Source: an uncultured Schlesneria sp. (GTDB lineage Bacteria; Planctomycetota; Planctomycetia; Planctomycetales; Planctomycetaceae). From it: a stretch of DNA of 64,000 bases. Location of the stretch: positions 1 to 64,000 of the forward strand of contig CAIQIR010000066.1 in NCBI GenBank assembly GCA_903871875.1, read 5' to 3'. The notes under the pieces are model-generated. The model worked only from the letters and a program-made list of their open reading frames with translations. It was not told where the DNA came from and searched no databases. Positions 1-64,000 of the stretch are shown here, one piece after another; positions within the stretch are counted from its first letter, which is position 1; each line of letters starts with the position of its first letter. Position numbers and translations under genes: made by a program.

Positions 1-558
1 GGCCGACAATTGAAGCCCATCAATCAACCCCCGATCGCGTGCTGATCGCAAACGACTGGTGATGACACAGGCCACCGCCAGGGGACCATTCAACGAGGAC
101 TTGACGCGGACTTCATCCGCAGGAGACACATCGCGCAAGACTGTTCCCAAGTCGGGCAGATTTCGCAACCGTTGCATCGTGGCAAAGGGGAACACAATGG
201 TCCAACCAATGATTTCCCGCACGAGCGATCGATCCGCAGCCAGCCAGACACTCGATTGCCGAGCGAGATTTCGGCACTCGTTGACAATGCTGCCCCACTG
301 CTTGCGCCCCTCCCAGAAACGGTCGTAAGACGAATTGGTACGGAACACCAGCAACAGGCCTAAGGCTGTACCGACCAGCGCATGGCCGGTCGAAGGAATC
401 ACCAGGCTTCGACAGAACCCAGGACCGTAGTGATACAAGGCAACGACGACGGCGGACCAGACGACGGTGGCCATCACCCGTCCCAGGATCTCGCGCACGA
501 GTGATCCTTCGATGTCGAACAGATGGCTGGTCCATCGACGAGGATTATACGACGTCAT
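1..558 (-). CDS. Bestrophin-like (UPF0187) anion channel, N-terminal part, runs off window edge
   Basis: A 186-codon open frame starts at ATG 558 on the minus strand and leaves the window at base 1, so only the N-terminal part is visible. Residues 72-89 (FRTNSSYDRFWEGRKQWG) followed by a VNECRNLARQ-type block are characteristic of the bacterial bestrophin/UPF0187 family, predicted inner-membrane anion channels. Hydrophobic segments lie at about 28-45 and 58-73. The ATG overlaps the TGA of the upstream beta-propeller gene as ATGA, which suggests translational coupling and fixes the start. The family is known; the exact ion and the physiological role are not shown by the sequence. Confidence 0.85.
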   Translation of the reverse strand, partial: MTSYNPRRWTSHLFDIEGSLVREILGRVMATVVWSAVVVALYHYGPGFCRSLVIPSTGHALVGTALGLLLVFRTNSSYDRFWEGRKQWGSIVNECRNLARQSSVWLAADRSLVREIIGWTIVFPFATMQRLRNLPDLGTVLRDVSPADEVRVKSSLNGPLAVACVITSRLRSARDRGLIDGLQLSA

Positions 559-1847
559 TTCTCGCCGCCCACCTTCTCGATGCGATAGAGGTGTGTCTTG
601 GACCGAAGCACCAGTGACTTACCGGCCACGGCAGGAGAAGCGACAAAACCGGAATCCAGTTTGTTCTCCGCGACTTGTTCAAACTCGCGACTTGCTTTGA
701 AGACCGGAATCGTTCCGTTTTGCGCAAAGCAATAGATCAGGCCATCGGCATACAGCGGTGACGCCCAGTACTCGCCACTGAGACGTTTGGTCCAGATTTC
801 AGTACTGGTCTTCGCATCGAGACATGAGGCGACGCCACCATCATTAATCATGAATAGCAAATCACCGAGCAGAATGGGCGAAGGCCGTTTCGGAGTCGAC
901 TTATTGCTGCGCCACGCCATTCTCTCGGTGATATCCCCCTGGCCTTGAGGAGGGATCGCAATCAGCGGATTGGGACCATCGGCCGTCGTGATATATAGCA
1001 GCCCGTTACCGAAGAGAGGCCGGCCGGCCGCGTTCATTCCCCCATGGCGAACTGTCCAGATCGGATCACCCGTTCGAGGGTCGTAGGCGATGGTCGCCTT
1101 GGCGAAGGGACTGATCAGCAGTTCTCGCCCTTCATCCTGAATCAGGATCGGAGTCGAATACGCTTTCTTCGCGTCGCCGTCGGTCGTTCCGTAATCGATA
1201 TTCCGATCTTTTCTCCAGACCGTTTTTCCGGTCATTTTATCGAGCGCCGTGATGTACTGAACGTCGAACCCGTCAAACGTCAGATACAGCATCCCGTGGT
1301 AAACGACCGGTGATGAACCCGGTCCGCGAAAGTGATCGCATTCCAAGTCACGGCGTTCCCAGATCGTCTGACCGGTTTTCGTGTCGAGACACGCGGTTCC
1401 ATAAGCACCGAAATGAACATAGACCCGCCCTTCTTCGACATACGGCGTGGGCGAAGCAAAGGTGTTCGTCGGATGCGTGACCTGCGGTTCTTTGACTTCG
1501 AACAACTTGATGTTGTGAACGATGGCCCCGGTATCGAAATCGACGCAGACAGCCGACAGTTCGATCGGTTTATCGAGTTTCGGCTTATCGGGCTTTGTGC
1601 CCTGAACCACTTCCGGGGCATTCGTCATCCAGACTTGCTTGCCCCAAATCACGGGACTCGACCAGGCCCGACCAGGCACCGGAGTCTTCCAGACAATCTC
1701 GGGCGAGCCTTCACTGAATGTGACCGGCAACCCTCGTTCGGTCGACGTGCCGTCGCCTCGCGGCCCACGAAACTGGTTCCAGTTTTCGTCGTGGGCAATC
1801 CCCACGCGAGCAGTCAGCACAACCAGCAACAGAATGGCGAATCTCAT
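555..1847 (-). CDS. Secreted PQQ/BamB-type beta-propeller protein
   Basis: A 430-residue protein with an N-terminal signal peptide (MRFAILLLVVLTARVGIA), then WNQFRGPRGDG, the usual opening of planctomycete PQQ-like propellers. Repeated blade signatures (LDTKTGQTIWERR, LDKMTGKTVWRK, YDPRTGDPIWTV, LDAKTSTEIWTK) have the A-W-spaced pattern of PQQ_2 repeats. It is probably periplasmic or surface bound; cofactor binding is not shown. The ORF could begin 14 codons earlier at 1889, but ATG 1847 has GGAAAGAGA upstream and starts the signal peptide, so it is preferred. Its stop overlaps the bestrophin-like start, making a two-gene operon. Confidence 0.82.
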   Translation of the reverse strand: MRFAILLLVVLTARVGIAHDENWNQFRGPRGDGTSTERGLPVTFSEGSPEIVWKTPVPGRAWSSPVIWGKQVWMTNAPEVVQGTKPDKPKLDKPIELSAVCVDFDTGAIVHNIKLFEVKEPQVTHPTNTFASPTPYVEEGRVYVHFGAYGTACLDTKTGQTIWERRDLECDHFRGPGSSPVVYHGMLYLTFDGFDVQYITALDKMTGKTVWRKDRNIDYGTTDGDAKKAYSTPILIQDEGRELLISPFAKATIAYDPRTGDPIWTVRHGGMNAAGRPLFGNGLLYITTADGPNPLIAIPPQGQGDITERMAWRSNKSTPKRPSPILLGDLLFMINDGGVASCLDAKTSTEIWTKRLSGEYWASPLYADGLIYCFAQNGTIPVFKASREFEQVAENKLDSGFVASPAVAGKSLVLRSKTHLYRIEKVGGEK

Positions 1848-2056
1848 AGAAGTCTCTTTCCATGTCAACAGCACAACCGGCGTCTTCACCGTTCATCAGT
1901 ACGGCCATTATCCTGGCACGACAGGCAACACCACAACGACCTTTTGAGAGCAAACTCACTGACGTCCACGAGACGAAATAACATAGCGATTGACGGTGAC
2001 CGCCAACAGGGGACACGGCCCCGCGACCACCAGCGTTAAACGTCTTTGGCCACGCA

Positions 2057-4018
2057 CTATTTAGCCTCGAATCGCCAACGGGCGTCAAATACGTCCGCAA
2101 ACAACACCCGTTCATCGTATCCGCCGCCAGACCGAACGGCGAATTGGATCACGCCAATGTCTCCTAGACGAGAGTAGAGATTGGCATTCGAGTTCTCGAA
2201 ATCGGCTTCGTGAAAGGTGTGCCCCGAATTGACGACGACATACCTTTGCGGATTCAGCGGATTGGGATAGATCAAGGCCAGACCGTGTTCCCCACAGTCA
2301 TACGATTGATCGCAAACCTCGAACCGATCACTGCTCCACTTGATCGGCAACTGGTCGACAAGCTTGGCCAGGAAGACATTCGAACCAGGATCGCCGAACA
2401 GCACCAGATGCTTGTTTTTCAACAGGTCGTCGGTGACGTCCGTGTCGTTGACCACGGGGATCCGGCCCCGCAACCGACGGTCGAATTCACGTTCGAAGCG
2501 ATCAAAGGTCCATTTCGCCCACGCAGCTTGTTGGGGAGACCAGGCCGTTCCCGTGGGCAGCACACACACAAACGGTTGCATGAACGCGTCGTCGATCGGT
2601 CCTTGCAAATCATGGCGTTTATGCAGCGCCTCGTTAGAGGTCTCCGCCGACGCGGCCCGCCCCGATTCAGCCGTGTCCAATCTGGACCAGCCTTCCGCCC
2701 CCTTCCCATACGAGATGCCGGGCGATCGATTCGCCGCCGTATCCAGCGGCAGAGGCGAACTGCCATCGATCACCACCACATCCGCCACCCCTCGCCGAAT
2801 TTGGAACTGGGCGACATTCTTCGTGCGAACCGTCAACGTTTTCGTTGAGGCATCCACGTCCGCTTCGACCACCGTCGCCTCGTAGGGCGTGATCTGTTCT
2901 TCAATGGTCATCCAATCGCATTGAGGGTATTTGAGCGTGTAAGTGATGAATTTCAGCGTGGCGGGTTTGGGGAAGACCGGTCGGCCACGCCGGGTGTGCG
3001 TCGCCAGAAAGGTCATGAATTGCTTTAAACTATCTGGATGAAATTTGTGAGCCGTACCCGGACCAACCAGCAAATCAATCGGCACTCCCAATTCCTGCCC
3101 CTTGGCATGCATGGTTTTTGCCGCAAACAATTGAGGATCCAGTTCGCCGCCATAGCCAATCGTGGGAACGTTGAAAGCGTTCAGAGCATAGTCTTGTGCA
3201 TCATAAATCCGGGTCAGTTTTTGATGCAGCGGACTGAGCGGCGCTGTCAAATGCAGATGGTGAACGGTGTCGACGAACCCTGCACCCGCTCCGACGGCCG
3301 ACCACCGTGACGGATGATGCAGGCCCAGATGCCAGGCTCCCGCACCGCCCATCGAAAACCCGCTCAGCACGATCCGATTTTCGTCGATCTTCACACGCTG
3401 TTTCAGCGCCGCCAATGCTTCGAAGACATCAGACTCACCCGCCCACCGATAGGCGTTATTGGTGCGTCCGAAAACGTCCAGTTGAATCCAGGCCAATTCG
3501 TTCTTTAACGCCTGACCTTCATGCTGATGAATGAAGTTCACTTCGTTCAGCTTGGCATTGCGACCATGCAATTCCACACGCAGCGGCCACCAACGGTTCG
3601 CAGTGGGATCGTAACCGTGGGGGAACGTCACCGCATACGGCTGCACCGAACCATCCACCTCGGAACGGTAGCCGAGAACCGTTGATCCCGTTCGAGGCAG
3701 CCACGAGCTCTTCCCTGCACCAAGTTCGCTCGCCCGTCGCAAACCCAAATCGAGTGCCTCGATCGTCCAGGAAGAAAAATGAGGCTCGAAGAACTCGTGA
3801 TGGCGAACGATCCATTCCGCCGCTTTCGCGAACAGCTCGACATCCACCACCGGTCCCACGTCGTCACGCCCGTGTTTCAGCCGCCCCACCGCTTCATTCA
3901 ACTGATCGAGCTTTTGTTGAATCACAACGGCATCAGCCGGAGAAGGCTCTTGAGCGAATAACGGTGATCGCAGTCCAAGCCACAATACGAGCAAAGCGAA
4001 CGACGAACCGTACGACAT
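2057..4018 (-). CDS. Secreted alpha/beta hydrolase, prolyl-oligopeptidase/esterase type
   Basis: A 653-residue protein with an N-terminal hydrophobic signal (SSFALLVLWLGLRSPLFA). The nucleophile elbow GFSMGG (Ser about 222) follows DENRIVLS, as in S9/PHB-depolymerase-like esterases. A later GPGTAHKFHPDSL segment may carry the catalytic His. The C-terminal third (NSGHTFHEADFENSNANLY, ending in LFADVFDARW) matches planctomycete secreted hydrolases of this layout. ATG 4018 is chosen; TTG 4033 is a less likely start. It is divergent from recQ with about 290 bases between, and 209 bases separate its stop from the beta-propeller start. Substrate is unknown. Confidence 0.75.
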   Translation of the reverse strand: MSYGSSFALLVLWLGLRSPLFAQEPSPADAVVIQQKLDQLNEAVGRLKHGRDDVGPVVDVELFAKAAEWIVRHHEFFEPHFSSWTIEALDLGLRRASELGAGKSSWLPRTGSTVLGYRSEVDGSVQPYAVTFPHGYDPTANRWWPLRVELHGRNAKLNEVNFIHQHEGQALKNELAWIQLDVFGRTNNAYRWAGESDVFEALAALKQRVKIDENRIVLSGFSMGGAGAWHLGLHHPSRWSAVGAGAGFVDTVHHLHLTAPLSPLHQKLTRIYDAQDYALNAFNVPTIGYGGELDPQLFAAKTMHAKGQELGVPIDLLVGPGTAHKFHPDSLKQFMTFLATHTRRGRPVFPKPATLKFITYTLKYPQCDWMTIEEQITPYEATVVEADVDASTKTLTVRTKNVAQFQIRRGVADVVVIDGSSPLPLDTAANRSPGISYGKGAEGWSRLDTAESGRAASAETSNEALHKRHDLQGPIDDAFMQPFVCVLPTGTAWSPQQAAWAKWTFDRFEREFDRRLRGRIPVVNDTDVTDDLLKNKHLVLFGDPGSNVFLAKLVDQLPIKWSSDRFEVCDQSYDCGEHGLALIYPNPLNPQRYVVVNSGHTFHEADFENSNANLYSRLGDIGVIQFAVRSGGGYDERVLFADVFDARWRFEAK

Positions 4019-4309
4019 CGAATGTCCATCCAATCGAGAAAGGAATGTCGCGTGACAAATGCGGCCAGTGTAACATCCCGCCCAGAACTTCGATCACCAC
4101 GTCCGTCGCTTTTTCCAGGACGGAACGAGGTGCGTAATCCACCGCAGAGCCCTCGTCGACCCACAGCTGTCGGTCAACGTCGCTCGCATTTCTACAATTG
4201 CGCCCTTAAGGTCTGTATCATGCCGCGATCAACGAGGAATTCGAGTACCTCATGTACCTCGGCTGGCCTGGATTTTATTTCAATACGTGAACGTTTAGAC
4301 CGAGTCCTC

Positions 4310-6526
4310 ATGACAATGCCTGCCGCCCCTTTGACTTCGCTGACCGACGTCCTTCAGCAATACTGGGGATATGACTCCTTTCGACCGCTCCAGGCCGAAG
4401 CGATGCAGGCGGTGCTGGAACACCGTGATTCCGTGGTGGTGTTGCCGACCGGAGGCGGAAAGTCGATTTGCTTTCAAGCGCCCGCGATGGCCATGCCGGG
4501 ATTGGCCGTCGTCGTCTCGCCGCTGATCTCATTGATGAAAGATCAGGTCGATGCGTTGACCGAATGCGGGATTTCGGCCGCTTGCATCAACAGTTCGATG
4601 AGTAACGCGGAACGACTGCAGGTGGCCAATTTGATTCGAGCCGGCCGTCTGAAATTGCTCTACGTGGCGCCCGAACGGCTTTGCACCGAGAAGATGCTGG
4701 ACTTTCTGGAATCGATCCAAGTCTCGTTCTTCGCCATCGACGAAGCGCATTGCATTAGTGCCTGGGGCCACGATTTTCGACCGGAATACCGCATGCTTCA
4801 GCAACTGCGGATTCGCTTTCCGGGTATCGGCGTGCATGCTTACACCGCGACCGCGACTGAGCATGTCCGGCAAGATATTTCGACTCAGTTGGGACTGCGA
4901 GACCCGGAATGGCTGATTGGTTCGTTCGACCGCCCCAACCTGATCTATCGCGTGCAGCGCAAAAGCGACGTCCAAAAACAGGTTCGAGCGGTGATTGATG
5001 CGCACCCCGGCGAATCGGGAATCGTGTACTGCATTTCCCGGCGGGAAGTGGATGAATTGGCCCAGCTATTGGTCCGAGCGGGCTACAAGACTCGCCCTTA
5101 TCACGCAGGACTGCCGGATACAGACCGCATTAAACATCAGGACGAATTCCTTAACGAAGACACCCAAATCATCGTCGCGACCGTGGCCTTTGGCATGGGG
5201 ATCGACAAATCGAACGTCAGATACGTCATTCACACCGGTGCCCCGAAATCGCTGGAACATTATCAACAGGAGACAGGCCGAGCAGGTCGCGATGGACTGG
5301 AGGCCGAATGCTGGCTGTTGTGGTCGTCGTCCAATTTCATCACCTGGCGCAAGATGCAAGAGGAACTGCCGGAAGAGGCCAAAAATCATGCCCTGGAATG
5401 CTTGAAAGGGATCGAGCGGTTTTGCACGGGAATCGTCTGCCGCCATAAGGCGCTGGTGGAACATTTCGATCAAGCGTACGAGACCCCCAATTGTAACGCG
5501 TGCGACGTTTGTCTCGATCAGCTTGATCTTGTTTCCGAACCGCTGGTCATCGGACAAAAGATTCTGTCATGCATCGTACGCGTCAAAGAAAGCTTCGGAG
5601 CCGACTATGTGGCCCAGGTGCTGGTCGGTTCGAAAGAAGCGCGCATCCTCGACAACGGTCACGATGAATTGTCGACCTATGGACTGCTGAAGGAAGAACG
5701 AAAGGAAGCCGTTCGCGATTGGATCGAACAACTGGGCTCGCAGGGATTCATCGAACGCGTCGGCGAGTACAACACGCTCAGCGTCACCACCGCTGGCTGG
5801 AAACTACTAAAAGGGCAAGCCGACGTACGGTTGCTGAAACCCTCGAAGAAAAAATCGGCGAGCGAGCGAAGCACCAAGATCGAACTCACGTCGTGGGAGG
5901 GCGTCGATCGCGCTCTGTTCGAGGTGCTGCGAGGACTGCGTCGCCGCGTGGCCGAAGAACATGGCGTCGCTCCGTTCATCGTTTTCGCTGACACAACACT
6001 GCGTGATCTAGCCCGCCGTCGCCCGACATCGCTAGTCAATTTCCGACAGGTGCATGGGATTGGCGAAAAGAAAACCGCGGACTTCGGTTCGCTGTTCATC
6101 GACGTTATTCGTGATCATTGTGAGCAACAGCAGTTGACCACGGATGTGTCGGCCCAATCCGAGTCGACTCCACGGCCAAAAGCCAGCCCTGCGGCGAAGC
6201 CAGCCGCGGCGAAGGACGCCTTGTCACTGTCCTCGGCAAAACAACTCGCTTTCGATTTATTCAAAACAGGGAAATCCATCGAGCAAGTCGCGGAAGCGAC
6301 ATCGCGATCGGTGTCCACGGCCCACGATTACTTGATTGACTACCTTGGAGTCACAGTCCAGGAAGACCCGGCGCCGTGGGTGACCGAAGCAGAATTCGCG
6401 CGAATTCGCGAAGCGGCTCAAACGGTCGGACTGGAACGCTTGAAACCGATTTTTGACGAACTCAACCAGACGATTCCGTACGACCAGATTCGGATTGCAG
6501 TCGCCTGTCTGCGGAATTCCATTTGA
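4310..6526 (+). CDS. recQ: ATP-dependent DNA helicase RecQ
   Basis: A 738-residue RecQ-family 3'-5' DNA helicase used in recombination and fork repair. Visible in order: Walker A PTGGGKS (about 46-52), DEAH box IDEAHCISAWGHDFRP, motif VI QETGRAGRDG, the RecQ zinc-binding module (CRHKALVEHF then CNACDVC), the winged-helix RQC domain, an HRDC domain (about 530-600), and a C-terminal HTH_40-type helix (AKQLAFDLFKTGKSIEQVAE). The frame is open from 4022, but the first 96 codons show no RecQ homology, so ATG 4310 (or 4316) directly before the helicase domain is preferred. It is monocistronic. Confidence 0.96.
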   Translation: MTMPAAPLTSLTDVLQQYWGYDSFRPLQAEAMQAVLEHRDSVVVLPTGGGKSICFQAPAMAMPGLAVVVSPLISLMKDQVDALTECGISAACINSSMSNAERLQVANLIRAGRLKLLYVAPERLCTEKMLDFLESIQVSFFAIDEAHCISAWGHDFRPEYRMLQQLRIRFPGIGVHAYTATATEHVRQDISTQLGLRDPEWLIGSFDRPNLIYRVQRKSDVQKQVRAVIDAHPGESGIVYCISRREVDELAQLLVRAGYKTRPYHAGLPDTDRIKHQDEFLNEDTQIIVATVAFGMGIDKSNVRYVIHTGAPKSLEHYQQETGRAGRDGLEAECWLLWSSSNFITWRKMQEELPEEAKNHALECLKGIERFCTGIVCRHKALVEHFDQAYETPNCNACDVCLDQLDLVSEPLVIGQKILSCIVRVKESFGADYVAQVLVGSKEARILDNGHDELSTYGLLKEERKEAVRDWIEQLGSQGFIERVGEYNTLSVTTAGWKLLKGQADVRLLKPSKKKSASERSTKIELTSWEGVDRALFEVLRGLRRRVAEEHGVAPFIVFADTTLRDLARRRPTSLVNFRQVHGIGEKKTADFGSLFIDVIRDHCEQQQLTTDVSAQSESTPRPKASPAAKPAAAKDALSLSSAKQLAFDLFKTGKSIEQVAEATSRSVSTAHDYLIDYLGVTVQEDPAPWVTEAEFARIREAAQTVGLERLKPIFDELNQTIPYDQIRIAVACLRNSI

Positions 6527-6646
6527 GACACGCGTCCAAGAAACGGGTGCCCACCCGCGGCACGGTGAAACACTGGAGTTTTTTGACACAAAAGCCGAGC
6601 TTCAGTTGGCATTAATCATCAATATTTCAGGTTCTTTTTGCTGATC

Positions 6647-6679
6647 AACGAGTCCAAGACCCAGGAACGAGTCCAAGAC
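6647..6679. repeat. 14-bp direct repeat upstream of blaI-like gene
   Basis: AACGAGTCCAAGAC occurs at 6647-6660 and again at 6666-6679, a 19-base period. It lies in the 337-base gap between recQ and the BlaI-like gene. It could be a regulator-binding pair or a small duplication. Confidence 0.6.
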
Positions 6680-6766
6680 TGATTCGACCTGCCTGTTTTT
6701 CCAAAAGTTGATGGTAGTTTTTCTGTTGGCGATTAATATTTGTCACGTGTCCAGAACCGAAAAATT

Positions 6767-6819
6767 TTGGCGTTTTTCGCCAAGACTAGTTGACATTGGC
6801 AGACATCACGTCTTATTGT
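6767..6819 (+). promoter_or_regulatory. Candidate promoter with adjacent inverted repeat for the BlaI/M56 operon
   Basis: A perfect -35 box TTGACA at 6790-6795 is followed after 18 bases by TATTGT (6814-6819). Just upstream is the inverted repeat TTGGCG-N5-CGCCAA (6767-6783). BlaI-family repressors bind dyad operators at their own promoters, so this dyad is a plausible operator, though it does not match the staphylococcal TACA/TGTA operator. The rest of the 6527-6863 gap shows only the direct repeat listed separately. Confidence 0.45.
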
Positions 6820-6863
6820 AATGCCTACTCGACGTCGTCCTTCTTTTTTATGTGAAAGAACTT

Positions 6864-7253
6864 ATGGCACGAACACCGCAAGACATCACCGATGCTGAAC
6901 TGGCTGTGATCAATCTCCTTTGGGAACGAGGCCGTACAACGGTTCGTGATCTGACGGATACTCTGTATCCGGGCGGCACGGGTGCCCATTACGCGACCGT
7001 GCAAAAATTGTTAGAGCGACTCGAGCTGAAGAAGTTCGTGAAACGAGATCGCAAGCCTTGGCCACATCAGTTCGAACCGAAGATTGATCGTGAAGAATTG
7101 ATCGGTCGACGGTTGCAAGCCACTGCCGACAAATTGTGCGAGGGTTCACTCGCGCCATTGTTGTCGCACTTGGTCAAAGTCAAACTCAACCCTGACCAAC
7201 TGAGTTCATTGCGCGATCTACTCGACGATCTGGACAAAGAAAAAGGTCGGTAA
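6864..7253 (+). CDS. BlaI/MecI-family winged-helix repressor
   Basis: A 129-residue protein. It starts ARTPQDITDAELAVINLLWE, the usual BlaI opening, and has a winged-helix core with the pattern HYATVQKLLERLELKKFV that contacts DNA in this family. A C-terminal helical region (about 85-129) should mediate dimerisation and carry the protease-sensitive site. ATG 6864 is preferred over GTG 6852 because the family normally begins at this residue. It precedes the M56 peptidase gene by 100 bases on the same strand, the classic repressor/sensor-protease pairing. Regulon is unknown; it may autoregulate through the dyad at 6767. Confidence 0.9.
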   Translation: MARTPQDITDAELAVINLLWERGRTTVRDLTDTLYPGGTGAHYATVQKLLERLELKKFVKRDRKPWPHQFEPKIDREELIGRRLQATADKLCEGSLAPLLSHLVKVKLNPDQLSSLRDLLDDLDKEKGR

Positions 7254-7353
7254 TCGATAAGTCTGATTCGGGCCGGTGACATTCGTTCTCGGCCCTTTTT
7301 TGCGACCCGTGTCTCCGTGAACCACATCGCCTGTCTATGGGCCGGAGGGCGTC

Positions 7354-9477
7354 GTGCATTCGTTTCTCGAAATCGCGCTCATCAACGCTGTCATGATCGT
7401 ACCCCTCGCGTTTGTTGCTGCGAGCGCGGGTCGATCGTTTCGCCGCCCGGCGCTCGCGCATCTGTTATGGGTCATCGTGCTCGTCAAGTTGTTGACGCCG
7501 CCCGTCTGGCAAATTCCTCTGCTCGACCGCGAATGGCTGACGGCCACCAGTCGTCATTTTGTCCCTCCCCTGTTGCTGGAAGCCGATCGATTTGTCGAGT
7601 TCGACACGATCGAGGAACTGAATCGGTTTAAGAACGATCAGTTGCTTCGTAAAGAAAGCGATGCCTCGGCGATCGCTTCGCAACCGGGGTCTCGACCGCG
7701 CACATTGGCAGAGCAAGAGAAACGAATTCCGATCCGACGAAACTCGACTTTGGCGATCATCAACAACTGGCTTCGTAGCGAGGCGCTGCCGCAATTGATG
7801 GCGTCCTGCTTGATGACCGTCTGGGGGATCGGAGCCCTGGCCTGGTTCTGTATTCAAGGTTTTCGTTGTGTCAAATTTCGGTGGTCTCTGGCCAGCGGAA
7901 CGCCTGCGGGATCTGAACTTCAACAGTTCGCGAACCAGTTGGCAAAACGGTTAGGTTTGAAGAGTTCTCCCGAAGTCTGGTTGATGCCAGGCGTCATGTC
8001 ACCCATGCTGTGGGGGAATGGCCAATCGACGCTGCTCATTTTTCCCGAGCAGCTACTGGATCGGCTGGATGAACAGGCCACCGGAACACTGCTGACTCAC
8101 GAGTTGGCCCATTTCCGCCGTAAAGACCATTGGGTGAGAATCCTGAGCCTGATGGCGACCGGGTTCTTCTGGTGGCATCCTGTGGTCTGGTGGGCTCGTC
8201 GTGAGATTGAAGTCGTTGAAGAAGAATGCTGCGATGCGTTGGTGCTGAAGTCTGTGACATCACCACCCAAGTGCTACGCAGAAGCGATTCTGGAAACGAT
8301 CGATTTCCTGGCCGAATACCAATTGAGGTTGCCGCCTTTGGGAACGGGATTGGGCCAGTTTCCGTTTATACGCCAACGCTTGACCTGGATCATGCGCGGC
8401 CCGCGCAAACAGGACTTTGGCTACTGTGGTCGCCTGCTGTGTCTGGTGCTGGCCTGTAATCTTCCGTTGCAACCGACCTGGCTGGCAGCCCGCGCGCCGG
8501 AACCCGCGTTGCCCGACGAGCCTCCGCGAATTGAGCTGACGCCACAAATTCAATCGCCCGACAGCGATTCAGACCTCGGCATCCCCACTAGCCTCACAAT
8601 GTCCACTCTGCCTGCCGATCCCGAATCAACGATCATTCCCCCGCGATGGAACGGTCTCGGCATCCAATCGCATTCTTACGACAAGCGATTTGTTGTCCTG
8701 GGCAACAAATCGACCCAAATTCTGCTCGACCTGGAGACGGGCCGCGATTTCGATCTGAGCCCCTTCGACATCACTTCGATCGCATTCTCACCGAACACGA
8801 ATCAGTTCGTGACCATCGACGGTGACCGATTTCTGCGATTGTGGAATGCAGAAACCTGTGACGTCATTCAAACGTGGCAGGTTCCAGGCGGCCCGTCCAA
8901 ATCGGTCGATGTCTCGGTCGATGCCCGCTGGATTGTCACGGGCGGACACGACGGTGTCACACGCATCTGGAGTGCGGCGAATCAGCGTCCCTTCCGCGAA
9001 CTGCCCCGCGAATTGGCACCCGTCAATTGCGTTCGGTTTTCACCCGATGGGAACCTGCTGGCCGTGGCGACTGGCGACTGGATGACGCCTCAGATGGGTC
9101 GAATCGCGTTGTTCAACGTCGGTCCGTGGTCCGAACGCATTTCCATGAACTGGAACTCGCCCGCAGCTGCTGTCGCATTCCGTGCCGATGGTCAATCTCT
9201 GACGAGCGGCGATTGGCAAGGACGGATCGCCCGCTGGAGCATTGAGACTGGCGAACTGCTGGGATTGGCGAGTGGCCAGAAAGACTTGATCGCCACGGCG
9301 GAATTCTCCCCCAGCGGATCGCCGTTGGCGGAGATTGAAGTCCCCGATCTCAATCCCGACACCCCATGGGGCGACGTCGCACCACGTGAACCGTCCCATT
9401 GGTTCTTTAACAGCTGGCCGTTGACCAGCCCAGTCGGTTCGATCGTGACACCAAAGTCGACTCCGACCCCACCTTGA
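7354..9477 (+). CDS. M56 (BlaR1-type) membrane metallopeptidase fused to WD40 repeats
   Basis: A 707-residue protein. N-terminal membrane segments (about 4-25, 33-50, 148-168) precede the M56 zinc peptidase core with HELAH at 249-253 and the third-ligand region EEECCDALV at about 289-297; another hydrophobic segment follows at about 358-378. After a Pro-rich linker, residues about 430-650 contain WD40-like blades (SIAFSPNTNQFVTIDGDRF, TGGHDGVTRIWS, NCVRFSPDGNLLAVATGDW, AVAFRADGQSLTSGDWQGR). GTG 7354 is chosen because GGAGGG lies 4 bases upstream. Classical BlaR1 has a beta-lactam-binding C-terminal sensor; here a propeller sits in that place, so the signal is probably different. It pairs with the BlaI-like repressor upstream. 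Confidence 0.88.
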   Translation: MHSFLEIALINAVMIVPLAFVAASAGRSFRRPALAHLLWVIVLVKLLTPPVWQIPLLDREWLTATSRHFVPPLLLEADRFVEFDTIEELNRFKNDQLLRKESDASAIASQPGSRPRTLAEQEKRIPIRRNSTLAIINNWLRSEALPQLMASCLMTVWGIGALAWFCIQGFRCVKFRWSLASGTPAGSELQQFANQLAKRLGLKSSPEVWLMPGVMSPMLWGNGQSTLLIFPEQLLDRLDEQATGTLLTHELAHFRRKDHWVRILSLMATGFFWWHPVVWWARREIEVVEEECCDALVLKSVTSPPKCYAEAILETIDFLAEYQLRLPPLGTGLGQFPFIRQRLTWIMRGPRKQDFGYCGRLLCLVLACNLPLQPTWLAARAPEPALPDEPPRIELTPQIQSPDSDSDLGIPTSLTMSTLPADPESTIIPPRWNGLGIQSHSYDKRFVVLGNKSTQILLDLETGRDFDLSPFDITSIAFSPNTNQFVTIDGDRFLRLWNAETCDVIQTWQVPGGPSKSVDVSVDARWIVTGGHDGVTRIWSAANQRPFRELPRELAPVNCVRFSPDGNLLAVATGDWMTPQMGRIALFNVGPWSERISMNWNSPAAAVAFRADGQSLTSGDWQGRIARWSIETGELLGLASGQKDLIATAEFSPSGSPLAEIEVPDLNPDTPWGDVAPREPSHWFFNSWPLTSPVGSIVTPKSTPTPP

Positions 9478-9528
9478 GTTCGACTCTTTCGTCACCGCAG
9501 CCACGGCGATGACCCAGAAGATTTCTCC

Positions 9529-10449
9529 ATGACCTGCAAGTCACTCGCCAGATTGCTCGTGCTGCTCGTCATCTTCGGCGAAAGTGCCCTCGCATTGCAG
9601 GCCGCGGACCAAAAAACGACAGGGACACGACGGGTGCTGATCATCTGCGGGCATCCGGGCGACGAAGCCCATCATCGGCATTTTGCCGAGACGATCGACC
9701 GGCTGCGTCAGGGCCTGATTCAGAATCTGCACGTCCAGCCCGACCAGATCTCTTTACAGTTCGGTGCGGAACCGATCGCTAATGACCCAGGCATGATATT
9801 GACGGCGACAGGCCGATCCACTCGCGAAGAGATCGAATCCAATGTCGCCCGAATTCGAGAGGAATTACAACCCGACGATTCGCTCTGGGTGATCGTCATT
9901 GGGCATGCCCACTATGATGGACGTCACGCCCATTTTAACCTGCCCGGCCCCGATTTCCGGTCCGATGAATTTGCGAAACTGTTCACTGGAATCGCCTGTC
10001 AGGAGCAAGTCTTTTTTCTCACCTGCCCCGTCAGCGGATACTTCATTAAGTCGCTGACGGCCCCCAATCGGATCGTGATCACTGCCACGGAAGACGATCT
10101 GGAAGTCAACGAGACGATCTGCGCCGCGGCGTTGGCCGATGTTCTTTCCAATCCGCCAACCCGACAGGTCTTCGATGCCGATCAGGATGACAAGCTGACG
10201 CTGTTCGACCTGTATATCGTCCTCGTGCGTCGCGTGATCGAACGCTATACGCAAGAAATGCTGGTGGTCACCGAGCATGCCTTGCTGGACGACAATGGAG
10301 ACGGCCGAGGAAGCGAAGCTCAGATCGATTACCTGACCGAAGAACAAGGGGGACGCTGGAAAGCAGGAACCGTCCCCGCCAAACCAAAGCGGGACGGACT
10401 AGTCTCCAGCAAAGTCCCACTGACAATTCAATTGCCGGCGGCACCTTGA
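9529..10449 (+). CDS. Secreted caspase-like/C13-type putative peptidase with EF-hand-like motifs
   Basis: A 306-residue protein with a signal peptide (about 1-26). The body resembles a caspase-hemoglobinase fold: VLIICGHPGDEAH near the N terminus, IGHAHYDGRHAHFNLPGPDF with candidate catalytic His 126, and VFFLTCPVSGYF with candidate Cys 166, followed by TATEDDLEVNET. Two acidic loops, DADQDDKLTLFD (216-227) and DDNGDGRGSE (254-263), look like calcium-binding EF-hand/dockerin loops. It lies 51 bases after the M56-WD40 gene and may be co-transcribed. The His motif is GHA rather than the usual GHG, so activity is uncertain. Confidence 0.6.
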   Translation: MTCKSLARLLVLLVIFGESALALQAADQKTTGTRRVLIICGHPGDEAHHRHFAETIDRLRQGLIQNLHVQPDQISLQFGAEPIANDPGMILTATGRSTREEIESNVARIREELQPDDSLWVIVIGHAHYDGRHAHFNLPGPDFRSDEFAKLFTGIACQEQVFFLTCPVSGYFIKSLTAPNRIVITATEDDLEVNETICAAALADVLSNPPTRQVFDADQDDKLTLFDLYIVLVRRVIERYTQEMLVVTEHALLDDNGDGRGSEAQIDYLTEEQGGRWKAGTVPAKPKRDGLVSSKVPLTIQLPAAP

Positions 10450-10455
10450 ATGACA

Positions 10456-10495
10456 AATGGCGGCAAGCGACGCAGAGACATCGCTTGCCGCCATT
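10456..10495. terminator. Perfect 15-bp stem-loop between convergent genes
   Basis: AATGGCGGCAAGCGA (10456-10470) pairs perfectly with 10481-10495 around a 10-base loop. It sits between two convergent genes, so it probably ends transcription from both sides. No T-run follows, so it is not a canonical intrinsic terminator. Confidence 0.6.
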
Positions 10496-10523
10496 GCTCC
10501 CTACCGCGAGACGGTCGTCACAA

Positions 10524-11042
10524 TCACTTGGACTGGGCTTCGCGGAAGTTGAAATAACTGACCGTCTCTAACTCGATCGGTGGCGACTGGCCAACTTGAT
10601 TTCGGTAATAGAACCGATAGCATCCGACGACACCCGTTGTCAGTTCACCGACATAGATCAGCCCCAGCCCAGCGACCATACCGCCGTTTCCGCCTTGCGC
10701 GTTGGGAGTGACAAAGCCTGTTCCCGGAATGAGCGTGTACTTCCCGCCGCCTTTGCCGAGCAGCTTAAAATCCTGCGCGACGTTGGCGTACCAGAAGTTG
10801 GTGAAAATTCCCGCCTGCGAATTCAGCATCGCTCCGTTCAAGCGGCCTGTACTGAAATCGAGGACAAACACAGCCTCTGGAAGACCTGGCCCGACCTCGA
10901 CCGTGCAAATCGCAAACTTGGCGTCGCGATCGGTCGAAACCGCGTAGGCCTGTTCATACGGCCAGAAGTAGGCCAGACAAAGACCACCGACCACTCCACA
11001 CACCAGCCAAAGCAGCCGATTTTCGTTCGACTGTATTCTCAT
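10524..11042 (-). CDS. Membrane-anchored protein of unknown function
   Basis: A 172-residue protein. ATG 11042 is chosen because GAGGAGGA lies 7 bases upstream; an in-frame extension to 11129 has no such site. One N-terminal hydrophobic segment (LLWLVCGVVGGLCLAYFW) is followed by a soluble domain with YAVSTDRDAKFAICTVEVG, LDFSTGRLNGAMLN, and GLIYVGELTTGVVGCYRFYY. The repeated short beta-strand pattern suggests a small beta-rich extracytoplasmic domain. I do not recognise the family by function; similar proteins are expected in planctomycetes. It is convergent with the caspase-like gene and divergent from mnmG. Confidence 0.75.
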   Translation of the reverse strand: MRIQSNENRLLWLVCGVVGGLCLAYFWPYEQAYAVSTDRDAKFAICTVEVGPGLPEAVFVLDFSTGRLNGAMLNSQAGIFTNFWYANVAQDFKLLGKGGGKYTLIPGTGFVTPNAQGGNGGMVAGLGLIYVGELTTGVVGCYRFYYRNQVGQSPPIELETVSYFNFREAQSK

Positions 11043-11280
11043 GAATCGATCCTCCTCAGATAGCGGTCGATAGCGGAAGCCGAGACGGATTTGTCGACCG
11101 AACATTCGGCGACTGCCGTCTGTAGTCAATTTACCTCAGTTCGAATCACTCGGCTAGCTCACCATCACGATGGCGGAAATCTTTGGAGCAGCGGAAAGAT
11201 TATGTCGGCAGCCCCCTCCAGACAGGTGGTGAACCTGGCGGAAAGCTGAAGTTCGGGCTCGCATCTGTTAAGTTACTGGC

Positions 11281-13182
11281 ATGACAACCAGCTTCTATGA
11301 TTTCGATGTGGCGGTGATTGGTGCGGGACACGCGGGGTGCGAAGCTGCGCTCGCCGCGGCCCGATTGGGCGCCAAAACCGTCTTGTTGACGATGAATTGC
11401 GACAGTGTCGGGCAAATGAGTTGCAATCCCGCGATCGGCGGTGTTGCGAAAGGCCAGATTGTCCGCGAGATCGACGCCTTGGGCGGCGAAATGGGTCGGG
11501 TGATCGACGCGACCGGCATTCAGTTCCGCATGCTGAACCTCAGCAAAGGAGCCGCGATGCACAGTCCGCGGGCTCAAGCGGACAAAAAGGCCTATCAGTT
11601 CGAGATGAAACGCCGCATCGAGGACCAACCTGGTTTGACGTTGCGTCAAGAACTGGTGGAAGAAATCGTCGTCGACAATGAACTGGAGCGGGACAGTTCC
11701 GCCGCCCCGACAGTTCCCCTGCCCGATGCCCCCCCCTTGGCGGTTCACCGTGTCGCTGGCATCCGCGTCCGGGGAGGTGCCGTCTATCGCTGCCGCGCGG
11801 TGGTCATCACCACAGGCACATTCCTGCAGGCGATCATGCATACTGGTGAGGCCAAAACGGCCGGCGGCCGAGCCGGTGATGGTACGACCGGAACGATGTC
11901 AGACTGTTTGCGGCGACTCGGTTTTGAACTGCGACGTTTTAAGACGGGAACGCCTTGCCGTCTGAATGGGCGGACAATTGACTTTTCAGTTTGTGCAGAA
12001 CAGCCCGGAGACGCCAACCCAAAACCATTTTCGTTCCTCACGGAAAAGATCACTCAGTCGCAGTTGCCGTGCTGGCTGACGGAGACCAACGAACCTGTTC
12101 ACGCGTTAATCCGCGCAAATCTACATCGAGCTCCGATGTACAGCGGCCAGATTCAGTCGACCGGGCCTCGTTACTGTCCCTCGATCGAAGACAAGGTCGT
12201 CCGATTCGCTGACAAGTCCTCGCATCACATTTTTCTTGAACCGGAAGGTCGCAACACCTGGGAATATTACTGTAACGGTATCTCTACCAGCTTGCCGCGA
12301 GACGTGCAGGACGAAATGATCCGCTCAATTCGGGGGCTCGAACGTGCCGAGATCATGCGTTACGGATACGCCGTTGAATACGACTTTGCCCCGCCAACAC
12401 AGTTGAAAACATCGTTGGAAACCAAGCGCGTTGCAGGACTCTATTTTGCGGGCCAGATCAATGGAACAACCGGTTACGAAGAGGCCGCGGGGCAAGGCCT
12501 GATGGCTGGCATCAACGCGGCGCTCAAGTTAGCGGAAAAACCAGCGTTGGTGATCGACCGGAGTCAGGCGTATCTGGGCGTCCTGATCGACGACCTGGTT
12601 ACAAAAGGCGTCGATGAGCCGTACCGAATGTTCACCTCGCGTTCCGAATACCGCCTGCTACTGCGGCAAGACAACGCCGACCGTCGGCTGACTCCCCTGG
12701 GCCGTCGGATCGGATTGGTCAGCGATGAGCGCTGGCACCAACTGGAGCGTCACGAAGCGGATATCGCACGGGCGGGCGATCTCATCGACGGGGTTCGCCA
12801 TGCCGGTTCGACCCTGGCCGAATGGTTGCGTCGTCCTGAGATCATCTGGTCAGATTTGGAAACGATGTCGGCGGACTTGGCGGGGATCGGAATCGGTGAG
12901 CTCTCAAAGCAGCAGGTCGAGATCGAAACCAAATACGCAGGGTACATCAAACGCCAAGCCGCGGACATTAGTCGACAACAACAGATCCAGGTCGTCCGGA
13001 TTCCTGAAACATTCAACTTTCAGGCCGTGGCTCAATTACGGCGTGAAGCCAAGGAAAAACTCACCAAAATCCGGCCTACTGACTTGGGTCAAGCCGGTCG
13101 CATCAGTGGAATTACCCCCGCCGACCTGACAATCCTCCTCCTTTACCTCAAAGAGCCAGACCGCCTGATCAACGAGATTTAG
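11281..13182 (+). CDS. mnmG: tRNA uridine-5-carboxymethylaminomethyl modification enzyme MnmG (GidA)
   Basis: A 633-residue FAD enzyme that with MnmE installs the cmnm5 group on wobble uridine 34 of several tRNAs. The FAD-binding [10 protein letters not shown] is at residues 13-22; further signatures are [22 protein letters not shown] (residues about 48-69), the GTPCRLNGR region, [15 protein letters not shown], and [17 protein letters not shown]. Length matches the family. No mnmE or rsmG is adjacent in this window. Sequence is intact and start ATG 11281 is at the domain boundary. Confidence 0.97.
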
Positions 13183-13541
13183 TCCTGTTCGGCCCACTCG
13201 GATAGGCCGGCAGTCGCATCGCCACTCAACCTAATAGGTAGTTTTGGTTGAGTTTGCGTACTCGGAGTTCTAAAGAGGAGAACGAACATTGACCGAATTG
13301 TCAGAATGGTTACAATCGGTACGCACGGAAGATTTGGAAGGTTCCGCATTATCGACCGATGCCGTGGTTAACGAAGTCTCGGCATGGTAGATGGCGGTTT
13401 GGTGAGTTCACGGAAAAGGAACTCTGGCCCTTCTATGTTCGACACAACTTGTGGAAGAGGGTCTCCCAGGGTCGGGGGATTGGCTTCCAGCCCCGGACGA
13501 GCCCGTGGGCGCGCCCCTGCAAAGGATGGAGGAGCAGCCGT
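13183..13541 (+). other. Intergenic stretch before the HTH-receiver gene
   Basis: This 359-base gap holds a strong ribosome-binding-like AAAGAGGAG at 13272-13280 and the short ORF listed separately. It also holds GGAGGAG at 13528-13534, which sets the start of the next gene. No terminator was seen. Confidence 0.5.
13289..13390 (+). CDS. Possible 33-residue small ORF
   Basis: TTG 13289 lies 8 bases after GAGGAG and opens a 33-codon frame ending at TAG 13390. The encoded peptide (TELSEWLQSVRTEDLEGSAL and onward) is acidic and helix-prone with normal-looking composition. Its size and the non-ATG start make it uncertain; it could instead be a leader for the downstream response regulator. Confidence 0.3.
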   Translation: MTELSEWLQSVRTEDLEGSALSTDAVVNEVSAW

Positions 13542-14120
13542 ATGAAAACCGTCTTTACCACCGGCGAAGCCGCCAAGATCTGCAAAGTCAGTCAGCAGAC
13601 GATTATTCGCTGCTTTGACTCAGGTCAGTTACGTGGATTTCGTGTCCCGGGATCGCGATTTCGCCGTATCCCACGCGACATTCTTTATCGATTCATGAAA
13701 GAGAATGGCATCCCGACTGATGCCCTTGAAAGCGGACGCCGCAAGGCCCTGATCGTCGATGACGACGAGGAATTGGTTGAACTGATTCGTGACGCGCTGG
13801 AAGCGGATGGCCGATTCGAAGTTCGAATCGCCAATAACGGCTTCGATGCCGGTATGATGGTCAAAGAATATCGCCCAGACATTATCGTACTGGATGTGAT
13901 GTTGCCTGACATCAACGGCAAGGAAGTCTGCCAACGGGTTCGCATGGACTCGGCCCTGGATGGTACGCAGATCATCTGCATCAGCGGTATGGTCGAAGCG
14001 GATAAGATTGCCGACCTGAAAGAATGCGGCGCGAACGAGTTCCTGCAAAAGCCGTTTGAAGTCGAAACACTGGTCGAACGGATGTGCAAATTGCTGGATG
14101 TCGAACCGGTTGAAGCCTGA
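13542..14120 (+). CDS. Response regulator with N-terminal excisionase-type HTH domain
   Basis: A 192-residue protein. Residues about 1-50 form a MerR/excisionase-type helix-turn-helix (FTTGEAAKICKVSQQTIIRC, then RIPRDILYRFMKENG). Residues about 68-188 form a receiver domain: acidic pair in IVDDDEE, phospho-Asp in IIVLDVMLPD, and the conserved Lys in FLQKPF. The order HTH then receiver is the reverse of most OmpR/NarL regulators. ATG 13542 follows GGAGGAG at 7 bases, so the longer frame from 13359 is rejected. The histidine kinase gene follows on the same strand after about 200 bases and is the likely partner. Confidence 0.92.
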   Translation: MKTVFTTGEAAKICKVSQQTIIRCFDSGQLRGFRVPGSRFRRIPRDILYRFMKENGIPTDALESGRRKALIVDDDEELVELIRDALEADGRFEVRIANNGFDAGMMVKEYRPDIIVLDVMLPDINGKEVCQRVRMDSALDGTQIICISGMVEADKIADLKECGANEFLQKPFEVETLVERMCKLLDVEPVEA

Positions 14121-14324
14121 AGACACCAGTAACTGCCACGAAAATTGCTGTGACGAGGACGATGGAATTCCATCGTCCTCGTTGCATTTTGTTACTGTTG
14201 TCACCCGATTCACAGCGGAGAAGCCCCACGTCTGCCCTCCCCAATTTGATCCCCGTTGATTGCCGGATTTGCGAGCGGGCGAAATGATGGGACAGTGCAA
14301 TCTGTTGATGACGACGGAAACCCT

Positions 14325-15077
14325 ATGGATTCGGATGGCCTGAAGCCGATGGCAGAAACCTCCACAACTGGCGCCCTAAACAACCCGAACGCGAATTTCG
14401 TCGCGGTGCCCGATGCGGCCAAACTGGAAGCTCTTGCCGAATTTGCCGCGGGCGCAGGGCATGAAATCAACAATCCGCTGGCCACCATTATTGGCCGGGC
14501 TCAACTGCTATTGAAAGAAGAGCGCGATCCGCAGCGACGCCAGATGTTGATGTCGATCGGCGCTCAAGCCTATCGAATCCGCGACATGATCGGCGATACC
14601 ATGCTGTTCGGCCGCCCTCCCCGGCCTGAGCTGAGCAACGCCAATTTGGCCGAGATCGTGCAGAAAGTGATTGCGAAACAAGCGAATGATCTGGCCAACG
14701 AACATTGTTCGGTATCAGTCGACATCGACAAATCCATCATACTGCGCGCCGATACCGCCCAACTCTCGATCGTTTTCCACGAATTAGTGCGGAATAGTCG
14801 CCAGGCATTACAGCCAAACGGCGGCAAAATCGAGATCAGCGCCGCGATTGAATCAGGGCTTGCCCTGATTCAGCTTGTTGATCAGGGGAACGGATTCACC
14901 GATCTGGAACGAGAGCACGCCTTCGATCCATTTTTCTCGGGTCGACAAGCCGGCCGTGGCCTGGGCTTCGGCTTGCCGAAATGCTGGAGAATCATCCAGC
15001 AGCATCAAGGTCAAATCGAAATTCAGTCCTCACCCACAGGCCCGACGACCGTCCAAATCATCTGGCCCGTCGCCTGA
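14325..15077 (+). CDS. Sensorless histidine kinase (HisKA-HATPase)
   Basis: A 250-residue cytoplasmic histidine kinase. H box GAGHEINNPLATI with phospho-acceptor His about 46, N box FHELVRNSRQAL, G1 box VDQGNGF, and G2 box GRGLGFGL are all present. There is no membrane segment, PAS or other sensor domain before the H box, only about 35 variable residues. The frame extends to TTG 14256, but ATG 14325 with a GGAAA upstream is preferred. It lies just downstream of the HTH-receiver gene and probably phosphorylates it; input must come from another protein or from the short N terminus. Confidence 0.9.
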   Translation: MDSDGLKPMAETSTTGALNNPNANFVAVPDAAKLEALAEFAAGAGHEINNPLATIIGRAQLLLKEERDPQRRQMLMSIGAQAYRIRDMIGDTMLFGRPPRPELSNANLAEIVQKVIAKQANDLANEHCSVSVDIDKSIILRADTAQLSIVFHELVRNSRQALQPNGGKIEISAAIESGLALIQLVDQGNGFTDLEREHAFDPFFSGRQAGRGLGFGLPKCWRIIQQHQGQIEIQSSPTGPTTVQIIWPVA

Positions 15078-15487
15078 CAGACGTCCTGCGAATCCGACAG
15101 CATTATTGTCGAACGCCGCCTTCTCTGCAGGAACAATCCAGCGGATCTCGGTCCCGGTTGGCAACGCGAACAACAAATCGGGCCGAGGCATTGCGATAAA
15201 GTCACGTCGAAACTACTGACGGACGATCCCTGTTGAGGCCGATCTTTATAGCGCCCGTTCTCAGGAACGGCGTGCAGATCGAAGGCTACAATCTACAGAA
15301 CGTGTTTGGAGATTGGCGATTGCATCGTGTAAACGGTGAATTATGGCTTCCGCAATGATCTGTGCTCCAGACTGACGAAGAATATTTTGGCGCCGGCGAA
15401 GGTGCCTGCCGTGCTAATTTTCGGTAAATTCTACGTAACTAGCAGAATTTCCCGAATCCCACCAAATTGACATCAGCGAGCTTCAAC
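15078..15487. other. Intergenic stretch with one short hairpin
   Basis: Between the kinase and the DapA-like gene. CCGTTC-TCAG-GAACGG (15255-15270) forms a small hairpin without a T-run, a weak terminator candidate. Nothing else was recognised. Confidence 0.4.
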
Positions 15488-16504
15488 ATGCCCTCCCACG
15501 GCAAACTGCAAGGCATCTACACACCAAACATCGTCCCGCTCAACGCCAAAGGCGAGATTCACGAAAGCGAATTGCGACGCTACGTCGACTGGCTGATCGC
15601 CAAAGGAGTGCATGGTCTTTATCCGAACGGATCGACGGGTGAGTTCACTCGATTCACGGCCGAAGAACGCATTCGGATCATGGAGATCATCTGCCATCAA
15701 GTGCGAGGGCGAGTTCCCGTGCTGGCCGGCGCGGCCGAAGCCAACGTCAAAGAGACCGTCAGAGCCTGCGAGAAGTATTTTGAGATGGGTGCGACGGCGG
15801 TCGCGATCGTCGCACCGTATTATTTCAAGCTGAGCCCCAAGGCGGTGTACGCTTACTTCAAAGAGATTGCCGACCACACACCAATCGACGTCACGCTGTA
15901 CAACATTCCAATGTTCGCCAGTCCCATCGATGTGCCGACGGTCAAGCGGCTGGCGGAAGAATGCCCAAAAGTGGTCGGTATCAAGGATTCGTCGGGCGAT
16001 ATCCCGCACATGATTCGCATGATTCAGGCCGTGCGGCCAACACGTCCCGATTTCAGCTTCCTCACCGGTTGGGACGCGGCGCTCATGCCGATGTTGCTGA
16101 TCGGCTGTGATGGCGGCACCAACGCCAGTTCGGGAGTCGTCCCCGAACTGACTCGCAAACTATACGATCTGACGATGGCTTACCGGATCGATGAAGCGCG
16201 CAGCCTGCAATACGATATCGTCAAGCTATTCGACGCGATGCTCTACTCGGCCGAGTTTCCTGACGGTTTCCGCACGGCCGTCCGGCTGCGTGGTTTCGAC
16301 ACCGGTATCGGCCGACAACCGCTGAGCAGCGAGCAGCAGACCGATCTGGGCACGTTGGCGAATACCTTGCAATGTATGCTGTCAGAACACGGCTTTACCG
16401 ACGAACCCATCTGCGGTTGTCCGACGGGCACAGGAAAGCCAGAAGAGGTATCGACAATCGTACAAGCCGTCGTCGCCGAACTTAAGCGACGGGGGTTGAC
16501 GTAA
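15488..16504 (+). CDS. DapA-family aldolase/synthase (dihydrodipicolinate synthase superfamily)
   Basis: A 338-residue class I TIM-barrel lyase. NGSTGEF (about 47-53) corresponds to the substrate-carboxylate loop, YNIP (Tyr about 138) is the conserved catalytic tyrosine, and [10 protein letters not shown] carries the Schiff-base lysine (about 166). The protein is longer than DapA (about 290) and has a C-terminal tail with CGCPTG. It may act on a keto-acid other than in lysine synthesis (N-acetylneuraminate-lyase or KDG-aldolase-like); the specific substrate cannot be read. ATG 15488 is preferred over TTG 15467. No lysine-pathway genes are adjacent. Confidence 0.85.
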
Positions 16505-16646
16505 CGAGCGCCTTGGATCTGCCGCCAGCGAAATCACCTTGCGAAATGGCGCGAGCACAGATCGACCACCGATCTGTCAGCCGTTGATGGAACTGTCGCA
16601 GGGTATGTTGCCATTCGCTGGGCGAACTGACCATCGTTCGTCCAGC

Positions 16647-17003
16647 TTATTCCATTCGCGCACGATCGATCTCGAATTCAAAATCGGCAAATGGGACGAC
16701 CTCGTTTTCACCCAGGCGCGTATCTTGAGTGATCCGCTTTCCGTTGACGACGGTCCCGTTCGTGCAACCGAGGTCTCGCGCGAACGGACCCTCGGTCGCG
16801 ACGAATTCGGCGTACAGCTTCGACACTCTTGGATGCGGCAAACTCAGATTAATGTCGGTTCGGCGACCGACTGGGAACCGTCCACTGCGGGAATACGTTG
16901 AGTCTTACTATCGAGAGGTGTTAACGCCCTGAATAAGCCGGGCGGTCGCCGTCTCCGCGGGCGGATTCTCGGACGCCAATTCGGTGGGTCTCGTCGTGAT
17001 CAT
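16647..17003 (-). pseudogene. FHA-domain gene interrupted by tandem in-frame stops
   Basis: ATG 17003 overlaps the TGA of the large kinase gene as ATGA. The frame runs 31 codons, meets TAG (16910-16908) and TAA (16907-16905), then continues open for 85 more codons in the same frame to 16647. The second part is a clear FHA domain: RFPVGRRTDINLSLPHPRVS, then DLGCTNGTVVNGKRI, with the conserved Gly-Arg, Ser and Thr-Asn-Gly. The stops fall in the expected beta1-beta2 loop, since ARLIQGV before them fits strand 1. No ATG, GTG or TTG restarts upstream of the GR motif. FHA domains bind phosphothreonine, so a role downstream of the kinase is likely if the product is made. It may be decayed, mis-sequenced or read through. 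Confidence 0.7.
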
Positions 17004-19936
17004 CGAAACGAACTTTCATTCTGGCAAATCGAGTCGCCAAGTTGAGATTGCGGAATGTTCAAGGCGATTTGCTGGACCGATTCTTCGTTCGGCGTGTTAC
17101 CACTGGAAACCGGTCGCAAGTGCTGCACAAATTCCAACACTACGCCGAGATCGGACCAGATCTCCGAGGTGAGTAAAAGTTGATCGGGAGACGCCTCGAG
17201 GGCGAGTTGCTGAGTTCGATTGATCGTCGCTCCGAAATATTTTACTTCGTGACGGTCGCCGGTAACGAGCGCCGGTCCTCGATGCAATGCGCCGCACAAC
17301 GACCATTGACGCTGGGGGCGATTGGCTGACAGCACCGCGGACAACTCGCGAGCAGTTTTCAATGCCTGTGAAGGTTCCATGAAACTGGCCAGCACAACAC
17401 CCGTCGAATAGTCCACCACGGTACCGCCGCGCCGCTGGATCCGTCGTTCGACAATTCGCTGAAAATCCTGCAGTAACGAATAAGTTCCCGCATCCCCCAG
17501 TTCGCGAAAAATCTCGTCAATCCGAGCCAATTGAATCGTGAGAAAACTGGCGGTGGCAATCTCGAACAGTAATCCCGGTGCCAGGATCTGGTCGGGAAAT
17601 AAATCGCGAAACAACGGCAACGCCGTGACTTTGGCCGCGGTCAACGCTTCCGACCGGCGCAGCGTTCTCTCGATACGAATGACCTGCTCACCGGGAAAGA
17701 AGTTCTCCAAGGCCAGACTTTGGTGCCCCGATCGCAGCATCGCGATCGGCGTGCGATTGGCTCCTGGCACACAGCGAATCAGACCGTGACGCAGGCCGGC
17801 TTCGTTATCCACTTCGATTGGAATTGCGTACGGCAGCGAAGGACCGCGGGCCACATAGCTGCCCGTTTTCAGTGACAAGTCCAATAGCAATCGCTCGGTT
17901 GGTTCCAGACGCACCTGGGCAACAACATGAGGGAAATTCCCCGGCCCACCGGCACAATAGGTCTTCGCATCCGCCGATCGAAGCTCGGGATGGGCACGGA
18001 AAATCAACTCAAGAGAAGTGCTGAATTCGATATCGAATTTGATCTGACAGGCGGAGCAGTTGGCATGTTGTTCGATCTCGCGCAGCGTGTCTTTGGCTCC
18101 CGTCGGCAGTCGACAGGCCGGGCAGATGATGTCCCAATGCAGTGTCAACAGCCCAATACGGACGGCAAGCAGGCAAGCTTCCACGACGTCTTGTTCGGGC
18201 AATCCGAAACGACGCGCAAGGGCATACGGTTGGATTCGGGCCAGATCCTGTGCCGCGGCATTGATCAGCAGGTCACGGAAGAGATCAATGATGCCCGACG
18301 AAACGCCCGCCGCGCGCAATTCCCCCAGTCGCTGATCCAGTCGCTGGCGTTGAACTCGCTTCAGACCTGGCGGTTCCTGGAAGGCGTCCGTCAACCGGCC
18401 CGATGAGACTTTGCCACTTAACGTGTCATCAATACGGCGATAGATGCGATCGAGGTGACGCTTTCCTTTCAGACCCACTTCCAGCTTGGCGAGAAACTTG
18501 CCCAGAAGACCGCGCGGTTGGATTTTGACTTGATGATTGAGTTTGGTCCCCCCTTCGGGCAATGGGACCAGCTCGACCGAACTCATAAACCATTTGAAGG
18601 GTCCGGCAGGAAATTCTCGCAGTACGCTGAACTTCTGACCCTCGATCCATTCGAACGGATATTCTTCCCACTGCACGGTCATTCCCGCCAATCGGAACTG
18701 ACCGAACTTTCGAATTCGGCCGTCGGGCGCCGTCGTCGTTTCGTACGTGACCGGCGGCAATGCGGCGGCTTGATTGAAACGGTCAGTGTTGCTCACGAGC
18801 GGCCACAGCACCGCAGGACTCGAAGCCAGATCCCATTCAAATTCAGCATGGAACAAATTGGCCAGGTTGTGCGCAGGCAGCACGGGATGAATGACGAATT
18901 GCGACGATTCGCCGCTCTGAAATCGCAAAATCTCTTCCAGCACCGACGAAGCATCCGGCGGACGTTGACCCGGATGCTTGGCCAGCATCCGGCGAACCAG
19001 ATCGGCGATCCCGTCACTGATTGCCGGATTCAATTTCCGCACATCGATGGGTATATCGAAACAGTGTGCCGATGCGAGCTGAATCGGATCGGTCGCCATG
19101 AACGGTCGACGTCCGGTCAGCAGTTCAAAGAATGTTGTTCCGATCGCGTAGACGTCGGTGGCGGGAGACACCTCGTGTAGTCCGGTAAATTGCTCCGGAG
19201 ACATGTAGTACGGCGTACCGAGCAATGCACCCGTTTGGGTAAGTTTCAACGATTCAGACTGATCAACATGACGGGCCAGACCAAAGTCGGTCAGCTTGAC
19301 CACGGGCCGGTCTGTTGCGTCATCATCGTCGAGCAGAATATTTTCCGGCTTGATATCGCGATGTACCATCCCCTTCGCATGCGCCGTAACCAAAGCCCGA
19401 CACAGATCGCCAATGATATTTAGCGATGAACTTTCGTCAAAGGTCTCGTTCTTCTTAATCCATTGACGCAGATCGCCACCGCGGACAAATTCCATCACCA
19501 GATAGCGAGCCTCACCTTCGGTGCCAACGTCGAGCAAATTGGCAACGTGCGGACTTTTCGCCTCTTCGAGCAACCGGGCTTCTTTTTCAAACCGTCGCAG
19601 GGCATCGGGTTGTGACAGACAACCAGCCGCCAACACCTTGAGGGCCACTTCCTGATCAGTGGCAGTGTCGCGCGCATGGTAGACGACACCCATCCCCCCT
19701 TCACCCAGTTTCTTGATGATCTCATATCGACCAAGACACTTGACGACCGCCTCGGACGAGGTCGCTCGACTTCGCCCCACAATTGACGGTGTGTTGACGC
19801 AAGTCCGATCCAGATTCATCCCCGACAACTGTTTCATGTCGGGCAACTGCGTAGGGAACGATTGGGGCCCGGCGAAGGCTTGCGGCTCTTCACCGTTCGC
19901 TGCGTCAGGAGGTAGATTTGACATGATAATGCCCAT
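17000..19936 (-). CDS. Ser/Thr protein kinase with SRPBCC, DUF5939/zinc-ribbon and degenerate class III cyclase domains
   Basis: A 978-residue multidomain protein with no membrane segment. Residues about 70-340: active-looking Hanks kinase with GEGGMGVVYHA, catalytic Lys 100, HRDIKPEN (192-199) and DFG (217-219). Residues about 362-505: SRPBCC/START-like domain (FEWDLASSPAVLWPLVSNTD). Residues about 535-735: DUF5939-like region with a zinc ribbon, Cys 605/608 and 627/630. Residues about 795-935: class III nucleotidyl-cyclase fold (LHRGPALVTGD, KYFGATINRTQQL). The two metal-binding aspartates appear replaced (Arg about 805, Thr about 845), so this domain is probably a nucleotide or signal sensor rather than a cyclase. 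ATG 19924 is an alternative start. An FHA gene follows by ATGA overlap. Confidence 0.88.
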   Translation of the reverse strand: MGIIMSNLPPDAANGEEPQAFAGPQSFPTQLPDMKQLSGMNLDRTCVNTPSIVGRSRATSSEAVVKCLGRYEIIKKLGEGGMGVVYHARDTATDQEVALKVLAAGCLSQPDALRRFEKEARLLEEAKSPHVANLLDVGTEGEARYLVMEFVRGGDLRQWIKKNETFDESSSLNIIGDLCRALVTAHAKGMVHRDIKPENILLDDDDATDRPVVKLTDFGLARHVDQSESLKLTQTGALLGTPYYMSPEQFTGLHEVSPATDVYAIGTTFFELLTGRRPFMATDPIQLASAHCFDIPIDVRKLNPAISDGIADLVRRMLAKHPGQRPPDASSVLEEILRFQSGESSQFVIHPVLPAHNLANLFHAEFEWDLASSPAVLWPLVSNTDRFNQAAALPPVTYETTTAPDGRIRKFGQFRLAGMTVQWEEYPFEWIEGQKFSVLREFPAGPFKWFMSSVELVPLPEGGTKLNHQVKIQPRGLLGKFLAKLEVGLKGKRHLDRIYRRIDDTLSGKVSSGRLTDAFQEPPGLKRVQRQRLDQRLGELRAAGVSSGIIDLFRDLLINAAAQDLARIQPYALARRFGLPEQDVVEACLLAVRIGLLTLHWDIICPACRLPTGAKDTLREIEQHANCSACQIKFDIEFSTSLELIFRAHPELRSADAKTYCAGGPGNFPHVVAQVRLEPTERLLLDLSLKTGSYVARGPSLPYAIPIEVDNEAGLRHGLIRCVPGANRTPIAMLRSGHQSLALENFFPGEQVIRIERTLRRSEALTAAKVTALPLFRDLFPDQILAPGLLFEIATASFLTIQLARIDEIFRELGDAGTYSLLQDFQRIVERRIQRRGGTVVDYSTGVVLASFMEPSQALKTARELSAVLSANRPQRQWSLCGALHRGPALVTGDRHEVKYFGATINRTQQLALEASPDQLLLTSEIWSDLGVVLEFVQHLRPVSSGNTPNEESVQQIALNIPQSQLGDSICQNESSFR

Positions 19937-20058
19937 CGACCAGTTTTTTCTTCAAATGATGCCGTCACGCATCAATCGGGAATCGTCCCCGATTTCCGGT
20001 CAGATGTCGAGTTCGCCCCGTAATCGGAGCGACGGCGCAAACGTGCGATCGAATCCAA

Positions 20059-20505
20059 GTGTTGAGCAAACGCAGTACGCCGGGATGGCCGTTTTTCAAT
20101 TGGCACGCAAGAAAGCCCCCCGCTGACTCTTCTGGTCGTACGGACTTTGACGGTAACAACCACCACGCCGACTGGCAGCATCAATTCATGACCGGCGCCC
20201 GCACGATGTTCTGGATGAGGGTCTCGGAAGGACACGCACAAGCAAACCTGGCCTTGGGAGATCTGAAGAAAACGGGTGACCAGTTCATCTTCGGTGCGGA
20301 AATTGACGTTCCCTTGAATCACTATCTTGCAATCTACGGCCAGGCGAACTTCATCAGTCCTGCGGACTCCGGTACCGTCGATTCGTACCTGGGTTTGGCC
20401 TACTATCCGGGAGGTCATGCGTTCCCGGCGATGCGCAATCCGTTCACACCGCTGTTGTCGCTGGCGAACAGCACCATGTTCGCGACGAATATCAGCCGTC
20501 ACTAA
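20059..20505 (+). pseudogene. C-terminal fragment resembling planctomycete DUF6666-type protein
   Basis: The last 90 or so residues (FIFGAEIDVPLNHYLAIYGQ, then SYLGLAYYPGG and PLLSLANSTMFATNISRH) look like the C-terminal beta-strand end of a large planctomycete family of putative outer-membrane proteins. The expected 150 or more N-terminal residues are absent: the frame is closed at 19957 and the divergent kinase gene begins at 19936. The first 45 residues from GTG 20059 show no recognisable pattern. It is most simply a truncated remnant; family assignment is from memory of the pattern only. Confidence 0.4.
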
Positions 20506-20591
20506 CCAGTTGGACAAACGACTGCGGTCAGTGGATCAGGGTGATTCAACGGTTCATAGCGGTCGGCCAACAACTCTTGTTTTTCTCAAGC

Positions 20592-20621
20592 GTGGGACAA
20601 GCGTCCGAAGTCTTGTCCCGC
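20592..20621. terminator. Stem-loop between convergent units; rest of 20506-20866 empty
   Basis: A 10-bp stem (20592-20601 with 20612-20621, core GGGACAAG/CTTGTCCC) around a 10-base loop lies between the fragment on the plus strand and the TadG-like gene on the minus strand. No T-run follows. Nothing else was recognised in the 361-base gap. Confidence 0.45.
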
Positions 20622-20866
20622 CTGAATCAGCCCCCACCTCAAAATGGGATCGCCGTAGCAGCGAACGACCCAACGGAATCATCGGTCGGCAATTGCACCT
20701 GGTCGACATCGCATTCTGTCTCGTCAACGGCCTGGAACGCATGAGCCACATTGATGGTCATCCAGGGCTGAGACATTTGAAAGCATCGTCTCAAGTCCTC
20801 TGGAATCACAACGCCGGAACAGCCCGTTGCGACCATCCGAGAGAGACTGCGCAAGTTCTGACCCGC

Positions 20867-22279
20867 TTACCTCACCAATCGTGGCCCGGTGTAAACGAGA
20901 TCCGAGTAGGCGGGCTGACCGGATTGATTCTGTCGAATGTAACTACTCGAATAGGGAGCCGGTTGGACTTTGATCACCGTCAACAGCGGCAGCCGCTTGA
21001 CCTCGGTGACTACACAACCGCCCCACCCCACGATCTGATAATTTTGAGGCAGACTGAGTAGCTGATTCACCGTATTGAGGACAGTACCTGATAGCGTGGC
21101 ATACAAGGGAATCACGCACGGTTGACCGATGATATTTTCCAGTTCGCCCAGCACCGCATTCGAAACCGTTTTTTCGCCAGGAACGTCGTACGGCAGGGTG
21201 AGATTCGACTTCGGCATGCAGCCGGTACTGAGTCCTTGTTGAATTTGTTGTACCAGCTGCGCATCCGTTTGATTGGATGTCAGCCGCAAAGTAGCCACCG
21301 TCGTCGCGATGTTTTGCGGTGAAGACAAGCCGGGGGGAAGCCCCGGAATCGACAAGTTGGCCAGCGGTTCGGTAATCAGGAGCGCTTCCCAAATACCGTC
21401 CGATCCTGACTGGACTGTTTTCGTCGAAGCGTCCCAGCGCTGTTCATCCACCAGCACAATGGGAGCGCCGTTTTGCCCCAGCAATTGATGGGCAATGGGA
21501 ATCCCGTTCACCACTCCGTTTCCCAGTCGCAAAGCCCGCCAGATCGTAACATCCATGCCGATGGGCAAAATCCGAGCGCCTTTGACCGCCGTATATCCAT
21601 GACAAATCATCCCCGTGGCAGATTTCTCCTTTTGTACGACCGTCATGCCCAACATGGGTGCAAAGTACAAAGGCAACAGACAGTTTCCCGACGCATCGCT
21701 GCGAATGGTGACCCGGGCCGCATTAGGTCGAGTGTCGACCGTACTCGCCAACACCAAAGCATTCAGCAATGAATCAACCCCGGGAATGGGAATCAGCGGT
21801 AACGGCGTCGAGGGTTGCGACTGGTAGAAGACCTGAACGTCCTCGTTTGCGGTCTGCAACGAGTTGATCTGCAAACAGCGATTTTCGGCCGCGACATCCC
21901 GTGCCGCCTGAATCGCCGCGGCGGTGTTCGTCGGCAAAACCTGTGGTTGAATGACTTGAAGATTCAGCCCCAACGCCGAAACCGAGGTACTCAGATTCAG
22001 TCCCATATTCACTGCAAGTGCGCCCGGAACATTGACGCCAATCGCCAGCGGAGACTTCAAAGGGAACGGCGGCTGGGCATCGGGCACGAGCTGCGAGGCC
22101 CCAGCAAGCGCCCCGGCATCCGCCGCATTCTGTAAGTGGTCGCTGGCGAGCGCAATCACTCCCAGATCGACCACAAAGGCCACGAAAACCAACAACAGCA
22201 CCATCACTAATGCTGCCAGCACCAGGATGGCCGCTCGTCGTGATTCACCTGTTGGAGACGGGACACGGAAAGCATTCAT
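20867..22279 (-). CDS. TadG-like Flp pilus-associated membrane protein
   Basis: A 470-residue protein. Residues about 16-39 form one transmembrane segment (AAILVLAALVMVLLLVFVAF) followed by VVDLGVIALASDHLQNAADAG (residues about 37-57), the signature of TadE/TadG-like proteins, with the rest extracytoplasmic. The later part includes a run of short strands and the ILPIGMDVTIW region seen in planctomycete TadG-type proteins. ATG 22279 is preferred over the ORF start at 22312 because it places the basic stretch SRR just before the membrane segment. No other tad/flp genes are adjacent, so it is an isolated member; role in pilus assembly is inferred from the family only. Confidence 0.8.
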   Translation of the reverse strand: MNAFRVPSPTGESRRAAILVLAALVMVLLLVFVAFVVDLGVIALASDHLQNAADAGALAGASQLVPDAQPPFPLKSPLAIGVNVPGALAVNMGLNLSTSVSALGLNLQVIQPQVLPTNTAAAIQAARDVAAENRCLQINSLQTANEDVQVFYQSQPSTPLPLIPIPGVDSLLNALVLASTVDTRPNAARVTIRSDASGNCLLPLYFAPMLGMTVVQKEKSATGMICHGYTAVKGARILPIGMDVTIWRALRLGNGVVNGIPIAHQLLGQNGAPIVLVDEQRWDASTKTVQSGSDGIWEALLITEPLANLSIPGLPPGLSSPQNIATTVATLRLTSNQTDAQLVQQIQQGLSTGCMPKSNLTLPYDVPGEKTVSNAVLGELENIIGQPCVIPLYATLSGTVLNTVNQLLSLPQNYQIVGWGGCVVTEVKRLPLLTVIKVQPAPYSSSYIRQNQSGQPAYSDLVYTGPRLVR

Positions 22280-22761
22280 GAATGCGACCTCGCAATCGCC
22301 CGCGACGGGCAAAGCCTTTCGCGAACAAAGTCTTGGTTAGGGGATCGGCCGATCTGACGCCGGAACAACACGTCGAACGGAGCCGCGAGATTGAAGTGTT
22401 CGTTTTAAGAACATAATTCAATATGTATTCCAACCAACAGATCGAAGCTTTTTTCGCGAACGCTAACGCTGATTAAAACACCAATTGCGAGCTCGCTGCC
22501 GTCACAATCGGATTAATCAAAGAATTCCCAACCCGACGGATCACTGGACTAATCGACGAGCGCGAACGAATGCCCCAAACGCTGCTCGCCGAGCAGAAAA
22601 CGACGCACCACAAAACACTTCCAGGAAACGACTTTGCAACACTCCCCGAGTGCCGGCTGACGTCCTTGCAGAGGAAGATCACCGACAGAAGTCCCGAGAA
22701 CGCTCAGCATCGGCTGTGACCGGTTGCTCACCGACGGCAGAGATTTCGACAGCCCCTGAAA
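22280..22761. other. Intergenic stretch, no gene seen
   Basis: AT-richer sequence around 22395-22450 is probably the TadG-like promoter region, but no clear -35/-10 pair was picked out. No conserved coding sequence or terminator was recognised. Confidence 0.4.
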
Positions 22762-24015
22762 CTAGTCCAGAGGTGCGGGTCCGCCGGGGAATTTGTGGCC
22801 GAGTTTATCCCGCTTCGTTGCCAGATAGACTTCCCGTAGTTTTTCGGGAGGAGCAATAATCGGAATCTGCTCAACAACTTTAAGGTCAAAGCCGGGAAAG
22901 GCGTTCATCTTCTGGGGATTGTTCGTCAGCAAACGAACGGCGGTCAAACCGAGATCCTTCAGGATCTGAAGACCAATTCCGTAGTCGCGCGAATCTGCCT
23001 TGAACCCCAGTTTATGATTGGCTTCAACGGTGTCGTAGCCCTGGTCCTGTAGTTGGTAAGCCTTCAGTTTCGCGACCAACCCAATCCCCCGCCCCTCTTG
23101 CGGCAGGTAAATCACCGCTCCGGCACCTTCGGCATTGATCATCTGCATGGCCATATGTAACTGATCGCCGCAATCACAGCGCAACGAATCAAGCACATCT
23201 CCCGTGAAACAAGAGGAATGGACGCGGACCAGCGGCGCGGGAACCGAACTGAGGTCGCCCCACACAATCGCCAGCGGCTGCTGATCTTCATACTGCACGC
23301 TGTAAGCGATCACTTTGAACCGTCCGTAGTCCCGCGTTTCAAACGGCGTCTCAACCTCACGCGTGACCAGTTGCTCGCGTCGGCGACGGTAACGAATGAT
23401 CTGATCGATGGAAATCAGCGGGATATCATAAGTTTTCGCCAGTCGACGAAGCTCGTCGAGATCCGCCATTCCCCCACCCTGTTCGCTCAGGATTTCGATC
23501 AGCACACCGACCGGCTTCATCCCCGCCAGCCGCAACAGGTCAATCGTCGCTTCGGTATGTCCGGCCCGCCTCAGGACTCCGCCATCCTTGGCCAATAAGG
23601 GATTCAGATGGCCGGGCCGAACAAAATCAGCCGCCTTACTGGTCGGATCGCTCATCGCCAGAATCGTCTTCGTCCGATTGTCGGTACTGACACCACTTCC
23701 GGCGTCGCGGTGATCAACGGGGGTCAGGAACAGTGTCTGATTTGGGGCGTTGTTGCGCTGACTGTCCACGATCGGGGAAAGCCCCAGCCGATCCGCCGTC
23801 TCTTGCAGCACGGGAACGCACAATACACCCGCCCCATGACGCAGCATGAAGCTGACCAATTCCGGCGTTACCGATTCCGCCGCACAAACAAAGTCGCCTT
23901 CGTCCTCGCGATCTTCGGAATCAACAACCATCACCAGCCGACCGGCCTTCAAAGCATTCAACGCTTCCTCCAAGGTGGACAGCGGATCGGAAGTCTCATT
24001 GAGTAAATTCATCAT
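22762..24015 (-). CDS. ribBA: Bifunctional 3,4-dihydroxy-2-butanone-4-phosphate synthase / GTP cyclohydrolase II
   Basis: A 417-residue fusion enzyme supplying both precursors of riboflavin: RibB makes dihydroxybutanone phosphate from ribulose 5-phosphate, RibA opens GTP. The N-terminal domain has DSEDREDEGDFV and RHGAGVLCVP, plus RAGHTEATIDLLRLAG. The C-terminal domain has RVHSSCFTGDVLDSLRCDCG with the three zinc cysteines, and YLPQEGRGIGL. Length matches RibBA. The start could be either of two adjacent ATGs (24015 or 24012). No other rib genes are adjacent and no FMN riboswitch was recognised in the 611-base upstream region. Confidence 0.97.
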   Translation of the reverse strand: MMNLLNETSDPLSTLEEALNALKAGRLVMVVDSEDREDEGDFVCAAESVTPELVSFMLRHGAGVLCVPVLQETADRLGLSPIVDSQRNNAPNQTLFLTPVDHRDAGSGVSTDNRTKTILAMSDPTSKAADFVRPGHLNPLLAKDGGVLRRAGHTEATIDLLRLAGMKPVGVLIEILSEQGGGMADLDELRRLAKTYDIPLISIDQIIRYRRRREQLVTREVETPFETRDYGRFKVIAYSVQYEDQQPLAIVWGDLSSVPAPLVRVHSSCFTGDVLDSLRCDCGDQLHMAMQMINAEGAGAVIYLPQEGRGIGLVAKLKAYQLQDQGYDTVEANHKLGFKADSRDYGIGLQILKDLGLTAVRLLTNNPQKMNAFPGFDLKVVEQIPIIAPPEKLREVYLATKRDKLGHKFPGGPAPLD

Positions 24016-24626
24016 CGACAGTCATAGAAGAGAAAAACGACGACAAGCCATTACGCCAATTGTATGCGATCCCGTCCACGAAACGCAGTAATCGATCGAA
24101 TCGCCGCTGATCGGCCCCGCAACAGCGAGCTGCCCAATGGCAACGAGTTCGAATCGGTAGCCTCCGACCTGAATTCTGACGACAAGGGGTTCCTGAGCGC
24201 GGCTTCAATCCTTCGAGACAATTTCCTGGAAACATCCCCCTGCACGATGGCCTAACACGGCAGCAAACCGCCCAGAAACAATTACTACAAAACAACTTCC
24301 ATCCGCACAGAGAATCCTTTCCTCCATCAGACGCCGGCCAACACGACTCACGCGGCGACTTTTGAACGCGCTGCGTGCGGCATTAGACAGGCGCTCAAAT
24401 TTGTTTTGTTTTTCCTACGCCTAGAATAACTCGAATTGCGAATGGCCTCCAAACAACCCGCGACGATCCTCTTCCACGCCATTCGCAACTCGGTTTATTA
24501 CGGCAAATGCCCAGCCTCGCACAAACCTCGAGTGTTCCGATATCCTTCGGTTTGGCTCCCGGAAGACCTGCCCTCGGGAACCTGACTCGCCCGCCACACG
24601 CCCAAAATCCCTCCTGAGCGCCGCGC
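24016..24626. other. Divergent intergenic region between ribBA and the RND pump
   Basis: 611 bases with no supported gene. TTGTTT (24401) and TAGAAT (24422-24427) resemble promoter boxes with a short 15-base spacer, about 200 bases upstream of the pump gene; weak. No regulator gene, FMN element or terminator was recognised. Confidence 0.35.
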
Positions 24627-27600
24627 ATGTTTTCTCGTTTCTTTATCGATCGCCCGATCTTTGCTTCAGTTTTGTCGATCGTCATCACGCTGTGCGGTGG
24701 GATCGCCCTTTTTACCCTGCCCGTGACGCAATACCCCGAAATCACTCCGCCGACCGTCGAAGTCTCGGCAATCTATCCCGGTGCCAACTCACGCGTCGTC
24801 TCCGACACCGTGGCTGCTCCGATCGAGCAGCAGGTCAATGGCGTCGAAGGGATGATGTATATGTCGTCCCAATGTACCAACGATGGCAATTACACTTTGA
24901 CGGTGACCTTCCGGCAGGGAACTGACCTGAATCTCGCGCAGGTGCTGGTGCAAAATCGCGTGGCCCTCGCCCAGCCGATCCTGCCCAATCTGGTTCAGCG
25001 GCGTGGAGTGACCGTCAAGAAGAAATCGCCCAGTGTGCTGATGATCGTCAATTTGTTCTCTCCCGATCACAGTCGCGACAACCTCTATCTCAGCAATTAT
25101 GCGACGATTCAGCTACGCGATGAATTGTCGCGGCTCTCGGGTGTGGGCGACATCACGTTTCTGGGCCAGCGCGATTACAGCATGCGCGTCTGGCTGGACC
25201 CCGAGCGACTGGCCAGCCAGGGCCTGACGACCGCCGATGTCGTCCAGGCGATCGAACAACAGAACGTGCAAGTCGCCGCCGGGCAGATTGGCCAGCCTCC
25301 CGCAGCGAAGGATCAGGTGTTTCAATTCACCATGACCACCCTCGGCCGCCTTTCCGAGGACGAGCAATTTTCGGATATGGTGCTCAAGACCGAAGCCGAT
25401 GGCTCACTGGTCCAACTGAAAGATGTGGCACGAACCGAATTGGGTGCCCTAGGGTACGACCAGTCTTGTACGCTCAATTCCCAGCCCTCCGTGGCGCTCT
25501 CGGTTTATCAATTGCCGGGTTCGAACGCACTCGCCACCGCGCGGCTGGTGCGACAAAAAATGGAAGAACTGAAAACGCGTTTTCCGGGCGGTGTCGATTA
25601 TGGAATCGCTTATGACACGACGCCCTTCATTCAAGAATCGGTCAACGAAGTCTTTCAATCGCTACGGGACGCCGTGGTGCTGGTGGCCATCGTCGTGCTG
25701 GTGTTCCTGCAAGGCTGGCGAGCGGCCGTCATCCCCCTGGTCGCCGTGCCCGTCGCCGTCGTCGGGACATTCGCCGCCATGGCCGCGTTTGGTTTCAGCC
25801 TGAACACGCTGACCCTGTTTGGACTCGTACTGGCGATCGGGATCGTGGTGGATGATGCGATCGTTGTCGTAGAAGCGATCGAGCGTCACATTGAAGAAGG
25901 GGCCAGTCCGCGCGAGGCGGCGATTCTTGCGATGGATGAAGTCGCCGGACCGGTGATCGCCGTCGGCCTGGTACTCAGTGCCGTATTCATTCCCTGCGTG
26001 TTCATCACGGGAATCGTCGGACGATTCTTTCAGCAATTTGCTTTGACCATCGCCATTTCGACTGTGATCTCGGCGTTTAATTCGCTGACCCTCAGCCCTG
26101 CTCTGGCAGTGCTGTTGCTGAAGCCCCACCATGACCCCAGCGGTGAGGCAGATCATTCCACTTCGGGCCAGCACAACAAAACGAAAAAGCATCAACGAGA
26201 CGAAGCTCTGCCGCTCTTACTAGTACTGATCTGCGGAGCCTGGCTGGGATATACAGCAGGCCCGATGTTGGCCCCGCTGCTGGGTCAAGCCGCTCAATCG
26301 CTGTTCACCATGATCAATCCGCGACTGCTGGGAGCCCTAATCGCCCTGGTGATTGCCTATTTCACCTGTGGAACGATCAATTTTTTGCTCGGCGGTTTCT
26401 TCAAATGGTTCAATCGCGGCTTCAATGCCGTCACCAGCGTGTACGTCTCCCTCGTCGGGATTTGTTTACGACTGAGTGTGGTGGCTTTGCTGGGATACGT
26501 CGGTCTGGTGTACCTGACGTACCATTTATTCCTGATCTCGCCAGCGGGCTTCATTCCTTCGCAGGACAAAGGGTATTTGCTCGTCAATGTCCAGCTACCC
26601 GATTCCGCCTCGCTCGATCGAACCAGCCGTGTCATGCAGCGAATCGAAGAACTGGCTTCGGAAGCCGCTGGTGTCAAACACACGGTCGGGATCTCTGGAC
26701 AATCGATTGTGCTGGGTGCAAATGCCCCCAATTTCGCCACGGTCTATTTGATGCTTGATGACTTCCATCACCGTACGCATCTGACGGCTGACCAGATTGC
26801 CAGCAGACTGAAAACCACGCTGGAACGCGAAGTTCCCGAGGCCATGATCAATCTGTTTGGCGCACCGCCTGTCGACGGGTTGGGCACGGCCGGCGGATTC
26901 AAACTGGTCATCGAAGATCGCGGTGATAACGGTGGTCGAGCCTTGCAGACAGCCAGCCAGCAACTGGTGGAAGAAGGCGCGAAAGATTCCGGCCTGACGG
27001 GGCTGTTCTCCAGTTTCCGCGCCGACACACCCTGGCTGTTCATCGACATTGACCGCAAAGCCGCCCGGACAAAAGGAATCTCCCTGGCGGGTCTGTTTGA
27101 ATCGCTGCAAGTCGGATTCGGCTCGTTATACGTCAACGACTTCAACCGATTTGGACGGACCTGGCAGGTCAACGTCCAATCGGATGCTCAATTCCGCATG
27201 GCGGCAAAAGATCTGAAGCGAGTGCTGGTTCGCAGTGACCGCAACGAATTGGTGCCGCTCGCCGGAGTGGCTTCGGTTCGCGAAACCACCGGCCCGGTGA
27301 TGGTCATTCGCTATAACCTTTATCCGTCGGCCGTCGTGAATGTGAACGGCGCCGCCGGCACAAGTTCCGGCCAGGTGATCGATCGCATGAACAACATTTC
27401 AGAAAATGTGCTGTTGCCATCGATGCACGCGGAATGGACGGAACTGGCCCTGCTGCAACTGGAAGCCGGCAACACCGCCATGTTCGCTTTCCTATTGGCT
27501 GTGATTCTGGTGTTTCTGGTTTTGGCCGCGCAGTACGAAAGCTGGTCGTTGCCCTTGGCCGTCATTCTGGTCGTCCCGATGTGTCTGCTCTGCTCATTGG

Positions 27601-27983
27601 TGGGCGTGTTGATGGCAAAGATGGACATCAATATCTTCACTCAGATCGGTTTCGTGGTACTGGTCGGACTGGCCTGTAAGAATGCCATTCTGATCGTGGA
27701 ATTCGCCCGCGCCCGCTGCCTGACCGGTCTGCCTCGCCGCGAAGCGACACTCGACGCCTGTCGCTTGCGCTTGCGACCAATCATCATGACTTCGTTCGCA
27801 TTCATCTTGGGCGTGGTGCCATTGATGATCGGAACCGGGGCCGGCTTTGAAATGCGACAAACATTGGGCATCGCCGTTTTCGCCGGGATGCTGGGTGTCA
27901 CACTGTTCGGAATTTTCCTGACGCCGGTGTTCTTCTACGTGATTCAGGGACTGACCCCACAACCAAAGTCGATTGCCTCTTAA
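24627..27983 (+). CDS. HAE1-type RND efflux pump, inner-membrane permease with extra membrane insert
   Basis: A 1118-residue proton-driven RND permease (AcrB family). It starts FSRFFIDRPIFASVLSIVIT and has the periplasmic porter pattern PTVEVSAIYPGA, the TM4 proton-relay region VLAIGIVVDDAIVVVEAIER, and the C-terminal GLACKNAILIVEFAR. Between TM6 and the second half (residues about 505-590) is an insert with a charged His-rich stretch and two extra hydrophobic segments (about 528-550 and 565-588), not present in AcrB. No membrane-fusion protein or outer-membrane channel gene is adjacent, so partners must be elsewhere. Substrate unknown. Confidence 0.93.
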   Translation: MFSRFFIDRPIFASVLSIVITLCGGIALFTLPVTQYPEITPPTVEVSAIYPGANSRVVSDTVAAPIEQQVNGVEGMMYMSSQCTNDGNYTLTVTFRQGTDLNLAQVLVQNRVALAQPILPNLVQRRGVTVKKKSPSVLMIVNLFSPDHSRDNLYLSNYATIQLRDELSRLSGVGDITFLGQRDYSMRVWLDPERLASQGLTTADVVQAIEQQNVQVAAGQIGQPPAAKDQVFQFTMTTLGRLSEDEQFSDMVLKTEADGSLVQLKDVARTELGALGYDQSCTLNSQPSVALSVYQLPGSNALATARLVRQKMEELKTRFPGGVDYGIAYDTTPFIQESVNEVFQSLRDAVVLVAIVVLVFLQGWRAAVIPLVAVPVAVVGTFAAMAAFGFSLNTLTLFGLVLAIGIVVDDAIVVVEAIERHIEEGASPREAAILAMDEVAGPVIAVGLVLSAVFIPCVFITGIVGRFFQQFALTIAISTVISAFNSLTLSPALAVLLLKPHHDPSGEADHSTSGQHNKTKKHQRDEALPLLLVLICGAWLGYTAGPMLAPLLGQAAQSLFTMINPRLLGALIALVIAYFTCGTINFLLGGFFKWFNRGFNAVTSVYVSLVGICLRLSVVALLGYVGLVYLTYHLFLISPAGFIPSQDKGYLLVNVQLPDSASLDRTSRVMQRIEELASEAAGVKHTVGISGQSIVLGANAPNFATVYLMLDDFHHRTHLTADQIASRLKTTLEREVPEAMINLFGAPPVDGLGTAGGFKLVIEDRGDNGGRALQTASQQLVEEGAKDSGLTGLFSSFRADTPWLFIDIDRKAARTKGISLAGLFESLQVGFGSLYVNDFNRFGRTWQVNVQSDAQFRMAAKDLKRVLVRSDRNELVPLAGVASVRETTGPVMVIRYNLYPSAVVNVNGAAGTSSGQVIDRMNNISENVLLPSMHAEWTELALLQLEAGNTAMFAFLLAVILVFLVLAAQYESWSLPLAVILVVPMCLLCSLVGVLMAKMDINIFTQIGFVVLVGLACKNAILIVEFARARCLTGLPRREATLDACRLRLRPIIMTSFAFILGVVPLMIGTGAGFEMRQTLGIAVFAGMLGVTLFGIFLTPVFFYVIQGLTPQPKSIAS

Positions 27984-28960
27984 TACGTCGTCGCTCCGTC
28001 AGCATCCGCGAAATGATTCTTCTCGCCGGCATCCGGCTGCGGTTGGTCAGGATGACGATCGCGGCGATGGTTCAGCCCCTTGCGGGCGATGAGATAAGTC
28101 AAGATCGCGTCGAACGAGTTCTCGAATAGCAGGATCATGACCACAATTGCGACGGCTCCTTCGGAATCATTGTCCGCGAATCGAGTGATCGCCACAGTCC
28201 AGCTGAGCAGATAACAGGCCAATTCCGCGCTGGCGAGAAAATAGTGTTTCATGCAGAAATCGCCCCATGACGGAAACACGAGACTGCGCAATGCCAGGCC
28301 ACGGGGCGTCCAATATTGCGTTCCACAGTGACTGCAGACGAAATCTCCCTTGGAAACGACCTTGAAGCAGCGACAACAGAGATTTTCGCGTGATTGTGAA
28401 GCGAACGGGGCAAAATTCAATCGGCGGTAGTCATCGAGCGCCTGTTGAAAGATCGCCGGCATCGTCTTGCGATCCTGGGCGGGAAAGCCGGTGAACTTCA
28501 ATTGCTTTTTGTCTTGCAGATTCAATTTCAGCACGCCCGTCCAACTCGCTTTGAAGTTAGCGATCTCGCTGTAATAGACCACCCAAAACATTTCCGACGG
28601 CTTGCCCCAATTGTTGGATCGCATCATCAACAGCCGTGCATTGGTCAATACGAACACGGTCTGATTGAGCAGCGTCGACCACAGCGCGCCCATGAAATAG
28701 TTCTCGGCCAAAGAATACTGTACTCCCTTGGCGACGTACAAAACTTCTTCACCTGCGAGCAGCATGTGATACAAGGTGGGCTCAACCAGCCTGATCAACT
28801 TCGCGCGTCGCTTGATGGTACGATTCGCGCCCCACCCCTTTAGTTTGGGAAACACCTGCTCCAGCCGATAATCAATCTCGGGATCGAGAACGATTTTCAG
28901 TTCGCGGAGACGTTGTTGAACGGCTTCCGACGGTGTCATCGGCACGGCTTCATTCGACAT
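27980..28960 (-). CDS. bPH-like domain, zinc-ribbon membrane protein of unknown function
   Basis: A 326-residue protein. The central part (AGEEVLYVAKGV, QTVFVLTNARLLMM, then DKKQLKFTGF) has the spacing of a bacterial PH-like domain. It is followed by a zinc ribbon CCRCFKVVSKGDFVCSHCG, and by two C-terminal hydrophobic segments (about 240-258 and 268-290) ending in a basic tail. The layout suggests a membrane-tethered cytoplasmic protein. Its stop overlaps the stop of the convergent RND gene within TTAA at 27980-27983, so the two mRNAs overlap at their 3' ends. Specific function is unknown. Confidence 0.75.
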   Translation of the reverse strand: MSNEAVPMTPSEAVQQRLRELKIVLDPEIDYRLEQVFPKLKGWGANRTIKRRAKLIRLVEPTLYHMLLAGEEVLYVAKGVQYSLAENYFMGALWSTLLNQTVFVLTNARLLMMRSNNWGKPSEMFWVVYYSEIANFKASWTGVLKLNLQDKKQLKFTGFPAQDRKTMPAIFQQALDDYRRLNFAPFASQSRENLCCRCFKVVSKGDFVCSHCGTQYWTPRGLALRSLVFPSWGDFCMKHYFLASAELACYLLSWTVAITRFADNDSEGAVAIVVMILLFENSFDAILTYLIARKGLNHRRDRHPDQPQPDAGEKNHFADADGATTY

Positions 28961-29170
28961 GGACGAACGCCCTCAGGAAATCATGCGACGCGGAGATTAC
29001 CCGTGCAGAATACCGTCATGCCGAGCGCCTGACATCCGTCAAGAACGAAAATCGACACGCGCACTTTCACGAATGGGTCTCTGTGCTTAACCGCAGCCCC
29101 CTTGTCGCAGTCGCTTCAAGCCGCATCTGACCAGCCACGTCCGCGACATGAACCAAATCGATGGGTCATC

Positions 29171-29209
29171 AAAAAATCCCCTCACTCCGGCTTTCCGGAA
29201 TGAGGGGAT
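29171..29209 (-). terminator. Intrinsic terminator of ppdK
   Basis: A 15-bp stem (29176-29190 with 29195-29209, loop CTTT; one mismatch pair region around CT/AA) is followed on the minus strand by six T residues. It lies 46 bases after the ppdK stop. Confidence 0.9.
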
Positions 29210-29254
29210 CAGAAATCAATCGCCCTGCAACGACAGAGTCGTCATGCAACAGGC

Positions 29255-31993
29255 TTACTTGCCGCTAGCCAGAGCTTGTTGCGCTGCAGCCAATCGAGCG
29301 ACGGGCACTCGACGAGGTGAGCAGCTGACGTAGTTCAGGCCGATGTCATGACAGAACATGACCGAGGCGGGATCGCCGCCATGTTCTCCACAAATACCGA
29401 TCTTCAAATCAGGTCGCGTCGATCGGCCGCGATCGACGCCGATCCGCATGATGTCGCCGACACCTTCTTGATCGATCGTCTGGAACGGATCGTTCGGAAT
29501 GATGTCGTTTTCACGGTAGAACCCGATGAACGGACCATAGTCGTCACGGCTGATCGCCAATGTCGTCTGCGTCAGGTCATTGGTACCGAAACTGAAGAAC
29601 TCGGCGGCCGAGGCGATCTGATCGGCTCGAACGGCCGCGCGAGGCACTTCGATCATCGTTCCCACGAGGTATTCCAACTTCACGCCGGTTTCTTTGAAGA
29701 CCGCTTCCGCCGTGTCGCGAATGATCTTTTCCTGGTTCTTGAATTCCGTCAGGAACCCAGCCAGCGGCACCATCACTTCGGGAACAACGCTGATCCCTTC
29801 TTTCTTCACCAGCACGGCCGCTTCGAAGATGGCCCGGGCTTGCATGGCGGTGATTTCGGGATAAACGATCCCCAGACGACAGCCACGATGTCCGAGCATC
29901 GGGTTCGCTTCGTGAAGCTCTCCCACGCGACGGGCCACCGCTTCGACGGTGCTATTCGTCCAACCGGCCAGCTTTTTGGCCAGGTCGGGTTGTTCTTCCA
30001 GATGGCGATCTGAAAGGAACTCGTGCAGTGGCGGATCGAGCAGACGAATCGTCACTGGGCGACCATTCATGCTGCGGAACAAGCCGGCGAAGTCGGCTCG
30101 TTGGAACGGCAACAATGCCGCCAGCGCCTCTTCACGCGTTTCCTTAGTTTCGCAAACGATCATATGTCGGATTTCGTCGAGATGATCGAAGAACATATGT
30201 TCGGTGCGACACAGACCAATCCCTTCAGCCCCGAACGCCACCGCTTCGTCTGCTTGGGCGGGTGTGTCGGAGTTCGTGCGAACTCGCAGCTTGCGATACT
30301 TGTCGACCCAACCCATCAACTGCGAATAGCGGCGATAGGTTTCCGATTCTTCGGGTTTGAGCGTCTTCTGGACCAGCACCTGAATGACTTCGCTGTCCTT
30401 GGTTTCGACCTTCCCTTCGAAGACTTCGCCGGTGAAACCGTCCATACTGATGAAGTCGCCGGCCTTCAACGTCTTACCTGCCACCTTAACGGTGTTGGTC
30501 GAGTAATCGACGTCGATCGCCGAACATCCCACGATACAGGCCTTGCCCATCTGACGGCTGACGAGAGCCGCGTGTGAGCTGGCACCACCGGTCGCGGTCA
30601 GAATTCCCTTGGCGGCTTTCATCCCGCGAAGGTCTTCCGGGCTGGTCTCTTTACGAACCAGCACGATGTCGATGTTCGGGTTCTTTTCGTGGAACTTTTC
30701 AGCTTCGTCGGCGAACAGACAGATCACGCCCGATGCGGCGCCTGGACCGGCGTTGATCCCCTTGGCCAGGAACCGACCCTCTTTCGTAGCCGACTTCTTG
30801 GAAGCCGGATCGAAAATGGGCTGCAGCAACTGGGCCAGGTCGTCTGCGGGAATACGTCGCTTCTGCAACGCTTCTTGCTCGGTGATCAATCCTTCGTTGA
30901 CCAGATCGACCGCAATGCGAACGGCGGCAAAACCGGTTCGCTTGGCGTTACGAGTCTGCAGCATGTAAACCTTGCCGCGTTGAATCGTGAACTCGATATC
31001 CTGCACTTCCTTGTAGTGCTTTTCGAGCTTCTTACCGATTTCGTTCAACTGCTTGTACGACTCGGGCATATCGCTCGACAGCGTTTCTTCGATTCGCTTC
31101 GGGGTTCGAATCCCGGCGACGACGTCTTCGCCCTGAGCATTGATCAGGTAGTCGCCGCAGAAACCGGGCGTGCCCAAGGCGCAGTCGCGGGTCATTCCCA
31201 CACCGGTCGCACAGTCATCACCCAGGTTCCCGAAGACCATCGCTTGAACGTTGGCCGCCGTACCCCATTCGTGAGGAATGCCATAGGTACGACGATAGAC
31301 CATCGCACGGTCGTTCATCCAGCTGCCGAACACAGCGCCGATCGCACCCCAGACCTGCTCCATCGGATCGGTGGGGAAGTCTTTGCCGGCACGGGTCTTG
31401 ATCAACTGCTTGAATTCGGCCACCAGCTCCTTGAGCTGAGCCACCGACAGTTGCGAGTCTTCTTTCACGCCCGCTTTTTCGCGTTTGTGTTCCAAAGCGA
31501 CTTCGAACGGGTCACCTTCAGTCTTGTCTTTTGGCTTCAGTTCGAGCACGACGTCGCCGTACATCTGCACAAAGCGGCGATAGCTGTCCCAGGCGGACCG
31601 CTCGTTGCCCGTTTGCTTGGCCAGGGCGACGACGGTGGTGTCGTTCAGACCAATGTTGAGCACCGTGTCCATCATGCCGGGCATCGATTCGCGAGCACCC
31701 GAACGGCACGAGAACAGCAACGGGTTGGTCAACGAACCGAATTCGGCCCCCATCGACTTTTCGACCTTCTTCAGCGCGTCGATCACTTGTTGCTTAAGTT
31801 CCGGCGGGAAGGTGCGATTGTTGGCGTAATAATAGGTGCAAACTTCGGTCGTCAGTGTAAAGCCAGCGGGAACAGGCAACCCAATCTTGACCATTTCAGC
31901 CAGATTCGCACCCTTGCCTCCGAGGAGGCTCTTCATCGTGGCGTCACCGTCGGCCTGACCGTCACCGAAGAAATACACGTACTTGGTCGACAT
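29255..31993 (-). CDS. ppdK: Pyruvate, phosphate dikinase
   Basis: A 912-residue enzyme interconverting pyruvate/ATP/Pi and PEP/AMP/PPi. The N-terminal ATP-grasp part has [20 protein letters not shown]. The swivelling domain carries the phospho-histidine motif [20 protein letters not shown]. The C-terminal PEP/pyruvate barrel has [25 protein letters not shown] and the active-site Cys in [13 protein letters not shown] 31993 is chosen because AAGGA lies 5 bases upstream; the extension to 32104 shows no homology. Length is normal for PPDK. It is monocistronic with a strong terminator downstream. The regulatory kinase gene (ppdR/RP) was not seen. Confidence 0.97.
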
Positions 31994-32419
31994 GCGAAGT
32001 CCTTCAAAACCAGGCCGCCGAAGCGACCACAGACACAGAACAGGCCAACCCAAACCTCGGGCCGGCCGAGCGAACGAGACTCGGCGCGAACAATCAGCGC
32101 ACAAGCAACCCCTCGTTGACGAAGCCGGAAATTACCGTTCCCATTGATGAACTTCAAGCGTCCCGCATTAAACAACCGTTTTCCCCGCACAAGAACGCAA
32201 TTTCCACCAGGCATTTACCTTTTGTCCAGGTGTCAAAATGGGCACCCAAAACGACGAAACGAGGTGCTGAAGTAGCCTGGTTTGCCCCCTGACCGCCGGG
32301 TCGCGGAAGGTTACGTCGAATCTTCGACCGCCACGTCTTGGACAATTGGTCTCAATTTTCTGACAAATTCTGAAGAATCAGCGTTTCCTTTTTTGATGTA
32401 ACGTGCAATAACACTTATC

Positions 32420-32447
32420 ACTCCGGTGGGCAGGGGCCTGCCGGAGT
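32420..32447. promoter_or_regulatory. GC-rich hairpin in the leader region of the RRM gene; rest of 31994-32725 otherwise empty
   Basis: ACTCCGG ... CCGGAGT encloses the near-palindrome GGCAGGGGCCTGCC. It lies about 280 bases upstream of the RRM start, in a 732-base gap between divergent genes with no supported ORF. It could be part of a structured 5' leader or unrelated to transcription. No promoter was confidently placed. Confidence 0.35.
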
Positions 32448-32725
32448 AGGAAGATGAATGCCACTTCGCACACCGATCAATCTTGCTTGCCCGCAGTCCT
32501 GAGTCCTCTCTTGCAGCGTCCAAGTCAGTCAAGTCCGGTGACGTCCCTCGGCAACCGTCAGGTCCGTTAAGCTCTCGTGAAACAAAAAGAATGTCGGGAA
32601 GTTTTTGTTGTTTCTCTCGATGCCGCGGTTTTGCAGTCGCTGATTTGGCTTTGATCTTCCCTGTCGCATTATGTGACAGCCTATGACCTGTTTCAGAGAG
32701 CCGATATGGCTCGCAAAGGACGACG

Positions 32726-33106
32726 ATGAGCAAGAATCTGTATGTTGGTAATTTGTCTTACAATTGCACGGCTGATGATCTGCGCGAGCTGTTTAGTCAG
32801 CATGGCAATGTGTCTTCGGCTCAAGTGGTTTCGGATCGCGAAACTGGCCGGTCACGAGGCTTTGGCTTCGTGGAAATGTCTGACGGTGGTGAAGCAGCGA
32901 TTGGCGCCTTGAATGGAGCGGAGTTCCAGGGCCGAACGCTGACAGTGAACGAAGCTCGTCCTCGCGAAAGCGGTGGCGGTGGTCGCGGTGGTGGCGGTGG
33001 CTACGGCGGCGGCGGCGGCGGTGGCCGCAGTGGCGGCGGTGGTGGTGGTGGACGCAGCGGCGGTGGCGGCGGATACGGAGGCGGTGGTGGCGGCGGCCGC
33101 TACTAA
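32726..33106 (+). CDS. Glycine-rich RNA-binding protein with one RRM
   Basis: A 126-residue protein. Residues about 2-80 are a single RRM with RNP2 LYVGNLSY and RNP1 RGFGFVEM. The tail (about 84-126) is almost only Gly with interspersed Arg, Ser and Tyr, like the cold-induced Rbp proteins of cyanobacteria and plant GRPs. Such tails support weak self-association; RNA chaperone activity is typical for the family. AAAGGA lies 6 bases before the ATG. An intrinsic terminator follows closely, so this is a single-gene transcript, probably abundant. Cold regulation is an inference. Confidence 0.93.
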
Positions 33107-33138
33107 TCCAAAATCGTCCCCTGACTGGTGAATTTATG

Positions 33139-33177
33139 AACGCCTTCCGCCCCGACCGGAAGGCGTTTTTTATTTTT
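33139..33177 (+). terminator. Intrinsic terminator of the RRM gene
   Basis: An 11-bp perfect stem AACGCCTTCCG/CGGAAGGCGTT (33139-33149 and 33157-33167) is followed by TTTTTATTTTT. Confidence 0.92.
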
Positions 33178-33803
33178 CACGGACCATTCAAAGAACGCCC
33201 CGACCCCTTCCCGCCCAACTGGCCACGCTTGCGTATCACCCGACGATGCCCCCCGGCGGAACCGAACAGAGACGCCCCCTAATTGGTCGGCGGCTTTGTA
33301 AGCAGGCCCAGAAAAAACTTGGCTGGCCCAAAAATCGCTCTTCCCGTGCAGGATCATCGCTGCTAGGATAAGGGAACATTTAAGGACGAGTGTCGATCAG
33401 TGCATGAATGCAGCAGGATCAGCTGGTTCTGCGAAGTCGCAGGACTCACCCGACGTGGCATCTTCGAGTTGACTGGGGAAGTTCGTCGTACTGTTACGAT
33501 CAGATCGCGATTAAACGACGGAAAATGAAGGACTCGATCATGCTTCGGGAATGCACAATTCGCTCAGTTTGCTAGGGTTCATCGCAGCGGCCTCTCTGTG
33601 ATGGACCACATCTTCAGCAACCTCCCTCTGGGCGTCATTCGAGGCACTCTTTAACTCGTTCTCTCCGCAACTTCTTGAACGGGCCGTGTCGATCAAGGCT
33701 TCACAGCACTGATCAAATCGGATTTCTCGTTTCCCCGATAGGTCTCGGTAGACCGTCTCCGAGATCGCACTGTTCCCCGACTGCGTTTCAATAACATCAT
33801 ACT
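33178..33803. other. Intergenic stretch upstream of fusA
   Basis: 626 bases without a supported gene. The fusA ATG is not preceded by a purine-rich ribosome-binding site. No promoter boxes were confidently placed. Confidence 0.4.
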
Positions 33804-35936
33804 ATGAACCTCGAAAAAGTCCGCAACATCGGTATCTCGGCTCACATCGACTCGGGAAAAACAACCCTCACGGAACGAATCCTGTTCTACTCGGGACGCA
33901 TCCATGCGATTCACGAAGTCAAAGGGAAGGACAACATCGGCGCGACGATGGACTTCATGGAACTGGAGCGGGAAAAGGGCATCACCATCACCGCTGCGGC
34001 CACGCAGGTGAAATGGGCCGATAACATCATCAACGTGATCGACACGCCGGGCCACGTCGACTTTACCGTGGAAGTCGAACGATCGCTGCGCGTACTCGAC
34101 GGGGCCATTCTGGTCCTCTGTTCGGTCGGTGGCGTTCAAAGCCAGTCGTTGACCGTCGATCGCCAAATGAAGCGGTACAAGGTGCCCCGCATCGCCTTCA
34201 TCAACAAGATGGACCGCACCGGAGCCAATCCGGAAAAGGTCATCAAGCAGATCGAAGAAAAACTGCACGTCATCCCCGTTCCACTACAGATCCCGATGGG
34301 ACGTGAGATGGCCTTCCAGGGCGTGATCGATTTGATCACCATGCAGGCCATTTTCTTCGATGGTGAGGACGGCGAAAACATCCGACGCGAAGCCATTCCT
34401 GCCGAATATCAGGAAAAGGCAGCCGAAGCCCGTGCGCACATGCTCGAACAACTGTCGTTGTTCAGCGATCCGCTGATGGAAATGCTGCTCGAAGAGAAGG
34501 AACCACCGGTCGACGAGATCCGCAAGATCATTCGTTCGGCCACCCTCGCCCAGCAGATCACCCCGGTCATGATGGGTTCAGCCTACAAGAACAAGGGTGT
34601 TCAGGAAATCCTGGACGCTGTCACTTATTACTTGCCCTGTCCGTTGGATCGCAAGATGACGGCCATTGACCAGCTGAAGAAGCCGAAGTCGGAAGAAGAA
34701 TCTAAAGAACCGAACTGGAATCGCGTCACTCTCGAATCCGACCCGAAGAAGCCACTGGTTTGCATGGCGTTCAAAACGGTCGTCGAAGAGTACGGACAAC
34801 TTACGTACACGCGAATTTACCAGGGCAAGATCGTCAAGGGCGAAAGCTACATCAATACTCGTACGGGCAAGAAGGTGCGATTCGGCCGACTGGTCCGAAT
34901 GCATGCCAACGATCGACAAGACGTCGATATCGCCGAAGCGGGTGATATCGTCGCATTGGTCGGTGTCGACTGCGCATCGGGGGATACCTTCTGCGGTGAT
35001 GGTGTGACCTATTCGCTGGAAAGTATCTTCGTTCCCGACGCCGTGATCCGGTTGAGCATCGAACCCGCCAAGCGAGACGGTGCCGACAAGCTGGGCAAGG
35101 CTCTCGAACGATTCCGCCGCGAAGACCCGACGTTCCGCGTGCTGACCGACGAAGAAACCGGTCAGACACTGATCGCCGGCATGGGTCAATTGCATCTCGA
35201 CATTTACGTAGAACGCATCAAGCGCGAATACGGCGTCGAATGCATCATCGGTCAACCACGCGTGGCTTACCGTGAAACCCCGACCAAGGAAGTCGAATTC
35301 AACTACAAGCACAAGAAGCAGACCGGTGGCTCCGGCCAGTACGGTCACGTTGTCGGTAAGCTGGTTCCCCTGCCGGAAGACAGTGCGATTGCCTATGAAT
35401 TCGTCAACGACGTCACCGGCGGTCGTATTCCCAAGGAATACATCAAGCCGATCGACGAAGGCTTCCAACGAGCCCTGGTCAAAGGCCCGCTTTGCGAATG
35501 TGAAGTCGTGAACGTGCAAATGATCCTGCAAGACGGTAGCTACCACGATGTCGACTCGTCCGAAATGGCGTTCGGTATCTGCGCGTTTGACTGTATGCGT
35601 GAAACATTGAAGAAGGCCGCGATCGGACTGCTCGAACCGATCATGAAGCTGGAAGTCGAAGTTCCTGACGAATTCCAAGGGAACGTGACGGGGCATATTT
35701 CCAGTAAACGAGGACTGGTGGGTGCGACCGAAACGAACATGGGCGTCGCCACCATCGTCGCCGAAGTTCCGCTTGCCAGCATGTTCGACTACGCCAACGA
35801 ATTGCGATCGATGACGCAAGGCAAGGGAACGTTCACGATGGAGTTCTCGCGTTATTCGATGCTGCCACGCGGGCTGCAAGATGACGTCGTTGAAAAACGA
35901 AAGAAAGAAAAAGCCGAACGAGCCGCGATGAAGTAA
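33804..35936 (+). CDS. fusA: Translation elongation factor G, spdEFG1/mitochondrial EF-G1-like
   Basis: A 710-residue translational GTPase that moves tRNAs and mRNA through the ribosome. G1 is [16 protein letters not shown]3 [10 protein letters not shown]4 NKMD. Domains II to V follow in normal order ([14 protein letters not shown] in domain [13 protein letters not shown] in domain V). Ser in place of the usual Ala after HID, and [20 protein letters not shown], are features of the spirochaete/planctomycete/delta-proteobacterial EF-G1 and mitochondrial EF-G1 group. It stands alone, without rpsL, rpsG or tuf. The genome may hold further EF-G paralogs. No Shine-Dalgarno is visible before ATG 33804. 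Confidence 0.96.
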
Positions 35937-35965
35937 CCGCTGTTTCGACCGGTGACTGGTTATTC

Positions 35966-35999
35966 AAAAAGCCCGGCTTGGAAACAAGCCGGGCTTTTT
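35966..35999. terminator. Intrinsic terminator after fusA, usable from both strands
   Basis: A perfect 15-bp stem AAAAAGCCCGGCTTG (35966-35980) with 35985-35999 around GAAA. The stem itself carries A and T runs at the ends, so it can work in both directions. Confidence 0.92.
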
Positions 36000-36078
36000 C
36001 GTATTCTGGGCAGCAGCGTTTCCGTTGCGAAACAGCCCGACTCGAAGCCTTCGAACAACTCTCGCGGAGCCCCCTTTC

Positions 36079-37068
36079 ATGCTGACCGGTGACCTGTACG
36101 CTCCTGGAAAGATTCGCCTGATCGACGTTCCCGAGCCAACACTCTCCCCGACCCCTCCCAACGGCGTTTCGGGTCAGATTATCTTTCAGCCGGAAACAAC
36201 CTGTCTCTGTGGGTCGGACCTGCCCTATTTCAATGGCTGGGACGAATGGCCCATCGAGCAAGGCCATTCGCTGCACGAGATGATCGGCACCATTACCGCC
36301 ACGAATGGGAAAAAATGGCGGGTCGGTGACCGCGTGCTCGCCGTGCCCGAAATGCAGCAAGGACTCTCCGAACGATTTATTCTGAACGAGAACCGTGCAA
36401 TCACGATTGCCACCAACGTTCCCGAAGAAGAAGCCTTAATGGCGCAGCCGCTGGGCACTGCCATCTTCGCCTTGAAAAAACTTCCCAACATTCTCGATCT
36501 GGATGTCGCGGTCGTCGGACAGGGTCCAATGGGCCAACTCATGAATGCCTCACTCAGAACCATGGGGGCGCGGCAGATCATCGGCATCGATCTGTTAGAA
36601 AGCCGACTGAAAGTCAGTCCCAAAATGGGCGCCACCGCAACGGTATGTAATGCCCAGCAGGATCCTGTCGCCGCCGTCAAACAGATCCTAAACGGAAACC
36701 TGCCGGACATCGTGATCGAATGCGTCGGCCATCAAGACCAACAACTGAACTTGTGCATCGATCTTTGCAAAACAGCGGGTCGGCTGCTGTGTTTCGGCGT
36801 CCCGCCTCAATTCATCAACGGGCTGCGGTGGCGAGACCTGTTTTTCAAAAACGTCACCGTGCACACTTCGGTAAACCCCGACTTTCGTCGCGACTTTCCG
36901 CTCGCCACGCAATGGATTCAGGAAGGACGGATCGACGTGTCGCCGATCATCACGCACACCTACCCGTTGGCAAGACTGCAAGAAGCCTTCGAGCTGTTCC
37001 GCGACCGCAAAGACGGGGCGATCAAAGTCATCGTCAATTTCCCGGCGAAAAAGACGAAGGCCGGTTGA
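36079..37068 (+). CDS. Zinc-type MDR alcohol/polyol dehydrogenase-like protein
   Basis: A 329-residue medium-chain dehydrogenase/reductase. The N-terminal GroES-like domain has CLCGSDLPYF with the catalytic zinc Cys (about 44) and GHSLHE (62-67) for the His-Glu zinc site. The Rossmann part has VVGQGPMGQL and an Asp-containing GIDLLESRL after strand 2, which favours NAD(H). The four-cysteine structural zinc lobe is missing, as in some sorbitol or threonine dehydrogenase relatives. ATG 36079 is preferred over the longer frame from 36025. Substrate is unknown; neighbouring genes give no clear pathway. Confidence 0.85.
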   Translation: MLTGDLYAPGKIRLIDVPEPTLSPTPPNGVSGQIIFQPETTCLCGSDLPYFNGWDEWPIEQGHSLHEMIGTITATNGKKWRVGDRVLAVPEMQQGLSERFILNENRAITIATNVPEEEALMAQPLGTAIFALKKLPNILDLDVAVVGQGPMGQLMNASLRTMGARQIIGIDLLESRLKVSPKMGATATVCNAQQDPVAAVKQILNGNLPDIVIECVGHQDQQLNLCIDLCKTAGRLLCFGVPPQFINGLRWRDLFFKNVTVHTSVNPDFRRDFPLATQWIQEGRIDVSPIITHTYPLARLQEAFELFRDRKDGAIKVIVNFPAKKTKAG

Positions 37069-37112
37069 TCGATCACCCTGGACGGCCCTGCCCCGGTCGC
37101 GCCCGCTGCTTC

Positions 37113-37147
37113 AAAAAATGGGCCCGCCACGTGAAAGGCGGGCCCAT
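37113..37147 (-). terminator. Intrinsic terminator of the Tat-exported protein gene
   Basis: An 11-bp stem (37118-37128 with 37137-37147, GC-rich) is followed on the minus strand by six T residues, 8 bases past the stop of the gene at 37155. Confidence 0.88.
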
Positions 37148-37154
37148 CGATGTC

Positions 37155-38501
37155 CTACAGCTTGGCTCGTGATCGGCTAGAGTCCATGCCTTTGGGTTCC
37201 GGCGTTCCTTCGGTGATGATTTTCCACGAATCCCCCATTTCGCGCATGGCTCGGTAATCGATCGGTTTGTAAGCGACATCCAATTGCGGGGTCGCCAGCA
37301 GCTTGTTCTGCTCGAAGTGTGAATCCATCGCAGCCGCGAGCATGCCCGTCACCAGATGAGTCCGTTCGACGGGATAAGGCGCGCGCCCCTCGCGAAAATG
37401 CGATTGAATCGCATGCGACAGCGCTTTGAACAGATTGCGATTTTGCCAGGGACCGACGTAGAAACTGGTCGCCATCGGTTCCGGCTGTCCGGCCAGTCGA
37501 CAGGCGAAACCCCAACGTGTGGCGCTCGACCCAATGCGGACGATCGTGGCCTTCATTCCGTCACGATATTTGATCAGGATCACATGAATCGGATGGACTT
37601 TACTGTCACCTGGTTCGGTGTAGTTTTGCAGCGGTCCCACATCTTTTCCTTCCACCGCCCGCATCGCCGCCGCGGCCAGCGGATAACTCCAGCGGCCTTC
37701 GTCAGCCGCTTTCCAGACCGCATCGCCCTCCAGGACCTGAATCTCGCTGACGCCCGTCTCACCGCCCCGGCGCGCTTCGACGATCGATTGTAAGACCTCC
37801 AGCGCATGGAAGTCGTACGACTCCATGCCCCCGCCATGAATCGAAACAGCTTCTTCAATCACCGCTTGTTCCGGCAACTCGAACGGCGGACGACGCTGGG
37901 CCAGTGGGACCGAGCTACCCGCCATGAACGGAATCTTCAGTTCGCGAGCCACCTGCATCATCTCGACCGACCAATCCCACCGATACGTTAAATGCTTGTC
38001 GTTAAACAACGGGACGGAACGGCCACTCTGACGAAACACGGCGGCAATCTCGTCGAAGAACCGCTTGCGGGGATACATCATTTGGCCGTGGTCGTTGACA
38101 GGATATTTGCCATGTTCGCCGATCGACAAGACGGCATCGACCGCCAGATCGTTTCCGCCACGCTGCAGAGCCGCGGCAATCGTGGGGAAAATCTCGATGC
38201 CATATTGTTTGGCGATGTCGCGAGCCATATCGCGGCCTTCAGGAAACTGGTCCACGTAAAGACTGACCACGTCCATGCCAGATTCGGTGACTTTGCCGTT
38301 GAACAGATACGGCTCCAAAAAGTTCTCGAGAATGACATGCGCATGACTGCGATAGGTGAATTCTGTAATCACCGCGGCCACCCGAGGTCGCGCCGGTGCG
38401 GCCGCAGAGACCTGACGCACTCTGCCCAGAGCGGCCAATGAAACCGCGCTTGCTGTCGCCCCGAACCATTGCCGGCGATTCAATCGATGGAAATCGTTCA
38501 T
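37155..38501 (-). CDS. Tat-exported planctomycete protein of unknown function
   Basis: A 448-residue protein. The N terminus HRLNRRQWFGATASAVSLAA is a twin-arginine signal. After processing, the body begins PRVAAVITEFTYRSHAHVI and includes GEHGKYPVNDHGQMMYPRKR, LYVDQFPEGRD, and GGGMESYDFHALEVLQSIVE. The pattern is common in planctomycete genomes but no enzymatic motif is sure; the early part resembles an oxidoreductase-like (Gfo/Idh-like) or a metal-dependent fold. Export folded through Tat hints at a bound cofactor. ATG 38501 is used because it starts the Tat signal; an upstream in-frame extension to 38558 exists. A terminator follows. Confidence 0.75.
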   Translation of the reverse strand: MNDFHRLNRRQWFGATASAVSLAALGRVRQVSAAAPARPRVAAVITEFTYRSHAHVILENFLEPYLFNGKVTESGMDVVSLYVDQFPEGRDMARDIAKQYGIEIFPTIAAALQRGGNDLAVDAVLSIGEHGKYPVNDHGQMMYPRKRFFDEIAAVFRQSGRSVPLFNDKHLTYRWDWSVEMMQVARELKIPFMAGSSVPLAQRRPPFELPEQAVIEEAVSIHGGGMESYDFHALEVLQSIVEARRGGETGVSEIQVLEGDAVWKAADEGRWSYPLAAAAMRAVEGKDVGPLQNYTEPGDSKVHPIHVILIKYRDGMKATIVRIGSSATRWGFACRLAGQPEPMATSFYVGPWQNRNLFKALSHAIQSHFREGRAPYPVERTHLVTGMLAAAMDSHFEQNKLLATPQLDVAYKPIDYRAMREMGDSWKIITEGTPEPKGMDSSRSRAKL

Positions 38502-38705
38502 GCGTTTGTTGATCCTGTGACAAGTGTTCGTGGCTTCGGAAAATCCCGCCAAAATCATTGCATCTTCCGCCGTTGATGGGTAGCCAACCGGCTTTCCGAA
38601 CGCGATGATTAATCACCTCAACACGAGAATCGTTGAGCGGTCGCACGGCGTGTTACCGAGCCTCCGTACCATCGATGGACACTCATTTATTTAAAAGAAA
38701 ACTAG

Positions 38706-39461
38706 ATGCCACTGATCGATCATCCCGAGGGACACTATCGCTTTCTTCCCGGTATCGCCCCGTATTCGTGCGGAGCCGTCTCGAGCCCCGGGTATGAAAT
38801 CGTTCACGTCACATTCCAACGGCCGCTCGCCTATCGCCAGGGACTCGACGAGATCTCCAAATACCTGACGGCGCAGAAGCGTCCGAAAGCGGCCCTATGC
38901 GGGATCGAGTTACGATCACCCAAGCCCTTCACGTTTCCGGGATTTGCCGCCTTTAACGCCGAGTATGCCACGATCCTGCAACAATGGGGCGTGTTCGTGG
39001 ATGGAGTCAATCCGGTCGCCCGTACCAACGTCGCACCGGTCGTTTGTCCGCCGACCACCCCTGTCCTCTACGGCTTTTCGTTCACGAGGGCCTGCCCAGC
39101 CGACTTACCCGCCACCTTCGTCGTGGCGGGTGCCGGTGAATTGCCCGAAGGAGTGCTGTCGCGCGACGGTATTGTCGCCTTGGGCGATACCTCAGCCGAG
39201 GGACTCAAAATCAAATCGCAATTTGTGATGGGCCTGATGGAGTCCCGGCTAAGCGGCTTGGGGGTCGACTGGTCAATGGTCAACACGGTCGACGTCTATA
39301 CGGCTCATTCACTGACTCCACTGCTGCCCGAAATTGTCTTAGGCCGAATTGGTGCGGCCAGCATCCACGGAGCCCTGTGGCATTACACGCGTCCCCCGAT
39401 CGAAGAGATCGAATACGAAATGGACGTACGAGGAACGAGAACCAACCTTTACCTGGGCTAA
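38706..39461 (+). CDS. Aminomuconate-deaminase-like (CnbZ/RidA-related) protein, tentative
   Basis: A 251-residue protein. GIAPYSCGAVSSPGYEIVHV near the N terminus, PKAALCGIELRSPKPF, and GVNPVARTNVAPV resemble the 2-aminomuconate-type deaminase group found in aromatic-degrading bacteria; the C-terminal VNTVDVYTAHSL is RidA-like. The match is from recalled patterns, not a search. It may act on reactive enamine/imine intermediates. The gene is divergent from the Tat protein gene with 204 bases between and convergent with the CehA/McbA-type gene (45 bases). An A-rich stretch lies just before the ATG. Confidence 0.5.
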   Translation: MPLIDHPEGHYRFLPGIAPYSCGAVSSPGYEIVHVTFQRPLAYRQGLDEISKYLTAQKRPKAALCGIELRSPKPFTFPGFAAFNAEYATILQQWGVFVDGVNPVARTNVAPVVCPPTTPVLYGFSFTRACPADLPATFVVAGAGELPEGVLSRDGIVALGDTSAEGLKIKSQFVMGLMESRLSGLGVDWSMVNTVDVYTAHSLTPLLPEIVLGRIGAASIHGALWHYTRPPIEEIEYEMDVRGTRTNLYLG

Positions 39462-39506
39462 GCCAGCCGTTCAGCGGCATGACGTGCCGATCCGGCGGTG
39501 TCTTCG

Positions 39507-41138
39507 TCATTTCCGCCGGTCAGCCGCCAACCGCCGCTCAAACTCAGCAATCGCGTCCTGGTAAACATCGACGACCCGGGCTTTCTCGGTTTCGTCGGCA
39601 AACTGTGCTTGTTCGTCAATCTTTCGCAGGCCGTCGCGCAACTCAGTCAACAGTCCCATAGCGACCTGGCGATCGAAATACGACACACCGCCCGTTCCCA
39701 CATCAATGGCACTGGTGTGGGCGAACAACGGCTGGCCGTAGTCATTCAACGGAACGGCCTCCGTCAATTCGGCGTCCTCTTTCACTGGTGGAGGCGGAAT
39801 TCGTAAGGCGAACCAACAGGGACCCTCGATCGGCAGGTCAAATCGCAGGCCGGCGACGAAATGTCCTGCTTCGGGGCGGCAGGACTGCGACCGGATCACG
39901 TGGCCATTCTGCACAATCTCAATCCGCTGAAAGTCCATACGCCCGATTCCCCGAGCCGTGATCGTCACCAAGCCGGGTTGATCGAGTTTCACTCGCCCAC
40001 CCGGCTCTTGCCCCTGGACCTGAAATTCCAGCAACGGTCCATTGGTAATGTAAGTGCGTCCGGCCGACAACGCCTTGAGCCACGAACGAACCGTCACAGG
40101 ACCGTCCACCTTGGCGTAAGTTCGCGAGAAGTCGTACATGAACCAATCTGTTCCCGTGGAAAAGGGAACTTTTAACCCGGCATTCAAACTGCGATAGAAA
40201 CTGTCTTTAAAGCTGCCTGGTGTGCCGCCGTCAAAAATGTTCTGTGCATCCAGCCGTCCCGTCACCAGATTGGCGACACGCTCCAGGCCCCAGTGGTTGT
40301 GGCACCAGATTACGGTCGCTTCGTCTCGATGCGCCTGGTCGATCCCGCGTTGCAACGGCATGCCGTCGGTACCTGTTTTCGTAATGCCGGGACCGATGCT
40401 GACAGGCTGAATCAATTGCGGGATGTCAAGCAGCATGACATGGCCATATCCTTCCCCCATTGCAGTGAAATTGTGCCGGTGCTCTTCACCATTCCCGAAA
40501 ACGGTCCCGCTGGTTTTTGAGAACTGCTCGAGATCGGCACGCGTATAGCGATTCGAAATATAGTCGCGATCGGCCTCGGCACGTTCGAGATACGAGACGA
40601 ACAGCACGTCCAATCGGTCCGCCCGTGGGACTTCCGTCAAATACCGATCCGCCTGATCTCGAGGAATTTTCGTCAAATGCAGATGCGTGTTGGCGCATTG
40701 CATCCCGCGAGCGGCCGCATCGTAAAACCGCTTCAGCGGGATTGCGACCTCCTTCGCCGACTGTTCGGCCAGATCAACCTGTACACGAGCCAGTTCCGTC
40801 TCCAGACCCGAGAATGCCTCAATCACCAGCGACTTGCGAGGAAGTTGTAATACGACATTGTCCACCACCACGGACCAGCGTTCGATCGCCGGTTGATCCA
40901 CCAAACCCAGCCCGCGCGATAACAACGGATTAAGCGTCTTTTCCGCCACGGCGATCCGCGAAAGGGCGATGTCGTGGCCTTCCCGATCGACGACACGAAT
41001 CACTCCCGGCAACGCCTGACCGGTTTCCGCATCGCACAGCCGTAGCGTGACGCGACACGGCGATTCCAACTGCCCCGAGACAACGGCCGCCAGCCCCAGC
41101 AGTAACAGACAAATGACGACCACCAACGAGTGTTTCAT
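39507..41138 (-). CDS. Secreted CehA/McbA-family (PHP-like) metallohydrolase
   Basis: A 543-residue protein with an N-terminal signal peptide (LVVVICLLLLGLAAVVSG). The early part is a beta-sandwich (RVTLRLCDAETGQALPGVIR). The central PHP-like metal domain includes ANTHLHLTK, GNGEEHRH, VIWCHNHWG and STGTDWFMYD, with many His/Asp metal ligand candidates. CehA and McbA hydrolyse carbamates, and the superfamily includes many secreted planctomycete hydrolases; the substrate here is not known. ACGGAGAAA lies 6 bases before ATG 41138. It is monocistronic. Confidence 0.8.
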   Translation of the reverse strand: MKHSLVVVICLLLLGLAAVVSGQLESPCRVTLRLCDAETGQALPGVIRVVDREGHDIALSRIAVAEKTLNPLLSRGLGLVDQPAIERWSVVVDNVVLQLPRKSLVIEAFSGLETELARVQVDLAEQSAKEVAIPLKRFYDAAARGMQCANTHLHLTKIPRDQADRYLTEVPRADRLDVLFVSYLERAEADRDYISNRYTRADLEQFSKTSGTVFGNGEEHRHNFTAMGEGYGHVMLLDIPQLIQPVSIGPGITKTGTDGMPLQRGIDQAHRDEATVIWCHNHWGLERVANLVTGRLDAQNIFDGGTPGSFKDSFYRSLNAGLKVPFSTGTDWFMYDFSRTYAKVDGPVTVRSWLKALSAGRTYITNGPLLEFQVQGQEPGGRVKLDQPGLVTITARGIGRMDFQRIEIVQNGHVIRSQSCRPEAGHFVAGLRFDLPIEGPCWFALRIPPPPVKEDAELTEAVPLNDYGQPLFAHTSAIDVGTGGVSYFDRQVAMGLLTELRDGLRKIDEQAQFADETEKARVVDVYQDAIAEFERRLAADRRK

Positions 41139-41661
41139 CTGTTTCTCCGTCCGACGACACCCAAGTGGTCAATGCCTCTCAACCGATTCGAATGCCGTTC
41201 CAACCCATGGACTTGAAACGCAGTCGGTCCTGATGGCCAATGTTGACTCATCCATCGTACGTTTTTGAAGGAGCCCTGTCGCGGGATACGATTCGGATCC
41301 TGCGTTGATGAGTCCCCAATCAGAACGAACGTGATCACCCGCGATCAGTCTTCGCCACAACAGATCTCGACCGATGAAATCCCTGCACTTGGAAAGAACT
41401 CACCGCGACAGCTCATTCCCTTGGCTTTCCATGCCAGTGAAACACAAAACCACATTGCATCAAAACCATACAATCGCGATCCTCAGTATTCACCATTCGC
41501 GTTAGTAAAATCGTACTCATCTCTGCCTGACACACTCATGTCACTGACCCGCCCTACCGAAAAGAAAATAGGAGTCCCGCGGACGGAATTCTCTGCGACA
41601 CGGTCCTCTGTTTTCAGTCACTTCACCCGTTAATCGAGTACCACGACGATAGGCACCTCCG
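41139..41661. other. Intergenic stretch, nothing recognised
   Basis: 523 bases; the open frames inside lack coding-like composition. No hairpin or promoter stood out. Confidence 0.45.
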
Positions 41662-41907
41662 ATGTTGGAAAACACGTTTCATCCTGGCAAATACGGTGTT
41701 GATCTCGAACGAACCGAATTCGTCAATCAGGTCGTTGAGGATTTCAATAGCACGTTTGGCGGTATCTGGATGGTCGACGAAGTCCTGGTCCATCCGCGTC
41801 AAGCCGAACGATTTTGTGAACGCGTTCGCCGCAAACACGAATACAGCCAAATCCCCGACGACTTCATTCTGCGATCGGTCGTTCAACGCAGCAGAAAGCT
41901 TTGGTAG
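41662..41907 (+). CDS. Small conserved-looking cytoplasmic protein
   Basis: An 81-residue acidic-then-basic protein (NTFHPGKYGVDLERTEFVNQ, ending IPDDFILRSVVQRSRKLW). Composition and codon usage look coding, and AGG lies upstream of the ATG. No family is recognised by function. It is convergent with the potassium-channel gene. Confidence 0.6.
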   Translation: MLENTFHPGKYGVDLERTEFVNQVVEDFNSTFGGIWMVDEVLVHPRQAERFCERVRRKHEYSQIPDDFILRSVVQRSRKLW

Positions 41908-42141
41908 CGGCCAGCAAGTCTGATATGACCGACGCGTTGGACCACAATGCCCGACGAAAGAAAACTCCCCTGCTCCAGTCATTTTGGCGTAACCGGTTCC
42001 ACGCCTGCTGACGCGGGAGCTGTTGTTTGCAGCAGCGGATTGAGTTCACTGTTCAAGAAAAGTCTGCAGCGGCAGTCGTGTTGATCTTTCACTTCGCAAA
42101 GGTCCAGACAGCGTCTCAAATGCCCAACACCGCAATCTGCT

Positions 42142-43284
42142 CTATTCGAAATGATCGCCGCGTTCGGCGTTCGGCAGGTCCAGAATTCCCGGTGTCCGCG
42201 GCATCCAGGCGCTGGTCTGCCAGTTGTCCGCCGTCGGCCGGCTCGGAGTGAACTCCGGCAGCCGCAGCAGAAAATACCGTCCGAGGGCGTTCACGAATGG
42301 TTCGTACATCGCCCGCAATTCCGTCAGCTTTAGTTCTGCTTTGGCCCCGCCCGCCAGATGAATTTCGGCTTCACTGAGTAACTCATTAAGTTTGCTGAAG
42401 TCTACGGGCGGCAGCCGGTCAGGATCGGGCTTCACTGGTGTGATCTTGAAGATCAGCGTCAGATCCACGGCGGCATGTCGAGCGATGGCGAAAGTCAGCC
42501 GGGCCTGATGATGGTCTGGCTGATCCGTCTCGCACAGCTTGAGCGCACAGGTGTCCAAAATGGCCGTTAGTGCCGCCAGCCAGGATTGATTGTCATGTTG
42601 CGACCGGTAATAGGCGAGCATCGGGAATGACAGACAACTCTCCAGCAGTTCGGCCGACCACGTCTCCCAGGTCTGCAAATCTGCGATCATCGCCTGCGCC
42701 GCTTGAGGTCCATGACAACGCAGAAGAATCTGCGCCGCCGTCGGAGGCGAACCTCCGCGTGCGTCAAGAAGCGAAATCACGATTTCGCGGCGAGAGAATG
42801 CCTGCGTCAACACGGGATGGTAACTGATGATCATCGCCAGAAATCCGAATCCCAGTCCCGATTCGAGCACCGCCAGCAACCTGCCCACAAAGCCGGTCGG
42901 CGTCAAATCTCCGTACCCCAGCGTGAAGAATGTCGTACCGCTGAAATAGAGATAGTCTTCGACCGTCGAAGCGATTTCCCTGGCGGCAATCGGCGTCTTG
43001 AGAGCCCAATGCAACAGACCAAACGCGATCACTAGTCCACTGGCCCAGCTGCAAAACAACACCAGCAAAGCGAGCGGACCGAAGACACTCAGCAGCGTTT
43101 CCCGACGACGGGTCGACGGCACCCACATCACCAGCCGCCGCCAGCCCCGCCAGGTATGACGGTAAAAAAAACGGATGAAGCGATATCCATGTGTGACTCG
43201 ACGCGGCAACAACACCGCCTCAAACGCATCCAGCAGAATCGCCGCAATCAACAGCAGACTGCCCAGCCCGACAATAAACCGCAC
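42142..43284 (-). CDS. Two-TM potassium channel-like protein
   Basis: A 380-residue membrane protein. N-terminal hydrophobic helix (3-20), a second at about 66-93, then pore helix and selectivity filter TLGYGDLTP (121-129), and a last membrane helix (about 133-155). The GYG signature indicates K+ selectivity. The C-terminal 220 residues are a cytoplasmic helical domain with no recognisable RCK/TrkA-N Rossmann motif, so gating is by something else. GTG 43284 is preceded by GGGAG at 7 bases. It is probably monocistronic. Confidence 0.85.
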   Translation of the reverse strand: MRFIVGLGSLLLIAAILLDAFEAVLLPRRVTHGYRFIRFFYRHTWRGWRRLVMWVPSTRRRETLLSVFGPLALLVLFCSWASGLVIAFGLLHWALKTPIAAREIASTVEDYLYFSGTTFFTLGYGDLTPTGFVGRLLAVLESGLGFGFLAMIISYHPVLTQAFSRREIVISLLDARGGSPPTAAQILLRCHGPQAAQAMIADLQTWETWSAELLESCLSFPMLAYYRSQHDNQSWLAALTAILDTCALKLCETDQPDHHQARLTFAIARHAAVDLTLIFKITPVKPDPDRLPPVDFSKLNELLSEAEIHLAGGAKAELKLTELRAMYEPFVNALGRYFLLRLPEFTPSRPTADNWQTSAWMPRTPGILDLPNAERGDHFE

Positions 43285-43515
43285 GCCGAACTCCCATTCG
43301 TTTTCAGCCCAGCCCCGAGGAACTCGATCCCCGGAAAATCAGAGTCTTTTTGCCAGGCTGACACAAGCTGGCAAATCCTCACAACAGTTCCCGCAGGAAT
43401 GATAGCCCCCACATCATTCAAATCGAGTACCAGGTCACTCAAGCCATTAGCATCCAAGCCACGAACATCAATCTCTGTTCACAAGACAACCTCGATCGTG
43501 TCGCCTTGAGCTTGA

Positions 43516-44631
43516 TCATTTCGCCAGCCGCCGGTCGGTTTCGTACTCCACAGAAGAAAAAACGGAGTGGAATTGATCGAGCGGAACGACGAACACTCCA
43601 TTCTTGGTGACGTAGCCGTGGTCCTTCCCTGCCGGCCCCTTGGGAGTGAAATTGTTTCCCCAGGGGTTAAAGACATGGACATGCCGTCCCTGAGTGTCGT
43701 AGCCCAAAATTGCGTAGGCATGCCCATTGACGATGCCAGGCGGTCCCTTGTCTTTGTTCTTTCCGACGCACAAGAGACGCTTTTTCTGAGTCATCTCAGC
43801 TAACAGGTCGTGAACCTTATCAGGATGCGAGGATCCACCCAACTTCAATGTCTCGACGTGATGACCGGTCAGCAGCGAAATGATCGCTCCGGAATTGCCG
43901 TAATTCAATGTCTCGATCGGCTCGGTGCTCGCTGCGACCGCTTCATGATCCCCTTTCTTGATCCGATCGCGCTTGCGGATGATGCCGTACGATTTCTCTA
44001 ACACGGCCAGCCAGCTGCCATGTCGATTGTCGAGCTTCGCTCCCAACAACAGCTCACTATCGGTCAGCGGTGAGACCGCGATCTTCTGGCCATCGCCGTA
44101 CACGACCTGAAATCCCCCGGTCACTTCGGGATGGATCATCTCGCGGATCGATTTGGGACTGCGATGCGCCTGAGCGGCAATCGCTGACAACAGGTAACAG
44201 TCATTCAATCGTCCCTGATTGAAGGTGGCCAAATCTGGATCGGTCGGCAGGAACAACTCGCGATCGATCGTTTCCAAGTGCTGGATCGTATGCTCCACCG
44301 TTTTGATGAAGTCGTGTTCTTCGACCAGCTTGATCAACTGCTGGTGCGTTAACTTCGACGGATGGTCCTTGTTCGCCATGCGGTACCGCAGGCTGACCAC
44401 CAGCGCCGCCTGACGTCCATGCACCGAGTGATCTGCGATCGCATGATCGACCTCCACCAGATCGAGCACTTCGTTGTGATCGCGATCCCACTGAGCAAAC
44501 CGCCGCTCCACGACTTTGGTCAACGACTCGTTCGACGTCTTCGGATGGGTCGGCTTGTTCTGCGCCAGCAAAATCGGGGACCAAGACGTCAACAGCAATG
44601 CAGCCAGTGCCGTGGTTCGAAGAGTGCACAT
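43516..44631 (-). CDS. Secreted calpain-like (C2) cysteine protease with EF-hand
   Basis: A 371-residue protein with a signal peptide (about 1-23). Residues 49-60 (DRDHNEVLDLVE) form an EF-hand loop. The protease core has the C2 catalytic residues Cys 145 in QGRLNDCYLLSA, His 304 in VNGHAYAIL and Asn 322 in NPWGNN, in the right order and spacing. Calcium activation is plausible but not shown. ATG 44631 starts the signal peptide; the frame extends to 44736 without homology. It would act outside the cytoplasm. Calpain homologs are uncommon in bacteria but recurrent in planctomycetes. Confidence 0.88.
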   Translation of the reverse strand: MCTLRTTALAALLLTSWSPILLAQNKPTHPKTSNESLTKVVERRFAQWDRDHNEVLDLVEVDHAIADHSVHGRQAALVVSLRYRMANKDHPSKLTHQQLIKLVEEHDFIKTVEHTIQHLETIDRELFLPTDPDLATFNQGRLNDCYLLSAIAAQAHRSPKSIREMIHPEVTGGFQVVYGDGQKIAVSPLTDSELLLGAKLDNRHGSWLAVLEKSYGIIRKRDRIKKGDHEAVAASTEPIETLNYGNSGAIISLLTGHHVETLKLGGSSHPDKVHDLLAEMTQKKRLLCVGKNKDKGPPGIVNGHAYAILGYDTQGRHVHVFNPWGNNFTPKGPAGKDHGYVTKNGVFVVPLDQFHSVFSSVEYETDRRLAK

Positions 44632-44811
44632 ACGATCGTCCTGAGGAAACGTTGCGCGGCCAGGAAAATTGGACTTCGCCAACAAAACTGAGCGTACGCC
44701 CGTCACATTCACGCCTGCAAGCCTGACAAAAAGCATCTCCCAATGGCCCCTGAGAGACCGACAATACCACCTGAACGGTTTTTGTGATTCTCGGTCACGG
44801 CCGTCCAGTAA

Positions 44812-45372
44812 TCATTTCACCTGCAGGCCGTCAACTGACTTCGCCAAGCGAAAGTAGGCCAGTGCATCGGGAAGTTGGGCGGCGATCCATTCGTGCTTGG
44901 CGTCAGAATACGCGTGCGAATCATGGGGATGAAGATCCCGGCAACGGTGTTTTTCGCGGTCATATTCTTCGGCTTTGGCCGGATTCCCGCACAAGTAGTC
45001 TCGACATGCCAGGTGCCGTTCGATTTGATGGCTTTCGACTTCAAAACAATGCAGCTGCAACAGCCTTCGTCCAGTGATCGGTTCGTCGAAGGTGAAAAAC
45101 CGTCGACCGGGAATGCCGTATTCTCCCCAGCCTGAGTAGCCAAGCTGCAAGAATATCGGATGCTGCTGATCCAGGTCATTGACGTTGCGCACCACCGGCA
45201 TCAAATCGATGATCGGCTTGGCATGGATTCCGGGGATGGCCGTCGAACCGATGTGATGAATGCCGACGATACTGTCCGGCAACGCGCGAAACAGCCGGGC
45301 AATGGCCTCCTCAGCGGCGACTTTCCAACTCGACGAATACGGTAGCAACTCAACACGAATCGGTGCCGGCAT
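44812..45372 (-). CDS. GrpB/UPF0157-family nucleotidyltransferase-fold protein
   Basis: A 186-residue protein. VELLPYSSSW, HHIGSTAIPGIHAKPIIDL, and HCFEVESHQIERHLACRDYL are the diagnostic GrpB signatures. The GSTAIPG and D-x-D-like pattern places it in the nucleotidyltransferase superfamily; biochemical function is not established. ATG 45372 with AGAGGT 8 bases upstream is used in place of the much longer frame to 45768. Confidence 0.93.
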   Translation of the reverse strand: MPAPIRVELLPYSSSWKVAAEEAIARLFRALPDSIVGIHHIGSTAIPGIHAKPIIDLMPVVRNVNDLDQQHPIFLQLGYSGWGEYGIPGRRFFTFDEPITGRRLLQLHCFEVESHQIERHLACRDYLCGNPAKAEEYDREKHRCRDLHPHDSHAYSDAKHEWIAAQLPDALAYFRLAKSVDGLQVK

Positions 45373-45851
45373 CGTATTACCTCTAAATCGAGAGCTTTTG
45401 ACTTCAGCTGCCGTTGAGCAAGCCCCTGATGAATGCCTGAAACCATTGCCCATTTTAACCAGAATTTCCACTGACACCGAATGCCTCCGGATTTTTCCGA
45501 TCGTCCTCGTAATGGACGAACCTAACCCGATGAATCGGCATCCCTGTCCGATTTGCTCGCCTTGCTGACGTTTTTCCACGATAGGAACGCCAATCCGGCA
45601 AATGCCTTGTGTTTTAGCACCTCCCAAAAGTGAATCGTTTAATCGTGCTGAGGGCATTTCGACTCGTGTCTGCCGCCCCGCCCCAACTTTCTTCCGCGTT
45701 TTCAGGGATGTTGCGGACTTCCGAGTCATTATCCTCGCGAAGAATTGGTAGACTATAAGGCAAGACATGGTTCGGCGGATTACGATGTCGTTGTCGTGAG
45801 AAGCAAATGAAAATCACGCGAAATAAACGGCAATCACAGGGGGCAGCAGGC
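45373..45851. other. Intergenic stretch, nothing recognised
   Basis: 479 bases between divergent genes. No supported ORF other than the flanking ones; no confident promoter or repeat. Confidence 0.4.
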
Positions 45852-46151
45852 ATGGAAGGCGCGAAGCTAAGTATGATGACCTACACAATGCTGTCCGACA
45901 CCGAAGAAAAAAAGCTGGCCACGCTCGAAAACGAAGTCATTGGATTCGTCGTCAAAGTACTCGGCAGCACGCAGCGCCCCATGTGGACCGGTGGAACCGA
46001 ATCGGCGACCCGCCGAATCCGACTCGTTGTGCCCGGCCAGATGCCACCAGCCATCATCGAACTCCGCCCTGGCGAAATTGGCAAATTGACGCGAAAATCG
46101 CTGCTGGCGCTCCTGAACGCCCAAATCTCACGTCAATGGAAACCGATTTAG
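45852..46151 (+). CDS. Small basic protein of unknown function
   Basis: A 99-residue protein from ATG 45852 (an earlier ATG at 45807 is in frame). LSDTEEKKLATLENEVIGFV, then TRRIRLVVPGQMPPAIIELR and ISRQWKPI, look like a folded cytoplasmic domain. The VVPGQMPPAIIELRPGEIGK stretch may be a conserved loop. No known function; composition supports coding. Confidence 0.55.
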   Translation: MEGAKLSMMTYTMLSDTEEKKLATLENEVIGFVVKVLGSTQRPMWTGGTESATRRIRLVVPGQMPPAIIELRPGEIGKLTRKSLLALLNAQISRQWKPI

Positions 46152-46374
46152 CGAACCGCATCGAGACGGGCTCCAAAAAAGTCCTGTTTGGTCGCTACGT
46201 CTTCGCAGCAGTCTTGCCTCTTGTTCATTGATGACTTTCGTGCCGATTCTCTGAATAATTATTTCGGAGGAATGTCCCTGCGTGGATGCACATCAGGTCT
46301 CTCTCGACGAACATTACACGGTAGGCCCAATCGATCTGTTGAGGCTGTTGCTCCAGCAGAAAGAGCCGTCGATG

Positions 46375-46611
46375 TCAGCGCGCATCAGGCGTGCGCACCA
46401 TTCCCGATTGCGTTCGCTCACCGAGCTTGCGATCGAGCCACGTGACCTCGTCAATCTCAGCCGCAATCTGCAGACGGAGAAAGAACGGGGTTAAAGTCTG
46501 ATCGAAAATCATCAGGCTCAGCCCAAAGAATTCGGCCAGTCTTTGCCCTACGTTCAGGGCCAGAATGGGATAAAACCCGTCGAAGCTCTCGCCACGCCAC
46601 TCGGAGTGCAT
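46375..46611 (-). CDS. Possible small protein, 78 residues
   Basis: The frame from ATG 46611 encodes GFYPILALNVGQRLAEFFGL, then a Leu-rich helix and IDEVTWLDRKLGERTQSG. Composition is protein-like, but there is no recognised homolog, and an opposite-strand ORF (46282-46494) overlaps. The flanking 46152-46374 and 46612-46820 segments hold nothing recognisable. Confidence 0.35.
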   Translation of the reverse strand: MHSEWRGESFDGFYPILALNVGQRLAEFFGLSLMIFDQTLTPFFLRLQIAAEIDEVTWLDRKLGERTQSGMVRTPDAR

Positions 46612-46820
46612 TTCTCGAAGCACGAGCAGGCAGAAAGTATTCAGGGCTTCCGAAGAATTCCCTGAACGATGGGCGAGTCATTCAATCCGCGGCGGCGCAA
46701 GATCGACATTGTGTTACTGGTTCCGGCGTGAGCGTTCGCTACGAATTGCGTTAGCCGACCGAAAAATTTCGGTCGCCGAATCGTAGAACGCGGTTAATTC
46801 ACATCCGATCTCAGCGTTCT

Positions 46821-47552
46821 TCAGTTCACTGAGTTAGCCAGTCTATCGAGAAATTTACGAGATTCCGAATATTCGGGTAATGGTATTTGAGTGATTTGAC
46901 TGCGAAGTGAATTCTTTAAACTGCCGACTTTCATTTCAATCTCTGCAGCCAGATCGTCGTTGACACCACTTTCAGCACGCGTTTTGAATAATTGTTCCAG
47001 CGATTTGCGAAGATCGTCGAAATCAGGCGATTTCAATCTCTTTGGCCAGTCGATTCGTCCGGTCGCTGGATCAAGCTGACTCGTCGAAAGTGGCAGTGGA
47101 CGATGTGCGGCCTCGAACTTTTCGCCTCGCGCGTCGGCCTCTTTCATGGCTTCTCGTTTCTTCGCATCATCAGCTTCGGCTTCCTGCTTCCGCTCGCGAT
47201 GGATTTTATGCAGTTTATCTTGATTGTCGATCAAGGCGTTTCTGGCCTTTTCTCGTTCAAGATTTGCTTGTTGATAATTGATCGCGGCTTGGGAATTCGA
47301 CACGTTGCGCTGGCCTTCGGCTCTCACCAAATTTCCCATTCCGCTATAGGCACTGCCAAACCCACCCCCGTATCCGGCACCGTATAAGCCATATCTGGTG
47401 CCGTACGCTCCGTATCCACCACCGTACCCATACCCGACGTAGGGAGTTCTGACAGCCCCCCCGGCATACCACCGGTCATAAGCGATTCCGGCAGAAGACC
47501 AAGACGCCAGAGCAAACAGAACGAGAATCCCAAACACCGCTCGCGTTTTCAC
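46821..47552 (-). CDS. Secreted Gly/Tyr-rich protein with helical C-terminal half
   Basis: A 243-residue protein with a signal peptide, then a Gly/Tyr/Ala-rich stretch (about 30-75) with repeated GYG and YGG units, then a charged coiled-coil-like region (QANLEREKARNALIDNQDKL) and a C-terminal helical domain. GTG 47552 follows GAAGGGGAC at 7 bases and begins the signal peptide, so it is preferred over 47597. Such Gly/Tyr-rich secreted proteins with a charged tail are frequent in planctomycetes; role unknown, perhaps cell-surface. It is divergent from the HEAT-repeat gene. Confidence 0.75.
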   Translation of the reverse strand: MKTRAVFGILVLFALASWSSAGIAYDRWYAGGAVRTPYVGYGYGGGYGAYGTRYGLYGAGYGGGFGSAYSGMGNLVRAEGQRNVSNSQAAINYQQANLEREKARNALIDNQDKLHKIHRERKQEAEADDAKKREAMKEADARGEKFEAAHRPLPLSTSQLDPATGRIDWPKRLKSPDFDDLRKSLEQLFKTRAESGVNDDLAAEIEMKVGSLKNSLRSQITQIPLPEYSESRKFLDRLANSVN

Positions 47553-47740
47553 GTTGGTCCCCTTCGCCGAATCGAAAACATTCAAGGCTTCAATCACAAC
47601 TTCTTATCAAGGAGGTACGTACAAAGCTTGAAGAGTTGCAAGTCAGCTGGCTGCAATGGTAGCATTAATTGCTTGAAAGTTTATACCGCCTCAGGATTTG
47701 CACATCAACCTATCGACTCACGACGAAGGGGAGTTCTGGG

Positions 47741-49597
47741 ATGAGACCGCCGTTGATTGGAACTCTCGCGTGCTTGTTTTTTTGCTGCTCGGTGCCACTA
47801 GTCGTGGCCGAGGATCAAGAGGTTTCTCTGTACGTTAGTCAGCTTGAACGGGGCAAATCGGAAGAAAAAACGACGGCTGCTCGAATGCTGGGCGAGATTG
47901 GGCCCGCCGCGGCGTCCGCTGTTCCGTCACTCGTTAAAGCGATTGAATCCGACGAAGCCGGACTGCGTTACGAAGCCATTCTTGCACTCGGACGAATCAA
48001 TTCGAGTCCTAAGCAAACAATACCCGCGTTGAATCGCGCCCTTTCTGATTCTTCGCCAATATTGCGACACGTTTCAATCGATGCTCTCAGCATGTTTGGC
48101 TCAGACGCTCTCACTTCGGTTCCGCAGTTGAAAAAGTTATTGAAGGATAAAGAGCCGCTGATTTCCGTCAGTGCCGCACGGGCGATAATGGAAATTGCCC
48201 CCCCTAAAGCCGCGGAATCGGACGAAGCGATTGCCGTGCTCATCGCTGGTCTGAAAAATGAGCATGCCGAGGTCTCGTCGGAAGCAGTGCAAGGTCTCGC
48301 TCTCGCAGGTGCTCCAGCGGTCTCGTCTCTCCAAAAACTTCTTGGTGGCTCGAACGCTCAAATCAGCCAAAATGCCTGTGATGCACTCGCCGCAATTGGC
48401 CCGAGTGCCGCCCCTGCCATCGATCAGTTGATTGTTGCTTCGAAAGCTCAGGATAGCTCATTGCGATGGCATGCGATCAGCGCCCTCGGTGACCTCGGCC
48501 CAGGAGCAGAATCGGCCGTCACAACCCTGATCGCCGCTTTGAGTGATTCCGATTCCCAAGTCAAATTCAGCGCCGAACAATCGCTCTTGAAAATCGGCAA
48601 GCCGGCCGTACCTGCACTCATCCAAAGTCTCAAGACGGACAATTCTCAGAAGCTGGTATTGCCAATCTTGATCGGGATGGGACCCGACGCCGAAGGAGCC
48701 ACCTCAAACTTAGTAGCCTTACTGAGTTCGAAAGATCAAGAGACCCAACGCGACGCGATTTTGGCGTTGGGAGCAATCGGCCAAAGCGCGAAGTCCACAT
48801 CGCCTCAACTCATCAAGTTTCTTGCAGACGAACGGTTTCCATTTCGACCGGCGGCCGCGTACGCACTCGGAAAACTTGGTGCGAAGGATGCCGTTTCGGC
48901 GATAAAAACGTCATCAAGCGCCAAGGACAATCCTGTCCTTCGCCTGGTGAGCGTGTGGGCATTACTACAGATTGATCCAGCGAACGAAGAATACCAAACC
49001 GCCGCATTGCCTGAATTGACGACCGCCTTGCAAAGCGAAACTCCGTTAGTTCGTCTTGAAGCCGCTGTGGCGTTGGGGCAAATGGGTTCACGAGCGAAGA
49101 GTGCTGTCCCCGAATTAAAACTTCGATTGAAGGACAATGATCCGGGTGTCCGCATGGAATCGTTGGTGGCGCTGGCGGAAATTGGACCTGATAGTCAACA
49201 AGCCGTGGCGGAGATTGAGCCGCTTTTGGATAACCGTGACGTCGCGCTGCGTCCCATCGCTTGCTACGCGTTGGGACGAATCGGAGTTGCGTCGAAGCAC
49301 GCCGTCCCTCGGTTACAACAATTGCTTTCCAGTCGTAATTCACATGAGAAGACTATTGCAGCGTGGGCGTTAGTGAATATTGCGCCAGAACCGGACACCC
49401 TCAAAGTTGCCATTCCGGTGTTAGCTGACGCACTTCTCGGCGCGAGCAACCCCAGCGTCAGAGTTCAGGTCGCCGAGGCTCTTGGAAAATTCGGATCGGG
49501 TTCTCCGACCGCCGCCGAAGCCCTGAAAGGAGCACTCAAAGACCAGGACCAGTCCGTCAGAACGGCTGCGGAATTAGCACTGGCTAAACTGAAATAG
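47741..49597 (+). CDS. Secreted HEAT-repeat protein
   Basis: A 618-residue protein with a signal peptide (about 1-23) followed almost entirely by 30-40-residue HEAT/PBS-lyase-like repeats, for example ARMLGEIGPAAASAVPSLVK, DALAAIGPSAAPAIDQLIVA, and EALGKFGSGSPTAAEALKGA. About 14 repeats are visible. Such alpha-solenoids bind other proteins. GAAGGGGAG lies 8 bases before ATG 47741; the in-frame extension to 47669 is not used. Possible partners are the other secreted proteins, but nothing in the locus proves it. Confidence 0.88.
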   Translation: MRPPLIGTLACLFFCCSVPLVVAEDQEVSLYVSQLERGKSEEKTTAARMLGEIGPAAASAVPSLVKAIESDEAGLRYEAILALGRINSSPKQTIPALNRALSDSSPILRHVSIDALSMFGSDALTSVPQLKKLLKDKEPLISVSAARAIMEIAPPKAAESDEAIAVLIAGLKNEHAEVSSEAVQGLALAGAPAVSSLQKLLGGSNAQISQNACDALAAIGPSAAPAIDQLIVASKAQDSSLRWHAISALGDLGPGAESAVTTLIAALSDSDSQVKFSAEQSLLKIGKPAVPALIQSLKTDNSQKLVLPILIGMGPDAEGATSNLVALLSSKDQETQRDAILALGAIGQSAKSTSPQLIKFLADERFPFRPAAAYALGKLGAKDAVSAIKTSSSAKDNPVLRLVSVWALLQIDPANEEYQTAALPELTTALQSETPLVRLEAAVALGQMGSRAKSAVPELKLRLKDNDPGVRMESLVALAEIGPDSQQAVAEIEPLLDNRDVALRPIACYALGRIGVASKHAVPRLQQLLSSRNSHEKTIAAWALVNIAPEPDTLKVAIPVLADALLGASNPSVRVQVAEALGKFGSGSPTAAEALKGALKDQDQSVRTAAELALAKLK

Positions 49598-49731
49598 CTC
49601 TGAAGATAGGTAAAGCGAGTGGATCACCGGAACGTCTGACTTGGTGTTGTGGCTTTGCCGGCCCGTTCTATTGCGGTAGCCGCGATCACATTGGCTTATC
49701 GTAGCATCTCCGAAAATGCTCGCTCTATTTC

Positions 49732-50007
49732 TCAGGCCTCGGGCGTAAGTTCTCTCGGCCCATCCGCTAACGACTTTACACAGTCCAACAGGTGGATTGA
49801 GTCCGTGTTGCTTGCTACTTTTCTGGATGTAAAGATGTCAGTAGTACTCGACATTGCATAAATACAATCCGAGACAAGACCAAGACTGTTTGGTATTGCG
49901 TCCAAGATGTCTGCACAGGTGATCTCAAAGTCACCGGTTGACCCCGCTGAACTCTCAGCAGTGTGCAGGATCTCCCTTGCAATCCAGCAGACGAACGAGT
50001 CACTCAC
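49732..50007 (-). CDS. Possible protein, 91 residues, unknown
   Basis: GTG 50007 opens a frame (SDSFVCWIAREILHTAESSA, ITCADILDAIPNSLGLVSDC) with protein-like composition. It overlaps the end of the upstream small ORF by 8 bases (GTGAGTGA), suggesting coupling or a single frameshifted gene. No recognised family. Confidence 0.4.
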   Translation of the reverse strand: MSDSFVCWIAREILHTAESSAGSTGDFEITCADILDAIPNSLGLVSDCIYAMSSTTDIFTSRKVASNTDSIHLLDCVKSLADGPRELTPEA

Positions 50008-50182
50008 GAATCTTCATCAGGCCTCCGTCAGCGGCCCGAATGAGCGGAAACCATTCCCCGTGACGGACGAATAAAAGTCGCATGATAGGGCCAAGCTCCC
50101 GCCCATTGGGTCGTTCAAAGTCGCTGTCGTCGGCCGATTTCCAAACCGGCAATACGATCGACGGTTCTCGCTTCGACATCAC
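50000..50182 (-). CDS. Possible protein, 60 residues, unknown
   Basis: The frame encodes SIVLPVWKSADDSDFERPNG and MRLLFVRHGEWFPLIRAADG, ending at TGA 50000. Composition is plausible, but an opposite-strand ORF (50082-50348) covers the same bases. It may be the front part of the next ORF separated by a frameshift. Unknown function. Confidence 0.33.
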   Translation of the reverse strand: MMSKREPSIVLPVWKSADDSDFERPNGRELGPIMRLLFVRHGEWFPLIRAADGGLMKIRE

Positions 50183-50523
50183 GAGTCGTACCGAATGGTC
50201 GTCCCTGGCGGACCGATTTCTTGTTTTCCCCTTCGCAGATCGAGCTCATCAAACCATTGAGGAAGCCATCCGCCGCATTGCTTCCACTCCAGTCCAGATC
50301 ATGTCCCTGTTGGCCGCGTCGCACACGGATTCGAGGTGTGATCGTTGACGATTTCCCGGTTCGCCCAGATCGAGTAGAATTGACCGCAACATCACCTTCC
50401 ATCAAGCGGACTGGTGATGTCGCGTCAGTTGAACAGAAACCGACGATTGCGACGTTGTGAACAGTGCTTAAGACGTTGACACCGTCGTCGGCAAAGACGA
50501 AAGCCCTTGTAAAACAGGCATTT
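50183..50523. other. Gap before tRNA-Arg, no convincing gene
   Basis: Overlapping ORFs on both strands (50115-50405 minus, 50082-50348 plus) lack clear coding signals. No terminator or repeat was seen. Confidence 0.35.
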
Positions 50524-50597
50524 GCTCCCGTAGCTCAGCTGGATAGAGCGATGGTTTCCTAAACCATAGGTCGGTGGTTCGAATCCACTCGGGGGTA
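50524..50597 (+). tRNA. tRNA-Arg (CCU anticodon)
   Basis: A 74-base cloverleaf: acceptor GCTCCCG/CGGGGGT (two G-U pairs), D arm with AGCTCAGCTGGATAGAGC, anticodon stem ATGGT/ACCAT with loop TTCCTAA giving anticodon CCT (reads AGG), and T arm with TTCGAAT. CCA is not encoded. A T-run (50598-50606) follows and may end the transcript. No repeat of the tRNA 3' end suggesting an integrated element was noticed. Confidence 0.95.
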
Positions 50598-50909
50598 TTT
50601 TTTTTTGCTCACACTGTAGCCGATGATGCCCAAGGCGAGATATGGACTCGCTTGAGCCAGCGGCCTTGGCGTCCTGACTAGCGGTTGGCCGTGACCGGCT
50701 TCGACGGAGCGAGAAGTGCGAAGCCGGCGGGAAATGAACAGACATTCCGGATTCCTGATCAGTGATCGTAACGGGAATCCGAAACGAGGGATTGGGCGTG
50801 ACGGTTGATGATCGTACGCGACTCGCCTAACCTTTCCGTCATGTACACTTCGGCCTGCCTCCTCTCAGCGATCCAAAGTGATAATCTTGATGCCACCAGC
50901 GAAGGCATC
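50598..50909. other. Spacer after tRNA, nothing recognised
   Basis: Apart from the T-run directly after the tRNA, no gene or repeat was recognised. Confidence 0.4.
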
Positions 50910-51134
50910 ATGATCGTCCTCAAGATCAATCAGCAGGCCTTCTGCCGAATCCCCTGCTTGCGGTCCGGTTCGCCGATCGCCAAAGTCGTCGACCAAACCG
51001 TCGTGCGGATCTCACCTACCCCCAGCATGCGAAACGGCTTTCAGATCACCTGCGATTCGGAAGACGAAGCGCAAACCATCGCCGAAGCACTACAAAGCCT
51101 GATCGACGGCGAGTACCCGTACATGTTCCCCTGA
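50910..51134 (+). CDS. Possible small protein, 74 residues
   Basis: ATG 50910 follows GAAGG at 4 bases; an earlier in-frame start at 50805 is less likely. IVLKINQQAFCRIPCLRSGS and ITCDSEDEAQTIAEALQSLI look like a small alpha/beta domain. No recognised family. Confidence 0.5.
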   Translation: MIVLKINQQAFCRIPCLRSGSPIAKVVDQTVVRISPTPSMRNGFQITCDSEDEAQTIAEALQSLIDGEYPYMFP

Positions 51135-51256
51135 GTCGGACGTCACCGACAATCCGGCACAGCGGCTGCCGCTCTGATAGCGAGACACCCCTCCACCCCG
51201 CAGTAGGTCACCGCACGGATGAAACGCCCTGCTCCATATTCACGCCATCGCCATCA

Positions 51257-51538
51257 CTAGCGGCGGTAACCGTTTCCGCCAGCAGGAAAGCCGCCCGGAA
51301 TCGGATAGTTGGAGTTGCCGTAGTAATAGCCCCCATACCCGTTCGACGGGCCACCGTAATTTCGCCCGAAACCGGAAACGCCCCAGTTGTTCCGTTGCCA
51401 TTGGATTCCGGTGGTGACCGTCGGGGCCTGGTAAACCCGCACGCCGCGAATCCGGCCGCCGTCAGCCTGGGCGTTCGAAGCGATGACACTGATGGCGGCG
51501 ATGAACAGACCGGTGAAGAACCATTGTTGGCGAAGCAT
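51257..51538 (-). CDS. Small secreted Gly/Asn/Tyr-rich protein
   Basis: A 93-residue protein with a clear signal peptide (QQWFFTGLFIAAISVIASNA cleaved before QADGG) and a Gly/Asn/Tyr-rich mature part (YGGYYYGNSNYPIPGG). GAGGAC precedes the ATG at 6 bases. Probable surface or wall-associated protein; function unknown. Gene is monocistronic. Confidence 0.72.
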   Translation of the reverse strand: MLRQQWFFTGLFIAAISVIASNAQADGGRIRGVRVYQAPTVTTGIQWQRNNWGVSGFGRNYGGPSNGYGGYYYGNSNYPIPGGFPAGGNGYRR

Positions 51539-51755
51539 GTCAGTCCTCGTTTCTCTTAAGTCGTCCTCAATCCCTGTCAGACGAACGCCCGGAGGAATGA
51601 ATGACGTGCCTTAATTATACACCTTCCCCGACAAACAAAATCCATCATTTCACGAGATCGCGACCCTGCGCCTGGGGTCTATCGGGAAAGTCAGGAACGA
51701 GATGACGACTTTGCCCCGCCGGAAAAGTCGCGGTCTCGCCACGAGCGGAGGAGGC

Positions 51756-53192
51756 CTATACCAGAATCTCGTCGATCGGCTCGCCGCCGTGAGCAATCCC
51801 CTGCGGGCGGCCCGTCTGGTCTCGGACCGTCATGTGTGGATCAATGCCCAGCAACTGATAAATCGTGGCCACCAGATCGCCGGGAGACACGGGATGGCTG
51901 ATCGGGTAGGCGGCCAGCTGATCCGTTTCTCCATACACGAAACCCCGCTTCACTCCCCCACCCGCCAGCAAGCTGAAACCGCATTGGGGCCAATGATCGC
52001 GGCCGGCCTTCGAGTTCACTTTCGGCGAACGCCCCATTTCACCCATCACGACCACTAACGTCGAATCGAGCAGGCCACGTGAGTCCAAATCGTCGATCAA
52101 GGCGGGAAAACAGCGGTCGAGGATCGGCAGGTTGTAATCCTTCAGCATGCCAAAATTATTCTCGTGCATGTCGTACGAATGACCGTACTTGCCAAAAATT
52201 TCGGCGTGCACGCTGACAAACGGAACGCCCGCCTCCACCAGTCGACGCGCCACCAGCATGCTCGACCCGCTCAGGTTTCGGCCGTATCGATCACGGGTGA
52301 CGTCCGTCTCTTGCGACAGATCGAACGCGTCCCGCGTGTGACTGGAAGTCAGCAGATCAAACGCCCGCTGCTGAAAGAAACCCAACCGGTCGACCGCACC
52401 GGACTGTCGGACTCTTGCGAATTGCGTATCCAGTTGGTCGAGCATCGATCGTCGGCGGCTCAGGCGGTCGACAGTGATGTCGGGCAATTCATCCACCGAT
52501 GGCAGTCGCGGATCGCCAACGGGAGTAACGGGATCGTAGAAATTGACCTTCGGCTCGCGATCAAACTTGGGATCACAAACCGCAAATAATGGATCATACT
52601 GACTACCCAGAAATCCTCCGTACGGGCCGGGTCGCCGCAGACCGGCATACATGGAACTCTCACCCCAACCGGGATAACAGGGCAAACAGACGGCCCCCGG
52701 CAATCCGGGCGGACTCATCCCCAGATACTGGCAGATCGCTCCCACGTCCGGCGGATCGGTCGGTTCCGCTCGCAGCTGTCCAAAGTTTCCGCCGCTAAAA
52801 CCGGTCATGATCGGCAATGGATTATGAGCGTTGTAGCCATGCGTGACGGTGCGAATCAGGGTCGTCTTGTGCATCAGACGAGCGGTATTCGGCAGATGTT
52901 CACAAATTTGCAAACCCGGCACCGACGTCTCGATCGGATGAAACTCACCCCGCGCCTCAACCGGGGCCTGTGGCTTCAGATCAAACATGTCCATCTGACT
53001 CGGGCCGCCCAGCAGATTAAACAAGATGACTGACTTCGCACGGCCGGGACGTCGCGGAGAGGTGGATTCCGCAGCCTGCAGCAGTCGCGGCAAAGTGACG
53101 CCAGTAAATAACGACAATCCGCCGACTCGCATCAGTTCGCGACGAGTCACTCCGTCACACATCTCGGCTGAACCACCTAGAACCGTCAGCAT
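51756..53192 (-). CDS. DUF1501 Tat-exported sulfatase-like protein
   Basis: A 478-residue protein. TRRELMRVGGLSLFTGVTLP is a Tat signal, followed by AKSVILFNLLGGPSQMDMFD, DUF1501's opening, THGYNAHNPLPIMTG, and later VVVMGEMGRSPKVNSKAGRD and DHWPQCGFSLLAGGGVKRG. DUF1501 has an alkaline-phosphatase/sulfatase-like fold and its genes usually follow a DUF1549/DUF1553 cytochrome-like partner; none is next to this copy. AAGGGC lies 6 bases before ATG 53192. Substrate is unknown. Confidence 0.93.
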   Translation of the reverse strand: MLTVLGGSAEMCDGVTRRELMRVGGLSLFTGVTLPRLLQAAESTSPRRPGRAKSVILFNLLGGPSQMDMFDLKPQAPVEARGEFHPIETSVPGLQICEHLPNTARLMHKTTLIRTVTHGYNAHNPLPIMTGFSGGNFGQLRAEPTDPPDVGAICQYLGMSPPGLPGAVCLPCYPGWGESSMYAGLRRPGPYGGFLGSQYDPLFAVCDPKFDREPKVNFYDPVTPVGDPRLPSVDELPDITVDRLSRRRSMLDQLDTQFARVRQSGAVDRLGFFQQRAFDLLTSSHTRDAFDLSQETDVTRDRYGRNLSGSSMLVARRLVEAGVPFVSVHAEIFGKYGHSYDMHENNFGMLKDYNLPILDRCFPALIDDLDSRGLLDSTLVVVMGEMGRSPKVNSKAGRDHWPQCGFSLLAGGGVKRGFVYGETDQLAAYPISHPVSPGDLVATIYQLLGIDPHMTVRDQTGRPQGIAHGGEPIDEILV

Positions 53193-53324
53193 GCGATGCC
53201 CTTCGACACAAGGACCACGACATCCACATTAGCTTATCGAAGAAGGACACGCTCGAAAACAGCCTGACCGTGTTTGTGCCGAATTTGCGGACGCGGCCTC
53301 CGTTCCGAGTGTTGGTGATCCCCT

Positions 53325-55502
53325 TCACTTCCCGGTGGGCAAATAGGGCCGAACCGCTTCAGCCAATAGCTTGTAACCGTCGGCATTCAGATGCAGCATG
53401 TCAGCGACAAACAGCTCTTTCCGCGCCTGACCTTGGCTATCGAGCGTGATCTCCTCGGTCTCGGCGAAACTGACACGCGGCATGTGCAACGCCTGCTCAC
53501 GAATCAAGGCGTTCAACACTCGCCCCTTGTCTTTTTGGCCCCAACGGGCAGGCGCCGGACTGAGGGCAATAAAATAGATCTCGGTCTTCGGCAGTCGGCT
53601 ATGAACCGTCTTCACGAAATCCGCGAAGTCCGCCGCCACTTCTTCCGGCAGTCGTCCCGCTTGCAGGTCATTCCCGCCAGCTCGCAGAAAAACCTGCTTG
53701 GGTTCGTACGGAAACACAATACGGTCGGCAAAGTGCGTCGAATCGACGATCTCCGATCCGCCAAATCCCCGGTCAATGACCTGATGGTTCGGGAAATCTT
53801 CGGCCAGCGTTTTCCAAAGTCCGATGGTCGACGAGCCAATGAACAGCACGCCTCCCTTCGGCGGCGTCACCAGTCGGTCAGACGATTCGAAATTGGCGAT
53901 CGCCTTTTCCCATTTCGCAAAGTCATGCGATTCGACAGCAGCCGGATTTGTGACCGTCAGCCCTGCCTGCGTGACCGCGGATCGCTGCGCAGGATTAACA
54001 TCGGCGGGGACCAGTTGCGACAGGCCCTGCCCCTTCTCACCGGCGATTCCAATCAGCTGAAATTCATTCTTCGGCCCGAACCCGACATTGGACTGAGCGT
54101 GATAGTGAATCTCGTCGCCCGCGAATTTGAGCTTGACCGTGATCACAAACGGCGTCTCGTAAAAACAAAGTTTGGCCGCGAACGTGTCATCGGAAATCCA
54201 GGCGCCGCTGGCCGCGACTGGTTGAGCCGCCAACGTGCCCCATCCTGCTTTGCCCGGGTTCCATTTGCCGCGAGCGCACTCGATGCGGTGTTCAACACCA
54301 TCAAATCGCATCACGAGGGTCGTGGCGCCGTCTTGTTCACCAGCCAGCAATTTGACCGCTTGGAGCTTGTGCTCGCTGGGCGGAAATACATGCTGCTTGC
54401 CGAGAACTTTCGCGGGATGACCTTCGCCGTCCTGAGGACGCAGCGACAACCCTTTCAGCGTGCTTTCCAGTTTCATTCGAGTCTGATCGTCGGCGGCCAG
54501 TGGTTCGACATGGATCGCAGGCAATAACTTGTCCCAAATCACGTCGAGGACCAATTGCATGTCTTTCAAGCCGCTGGTAATGGCAATTACCGCGTCCTGC
54601 CGGGGCAACACGATGCAATACTGACCGAAGGCACCATCGCCACGGTAGCAGCCATGACGACCACGCCAGAACTGGTATCCGTATCCTTGATCCCAATCGC
54701 TGGCCGGATTACTGCCGTTGGATGTCTGCCGAGCGGTCGCCGCTTCGATCCAGGCCTCGGGGACCAGTTGCTTGCCTTCCCACATCCCTTTTTGCAGATA
54801 GAGCTGCCCGAAACGAGCAATGTCCTCGGTGCGGATGCTCAGTCCATAACCGCCGGTGGAAATCCCTTGCGGACTGATCTCCCAAGTCGGCTTTTCAATG
54901 CCCAGTGGTTCGAATAACCGGGGACGAAGGTAGTCCAGCAGCGTCATGCCGGTGACCTTCTGCACAATCGCCGACTGCATGTAGGTGGCCGAGGTGTTGT
55001 ATAAGAAATGAGTGCCCGGTTTGAATGGAACGGGGTGCGTCAAAAACGATTTCGTCCACGCCACATCATTCGTGCGCGGTGGTTCGGTCTGTTGTCCGGT
55101 CGACATCCGCAGCAGATCGCTGACCCGCATTTTCTTGAGATTGTCACTCGGCTCAGCCGGCGCATCTTCGGGGAAAAATTTCAGCACCTCGTCATCCAGA
55201 CTCAGCTTCCCGTCCGCGATTGCCAGCCCCACCGCCGTCGACGTGAAACTTTTGCTCAGCGAATACAGCGAATGCGGTGCCTGAGCGTGATAGGGTGCCC
55301 ACCACCCTTCCGCCACCACGTGACCGTGACGCAACACCATCACACTGTTCAGCGAGTCGAATTTCTTGTCGACCGCTTCCACAAACTCCAGCACCCCCGC
55401 TGAGGAAACCCCTTGGGCCTCGGGCGTGCTGCGCGGCAATTCGGCGGCCTGACAAACGGAGACGCACAACGCCATCACGACAATGACACACAGGTTTTGC
55501 AT
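53325..55502 (-). CDS. Secreted fusion: beta-lactamase-like serine hydrolase and SGNH hydrolase
   Basis: A 725-residue protein with a signal peptide (NLCVIVVMALCVSVCQAA). Residues about 20-335: class C beta-lactamase/DD-peptidase-like domain with SxxK in YSLSKSFTS (Ser about 81, Lys about 84), YNTSATYM with the Tyr motif, and a later HGCYRGDGAFGQY. A middle beta-rich region (about 340-530). Residues about 560-725: SGNH/GDSL esterase with VLFIGSSTIGLW (block I Ser), RAGGNDL (block III), and DMLHLNADGYK (Asp-His of block V). Both active sites look complete. It could act on esters of surface polymers. Confidence 0.9.
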   Translation of the reverse strand: MQNLCVIVVMALCVSVCQAAELPRSTPEAQGVSSAGVLEFVEAVDKKFDSLNSVMVLRHGHVVAEGWWAPYHAQAPHSLYSLSKSFTSTAVGLAIADGKLSLDDEVLKFFPEDAPAEPSDNLKKMRVSDLLRMSTGQQTEPPRTNDVAWTKSFLTHPVPFKPGTHFLYNTSATYMQSAIVQKVTGMTLLDYLRPRLFEPLGIEKPTWEISPQGISTGGYGLSIRTEDIARFGQLYLQKGMWEGKQLVPEAWIEAATARQTSNGSNPASDWDQGYGYQFWRGRHGCYRGDGAFGQYCIVLPRQDAVIAITSGLKDMQLVLDVIWDKLLPAIHVEPLAADDQTRMKLESTLKGLSLRPQDGEGHPAKVLGKQHVFPPSEHKLQAVKLLAGEQDGATTLVMRFDGVEHRIECARGKWNPGKAGWGTLAAQPVAASGAWISDDTFAAKLCFYETPFVITVKLKFAGDEIHYHAQSNVGFGPKNEFQLIGIAGEKGQGLSQLVPADVNPAQRSAVTQAGLTVTNPAAVESHDFAKWEKAIANFESSDRLVTPPKGGVLFIGSSTIGLWKTLAEDFPNHQVIDRGFGGSEIVDSTHFADRIVFPYEPKQVFLRAGGNDLQAGRLPEEVAADFADFVKTVHSRLPKTEIYFIALSPAPARWGQKDKGRVLNALIREQALHMPRVSFAETEEITLDSQGQARKELFVADMLHLNADGYKLLAEAVRPYLPTGK

Positions 55503-55777
55503 GGATCGATACTCGGCACGATACGGAAGGAAAACCATCACCAACGAAGCGTGACGCTACGTTGACCCAGCCTCCATCGTCGGTCGAGAACGAATGGGAA
55601 GCAAGCGTCTGGGCATTCGCGTTTCCCACCGAGGTGGCAGGCGGCCATCGAATCAGATCCGAAGCTTTGCGTCCGACGATCGATTCGTCGAGACAAACAG
55701 AACATCACTCAGGCTTTCGATCCTGCCTGGCGCTTTATGATTCGCCCGCTGATGTGATCGCGCGGGATCCGAAATGA

Positions 55778-55933
55778 CTACTCGTCGGATGACTTCGCAG
55801 CCAGATCTCGTTCGTAGGCATCCTGTTGCTCCCAAAGGCTCGTGGACCGACCTTTGTTCCACTTCTGCCGCAGATTTTTGATCGGGGTAAACACGATCAT
55901 GTACAGCAGAATTCCAAAGCCGACGATTAACAT
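55778..55933 (-). CDS. Small single-TM membrane protein, 51 residues
   Basis: ATG 55933 begins LIVGFGILLYMIVFTPIKNL, one transmembrane helix, followed by a basic and then acidic tail (RQKWNKGRSTSLWEQQDAYE). AGGAG lies about 11 bases upstream. It sits 49 bases after the stop of the prenyltransferase-fold gene on the same strand and may belong to that operon. The longer frame to 56143 is an overlap artefact. Confidence 0.55.
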   Translation of the reverse strand: MLIVGFGILLYMIVFTPIKNLRQKWNKGRSTSLWEQQDAYERDLAAKSSDE

Positions 55934-55982
55934 TTTCAGCGACACTCCTGCGCCGTGCGGGAAATTCCTCGCAAAGGCGGCG

Positions 55983-57026
55983 TCAGGGTGACAGAACGGG
56001 CGATTTTGGTAAAGACAAAGCGAGAGCCGTCGTGGACCAACTGGCTGCGGCGATCGAAATAAACTGATCCTTACCGTGCGGATAGCCTGATTCGTAATAG
56101 GTTTGAAATGGCGTGCAGTGCGAAACGACGTGCCACGAACCATCCTCTTCCTGATGAGAAATCAGATATTTCACCCCTTTTCGATAAACCGGATCTTCCG
56201 CACTCAGATTACCGACTTCGTGCAGAGCCACCAGCGCCGTGCCAGTCGCGTAGGCGTCACTAGACCGATCGGCGGTTTGTCCCCAGCCACCATCGTCGCC
56301 CTGCGTCGACAGCAAATCGTTTGTGGCCTGTCGAATGTCTTCCTCGCTGGCCGCAACCAGGGGCAACGCCCGCAACCGAAAAACCCGATCTTCGGTATCC
56401 TGTGCGGGTGTTTTTAATAGCCACTCGCGAACCTGATCGATTCGCGCCGCGATCCGTGCCTGTTGTTCGGGAACACCAAACACCTTCATGCCCCGCAGAG
56501 CCACATAGGTGGACGTAAAGAAACTTTGCTCGGCGGGCGGGCGAATGCCGTCCGGTCGCCAGTGCGGCTGATCACTTTGACGAAGCAGAAAATATTCGGC
56601 GACAGCGGCGGTTGTTTCGTCAGGCTTCCAGCCACCGTTATCAAGAGCCCACAATGCATATCCGGCGGTATCAACCTGGCCCCCCTGCCCGTCGCCTTCG
56701 CGATATCGATCTTTATTCCGCGTCAGGAAATCCGCCGTGAATTGAACTTGCTGCTGCAATAACTTCTGATCGATATCGATCCCACGCGACTGGGCCGTGA
56801 CGAACGCCATGATCGGCAGCCCCTGATTGTGACAATTGAAGCACTGCTTCCGGTGCTTAGTCGAACCCCTCGCCCCCTTCTCCAGTAATGGTAAAGATTT
56901 CACCACGGCCGACCGGATCGCCTCGTTGGCGGGAAATGTCTCATCGGCGGCCACCAGACCGAACAGACTGGCCCCGGCGCCGATGATCGCGACGCAAAGA
57001 ATCGGCTTCGGAACGAACGTGATCAC
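55983..57026 (-). CDS. Secreted prenyltransferase/squalene-oxidase-fold protein with CxxCH motif
   Basis: A 347-residue protein. GTG 57026 is chosen: AGGAAA lies 6 bases upstream and it starts a signal peptide (FVPKPILCVAIIGAGASLFG). A heme-like KQCFNCHNQ motif follows soon after. The body has alpha/alpha-toroid repeats (TAGYALWALDNGGWKPDETT, DLLSTQGDDGGWGQTADRSS, LISHQEEDGSWHV), the QW-like repeats of the terpene-cyclase/squalene fold, here in an exported protein. CxxCH would suit c-type cytochrome heme attachment but has not been shown. It directly follows the DUF1559 and lipoprotein genes. Confidence 0.78.
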   Translation of the reverse strand: MITFVPKPILCVAIIGAGASLFGLVAADETFPANEAIRSAVVKSLPLLEKGARGSTKHRKQCFNCHNQGLPIMAFVTAQSRGIDIDQKLLQQQVQFTADFLTRNKDRYREGDGQGGQVDTAGYALWALDNGGWKPDETTAAVAEYFLLRQSDQPHWRPDGIRPPAEQSFFTSTYVALRGMKVFGVPEQQARIAARIDQVREWLLKTPAQDTEDRVFRLRALPLVAASEEDIRQATNDLLSTQGDDGGWGQTADRSSDAYATGTALVALHEVGNLSAEDPVYRKGVKYLISHQEEDGSWHVVSHCTPFQTYYESGYPHGKDQFISIAAASWSTTALALSLPKSPVLSP

Positions 57027-57184
57027 AGTGGTTTCCTGTCGCGGAATCTCGGGAGAAGAACAAACCGAAGGTGCGACATTCAACATACCGAATTCACGTG
57101 ACAATCGTCCCTCTCGACAAGATTCGTAGCACCGTCCGTCGGCACCCCGATCGGGTGCGACAATCTGCTTGGTCCAAAAACGAG

Positions 57185-57625
57185 TCACCCGTCCGTGAGG
57201 TCAAAAGCCGCCAATTGATTCGGTCCCGCTTTGACCGTGGCGTGCAGCGGAGTCTGTTTCGGGTCGGCGTAACGCCCGCCAAGTCGATCAGGCCCGCGCT
57301 GCGGCCCACCCTTGCTTTGACCAGAAACTTCCTTCCATTCGATGACCACGTCGTAGTCACCGGGAGGCGCGCCTTTGCCCAAAGAACCACAGACCAATTC
57401 AAAGGCTCCGTTCTCTTTGACGATGCCCATCACCACCTGTTCGTTTTGCGGGCCGGGATCATGGCGATGGAAGAAAACAGCGGCCCCCGTCGCTGGCGAA
57501 CCGTTGTACGTCACCGTCCCCGACACGGGGTAGATCCCCTTGGGCTGCCGGCTGCAGGAAAGGCCGGCGAATAACATCACCGTCACCAGACAGCAGACGC
57601 TCGCCCGCTGGAATCGCCTGCTCAC
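57185..57625 (-). CDS. Small lipoprotein with carboxypeptidase-regulatory-like beta domain
   Basis: A 146-residue protein. GTG 57625 follows AAGGGGG at 5 bases. The lipobox LFAGLSC is near residue 24. The mature part (IYPVSGTVTYNGSPATGAAV, ENGAFELV, PPGDYDVVIEW) is a short beta-sandwich of the transthyretin/carboxypeptidase-regulatory type. This gene type commonly sits next to a DUF1559 pseudopilin in planctomycetes, as here. The frame extends to 57688 without support. Probably anchored to a membrane. Confidence 0.85.
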   Translation of the reverse strand: MSRRFQRASVCCLVTVMLFAGLSCSRQPKGIYPVSGTVTYNGSPATGAAVFFHRHDPGPQNEQVVMGIVKENGAFELVCGSLGKGAPPGDYDVVIEWKEVSGQSKGGPQRGPDRLGGRYADPKQTPLHATVKAGPNQLAAFDLTDG

Positions 57626-57735
57626 AACGCCCCCTTGCGACGGATTGGCCAAAACAGTTTGATCGTTAAACGACAAGTGGTACCCCATCTTTGTCCTGTT
57701 CTTTCACGCGGCGGATAACCCGGTAGACGGTGCGA

Positions 57736-58803
57736 TCAATAGTCGATGGGCAACTCGCCGCCGGCTCGGCTGAGTAACGATTGCATCTGGCTCATTGCCA
57801 TCCCGTTCCTCAACGACCGGACCGAGCCATCGCCGAGTACCACGTTGCTCATCCCGGTGTGAAAAGAAAAAATCTCGCTGTCGTTGCTGCAGCCGTTCGC
57901 ACAAGTCCACGGCGCCGCGGGCATCCCCATAAACCCACCTCCGGCGGCGACGCCAGAACCGCTCGGATCGCTGCCGTTCGTGGCGATGTAATTCAACGGA
58001 TCGGCCCAGGCGCCCCCTCCCTGCGGTGCCGGACCGTTGGCCCCCCCCTGGTAGGTGCCCATCACGGGCGCATAGCCTCCGATCGCCGGCTGGGAAGCAA
58101 CGCCCTTACTTCCGTACCAACCCGGCCGACCAGAATCCTCGACAACCATGATCGTGTTCGACAAACCGTCGGTCACACCACCCACCGTAACCGGACCATC
58201 AGGGGGCTCACAGATAATCGCCGCGCCCGCGTTGATCGTGATCCCCGTAATATCGGCCGACATTCCGGCATCGGGTGCATAATCGCTTCTGCCGAAAATT
58301 AGACCAGCGGGAAGACTGATGCTCACCCCGAAGTTATTGAAGCTGTTGGTCAGCTCGGCCGAATAATCGATATTGGAACTTCCCGGCGCCGAAGGACACA
58401 GGAACGCGGCGACCGGTTTTGAATAGGCCGAATTGGTGGGAGGCAAATTACTGCTGGACAGCGCCGATCGCGACACATTGATCTGCTGGTACAGATTCCC
58501 CTGTTCCAAGTATGGCAGGATCACCGTGAACGCCGAAGGACCATAGGTACCGGTGCCCACAGGGGCCGTCGGGTCGACGGCGGTGACACCGAAGGCTTGA
58601 GGGAAGACTTGGTAGGTGCTTTCGTAATTCAGCAGCGCCAAGCCGATCTGCTTGAGGTTGTTTTTGCATTGCGTTCTCCGGGCCGCCTCGCGCGCCTGCT
58701 GCACGGCGGGCAGCAGCAGCGCAATCAAAATCGCGATGATCGCAATCACGACCAGCAGCTCAATCAGCGTAAATCCGCGGGAAAATCGTCGCGTGTTCGG
58801 CAT
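57736..58803 (-). CDS. DUF1559 type II pseudopilin-like protein
   Basis: A 355-residue protein. The N terminus [20 protein letters not shown] is a prepilin signal (cleavage after Gly, N-methyl Phe), followed by [20 protein letters not shown] and [11 protein letters not shown], the DUF1559 hallmark. The C-terminal end [17 protein letters not shown] is typical. ATG 58803 has GGAG 5 bases upstream; GTG 58809 also possible. It is the first gene of a short cluster with the lipoprotein and the CxxCH toroid protein. A palindrome lies 44-59 bases upstream. Role is probably surface or pseudopilus structure, but unproven. Confidence 0.95.
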
Positions 58804-58846
58804 TTTCACTCCAATAAAATCGTGTTTTCTTTAACAAAAAGAATAT

Positions 58847-58862
58847 TTTTGATTAATCAAAA
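58847..58862. promoter_or_regulatory. 16-bp perfect palindrome upstream of the DUF1559 gene
   Basis: TTTTGATTAATCAAAA is perfectly self-complementary and lies 44-59 bases before the start, in an AT-rich stretch. It could be an operator for a dimeric regulator. The remaining 58804-59132 sequence shows nothing else. Confidence 0.5.
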
Positions 58863-59132
58863 TTTCTAAGCAAACGATAACCGGCCACGGAAACTCAGTC
58901 AAGTCAGAAGCACGAGCGAGCCAGGAGCCTCACCCCTCTTCAAATGAAAAGACAAGAGGCGATCGACGCGTTGCCAGAAGAGGATCGTGACACCGCCTCG
59001 GAGTCTTCTCAGGAGCAGTGTTCTTTGCAGTCGGGCTTGATGAGCGCCCCCTCATGCTCTCAAAGACCAGAGCACTGCTTGCCCAAAAGCGGTCAAGCAC
59101 CGGCACACCCCGTTTTTCAGTTCGCTAAGCCA

Positions 59133-60551
59133 CTAAGGCTTCAGCGACGGGCCTTCCACCTGCAGGTTCCACCGCTGGTTCAGCAAAGCCATCAGTTCAC
59201 CCACACGAGCAGGATTGGCCGCCGCCAGATTCTGCTTTTCATGAGGATCATCGGTAACGCGAAAGAGTTCCGGATCGGCACCGGACTTGGTCGGGACGAT
59301 CAGCTTCCATTCGTCGTGGCGAACCCAGCGATGCGTCACACTCAGTTTGGGCTTGCCCAATTCGACACAGTCATGAAAGTAGATCTCGCCATAGACTTCG
59401 TGACGATCAAGCGGTTTTCCGTCGCGCGCCACCGACAGCAGGTTGACCCCCGGTAACTTCGTCGGGCTCGCCGCGCCGCACGCCGCCAGAATGGTTGGCG
59501 CCAGATCGATCGTCGAAACCAGGTCCGTTCGGCGACTCGGCGCAATCCAACCCGGGCGTCGCAAAATGATCGGCGTTCGCACGCCATCTTCATAGGGCGT
59601 GTTCTTGCTGCGGGTCAGAAATTGGTTGCCCTGACGGACCGGCCCGTTGGTTTGCAGCCAACCGTTATCGACCACATAGACGACCAGCGTATTCTTGCCC
59701 AGGTCGTGATCGTCGATCCACTGTACCAGTTCACCGCAGGTCTCATCGAACCATTCGCACATGGCCCAGTATCGCGCTACCTTCGGCTCGCGTCCTTCGA
59801 CCAGATACTTTTTCAAAATCCGCTCGGGCGGATCGTGCGGCTCGTGTGGCAGCATCGGGGCATACCAGACGAAGAACGGCGTCTTGTCACACGACGTGAT
59901 GAAGTCGTAGATCGGCTTCATCGTCTGACGACCGATCACGAGTCCGTCATCACCATGCCGCCCTTTCGTGGTCAGCCCCTCCGTAAATCCCGCGTTGGAG
60001 AAGTGCCCTTCCCAGTATTTGCCCGTTTGCAAACTGCGGTATCCCTGCTCTTTCAACAGTCGCGGAATGGCTGGGGAATCTCGCAAAAAGGGTAACATTT
60101 CAGCCCGATCAACACCCGCCGGAGGATCGTTGCAACAAATCTTATGTTGACTGGCATACAGCCCCGTCAGCAGTGTGGCCAGACTGGCGCGACACAGTGA
60201 CGTCGGCGTGTACCCATTCACAAACAGCGCCCCCTCACTCGCCAACCGATCCAGATGGGGCGTCTGAATGACCTCATGCCCCATGAACCCATAATCAGCC
60301 CACCCCATGTCATCACCCACGATCATCACGACGTTGGGCGGCGATTCCGCGCCGTTGGCCGTGGACAACAAGACGAATATGGTGCCCGTCGCAATGACCA
60401 GTCCGACGAACAACCGACTGCAATTTCTTGCACGATCAGCACGATCGAATAGGCCGTGGAATTGCCAGGAGAGACGTCGAAGGGCAAAGATGTTCACGAT
60501 ACAAATCCGAGTAAATAATGCCGCCACCAATGCCGGAGAATTCAAGAACAA
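59133..60551 (-). CDS. Secreted arylsulfatase-family protein with atypical active-site motif
   Basis: Up to 472 residues; the true start may be later, for example TTG 60413 at the signal-like FVGLVIATGTIFVLLSTANG. PPNVVMIVGDDMGWADYGFM is the sulfatase metal-binding opening. The formylglycine position is Cys 120 in SLCRASLATLLTGL, giving C-x-A-S-L where C-x-P-S-R is usual. The C-terminal half has RTPIILRRPGW and GKPKLSVTHRWVRHDEWKL. Sulfatases desulfate sulfated glycans. Residue changes in the motif may affect FGE recognition. It is monocistronic. Confidence 0.85.
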   Translation of the reverse strand: MFLNSPALVAALFTRICIVNIFALRRLSWQFHGLFDRADRARNCSRLFVGLVIATGTIFVLLSTANGAESPPNVVMIVGDDMGWADYGFMGHEVIQTPHLDRLASEGALFVNGYTPTSLCRASLATLLTGLYASQHKICCNDPPAGVDRAEMLPFLRDSPAIPRLLKEQGYRSLQTGKYWEGHFSNAGFTEGLTTKGRHGDDGLVIGRQTMKPIYDFITSCDKTPFFVWYAPMLPHEPHDPPERILKKYLVEGREPKVARYWAMCEWFDETCGELVQWIDDHDLGKNTLVVYVVDNGWLQTNGPVRQGNQFLTRSKNTPYEDGVRTPIILRRPGWIAPSRRTDLVSTIDLAPTILAACGAASPTKLPGVNLLSVARDGKPLDRHEVYGEIYFHDCVELGKPKLSVTHRWVRHDEWKLIVPTKSGADPELFRVTDDPHEKQNLAAANPARVGELMALLNQRWNLQVEGPSLKP

Positions 60552-60824
60552 CGCGTCCTCTTTCCGACACGTACATGCTATCCGGCTGACGTGACCTCGG
60601 AAAACTCACGCGCGGAAAGAATTCAAGTAGAGAACAGCGAGCCGAAGTCTGATGAACTCAGGCGAACGAGTGACTTGAAGGGGCAGTTAAGCAGTGCTGC
60701 AGCTGCGACCGCCATCGGCTGGCCGACCGTTCAAACATGTTTACTGGCACGAGCGACCGCAATGAGTCGCGGACGCTGAACACGGCGACACAGCAATACC
60801 AAGAAGCCTTGATTGATTCCGTCA

Positions 60825-61028
60825 CTAACAACTTTGGGCTTGATAGATTGGTATCGAAGTACTCTTAACGGGCTTCGACCAGAGTCGGGGGACCTGCCAA
60901 CTGAACTCTTCCAGCAGATCCAGCAACTCGGCCAGTGACGAGATCACCAGGTCCGGACGATACGCGTAACGGGACAGATCTTCTTCTTTGGCACCGCCGC
61001 TGAGCACCAGGACCGAACGAAAGCCGAG
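60825..61028 (-). pseudogene. Detached C-terminal part of the HAD phosphatase gene
   Basis: The reading frame of the NagD-like gene continues in the same frame past the TAA at 61031-61029: LGFRSVLVLSGGAKEEDLSR and YAYRPDLVISSLAELLDLLEE, matching the normal end of HAD-IIA phosphatases. It is not expected to be translated unless the stop is read through or the stop is an error. The upstream 60552-60824 gap holds nothing recognisable. Confidence 0.8.
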
Positions 61029-61676
61029 TTAGACCGCGCCGAGAATGTCGGTTTCCATCGTGTCGCCGATCATCGTCGTCTGATCGGTCATCAGGCCAAT
61101 TTCTTTGCGGGCGGCACGCATCATGATCGGACTGGGCTTACCGACACTGAATGCTTTCACTCCCGTGGCCACTTCTAACGTCGCCACCAGCGCCCCGCAG
61201 CCCGGTCGCGTGCCGCCGTTCTGCGTGGGGCAATTGGGATCAGGATTCGTGGCGATCAGTTTGGCACCGCGCATGACCATCTGCACAGCAGCTTCCACCA
61301 ATTCCAAATTGAACGTCCGCCCTTCCCCGACCACGACGTAGTCCGGGTCATGGTCAACGATGGCAATACCGTTCTGATGCAAGGCGGTTAGCAGCCCGCC
61401 TTCGCCGATGACAAATGCCGTGCCTGCAGGCTTCTGCTGGGCCAGAAACCGCGCGGTCGCCATCGCACAGGTGAAGATATGTTCTTCCTGGACCTTGATA
61501 CCCAACCGAGACAGTTTGGTGACCACATCGAGACGTGTTCGTTGACTGTTGTTCGTCAGGAAGCGAAACGGAATGTTCCTGTCGAGCAGTTCTCCGATGA
61601 ATCGATCCGCACCGGGAATCAGCTTCGCCCCACGGTAAAGGACTCCATCCATGTCGATCAAATAACCGTGCTTCAT
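61029..61676 (-). CDS. NagD-like HAD-IIA phosphatase, truncated by an in-frame TAA
   Basis: A 215-residue product. YLIDMDGVLYRGAKLIPGAD has the catalytic Asp 8 and Asp 10, followed by FLTNNSQRTR, KPSPIMMRAARKE and the motif IV MIGDTMETDILGAV. At codon 216 TAA (61031-61029) replaces a residue that is often Gln in the family; the remaining 60 or so residues follow in frame. Motifs I to IV are retained, so activity cannot be excluded, but C-terminal core strands are lost. HAD-IIA enzymes hydrolyse sugar or nucleotide phosphates. Confidence 0.85.
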   Translation of the reverse strand: MKHGYLIDMDGVLYRGAKLIPGADRFIGELLDRNIPFRFLTNNSQRTRLDVVTKLSRLGIKVQEEHIFTCAMATARFLAQQKPAGTAFVIGEGGLLTALHQNGIAIVDHDPDYVVVGEGRTFNLELVEAAVQMVMRGAKLIATNPDPNCPTQNGGTRPGCGALVATLEVATGVKAFSVGKPSPIMMRAARKEIGLMTDQTTMIGDTMETDILGAV

Positions 61677-62340
61677 AATCCACTCACATCTTTCTTTTCA
61701 GTTCGGCGGACAAACACACTCACTCGAAAAAACGAGCAGGCGATCCGATCCGCCGTCGAGTCCTCTTGCGCAGGATTTCGCAAGACAATTTCGGGTACCG
61801 CCCCTTCAGATTGACATCACAACCGATGCCTTCTTCTTGCGGTCCCTGTCAGTTGATGATTCTCGCTATTCGCACCGAGCGCGTGATTTCGACAGCGAGA
61901 ACAGTCGTTGTGAGATCCACTCAGTTTCATTGGTCACGCTCAATCCATTTATCGTGAATTCCAATCCCAACTCCTCATGACGGAGGCTTTCTGACGGTTA
62001 CGCAATTCGCGCGCCACTCATCTAAACGTGTTACTAAGCGATATGAATTGGTGCTGCGCAATCCGAAGAAGACGACAAGATCTTAAGTACAAACTGCCGT
62101 TGACACGGTGTTCATGACAAATACCCAGAGAGTGTCGCGACAATGACTTCGTGCAACCCGGCAGGCTATTGGACGACAATCATCCAGATCCGGCTTCGTA
62201 TTTCCACACTTCACGATTTGCATTGACGCACCAATCGCGTAACGGTAGAACGCGTTCTATTTCCGCAGAAATGTCGCATCAGCGCGCTGGGTATATACTC
62301 ACCCGGGCCAATGAAGCTTGTGTGAACCCCTTCACGCTCG
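61677..62340. other. Intergenic stretch, nothing recognised
   Basis: 664 bases between two minus-strand genes. No supported ORF, hairpin or repeat was seen. Confidence 0.45.
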
Positions 62341-63972
62341 CTATTCACTCGGCTTTTTCGGCAGATCGCGACCGGCCAGTTCCTGGAACTCTTCCAGTTT
62401 CGCTTGCCAAAGTCGCTCAAGCTCCCGGACCTGTTCAGGCTTCTGCGCGGCCAGATCGTGTGTTTCGCTGCGGTCGGCCTGCAGATCGAACAGCTCCCAA
62501 GGACGATCCTGGCCCCACGAAACGAGCTTCCAGTTTCCCACGCGAACCGCTCGATTTCCGCTGTGAAACCACCACAAATAATCGTGCGGCAAACCAACAT
62601 CTCGCGAGAAGGCCGGCACCAGACTGGTTCCGGGCGGTGTGGGAACAGGTTCGTTGTTCCAGGTCTCGAATCGTTTCGCGCGGGCGACTTCGATGATCGT
62701 CGGCGTGATGTCGATCACATGCCCCGCGCTGTGACGCAATCCTCCGTGATCGGCGATTCCCTGGGGCCAATTAACGATCAGGGGTGTTGCAATGCCTCCT
62801 TCGTGAACCCAGGATTTGTGCATGCGAAACGGCGCATTCGAAACGGTCGACCATCCAGGTCCCAATCCCAGAAACGTTTTGGCAGAACCCATGGGTGCTG
62901 TGGGATCATGGCCATCGCCACGGATCAGCTGTTCGGCACTGGCGCCGTTATCCGACAGGAACATAATCAACGTGTTGTCGCTCGCGTTCATCGCGGCCAA
63001 TTGATCGAGCACTCGTCCAATCTCGCGGTCCATGCGATCGACCATCGCCGCATGAATGGCCATCTTTCCGGCTTGGAATGTCTGTTGTTCGGCGGTCAAT
63101 TCATCCCACGCCACCGCTCGGCCAATTTCACCGGGACCGATGCGACGCTGTAGTTCTTCCTCCGACGGATTCCAAGGGGGAGCCGTCTTTTCGTAACGCG
63201 GTGCCAGGTCGCAGGAGAGCAATCCCATCTCGCGTTGGCGAGCATAGCGCTCGGCTCGCAAGACGTCCCAACCGGCAAGATAGCGGTCTTTGTATTTGGC
63301 GATGTCTTCGGGCAGCGCGTGCAACGGAAAATGGGGCGAAGTGAAACAAAGATATTGGAAGAACGGCTTGTCAGCGTACTGTTGAGCATGCTCACGCAGG
63401 CACTTGATCGAGTGTTCGGCAATCGCCGTCGTCACATAAAATCCGGTATTCGGCTCAATCGGCGGCAGCGGCTTGTCGTCTTCGGTGTGGAATTGGGGCG
63501 CGAAGAAGCGATTGTGGTCGTCCAGCGTGTAAGCACGATCAAATCCATTTTGCAGCGGCAATCCATCGACATGCCACTTCCCCGAGTGGTAAGCGCGATA
63601 ACCCATCGGTTTCAAAACCTCGGGCAGCAACCGCGCCCAGGCCGGACGGTTAGCGCTGCCGCCTGCGCTCGGGATCTTGGGGAGTGAGTCGCGGCGGACT
63701 TGCTGGGCATAGTAACCAGTAAGAATCCCCGCACGGGTCGGCCAGCAACGAGCGGTGTTATAAAACTGGGTGAACTTCAAGCCCTTCGCGGCCAGACGAT
63801 CGAGATTCGGTGTTTCAATCTCGCCGCCATAACATCCCAGATCCGAATAACCCAGATCGTCGGCCAGAATAATCAGCACGTTGGGTGGCGCAGGCTCGGC
63901 GGCCACCACGGCGGAACAAAGCCCCAGGCTGATCGCAAGGATCACAAGTCGTCGACTCAGCAGGTCATTCAT
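62341..63972 (-). CDS. Secreted arylsulfatase
   Basis: A 543-residue protein with a signal peptide (about 1-25). PPNVLIILADDLGYSDLGCY is the N-terminal metal motif. The formylglycine site is Cys 76 in ARCWPTRAGILTG, a C-x-P-T-R variant of C-x-P-S-R. Later blocks SGKWHVDGLP, LIMFLSDNGASAEQ, and SWGQDRPWELFDLQADRSET are typical. It should remove sulfate from sulfated polysaccharides after activation by a formylglycine-generating enzyme. It is on the same strand as the other sulfatase but not in an operon with it. Confidence 0.95.
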   Translation of the reverse strand: MNDLLSRRLVILAISLGLCSAVVAAEPAPPNVLIILADDLGYSDLGCYGGEIETPNLDRLAAKGLKFTQFYNTARCWPTRAGILTGYYAQQVRRDSLPKIPSAGGSANRPAWARLLPEVLKPMGYRAYHSGKWHVDGLPLQNGFDRAYTLDDHNRFFAPQFHTEDDKPLPPIEPNTGFYVTTAIAEHSIKCLREHAQQYADKPFFQYLCFTSPHFPLHALPEDIAKYKDRYLAGWDVLRAERYARQREMGLLSCDLAPRYEKTAPPWNPSEEELQRRIGPGEIGRAVAWDELTAEQQTFQAGKMAIHAAMVDRMDREIGRVLDQLAAMNASDNTLIMFLSDNGASAEQLIRGDGHDPTAPMGSAKTFLGLGPGWSTVSNAPFRMHKSWVHEGGIATPLIVNWPQGIADHGGLRHSAGHVIDITPTIIEVARAKRFETWNNEPVPTPPGTSLVPAFSRDVGLPHDYLWWFHSGNRAVRVGNWKLVSWGQDRPWELFDLQADRSETHDLAAQKPEQVRELERLWQAKLEEFQELAGRDLPKKPSE

Positions 63973-64000
63973 GGCACAGATCCAGCATCATGGTCAGAAA

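Follow-up and report, generated by a model that had tools for sequence, protein, structure and literature searches.

A planctomycete Ser/Thr kinase fused to predicted SRPBCC and DUF5939 regions and to a class III cyclase domain lacking both metal-binding aspartates

The kinase gene and its domains

The window, a stretch of 64,000 nucleotides from an uncultured Schlesneria sp., holds at 17000..19936 (-) an ORF with an ATG start and zero internal stops, which encodes a protein of 978 residues. This protein carries a kinase, an SRPBCC domain, a DUF5939 region and a cyclase homologue, in the order originally predicted, and its proposed cytoplasmic nature is consistent with the lack of any obvious membrane segment (highest 19-residue Kyte–Doolittle mean of 1.69). 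The full-length AlphaFold model has a mean pLDDT of 86.4, and plasmid sequences searched with the complete protein as query gave zero matches at E 1e-60. Both neighbouring genes are damaged. Downstream, at 16566..17003 (-), lies the FHA remnant of a decayed FHA-EAL gene, which has three in-frame stops and starts at an ATG overlapping the stop codon of the kinase gene. Upstream, at 20059..20505 (+), a truncated DUF6666 gene is represented by its C-terminal end only; the match at 20167-20499 is 82% identical to the same-genus relative L073. The DUF6666 score of this gene, 23.4 bits, does not reach the Pfam cut-off of 27.

The kinase domain (residues 68-336; 18929..19735, (-)) matches Pfam PF00069 over residues 71-327 with an E-value of 8.5e-53. 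It has the fold and the VAIK Lys, HRD Asp and DFG Asp of Hanks-type Ser/Thr kinases, with complete motifs located where they had been predicted (Lys100, HRD 192-194, and DFG 217-219). StkP, PknB, and PknA are its top sequence matches in the PDB, and all 50 matches listed by Foldseek for the whole model are kinases. Membership in two known families was rejected, namely the PASTA kinases (Stk1/PknB, NF033483), with 278.4 bits against a cut-off of 450, and the TOMM kinase/cyclase fusions (TIGR03903), with 117.7 bits against 705.75 and the best stretch in the kinase only.

The SRPBCC (Bet v 1-like) domain, at about residues 358-510 (18407..18865, (-)), is assigned from Foldseek matches to PR-10 proteins and from PF10604, which is matched in 12 of the 64 scanned members, the window protein being among the 64 and having no Pfam match of its own in this region. 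Residues 350-772, modelled separately by AlphaFold with a mean pLDDT of 92.3, are matched to PR-10/Bet v 1 structures with a best E-value of 1.8e-7 and a probability of 1.00. The target TM-score is 0.46 in the best row, 0.46-0.60 in most rows, and at most 0.60 among the 50 matches listed. The modelled chain thus has the SRPBCC/START-like helix-grip fold. When the SRPBCC profile was run against PDB sequences, a single insignificant match was obtained.

It is followed by the DUF5939 region, at about residues 527-760 (17657..18358, (-)), whose outer limits are taken from the AlphaFold model. PF19363 is matched over residues 537-657 with 56 bits against a gathering cut-off of 22.5, the match spanning only positions 8-128 of the 281 of the profile; the DUF5939 profile gave zero matches among PDB sequences. 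This region contains a Cys4 motif, putatively of the zinc-ribbon type (Cys605, Cys608, Cys627, and Cys630; 18047..18124, (-)), which is invariant in the 72 aligned rows described below.

The C-terminal domain, at about residues 791-948 (17093..17566, (-)), is delimited by the alignment of the family profile with the adenylyl cyclase Ma1120 and by the secondary structure of the model. Homology to the class III nucleotidyl cyclase fold over the domain is detected through the family profile, which matches Ma1120 with an E-value of 2.2e-23. By itself, the window protein is without a Pfam match in this domain and gives only a weak one in NCBIfam (LipJ, E 0.023). PF00211 is matched in 29 of the 64 scanned members.

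Active-site residues in kinase-fused and kinase-free relatives

Alignment to Ma1120 and to relatives places Gln802 (codon 17531..17533, (-)) at the first metal-Asp position and Gly846 (17399..17401, (-)) at the second, so that both aspartates of the class III cyclase enzymes are absent. The original prediction had located these losses at Arg805 and Thr845, off by three residues and by one, and its conclusion stands despite the misplacement. Catalytic aspartates at shifted positions are ruled out, since the alignments with Ma1120 and with the motifs of kinase-free homologues agree. Residues K101, D157, A164, and R168 of Ma1120, as given in PMC4215837, align with Asp842, Lys899, Asn906, and Gln910 of the window protein. 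The Lys and Asp that read adenine in class III adenylyl cyclases are therefore replaced by Asp842 (17411..17413, (-)) and Lys899 (17240..17242, (-)), and of the transition-state pair, Asn is present and Arg is not. From its residues, the cyclase domain of the window protein is predicted to be catalytically dead.

Two sets of relatives were compared. The first derives from the 80 of 177 related loci most similar to the query, nine of which were dropped due to cut ends or an incomplete kinase, and the resulting 72-row set leans towards the window. The second is a sample of 397 genomes of the same class chosen without similarity ranking, where the kinase is present in 65 of 68 other DUF5939 ORFs; the kinase/SRPBCC addition, originally considered unusual, is thus the usual DUF5939 form in the class. 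Five of the 68 ORFs, without the cyclase end, were dropped before the 64-row class alignment, and three of the 64 rows (L052, which is kinase-free, and the 5'-cut L079 and L090) for the count of 61 fused members. Both sets share 42 rows and the window.

The kinase/SRPBCC addition is also present in entries whose titles name Myxococcales, Kofleriaceae, Polyangia, and Sandaracinaceae. A search outside the class gave 51 matches, every one of which was examined. Its kinase-bearing ORFs are L225 (= L254), L246, L247, L248, and L251, the last of which has a partial kinase only and is gapped where the first metal Asp would stand. ORFs without the cyclase end (L236 and L242), those 5'-cut at contig ends (L224 = L252 and L230 = L253), and one with a stop-broken frame (L239) were excluded; the 5'-cut and stop-broken ones keep all six active-site residues. 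The kinase-free proteins with a visible 5' end number 42, namely 41 from outside the class and L052 from within it. Among the kinase-free forms, L219 (= L255), L236, and L241 carry extended N-terminal stretches that give no kinase match, and L201-L210 (n = 10) have no SRPBCC match either.

Both metal aspartates occur together in none of the 72 kinase-fused proteins of the similarity-picked set, in none of the 61 fused members of the class sample, and in none of the five kinase-bearing ORFs outside the class, whereas all six active-site residues are kept in 41 of the 42 kinase-free proteins, the sole exception being L213 (Asp/Glu, with Arg for Lys). In two of the five ORFs outside the class, the kinase, with complete motifs, lies at the opposite end of the chain, and the cyclase residues are lost too. 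Residue loss is thus associated with kinase fusion. Since the trees group the kinase-bearing forms, this association is close to one evolutionary observation and may reflect a single event; the deep branches of the larger tree are weakly supported (46 and 83). The retention of catalytic residues in kinase-free relatives suggests that the cyclase fold became a control part of the kinase.

The adenine-reading Lys/Asp pair is kept in 60/72 fused rows and 44/61 fused members of the class sample, which makes nucleotide sensing plausible at the family level; the lower share in the class sample and the retention in only 2/5 of the kinase-bearing ORFs outside the class speak against it. By conservation, the columns of this pair (Lys842/Asp899) come 11th and 9th of 135 in the 72-row set, and the metal and transition-state columns take places 42-103. 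The second metal position is still Asp or Glu in 57 of the 72, a point against the regulatory reading favoured below. In the window clade (the window, L106, L107/L044, and L073), the pair is replaced by Asp/Lys or Asp/Arg, and nucleotide binding by the window protein is therefore doubtful, this being the member where the sensing hypothesis is weakest. The reciprocal swap, which could preserve an ion pair and not adenine reading, fits a domain that would serve for dimerisation only, with Lys/Asp as a fold-stabilising salt bridge and no nucleotide bound, and the dimers described as the active form of class III cyclases in PMC4886424 point the same way. However, selection for an ion pair as such predicts common reversals, which are limited to the window clade in the 72-row set, where Lys and Asp themselves persist in most rows, and we regard this purely structural role as possible but rather unlikely.

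The C2-type halves of mammalian adenylyl cyclase are without metal aspartates and keep the base-reading pair, as most of this family does. By analogy, the domain could be half of a catalytic heterodimer whose metal aspartates are supplied by a separate cyclase, and the window's genome encodes one (L194) whose metal and transition-state residues, as read by eye, all seem to be in place. Nevertheless, the transition-state Asn and Arg occur together in only 4/72 and 2/61 fused members, the window protein has neither the Arg nor the adenine pair, and no cyclase family was found as a recurrent neighbour among the listed top rows of the neighbour clustering, as judged by eye. A role as a heterodimer half is hence very improbable.

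The FHA-EAL neighbour and the proposed regulation

The reading towards which we lean, with moderate confidence, is that of a probably soluble Ser/Thr kinase of the Hanks type, regulated by its own C-terminal half, which would be composed for this purpose of the SRPBCC pocket, the zinc-ribbon DUF5939 region, and the dead cyclase domain. It would have originated when a kinase joined a pre-existing SRPBCC-DUF5939-cyclase enzyme, after which the cyclase would have lost catalysis and been kept as a dimerising control domain, probably binding adenine nucleotides in most relatives.

In a subset of relatives, the kinase would likely signal through a phosphothreonine to which the FHA-EAL phosphodiesterase of the adjacent gene docks, and this would connect it with c-di-GMP. 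An FHA-EAL gene lies directly downstream of the kinase in 16 of the 57 class loci whose sequence extends 1000 bases or more in that direction, an intact one adjoining the kinase gene in L073, and the key FHA and EAL residues are invariant in 22/22 aligned FHA-EAL proteins. Still, these proteins are not bound to this kinase: in the other 41 of the 57 loci they do not adjoin it, they are found in 115 of the 397 genomes, and the same-genus G359 has FHA-EAL and no such kinase gene. At the window locus, the FHA His of the remnant is replaced by Tyr, and the EAL part was looked for and not found. As the adjacent partner has decayed, the kinase of this organism would have to act on a different substrate, perhaps the FHA-EAL protein that is encoded on its own elsewhere in the genome.

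The decay of the downstream gene, together with the truncation of DUF6666 and the absence of the kinase from G359, might indicate that the kinase gene of the window is itself decaying, its odd residues reflecting relaxed constraint. Against this, all 978 codons are open, and the kinase domain shares 86% identity with that of L106, with a dN of 0.09 and a dS of 1.26. Moreover, Gln802, Gly846, and Asp842 are common to L106, L107/L044, and L073. Since the FHA-EAL gene is still full-length in L073 and L044, these substitutions arose before it decayed. Incipient decay is accordingly improbable. In favour of the control reading, nonsynonymous change is low in every domain; for the whole protein, dN is 0.18 against L106 and 0.23 against L073, with dS near or at saturation. 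That the cyclase domain is the least conserved of the four within the clade speaks against this reading.

The control reading can be extended into a speculative scheme, unlikely to hold in full, where kinase fusion turned a DUF5939 adenylyl cyclase into a non-catalytic adenine-nucleotide receptor gating Thr phosphorylation, and the phosphothreonine recruits the FHA-EAL phosphodiesterase, converting adenine nucleotides into a c-di-GMP signal. The receptor of the Schlesneria clade would then have changed or lost its ligand (Asp/Lys for Lys/Asp), and the window's genome would also have lost the output partner.

Comparison with known systems

In the literature searched, no title or abstract describes the kinase-SRPBCC-DUF5939-cyclase architecture, and no paper was found for DUF5939 by name; the main text of PMC11032199, on planctomycete Ser/Thr kinases, contains neither "cyclase" nor "SRPBCC". 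Among known proteins, Ma1120-type class III adenylyl cyclases (Mycobacterium avium, PDB 4wp8) have the homologous domain, unlike which the window protein has both metal aspartates, the adenine pair, and the Arg replaced. The closest whole-module counterparts are the kinase-free SRPBCC-DUF5939-cyclase proteins (e.g., L211, L222, L232, and L052 of the same class), nearly all from other Planctomycetota classes, whose three domains match the C-terminal ones of the window protein in kind and order. They differ in lacking the kinase and, with L213 as the only exception among those examined, in having complete cyclase residues. One DUF5939-cyclase module thus exists both with a kinase and without it, with catalysis lost only in the kinase-bearing lineage. 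This natural comparison allows tests of how a domain passes from enzyme to regulator, and of whether a former cyclase can control bacterial kinases, in reverse of the receptor guanylyl cyclases.

On the kinase side, bacterial Ser/Thr kinases of the PknB/StkP type are the nearest relatives among solved structures, from which the window protein differs in its C-terminal half and in the lack of an evident membrane segment. TOMM system kinase/cyclase fusion proteins, by the name of their model, also join a kinase and a cyclase in one bacterial protein. Receptor guanylyl cyclases likewise hold a kinase homology domain and a cyclase in a single chain, with a dead kinase fold and an active cyclase. 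These roles are inverted in the window protein, which has a full set of kinase motifs and a cyclase predicted to be dead. The likeness is an analogy and not whole-chain kinship.

The kinase–SRPBCC–DUF5939–pseudocyclase architecture

The kinase–SRPBCC–DUF5939–pseudocyclase protein of the window is encoded on the minus strand (17000–19936) by an open reading frame of 978 residues with an ATG start and no internal stops. Pfam places a protein kinase domain at residues 71–327 (E 8.5e-53), overlapped by weaker kinase-like models, and its motifs are complete, with Lys100, HRD 192–194, and DFG 217–219 exactly where they had been predicted. The AlphaFold model, based on 72 aligned sequences, has a mean pLDDT of 86.4, and no membrane segment is evident, since the highest 19-residue hydropathy mean is only 1.69. 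The full-length query yields 53 matches in the window's own genome, nearly all within the kinase domain, reflecting a large kinome.

The SRPBCC domain of the original prediction is supported by a separate model of residues 350–772 (mean pLDDT 92.3), which matches PR-10/Bet v 1 structures from the PDB (E 1.8e-7, probability 1.00) with moderate target TM-scores (0.46 in the best row, up to 0.60). Pfam finds no SRPBCC match in the window protein itself; PF10604 is matched by 12 of the 64 scanned family members. DUF5939 lies at 537–657 (56 bits, cut-off 22.5), and Cys605, Cys608, Cys627, and Cys630, invariant across 72 aligned rows, fit a predicted zinc ribbon in this region. Neither the SRPBCC nor the DUF5939 domain profile found a significant sequence relative in the PDB.

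This is a real, conserved architecture, for which no description was found in the literature searched. DUF5939 is present in 66 of the 397 genomes sampled from the window's class, with 69 matches including the window's own. All 68 other ORFs match the C-terminal 633 residues of the window protein and 65 carry a kinase domain, so that the kinase/SRPBCC addition is not the unusual feature it had been taken for; of the other three, L052 has no kinase within its ORF, and L079 and L090 are truncated at their 5' ends. A scan of named genomes confirmed 177 relatives, and the best 80 of these comprise Planctomycetota, with Schlesneria MAGs as the top two, plus records titled as Deltaproteobacteria, Myxococcales, Kofleriaceae, Polyangia, Polyangiaceae, and Sandaracinaceae.

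Many relatives are long forms (including L038, L039, and L042), whose N-terminal 200–420 residues hold a second, apparently dead kinase-like domain in a tandem pseudokinase–kinase arrangement; in an alignment that is loose for several rows, Arg stands in place of its catalytic Lys in 19/28, and 4/28 retain the HRD Asp. The window protein lacks this domain, a trait that changes at least four times on one tree and at least three times on the SRPBCC + DUF5939 tree. DFG reads DLG in L074 and L083. The kinase-like domain of L048, a contig-edge member with a TPR tail, may be dead, because the alignment shows N, HGG, and EIN in place of its motifs.

The window's genome also encodes another kinase–cyclase fusion of 1454 residues (L192 3266–7630, contig C11), whose cyclase motifs also look degenerate by eye, and a 636-residue ORF (L194, contig C21) joining an FHA-like N-terminus to a cyclase. 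The metal Asp, Asn, and Arg residues of the latter appear complete by eye, so this organism can probably make cyclic nucleotide.

Neighbouring genes and their decay

An FHA-EAL gene, of phosphodiesterase type, immediately follows on the same strand in 16 of the 57 class loci that have 1000 or more bases of downstream sequence, including L097 and L098, where its frame overlaps the kinase. A DUF6666 gene lies within ~1.2 kb of 21/68 class loci. By Pfam, L073 and L044 both carry FHA and EAL, and L073 also has DUF6666. Five FHA positions (Gly41, Arg42, Ser56, His59, Asn78) and eight EAL positions (Glu162, Asn215, Glu245, Asp274, Asp275, Lys295, Glu331, Gln351), which we take to be the key residues, are invariant in all 22 aligned FHA-EAL proteins. 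Most FHA-EAL proteins have no link to this kinase, as they are present in 115/397 class genomes (E 1e-60 or better).

In the window, the FHA-EAL gene is a remnant whose ATG overlaps the kinase stop (ATGA); it is interrupted by three in-frame stops, its FHA His is replaced by Tyr, and no match to EAL is left. An open-frame FHA-EAL protein is encoded on contig C11 of the same genome, not adjoining this kinase. Upstream, only the C-terminal end of DUF6666 is left. The same-genus genome G359 is the mirror image, having kept FHA-EAL (contig C115, L195 5590–6736) beside a short DUF6666 remnant (~25 residues matched), with the DUF5939 match and the kinase absent. Substitution patterns indicate that the window kinase gene is under constraint, though synonymous sites are near saturation.

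Catalytic loss and kinase attachment

Both metal aspartates of the cyclase domain are missing from the window protein, as predicted, although the proposed replacements, Arg805 and Thr845, were off by three and one residues: the aligned positions are Gln802 and Gly846. Pfam Guanylate_cyc matches 29 of the 64 scanned members, the window protein not being among them. Both aspartates are kept in none of the 72 kinase-bearing (fused) rows, window included, where the first position is Asp in 6 and the second is Asp in 24 and Glu in 33, and in none of the 61 fused members of the class sample, which shares 42 rows plus the window with the former set.

In a phylum sample, 49/392 genomes hold DUF5939 (7 from the window's own class), and all 51 matches outside the class were inspected. 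None of the five kinase-bearing ORFs among them keeps both aspartates: the metal positions read Arg/Glu in L225 and L246, Asp/Glu in L247, Arg/Gly in L248, and gap/Glu in L251, whose kinase is partial. L246 and L248, both from G439, have the reverse order SRPBCC–DUF5939–cyclase–kinase, with complete Lys, HRD, and DFG and lost cyclase residues. By contrast, the two metal Asp, the Lys/Asp pair, Asn, and Arg are all kept in 41 of the 42 kinase-free ORFs whose upstream stop can be seen (L052 included), as well as in two 5'-cut ORFs and one broken-frame ORF; the exception, L213, has Asp/Glu at the metal positions and Arg for Lys. The computational result is clear: an attached kinase always goes with loss of the cyclase residues, and its absence with their retention, bar 1 in 42. 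We infer that the kinase is controlled by its dead cyclase and SRPBCC parts.

On a quick SRPBCC + DUF5939 tree, one branch (SH-aLRT 100) splits fused (73) from free (18) rows, L052 and L223 being long branches. When 112 rows are used, the kinase-free forms still group to one side (support 83) and the forms with an N-terminal kinase to another (support 46); the two proteins with a C-terminal kinase fall in between. A single catalytic loss, before or with kinase joining, therefore suffices, and the association, although it spans two domain orders, is close to one evolutionary observation.

The adenine-reading Lys/Asp pair

Window residues Asp842, Lys899, Asn906, and Gln910 align with K101, D157, A164, and R168 of Ma1120, a class III adenylyl cyclase of Mycobacterium avium (PMC4215837). 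According to the same source, Ma1120 is active although it has Ala in place of this Asn, so Asn is no absolute test of cyclase activity. The window clade is exceptional in this pair, which reads Asp/Lys in the window and L106, and Asp/Arg in L107/L044 and L073. Such a reciprocal swap could preserve an ion pair, though not the contacts with adenine, which makes a structural role an equally good reading in this clade.

Over all fused rows, the window clade included, column 842 is Lys in 62/72 and column 899 is Asp in 64/72, both together in 60/72. Ranked by conservation among 135 columns, these two come 11th and 9th, the metal positions 103rd and 42nd, and Asn and Arg 94th and 86th. The pair is retained in 44/61 fused members of the class sample and, outside the class, in 2/5 kinase-bearing ORFs (L225 and L247). 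In adenylyl cyclases, Lys/Asp pairs of this kind bind N1 and N6 of adenine (PMC4886424). The pattern favours a retained but non-catalytic adenine site in much of the family.
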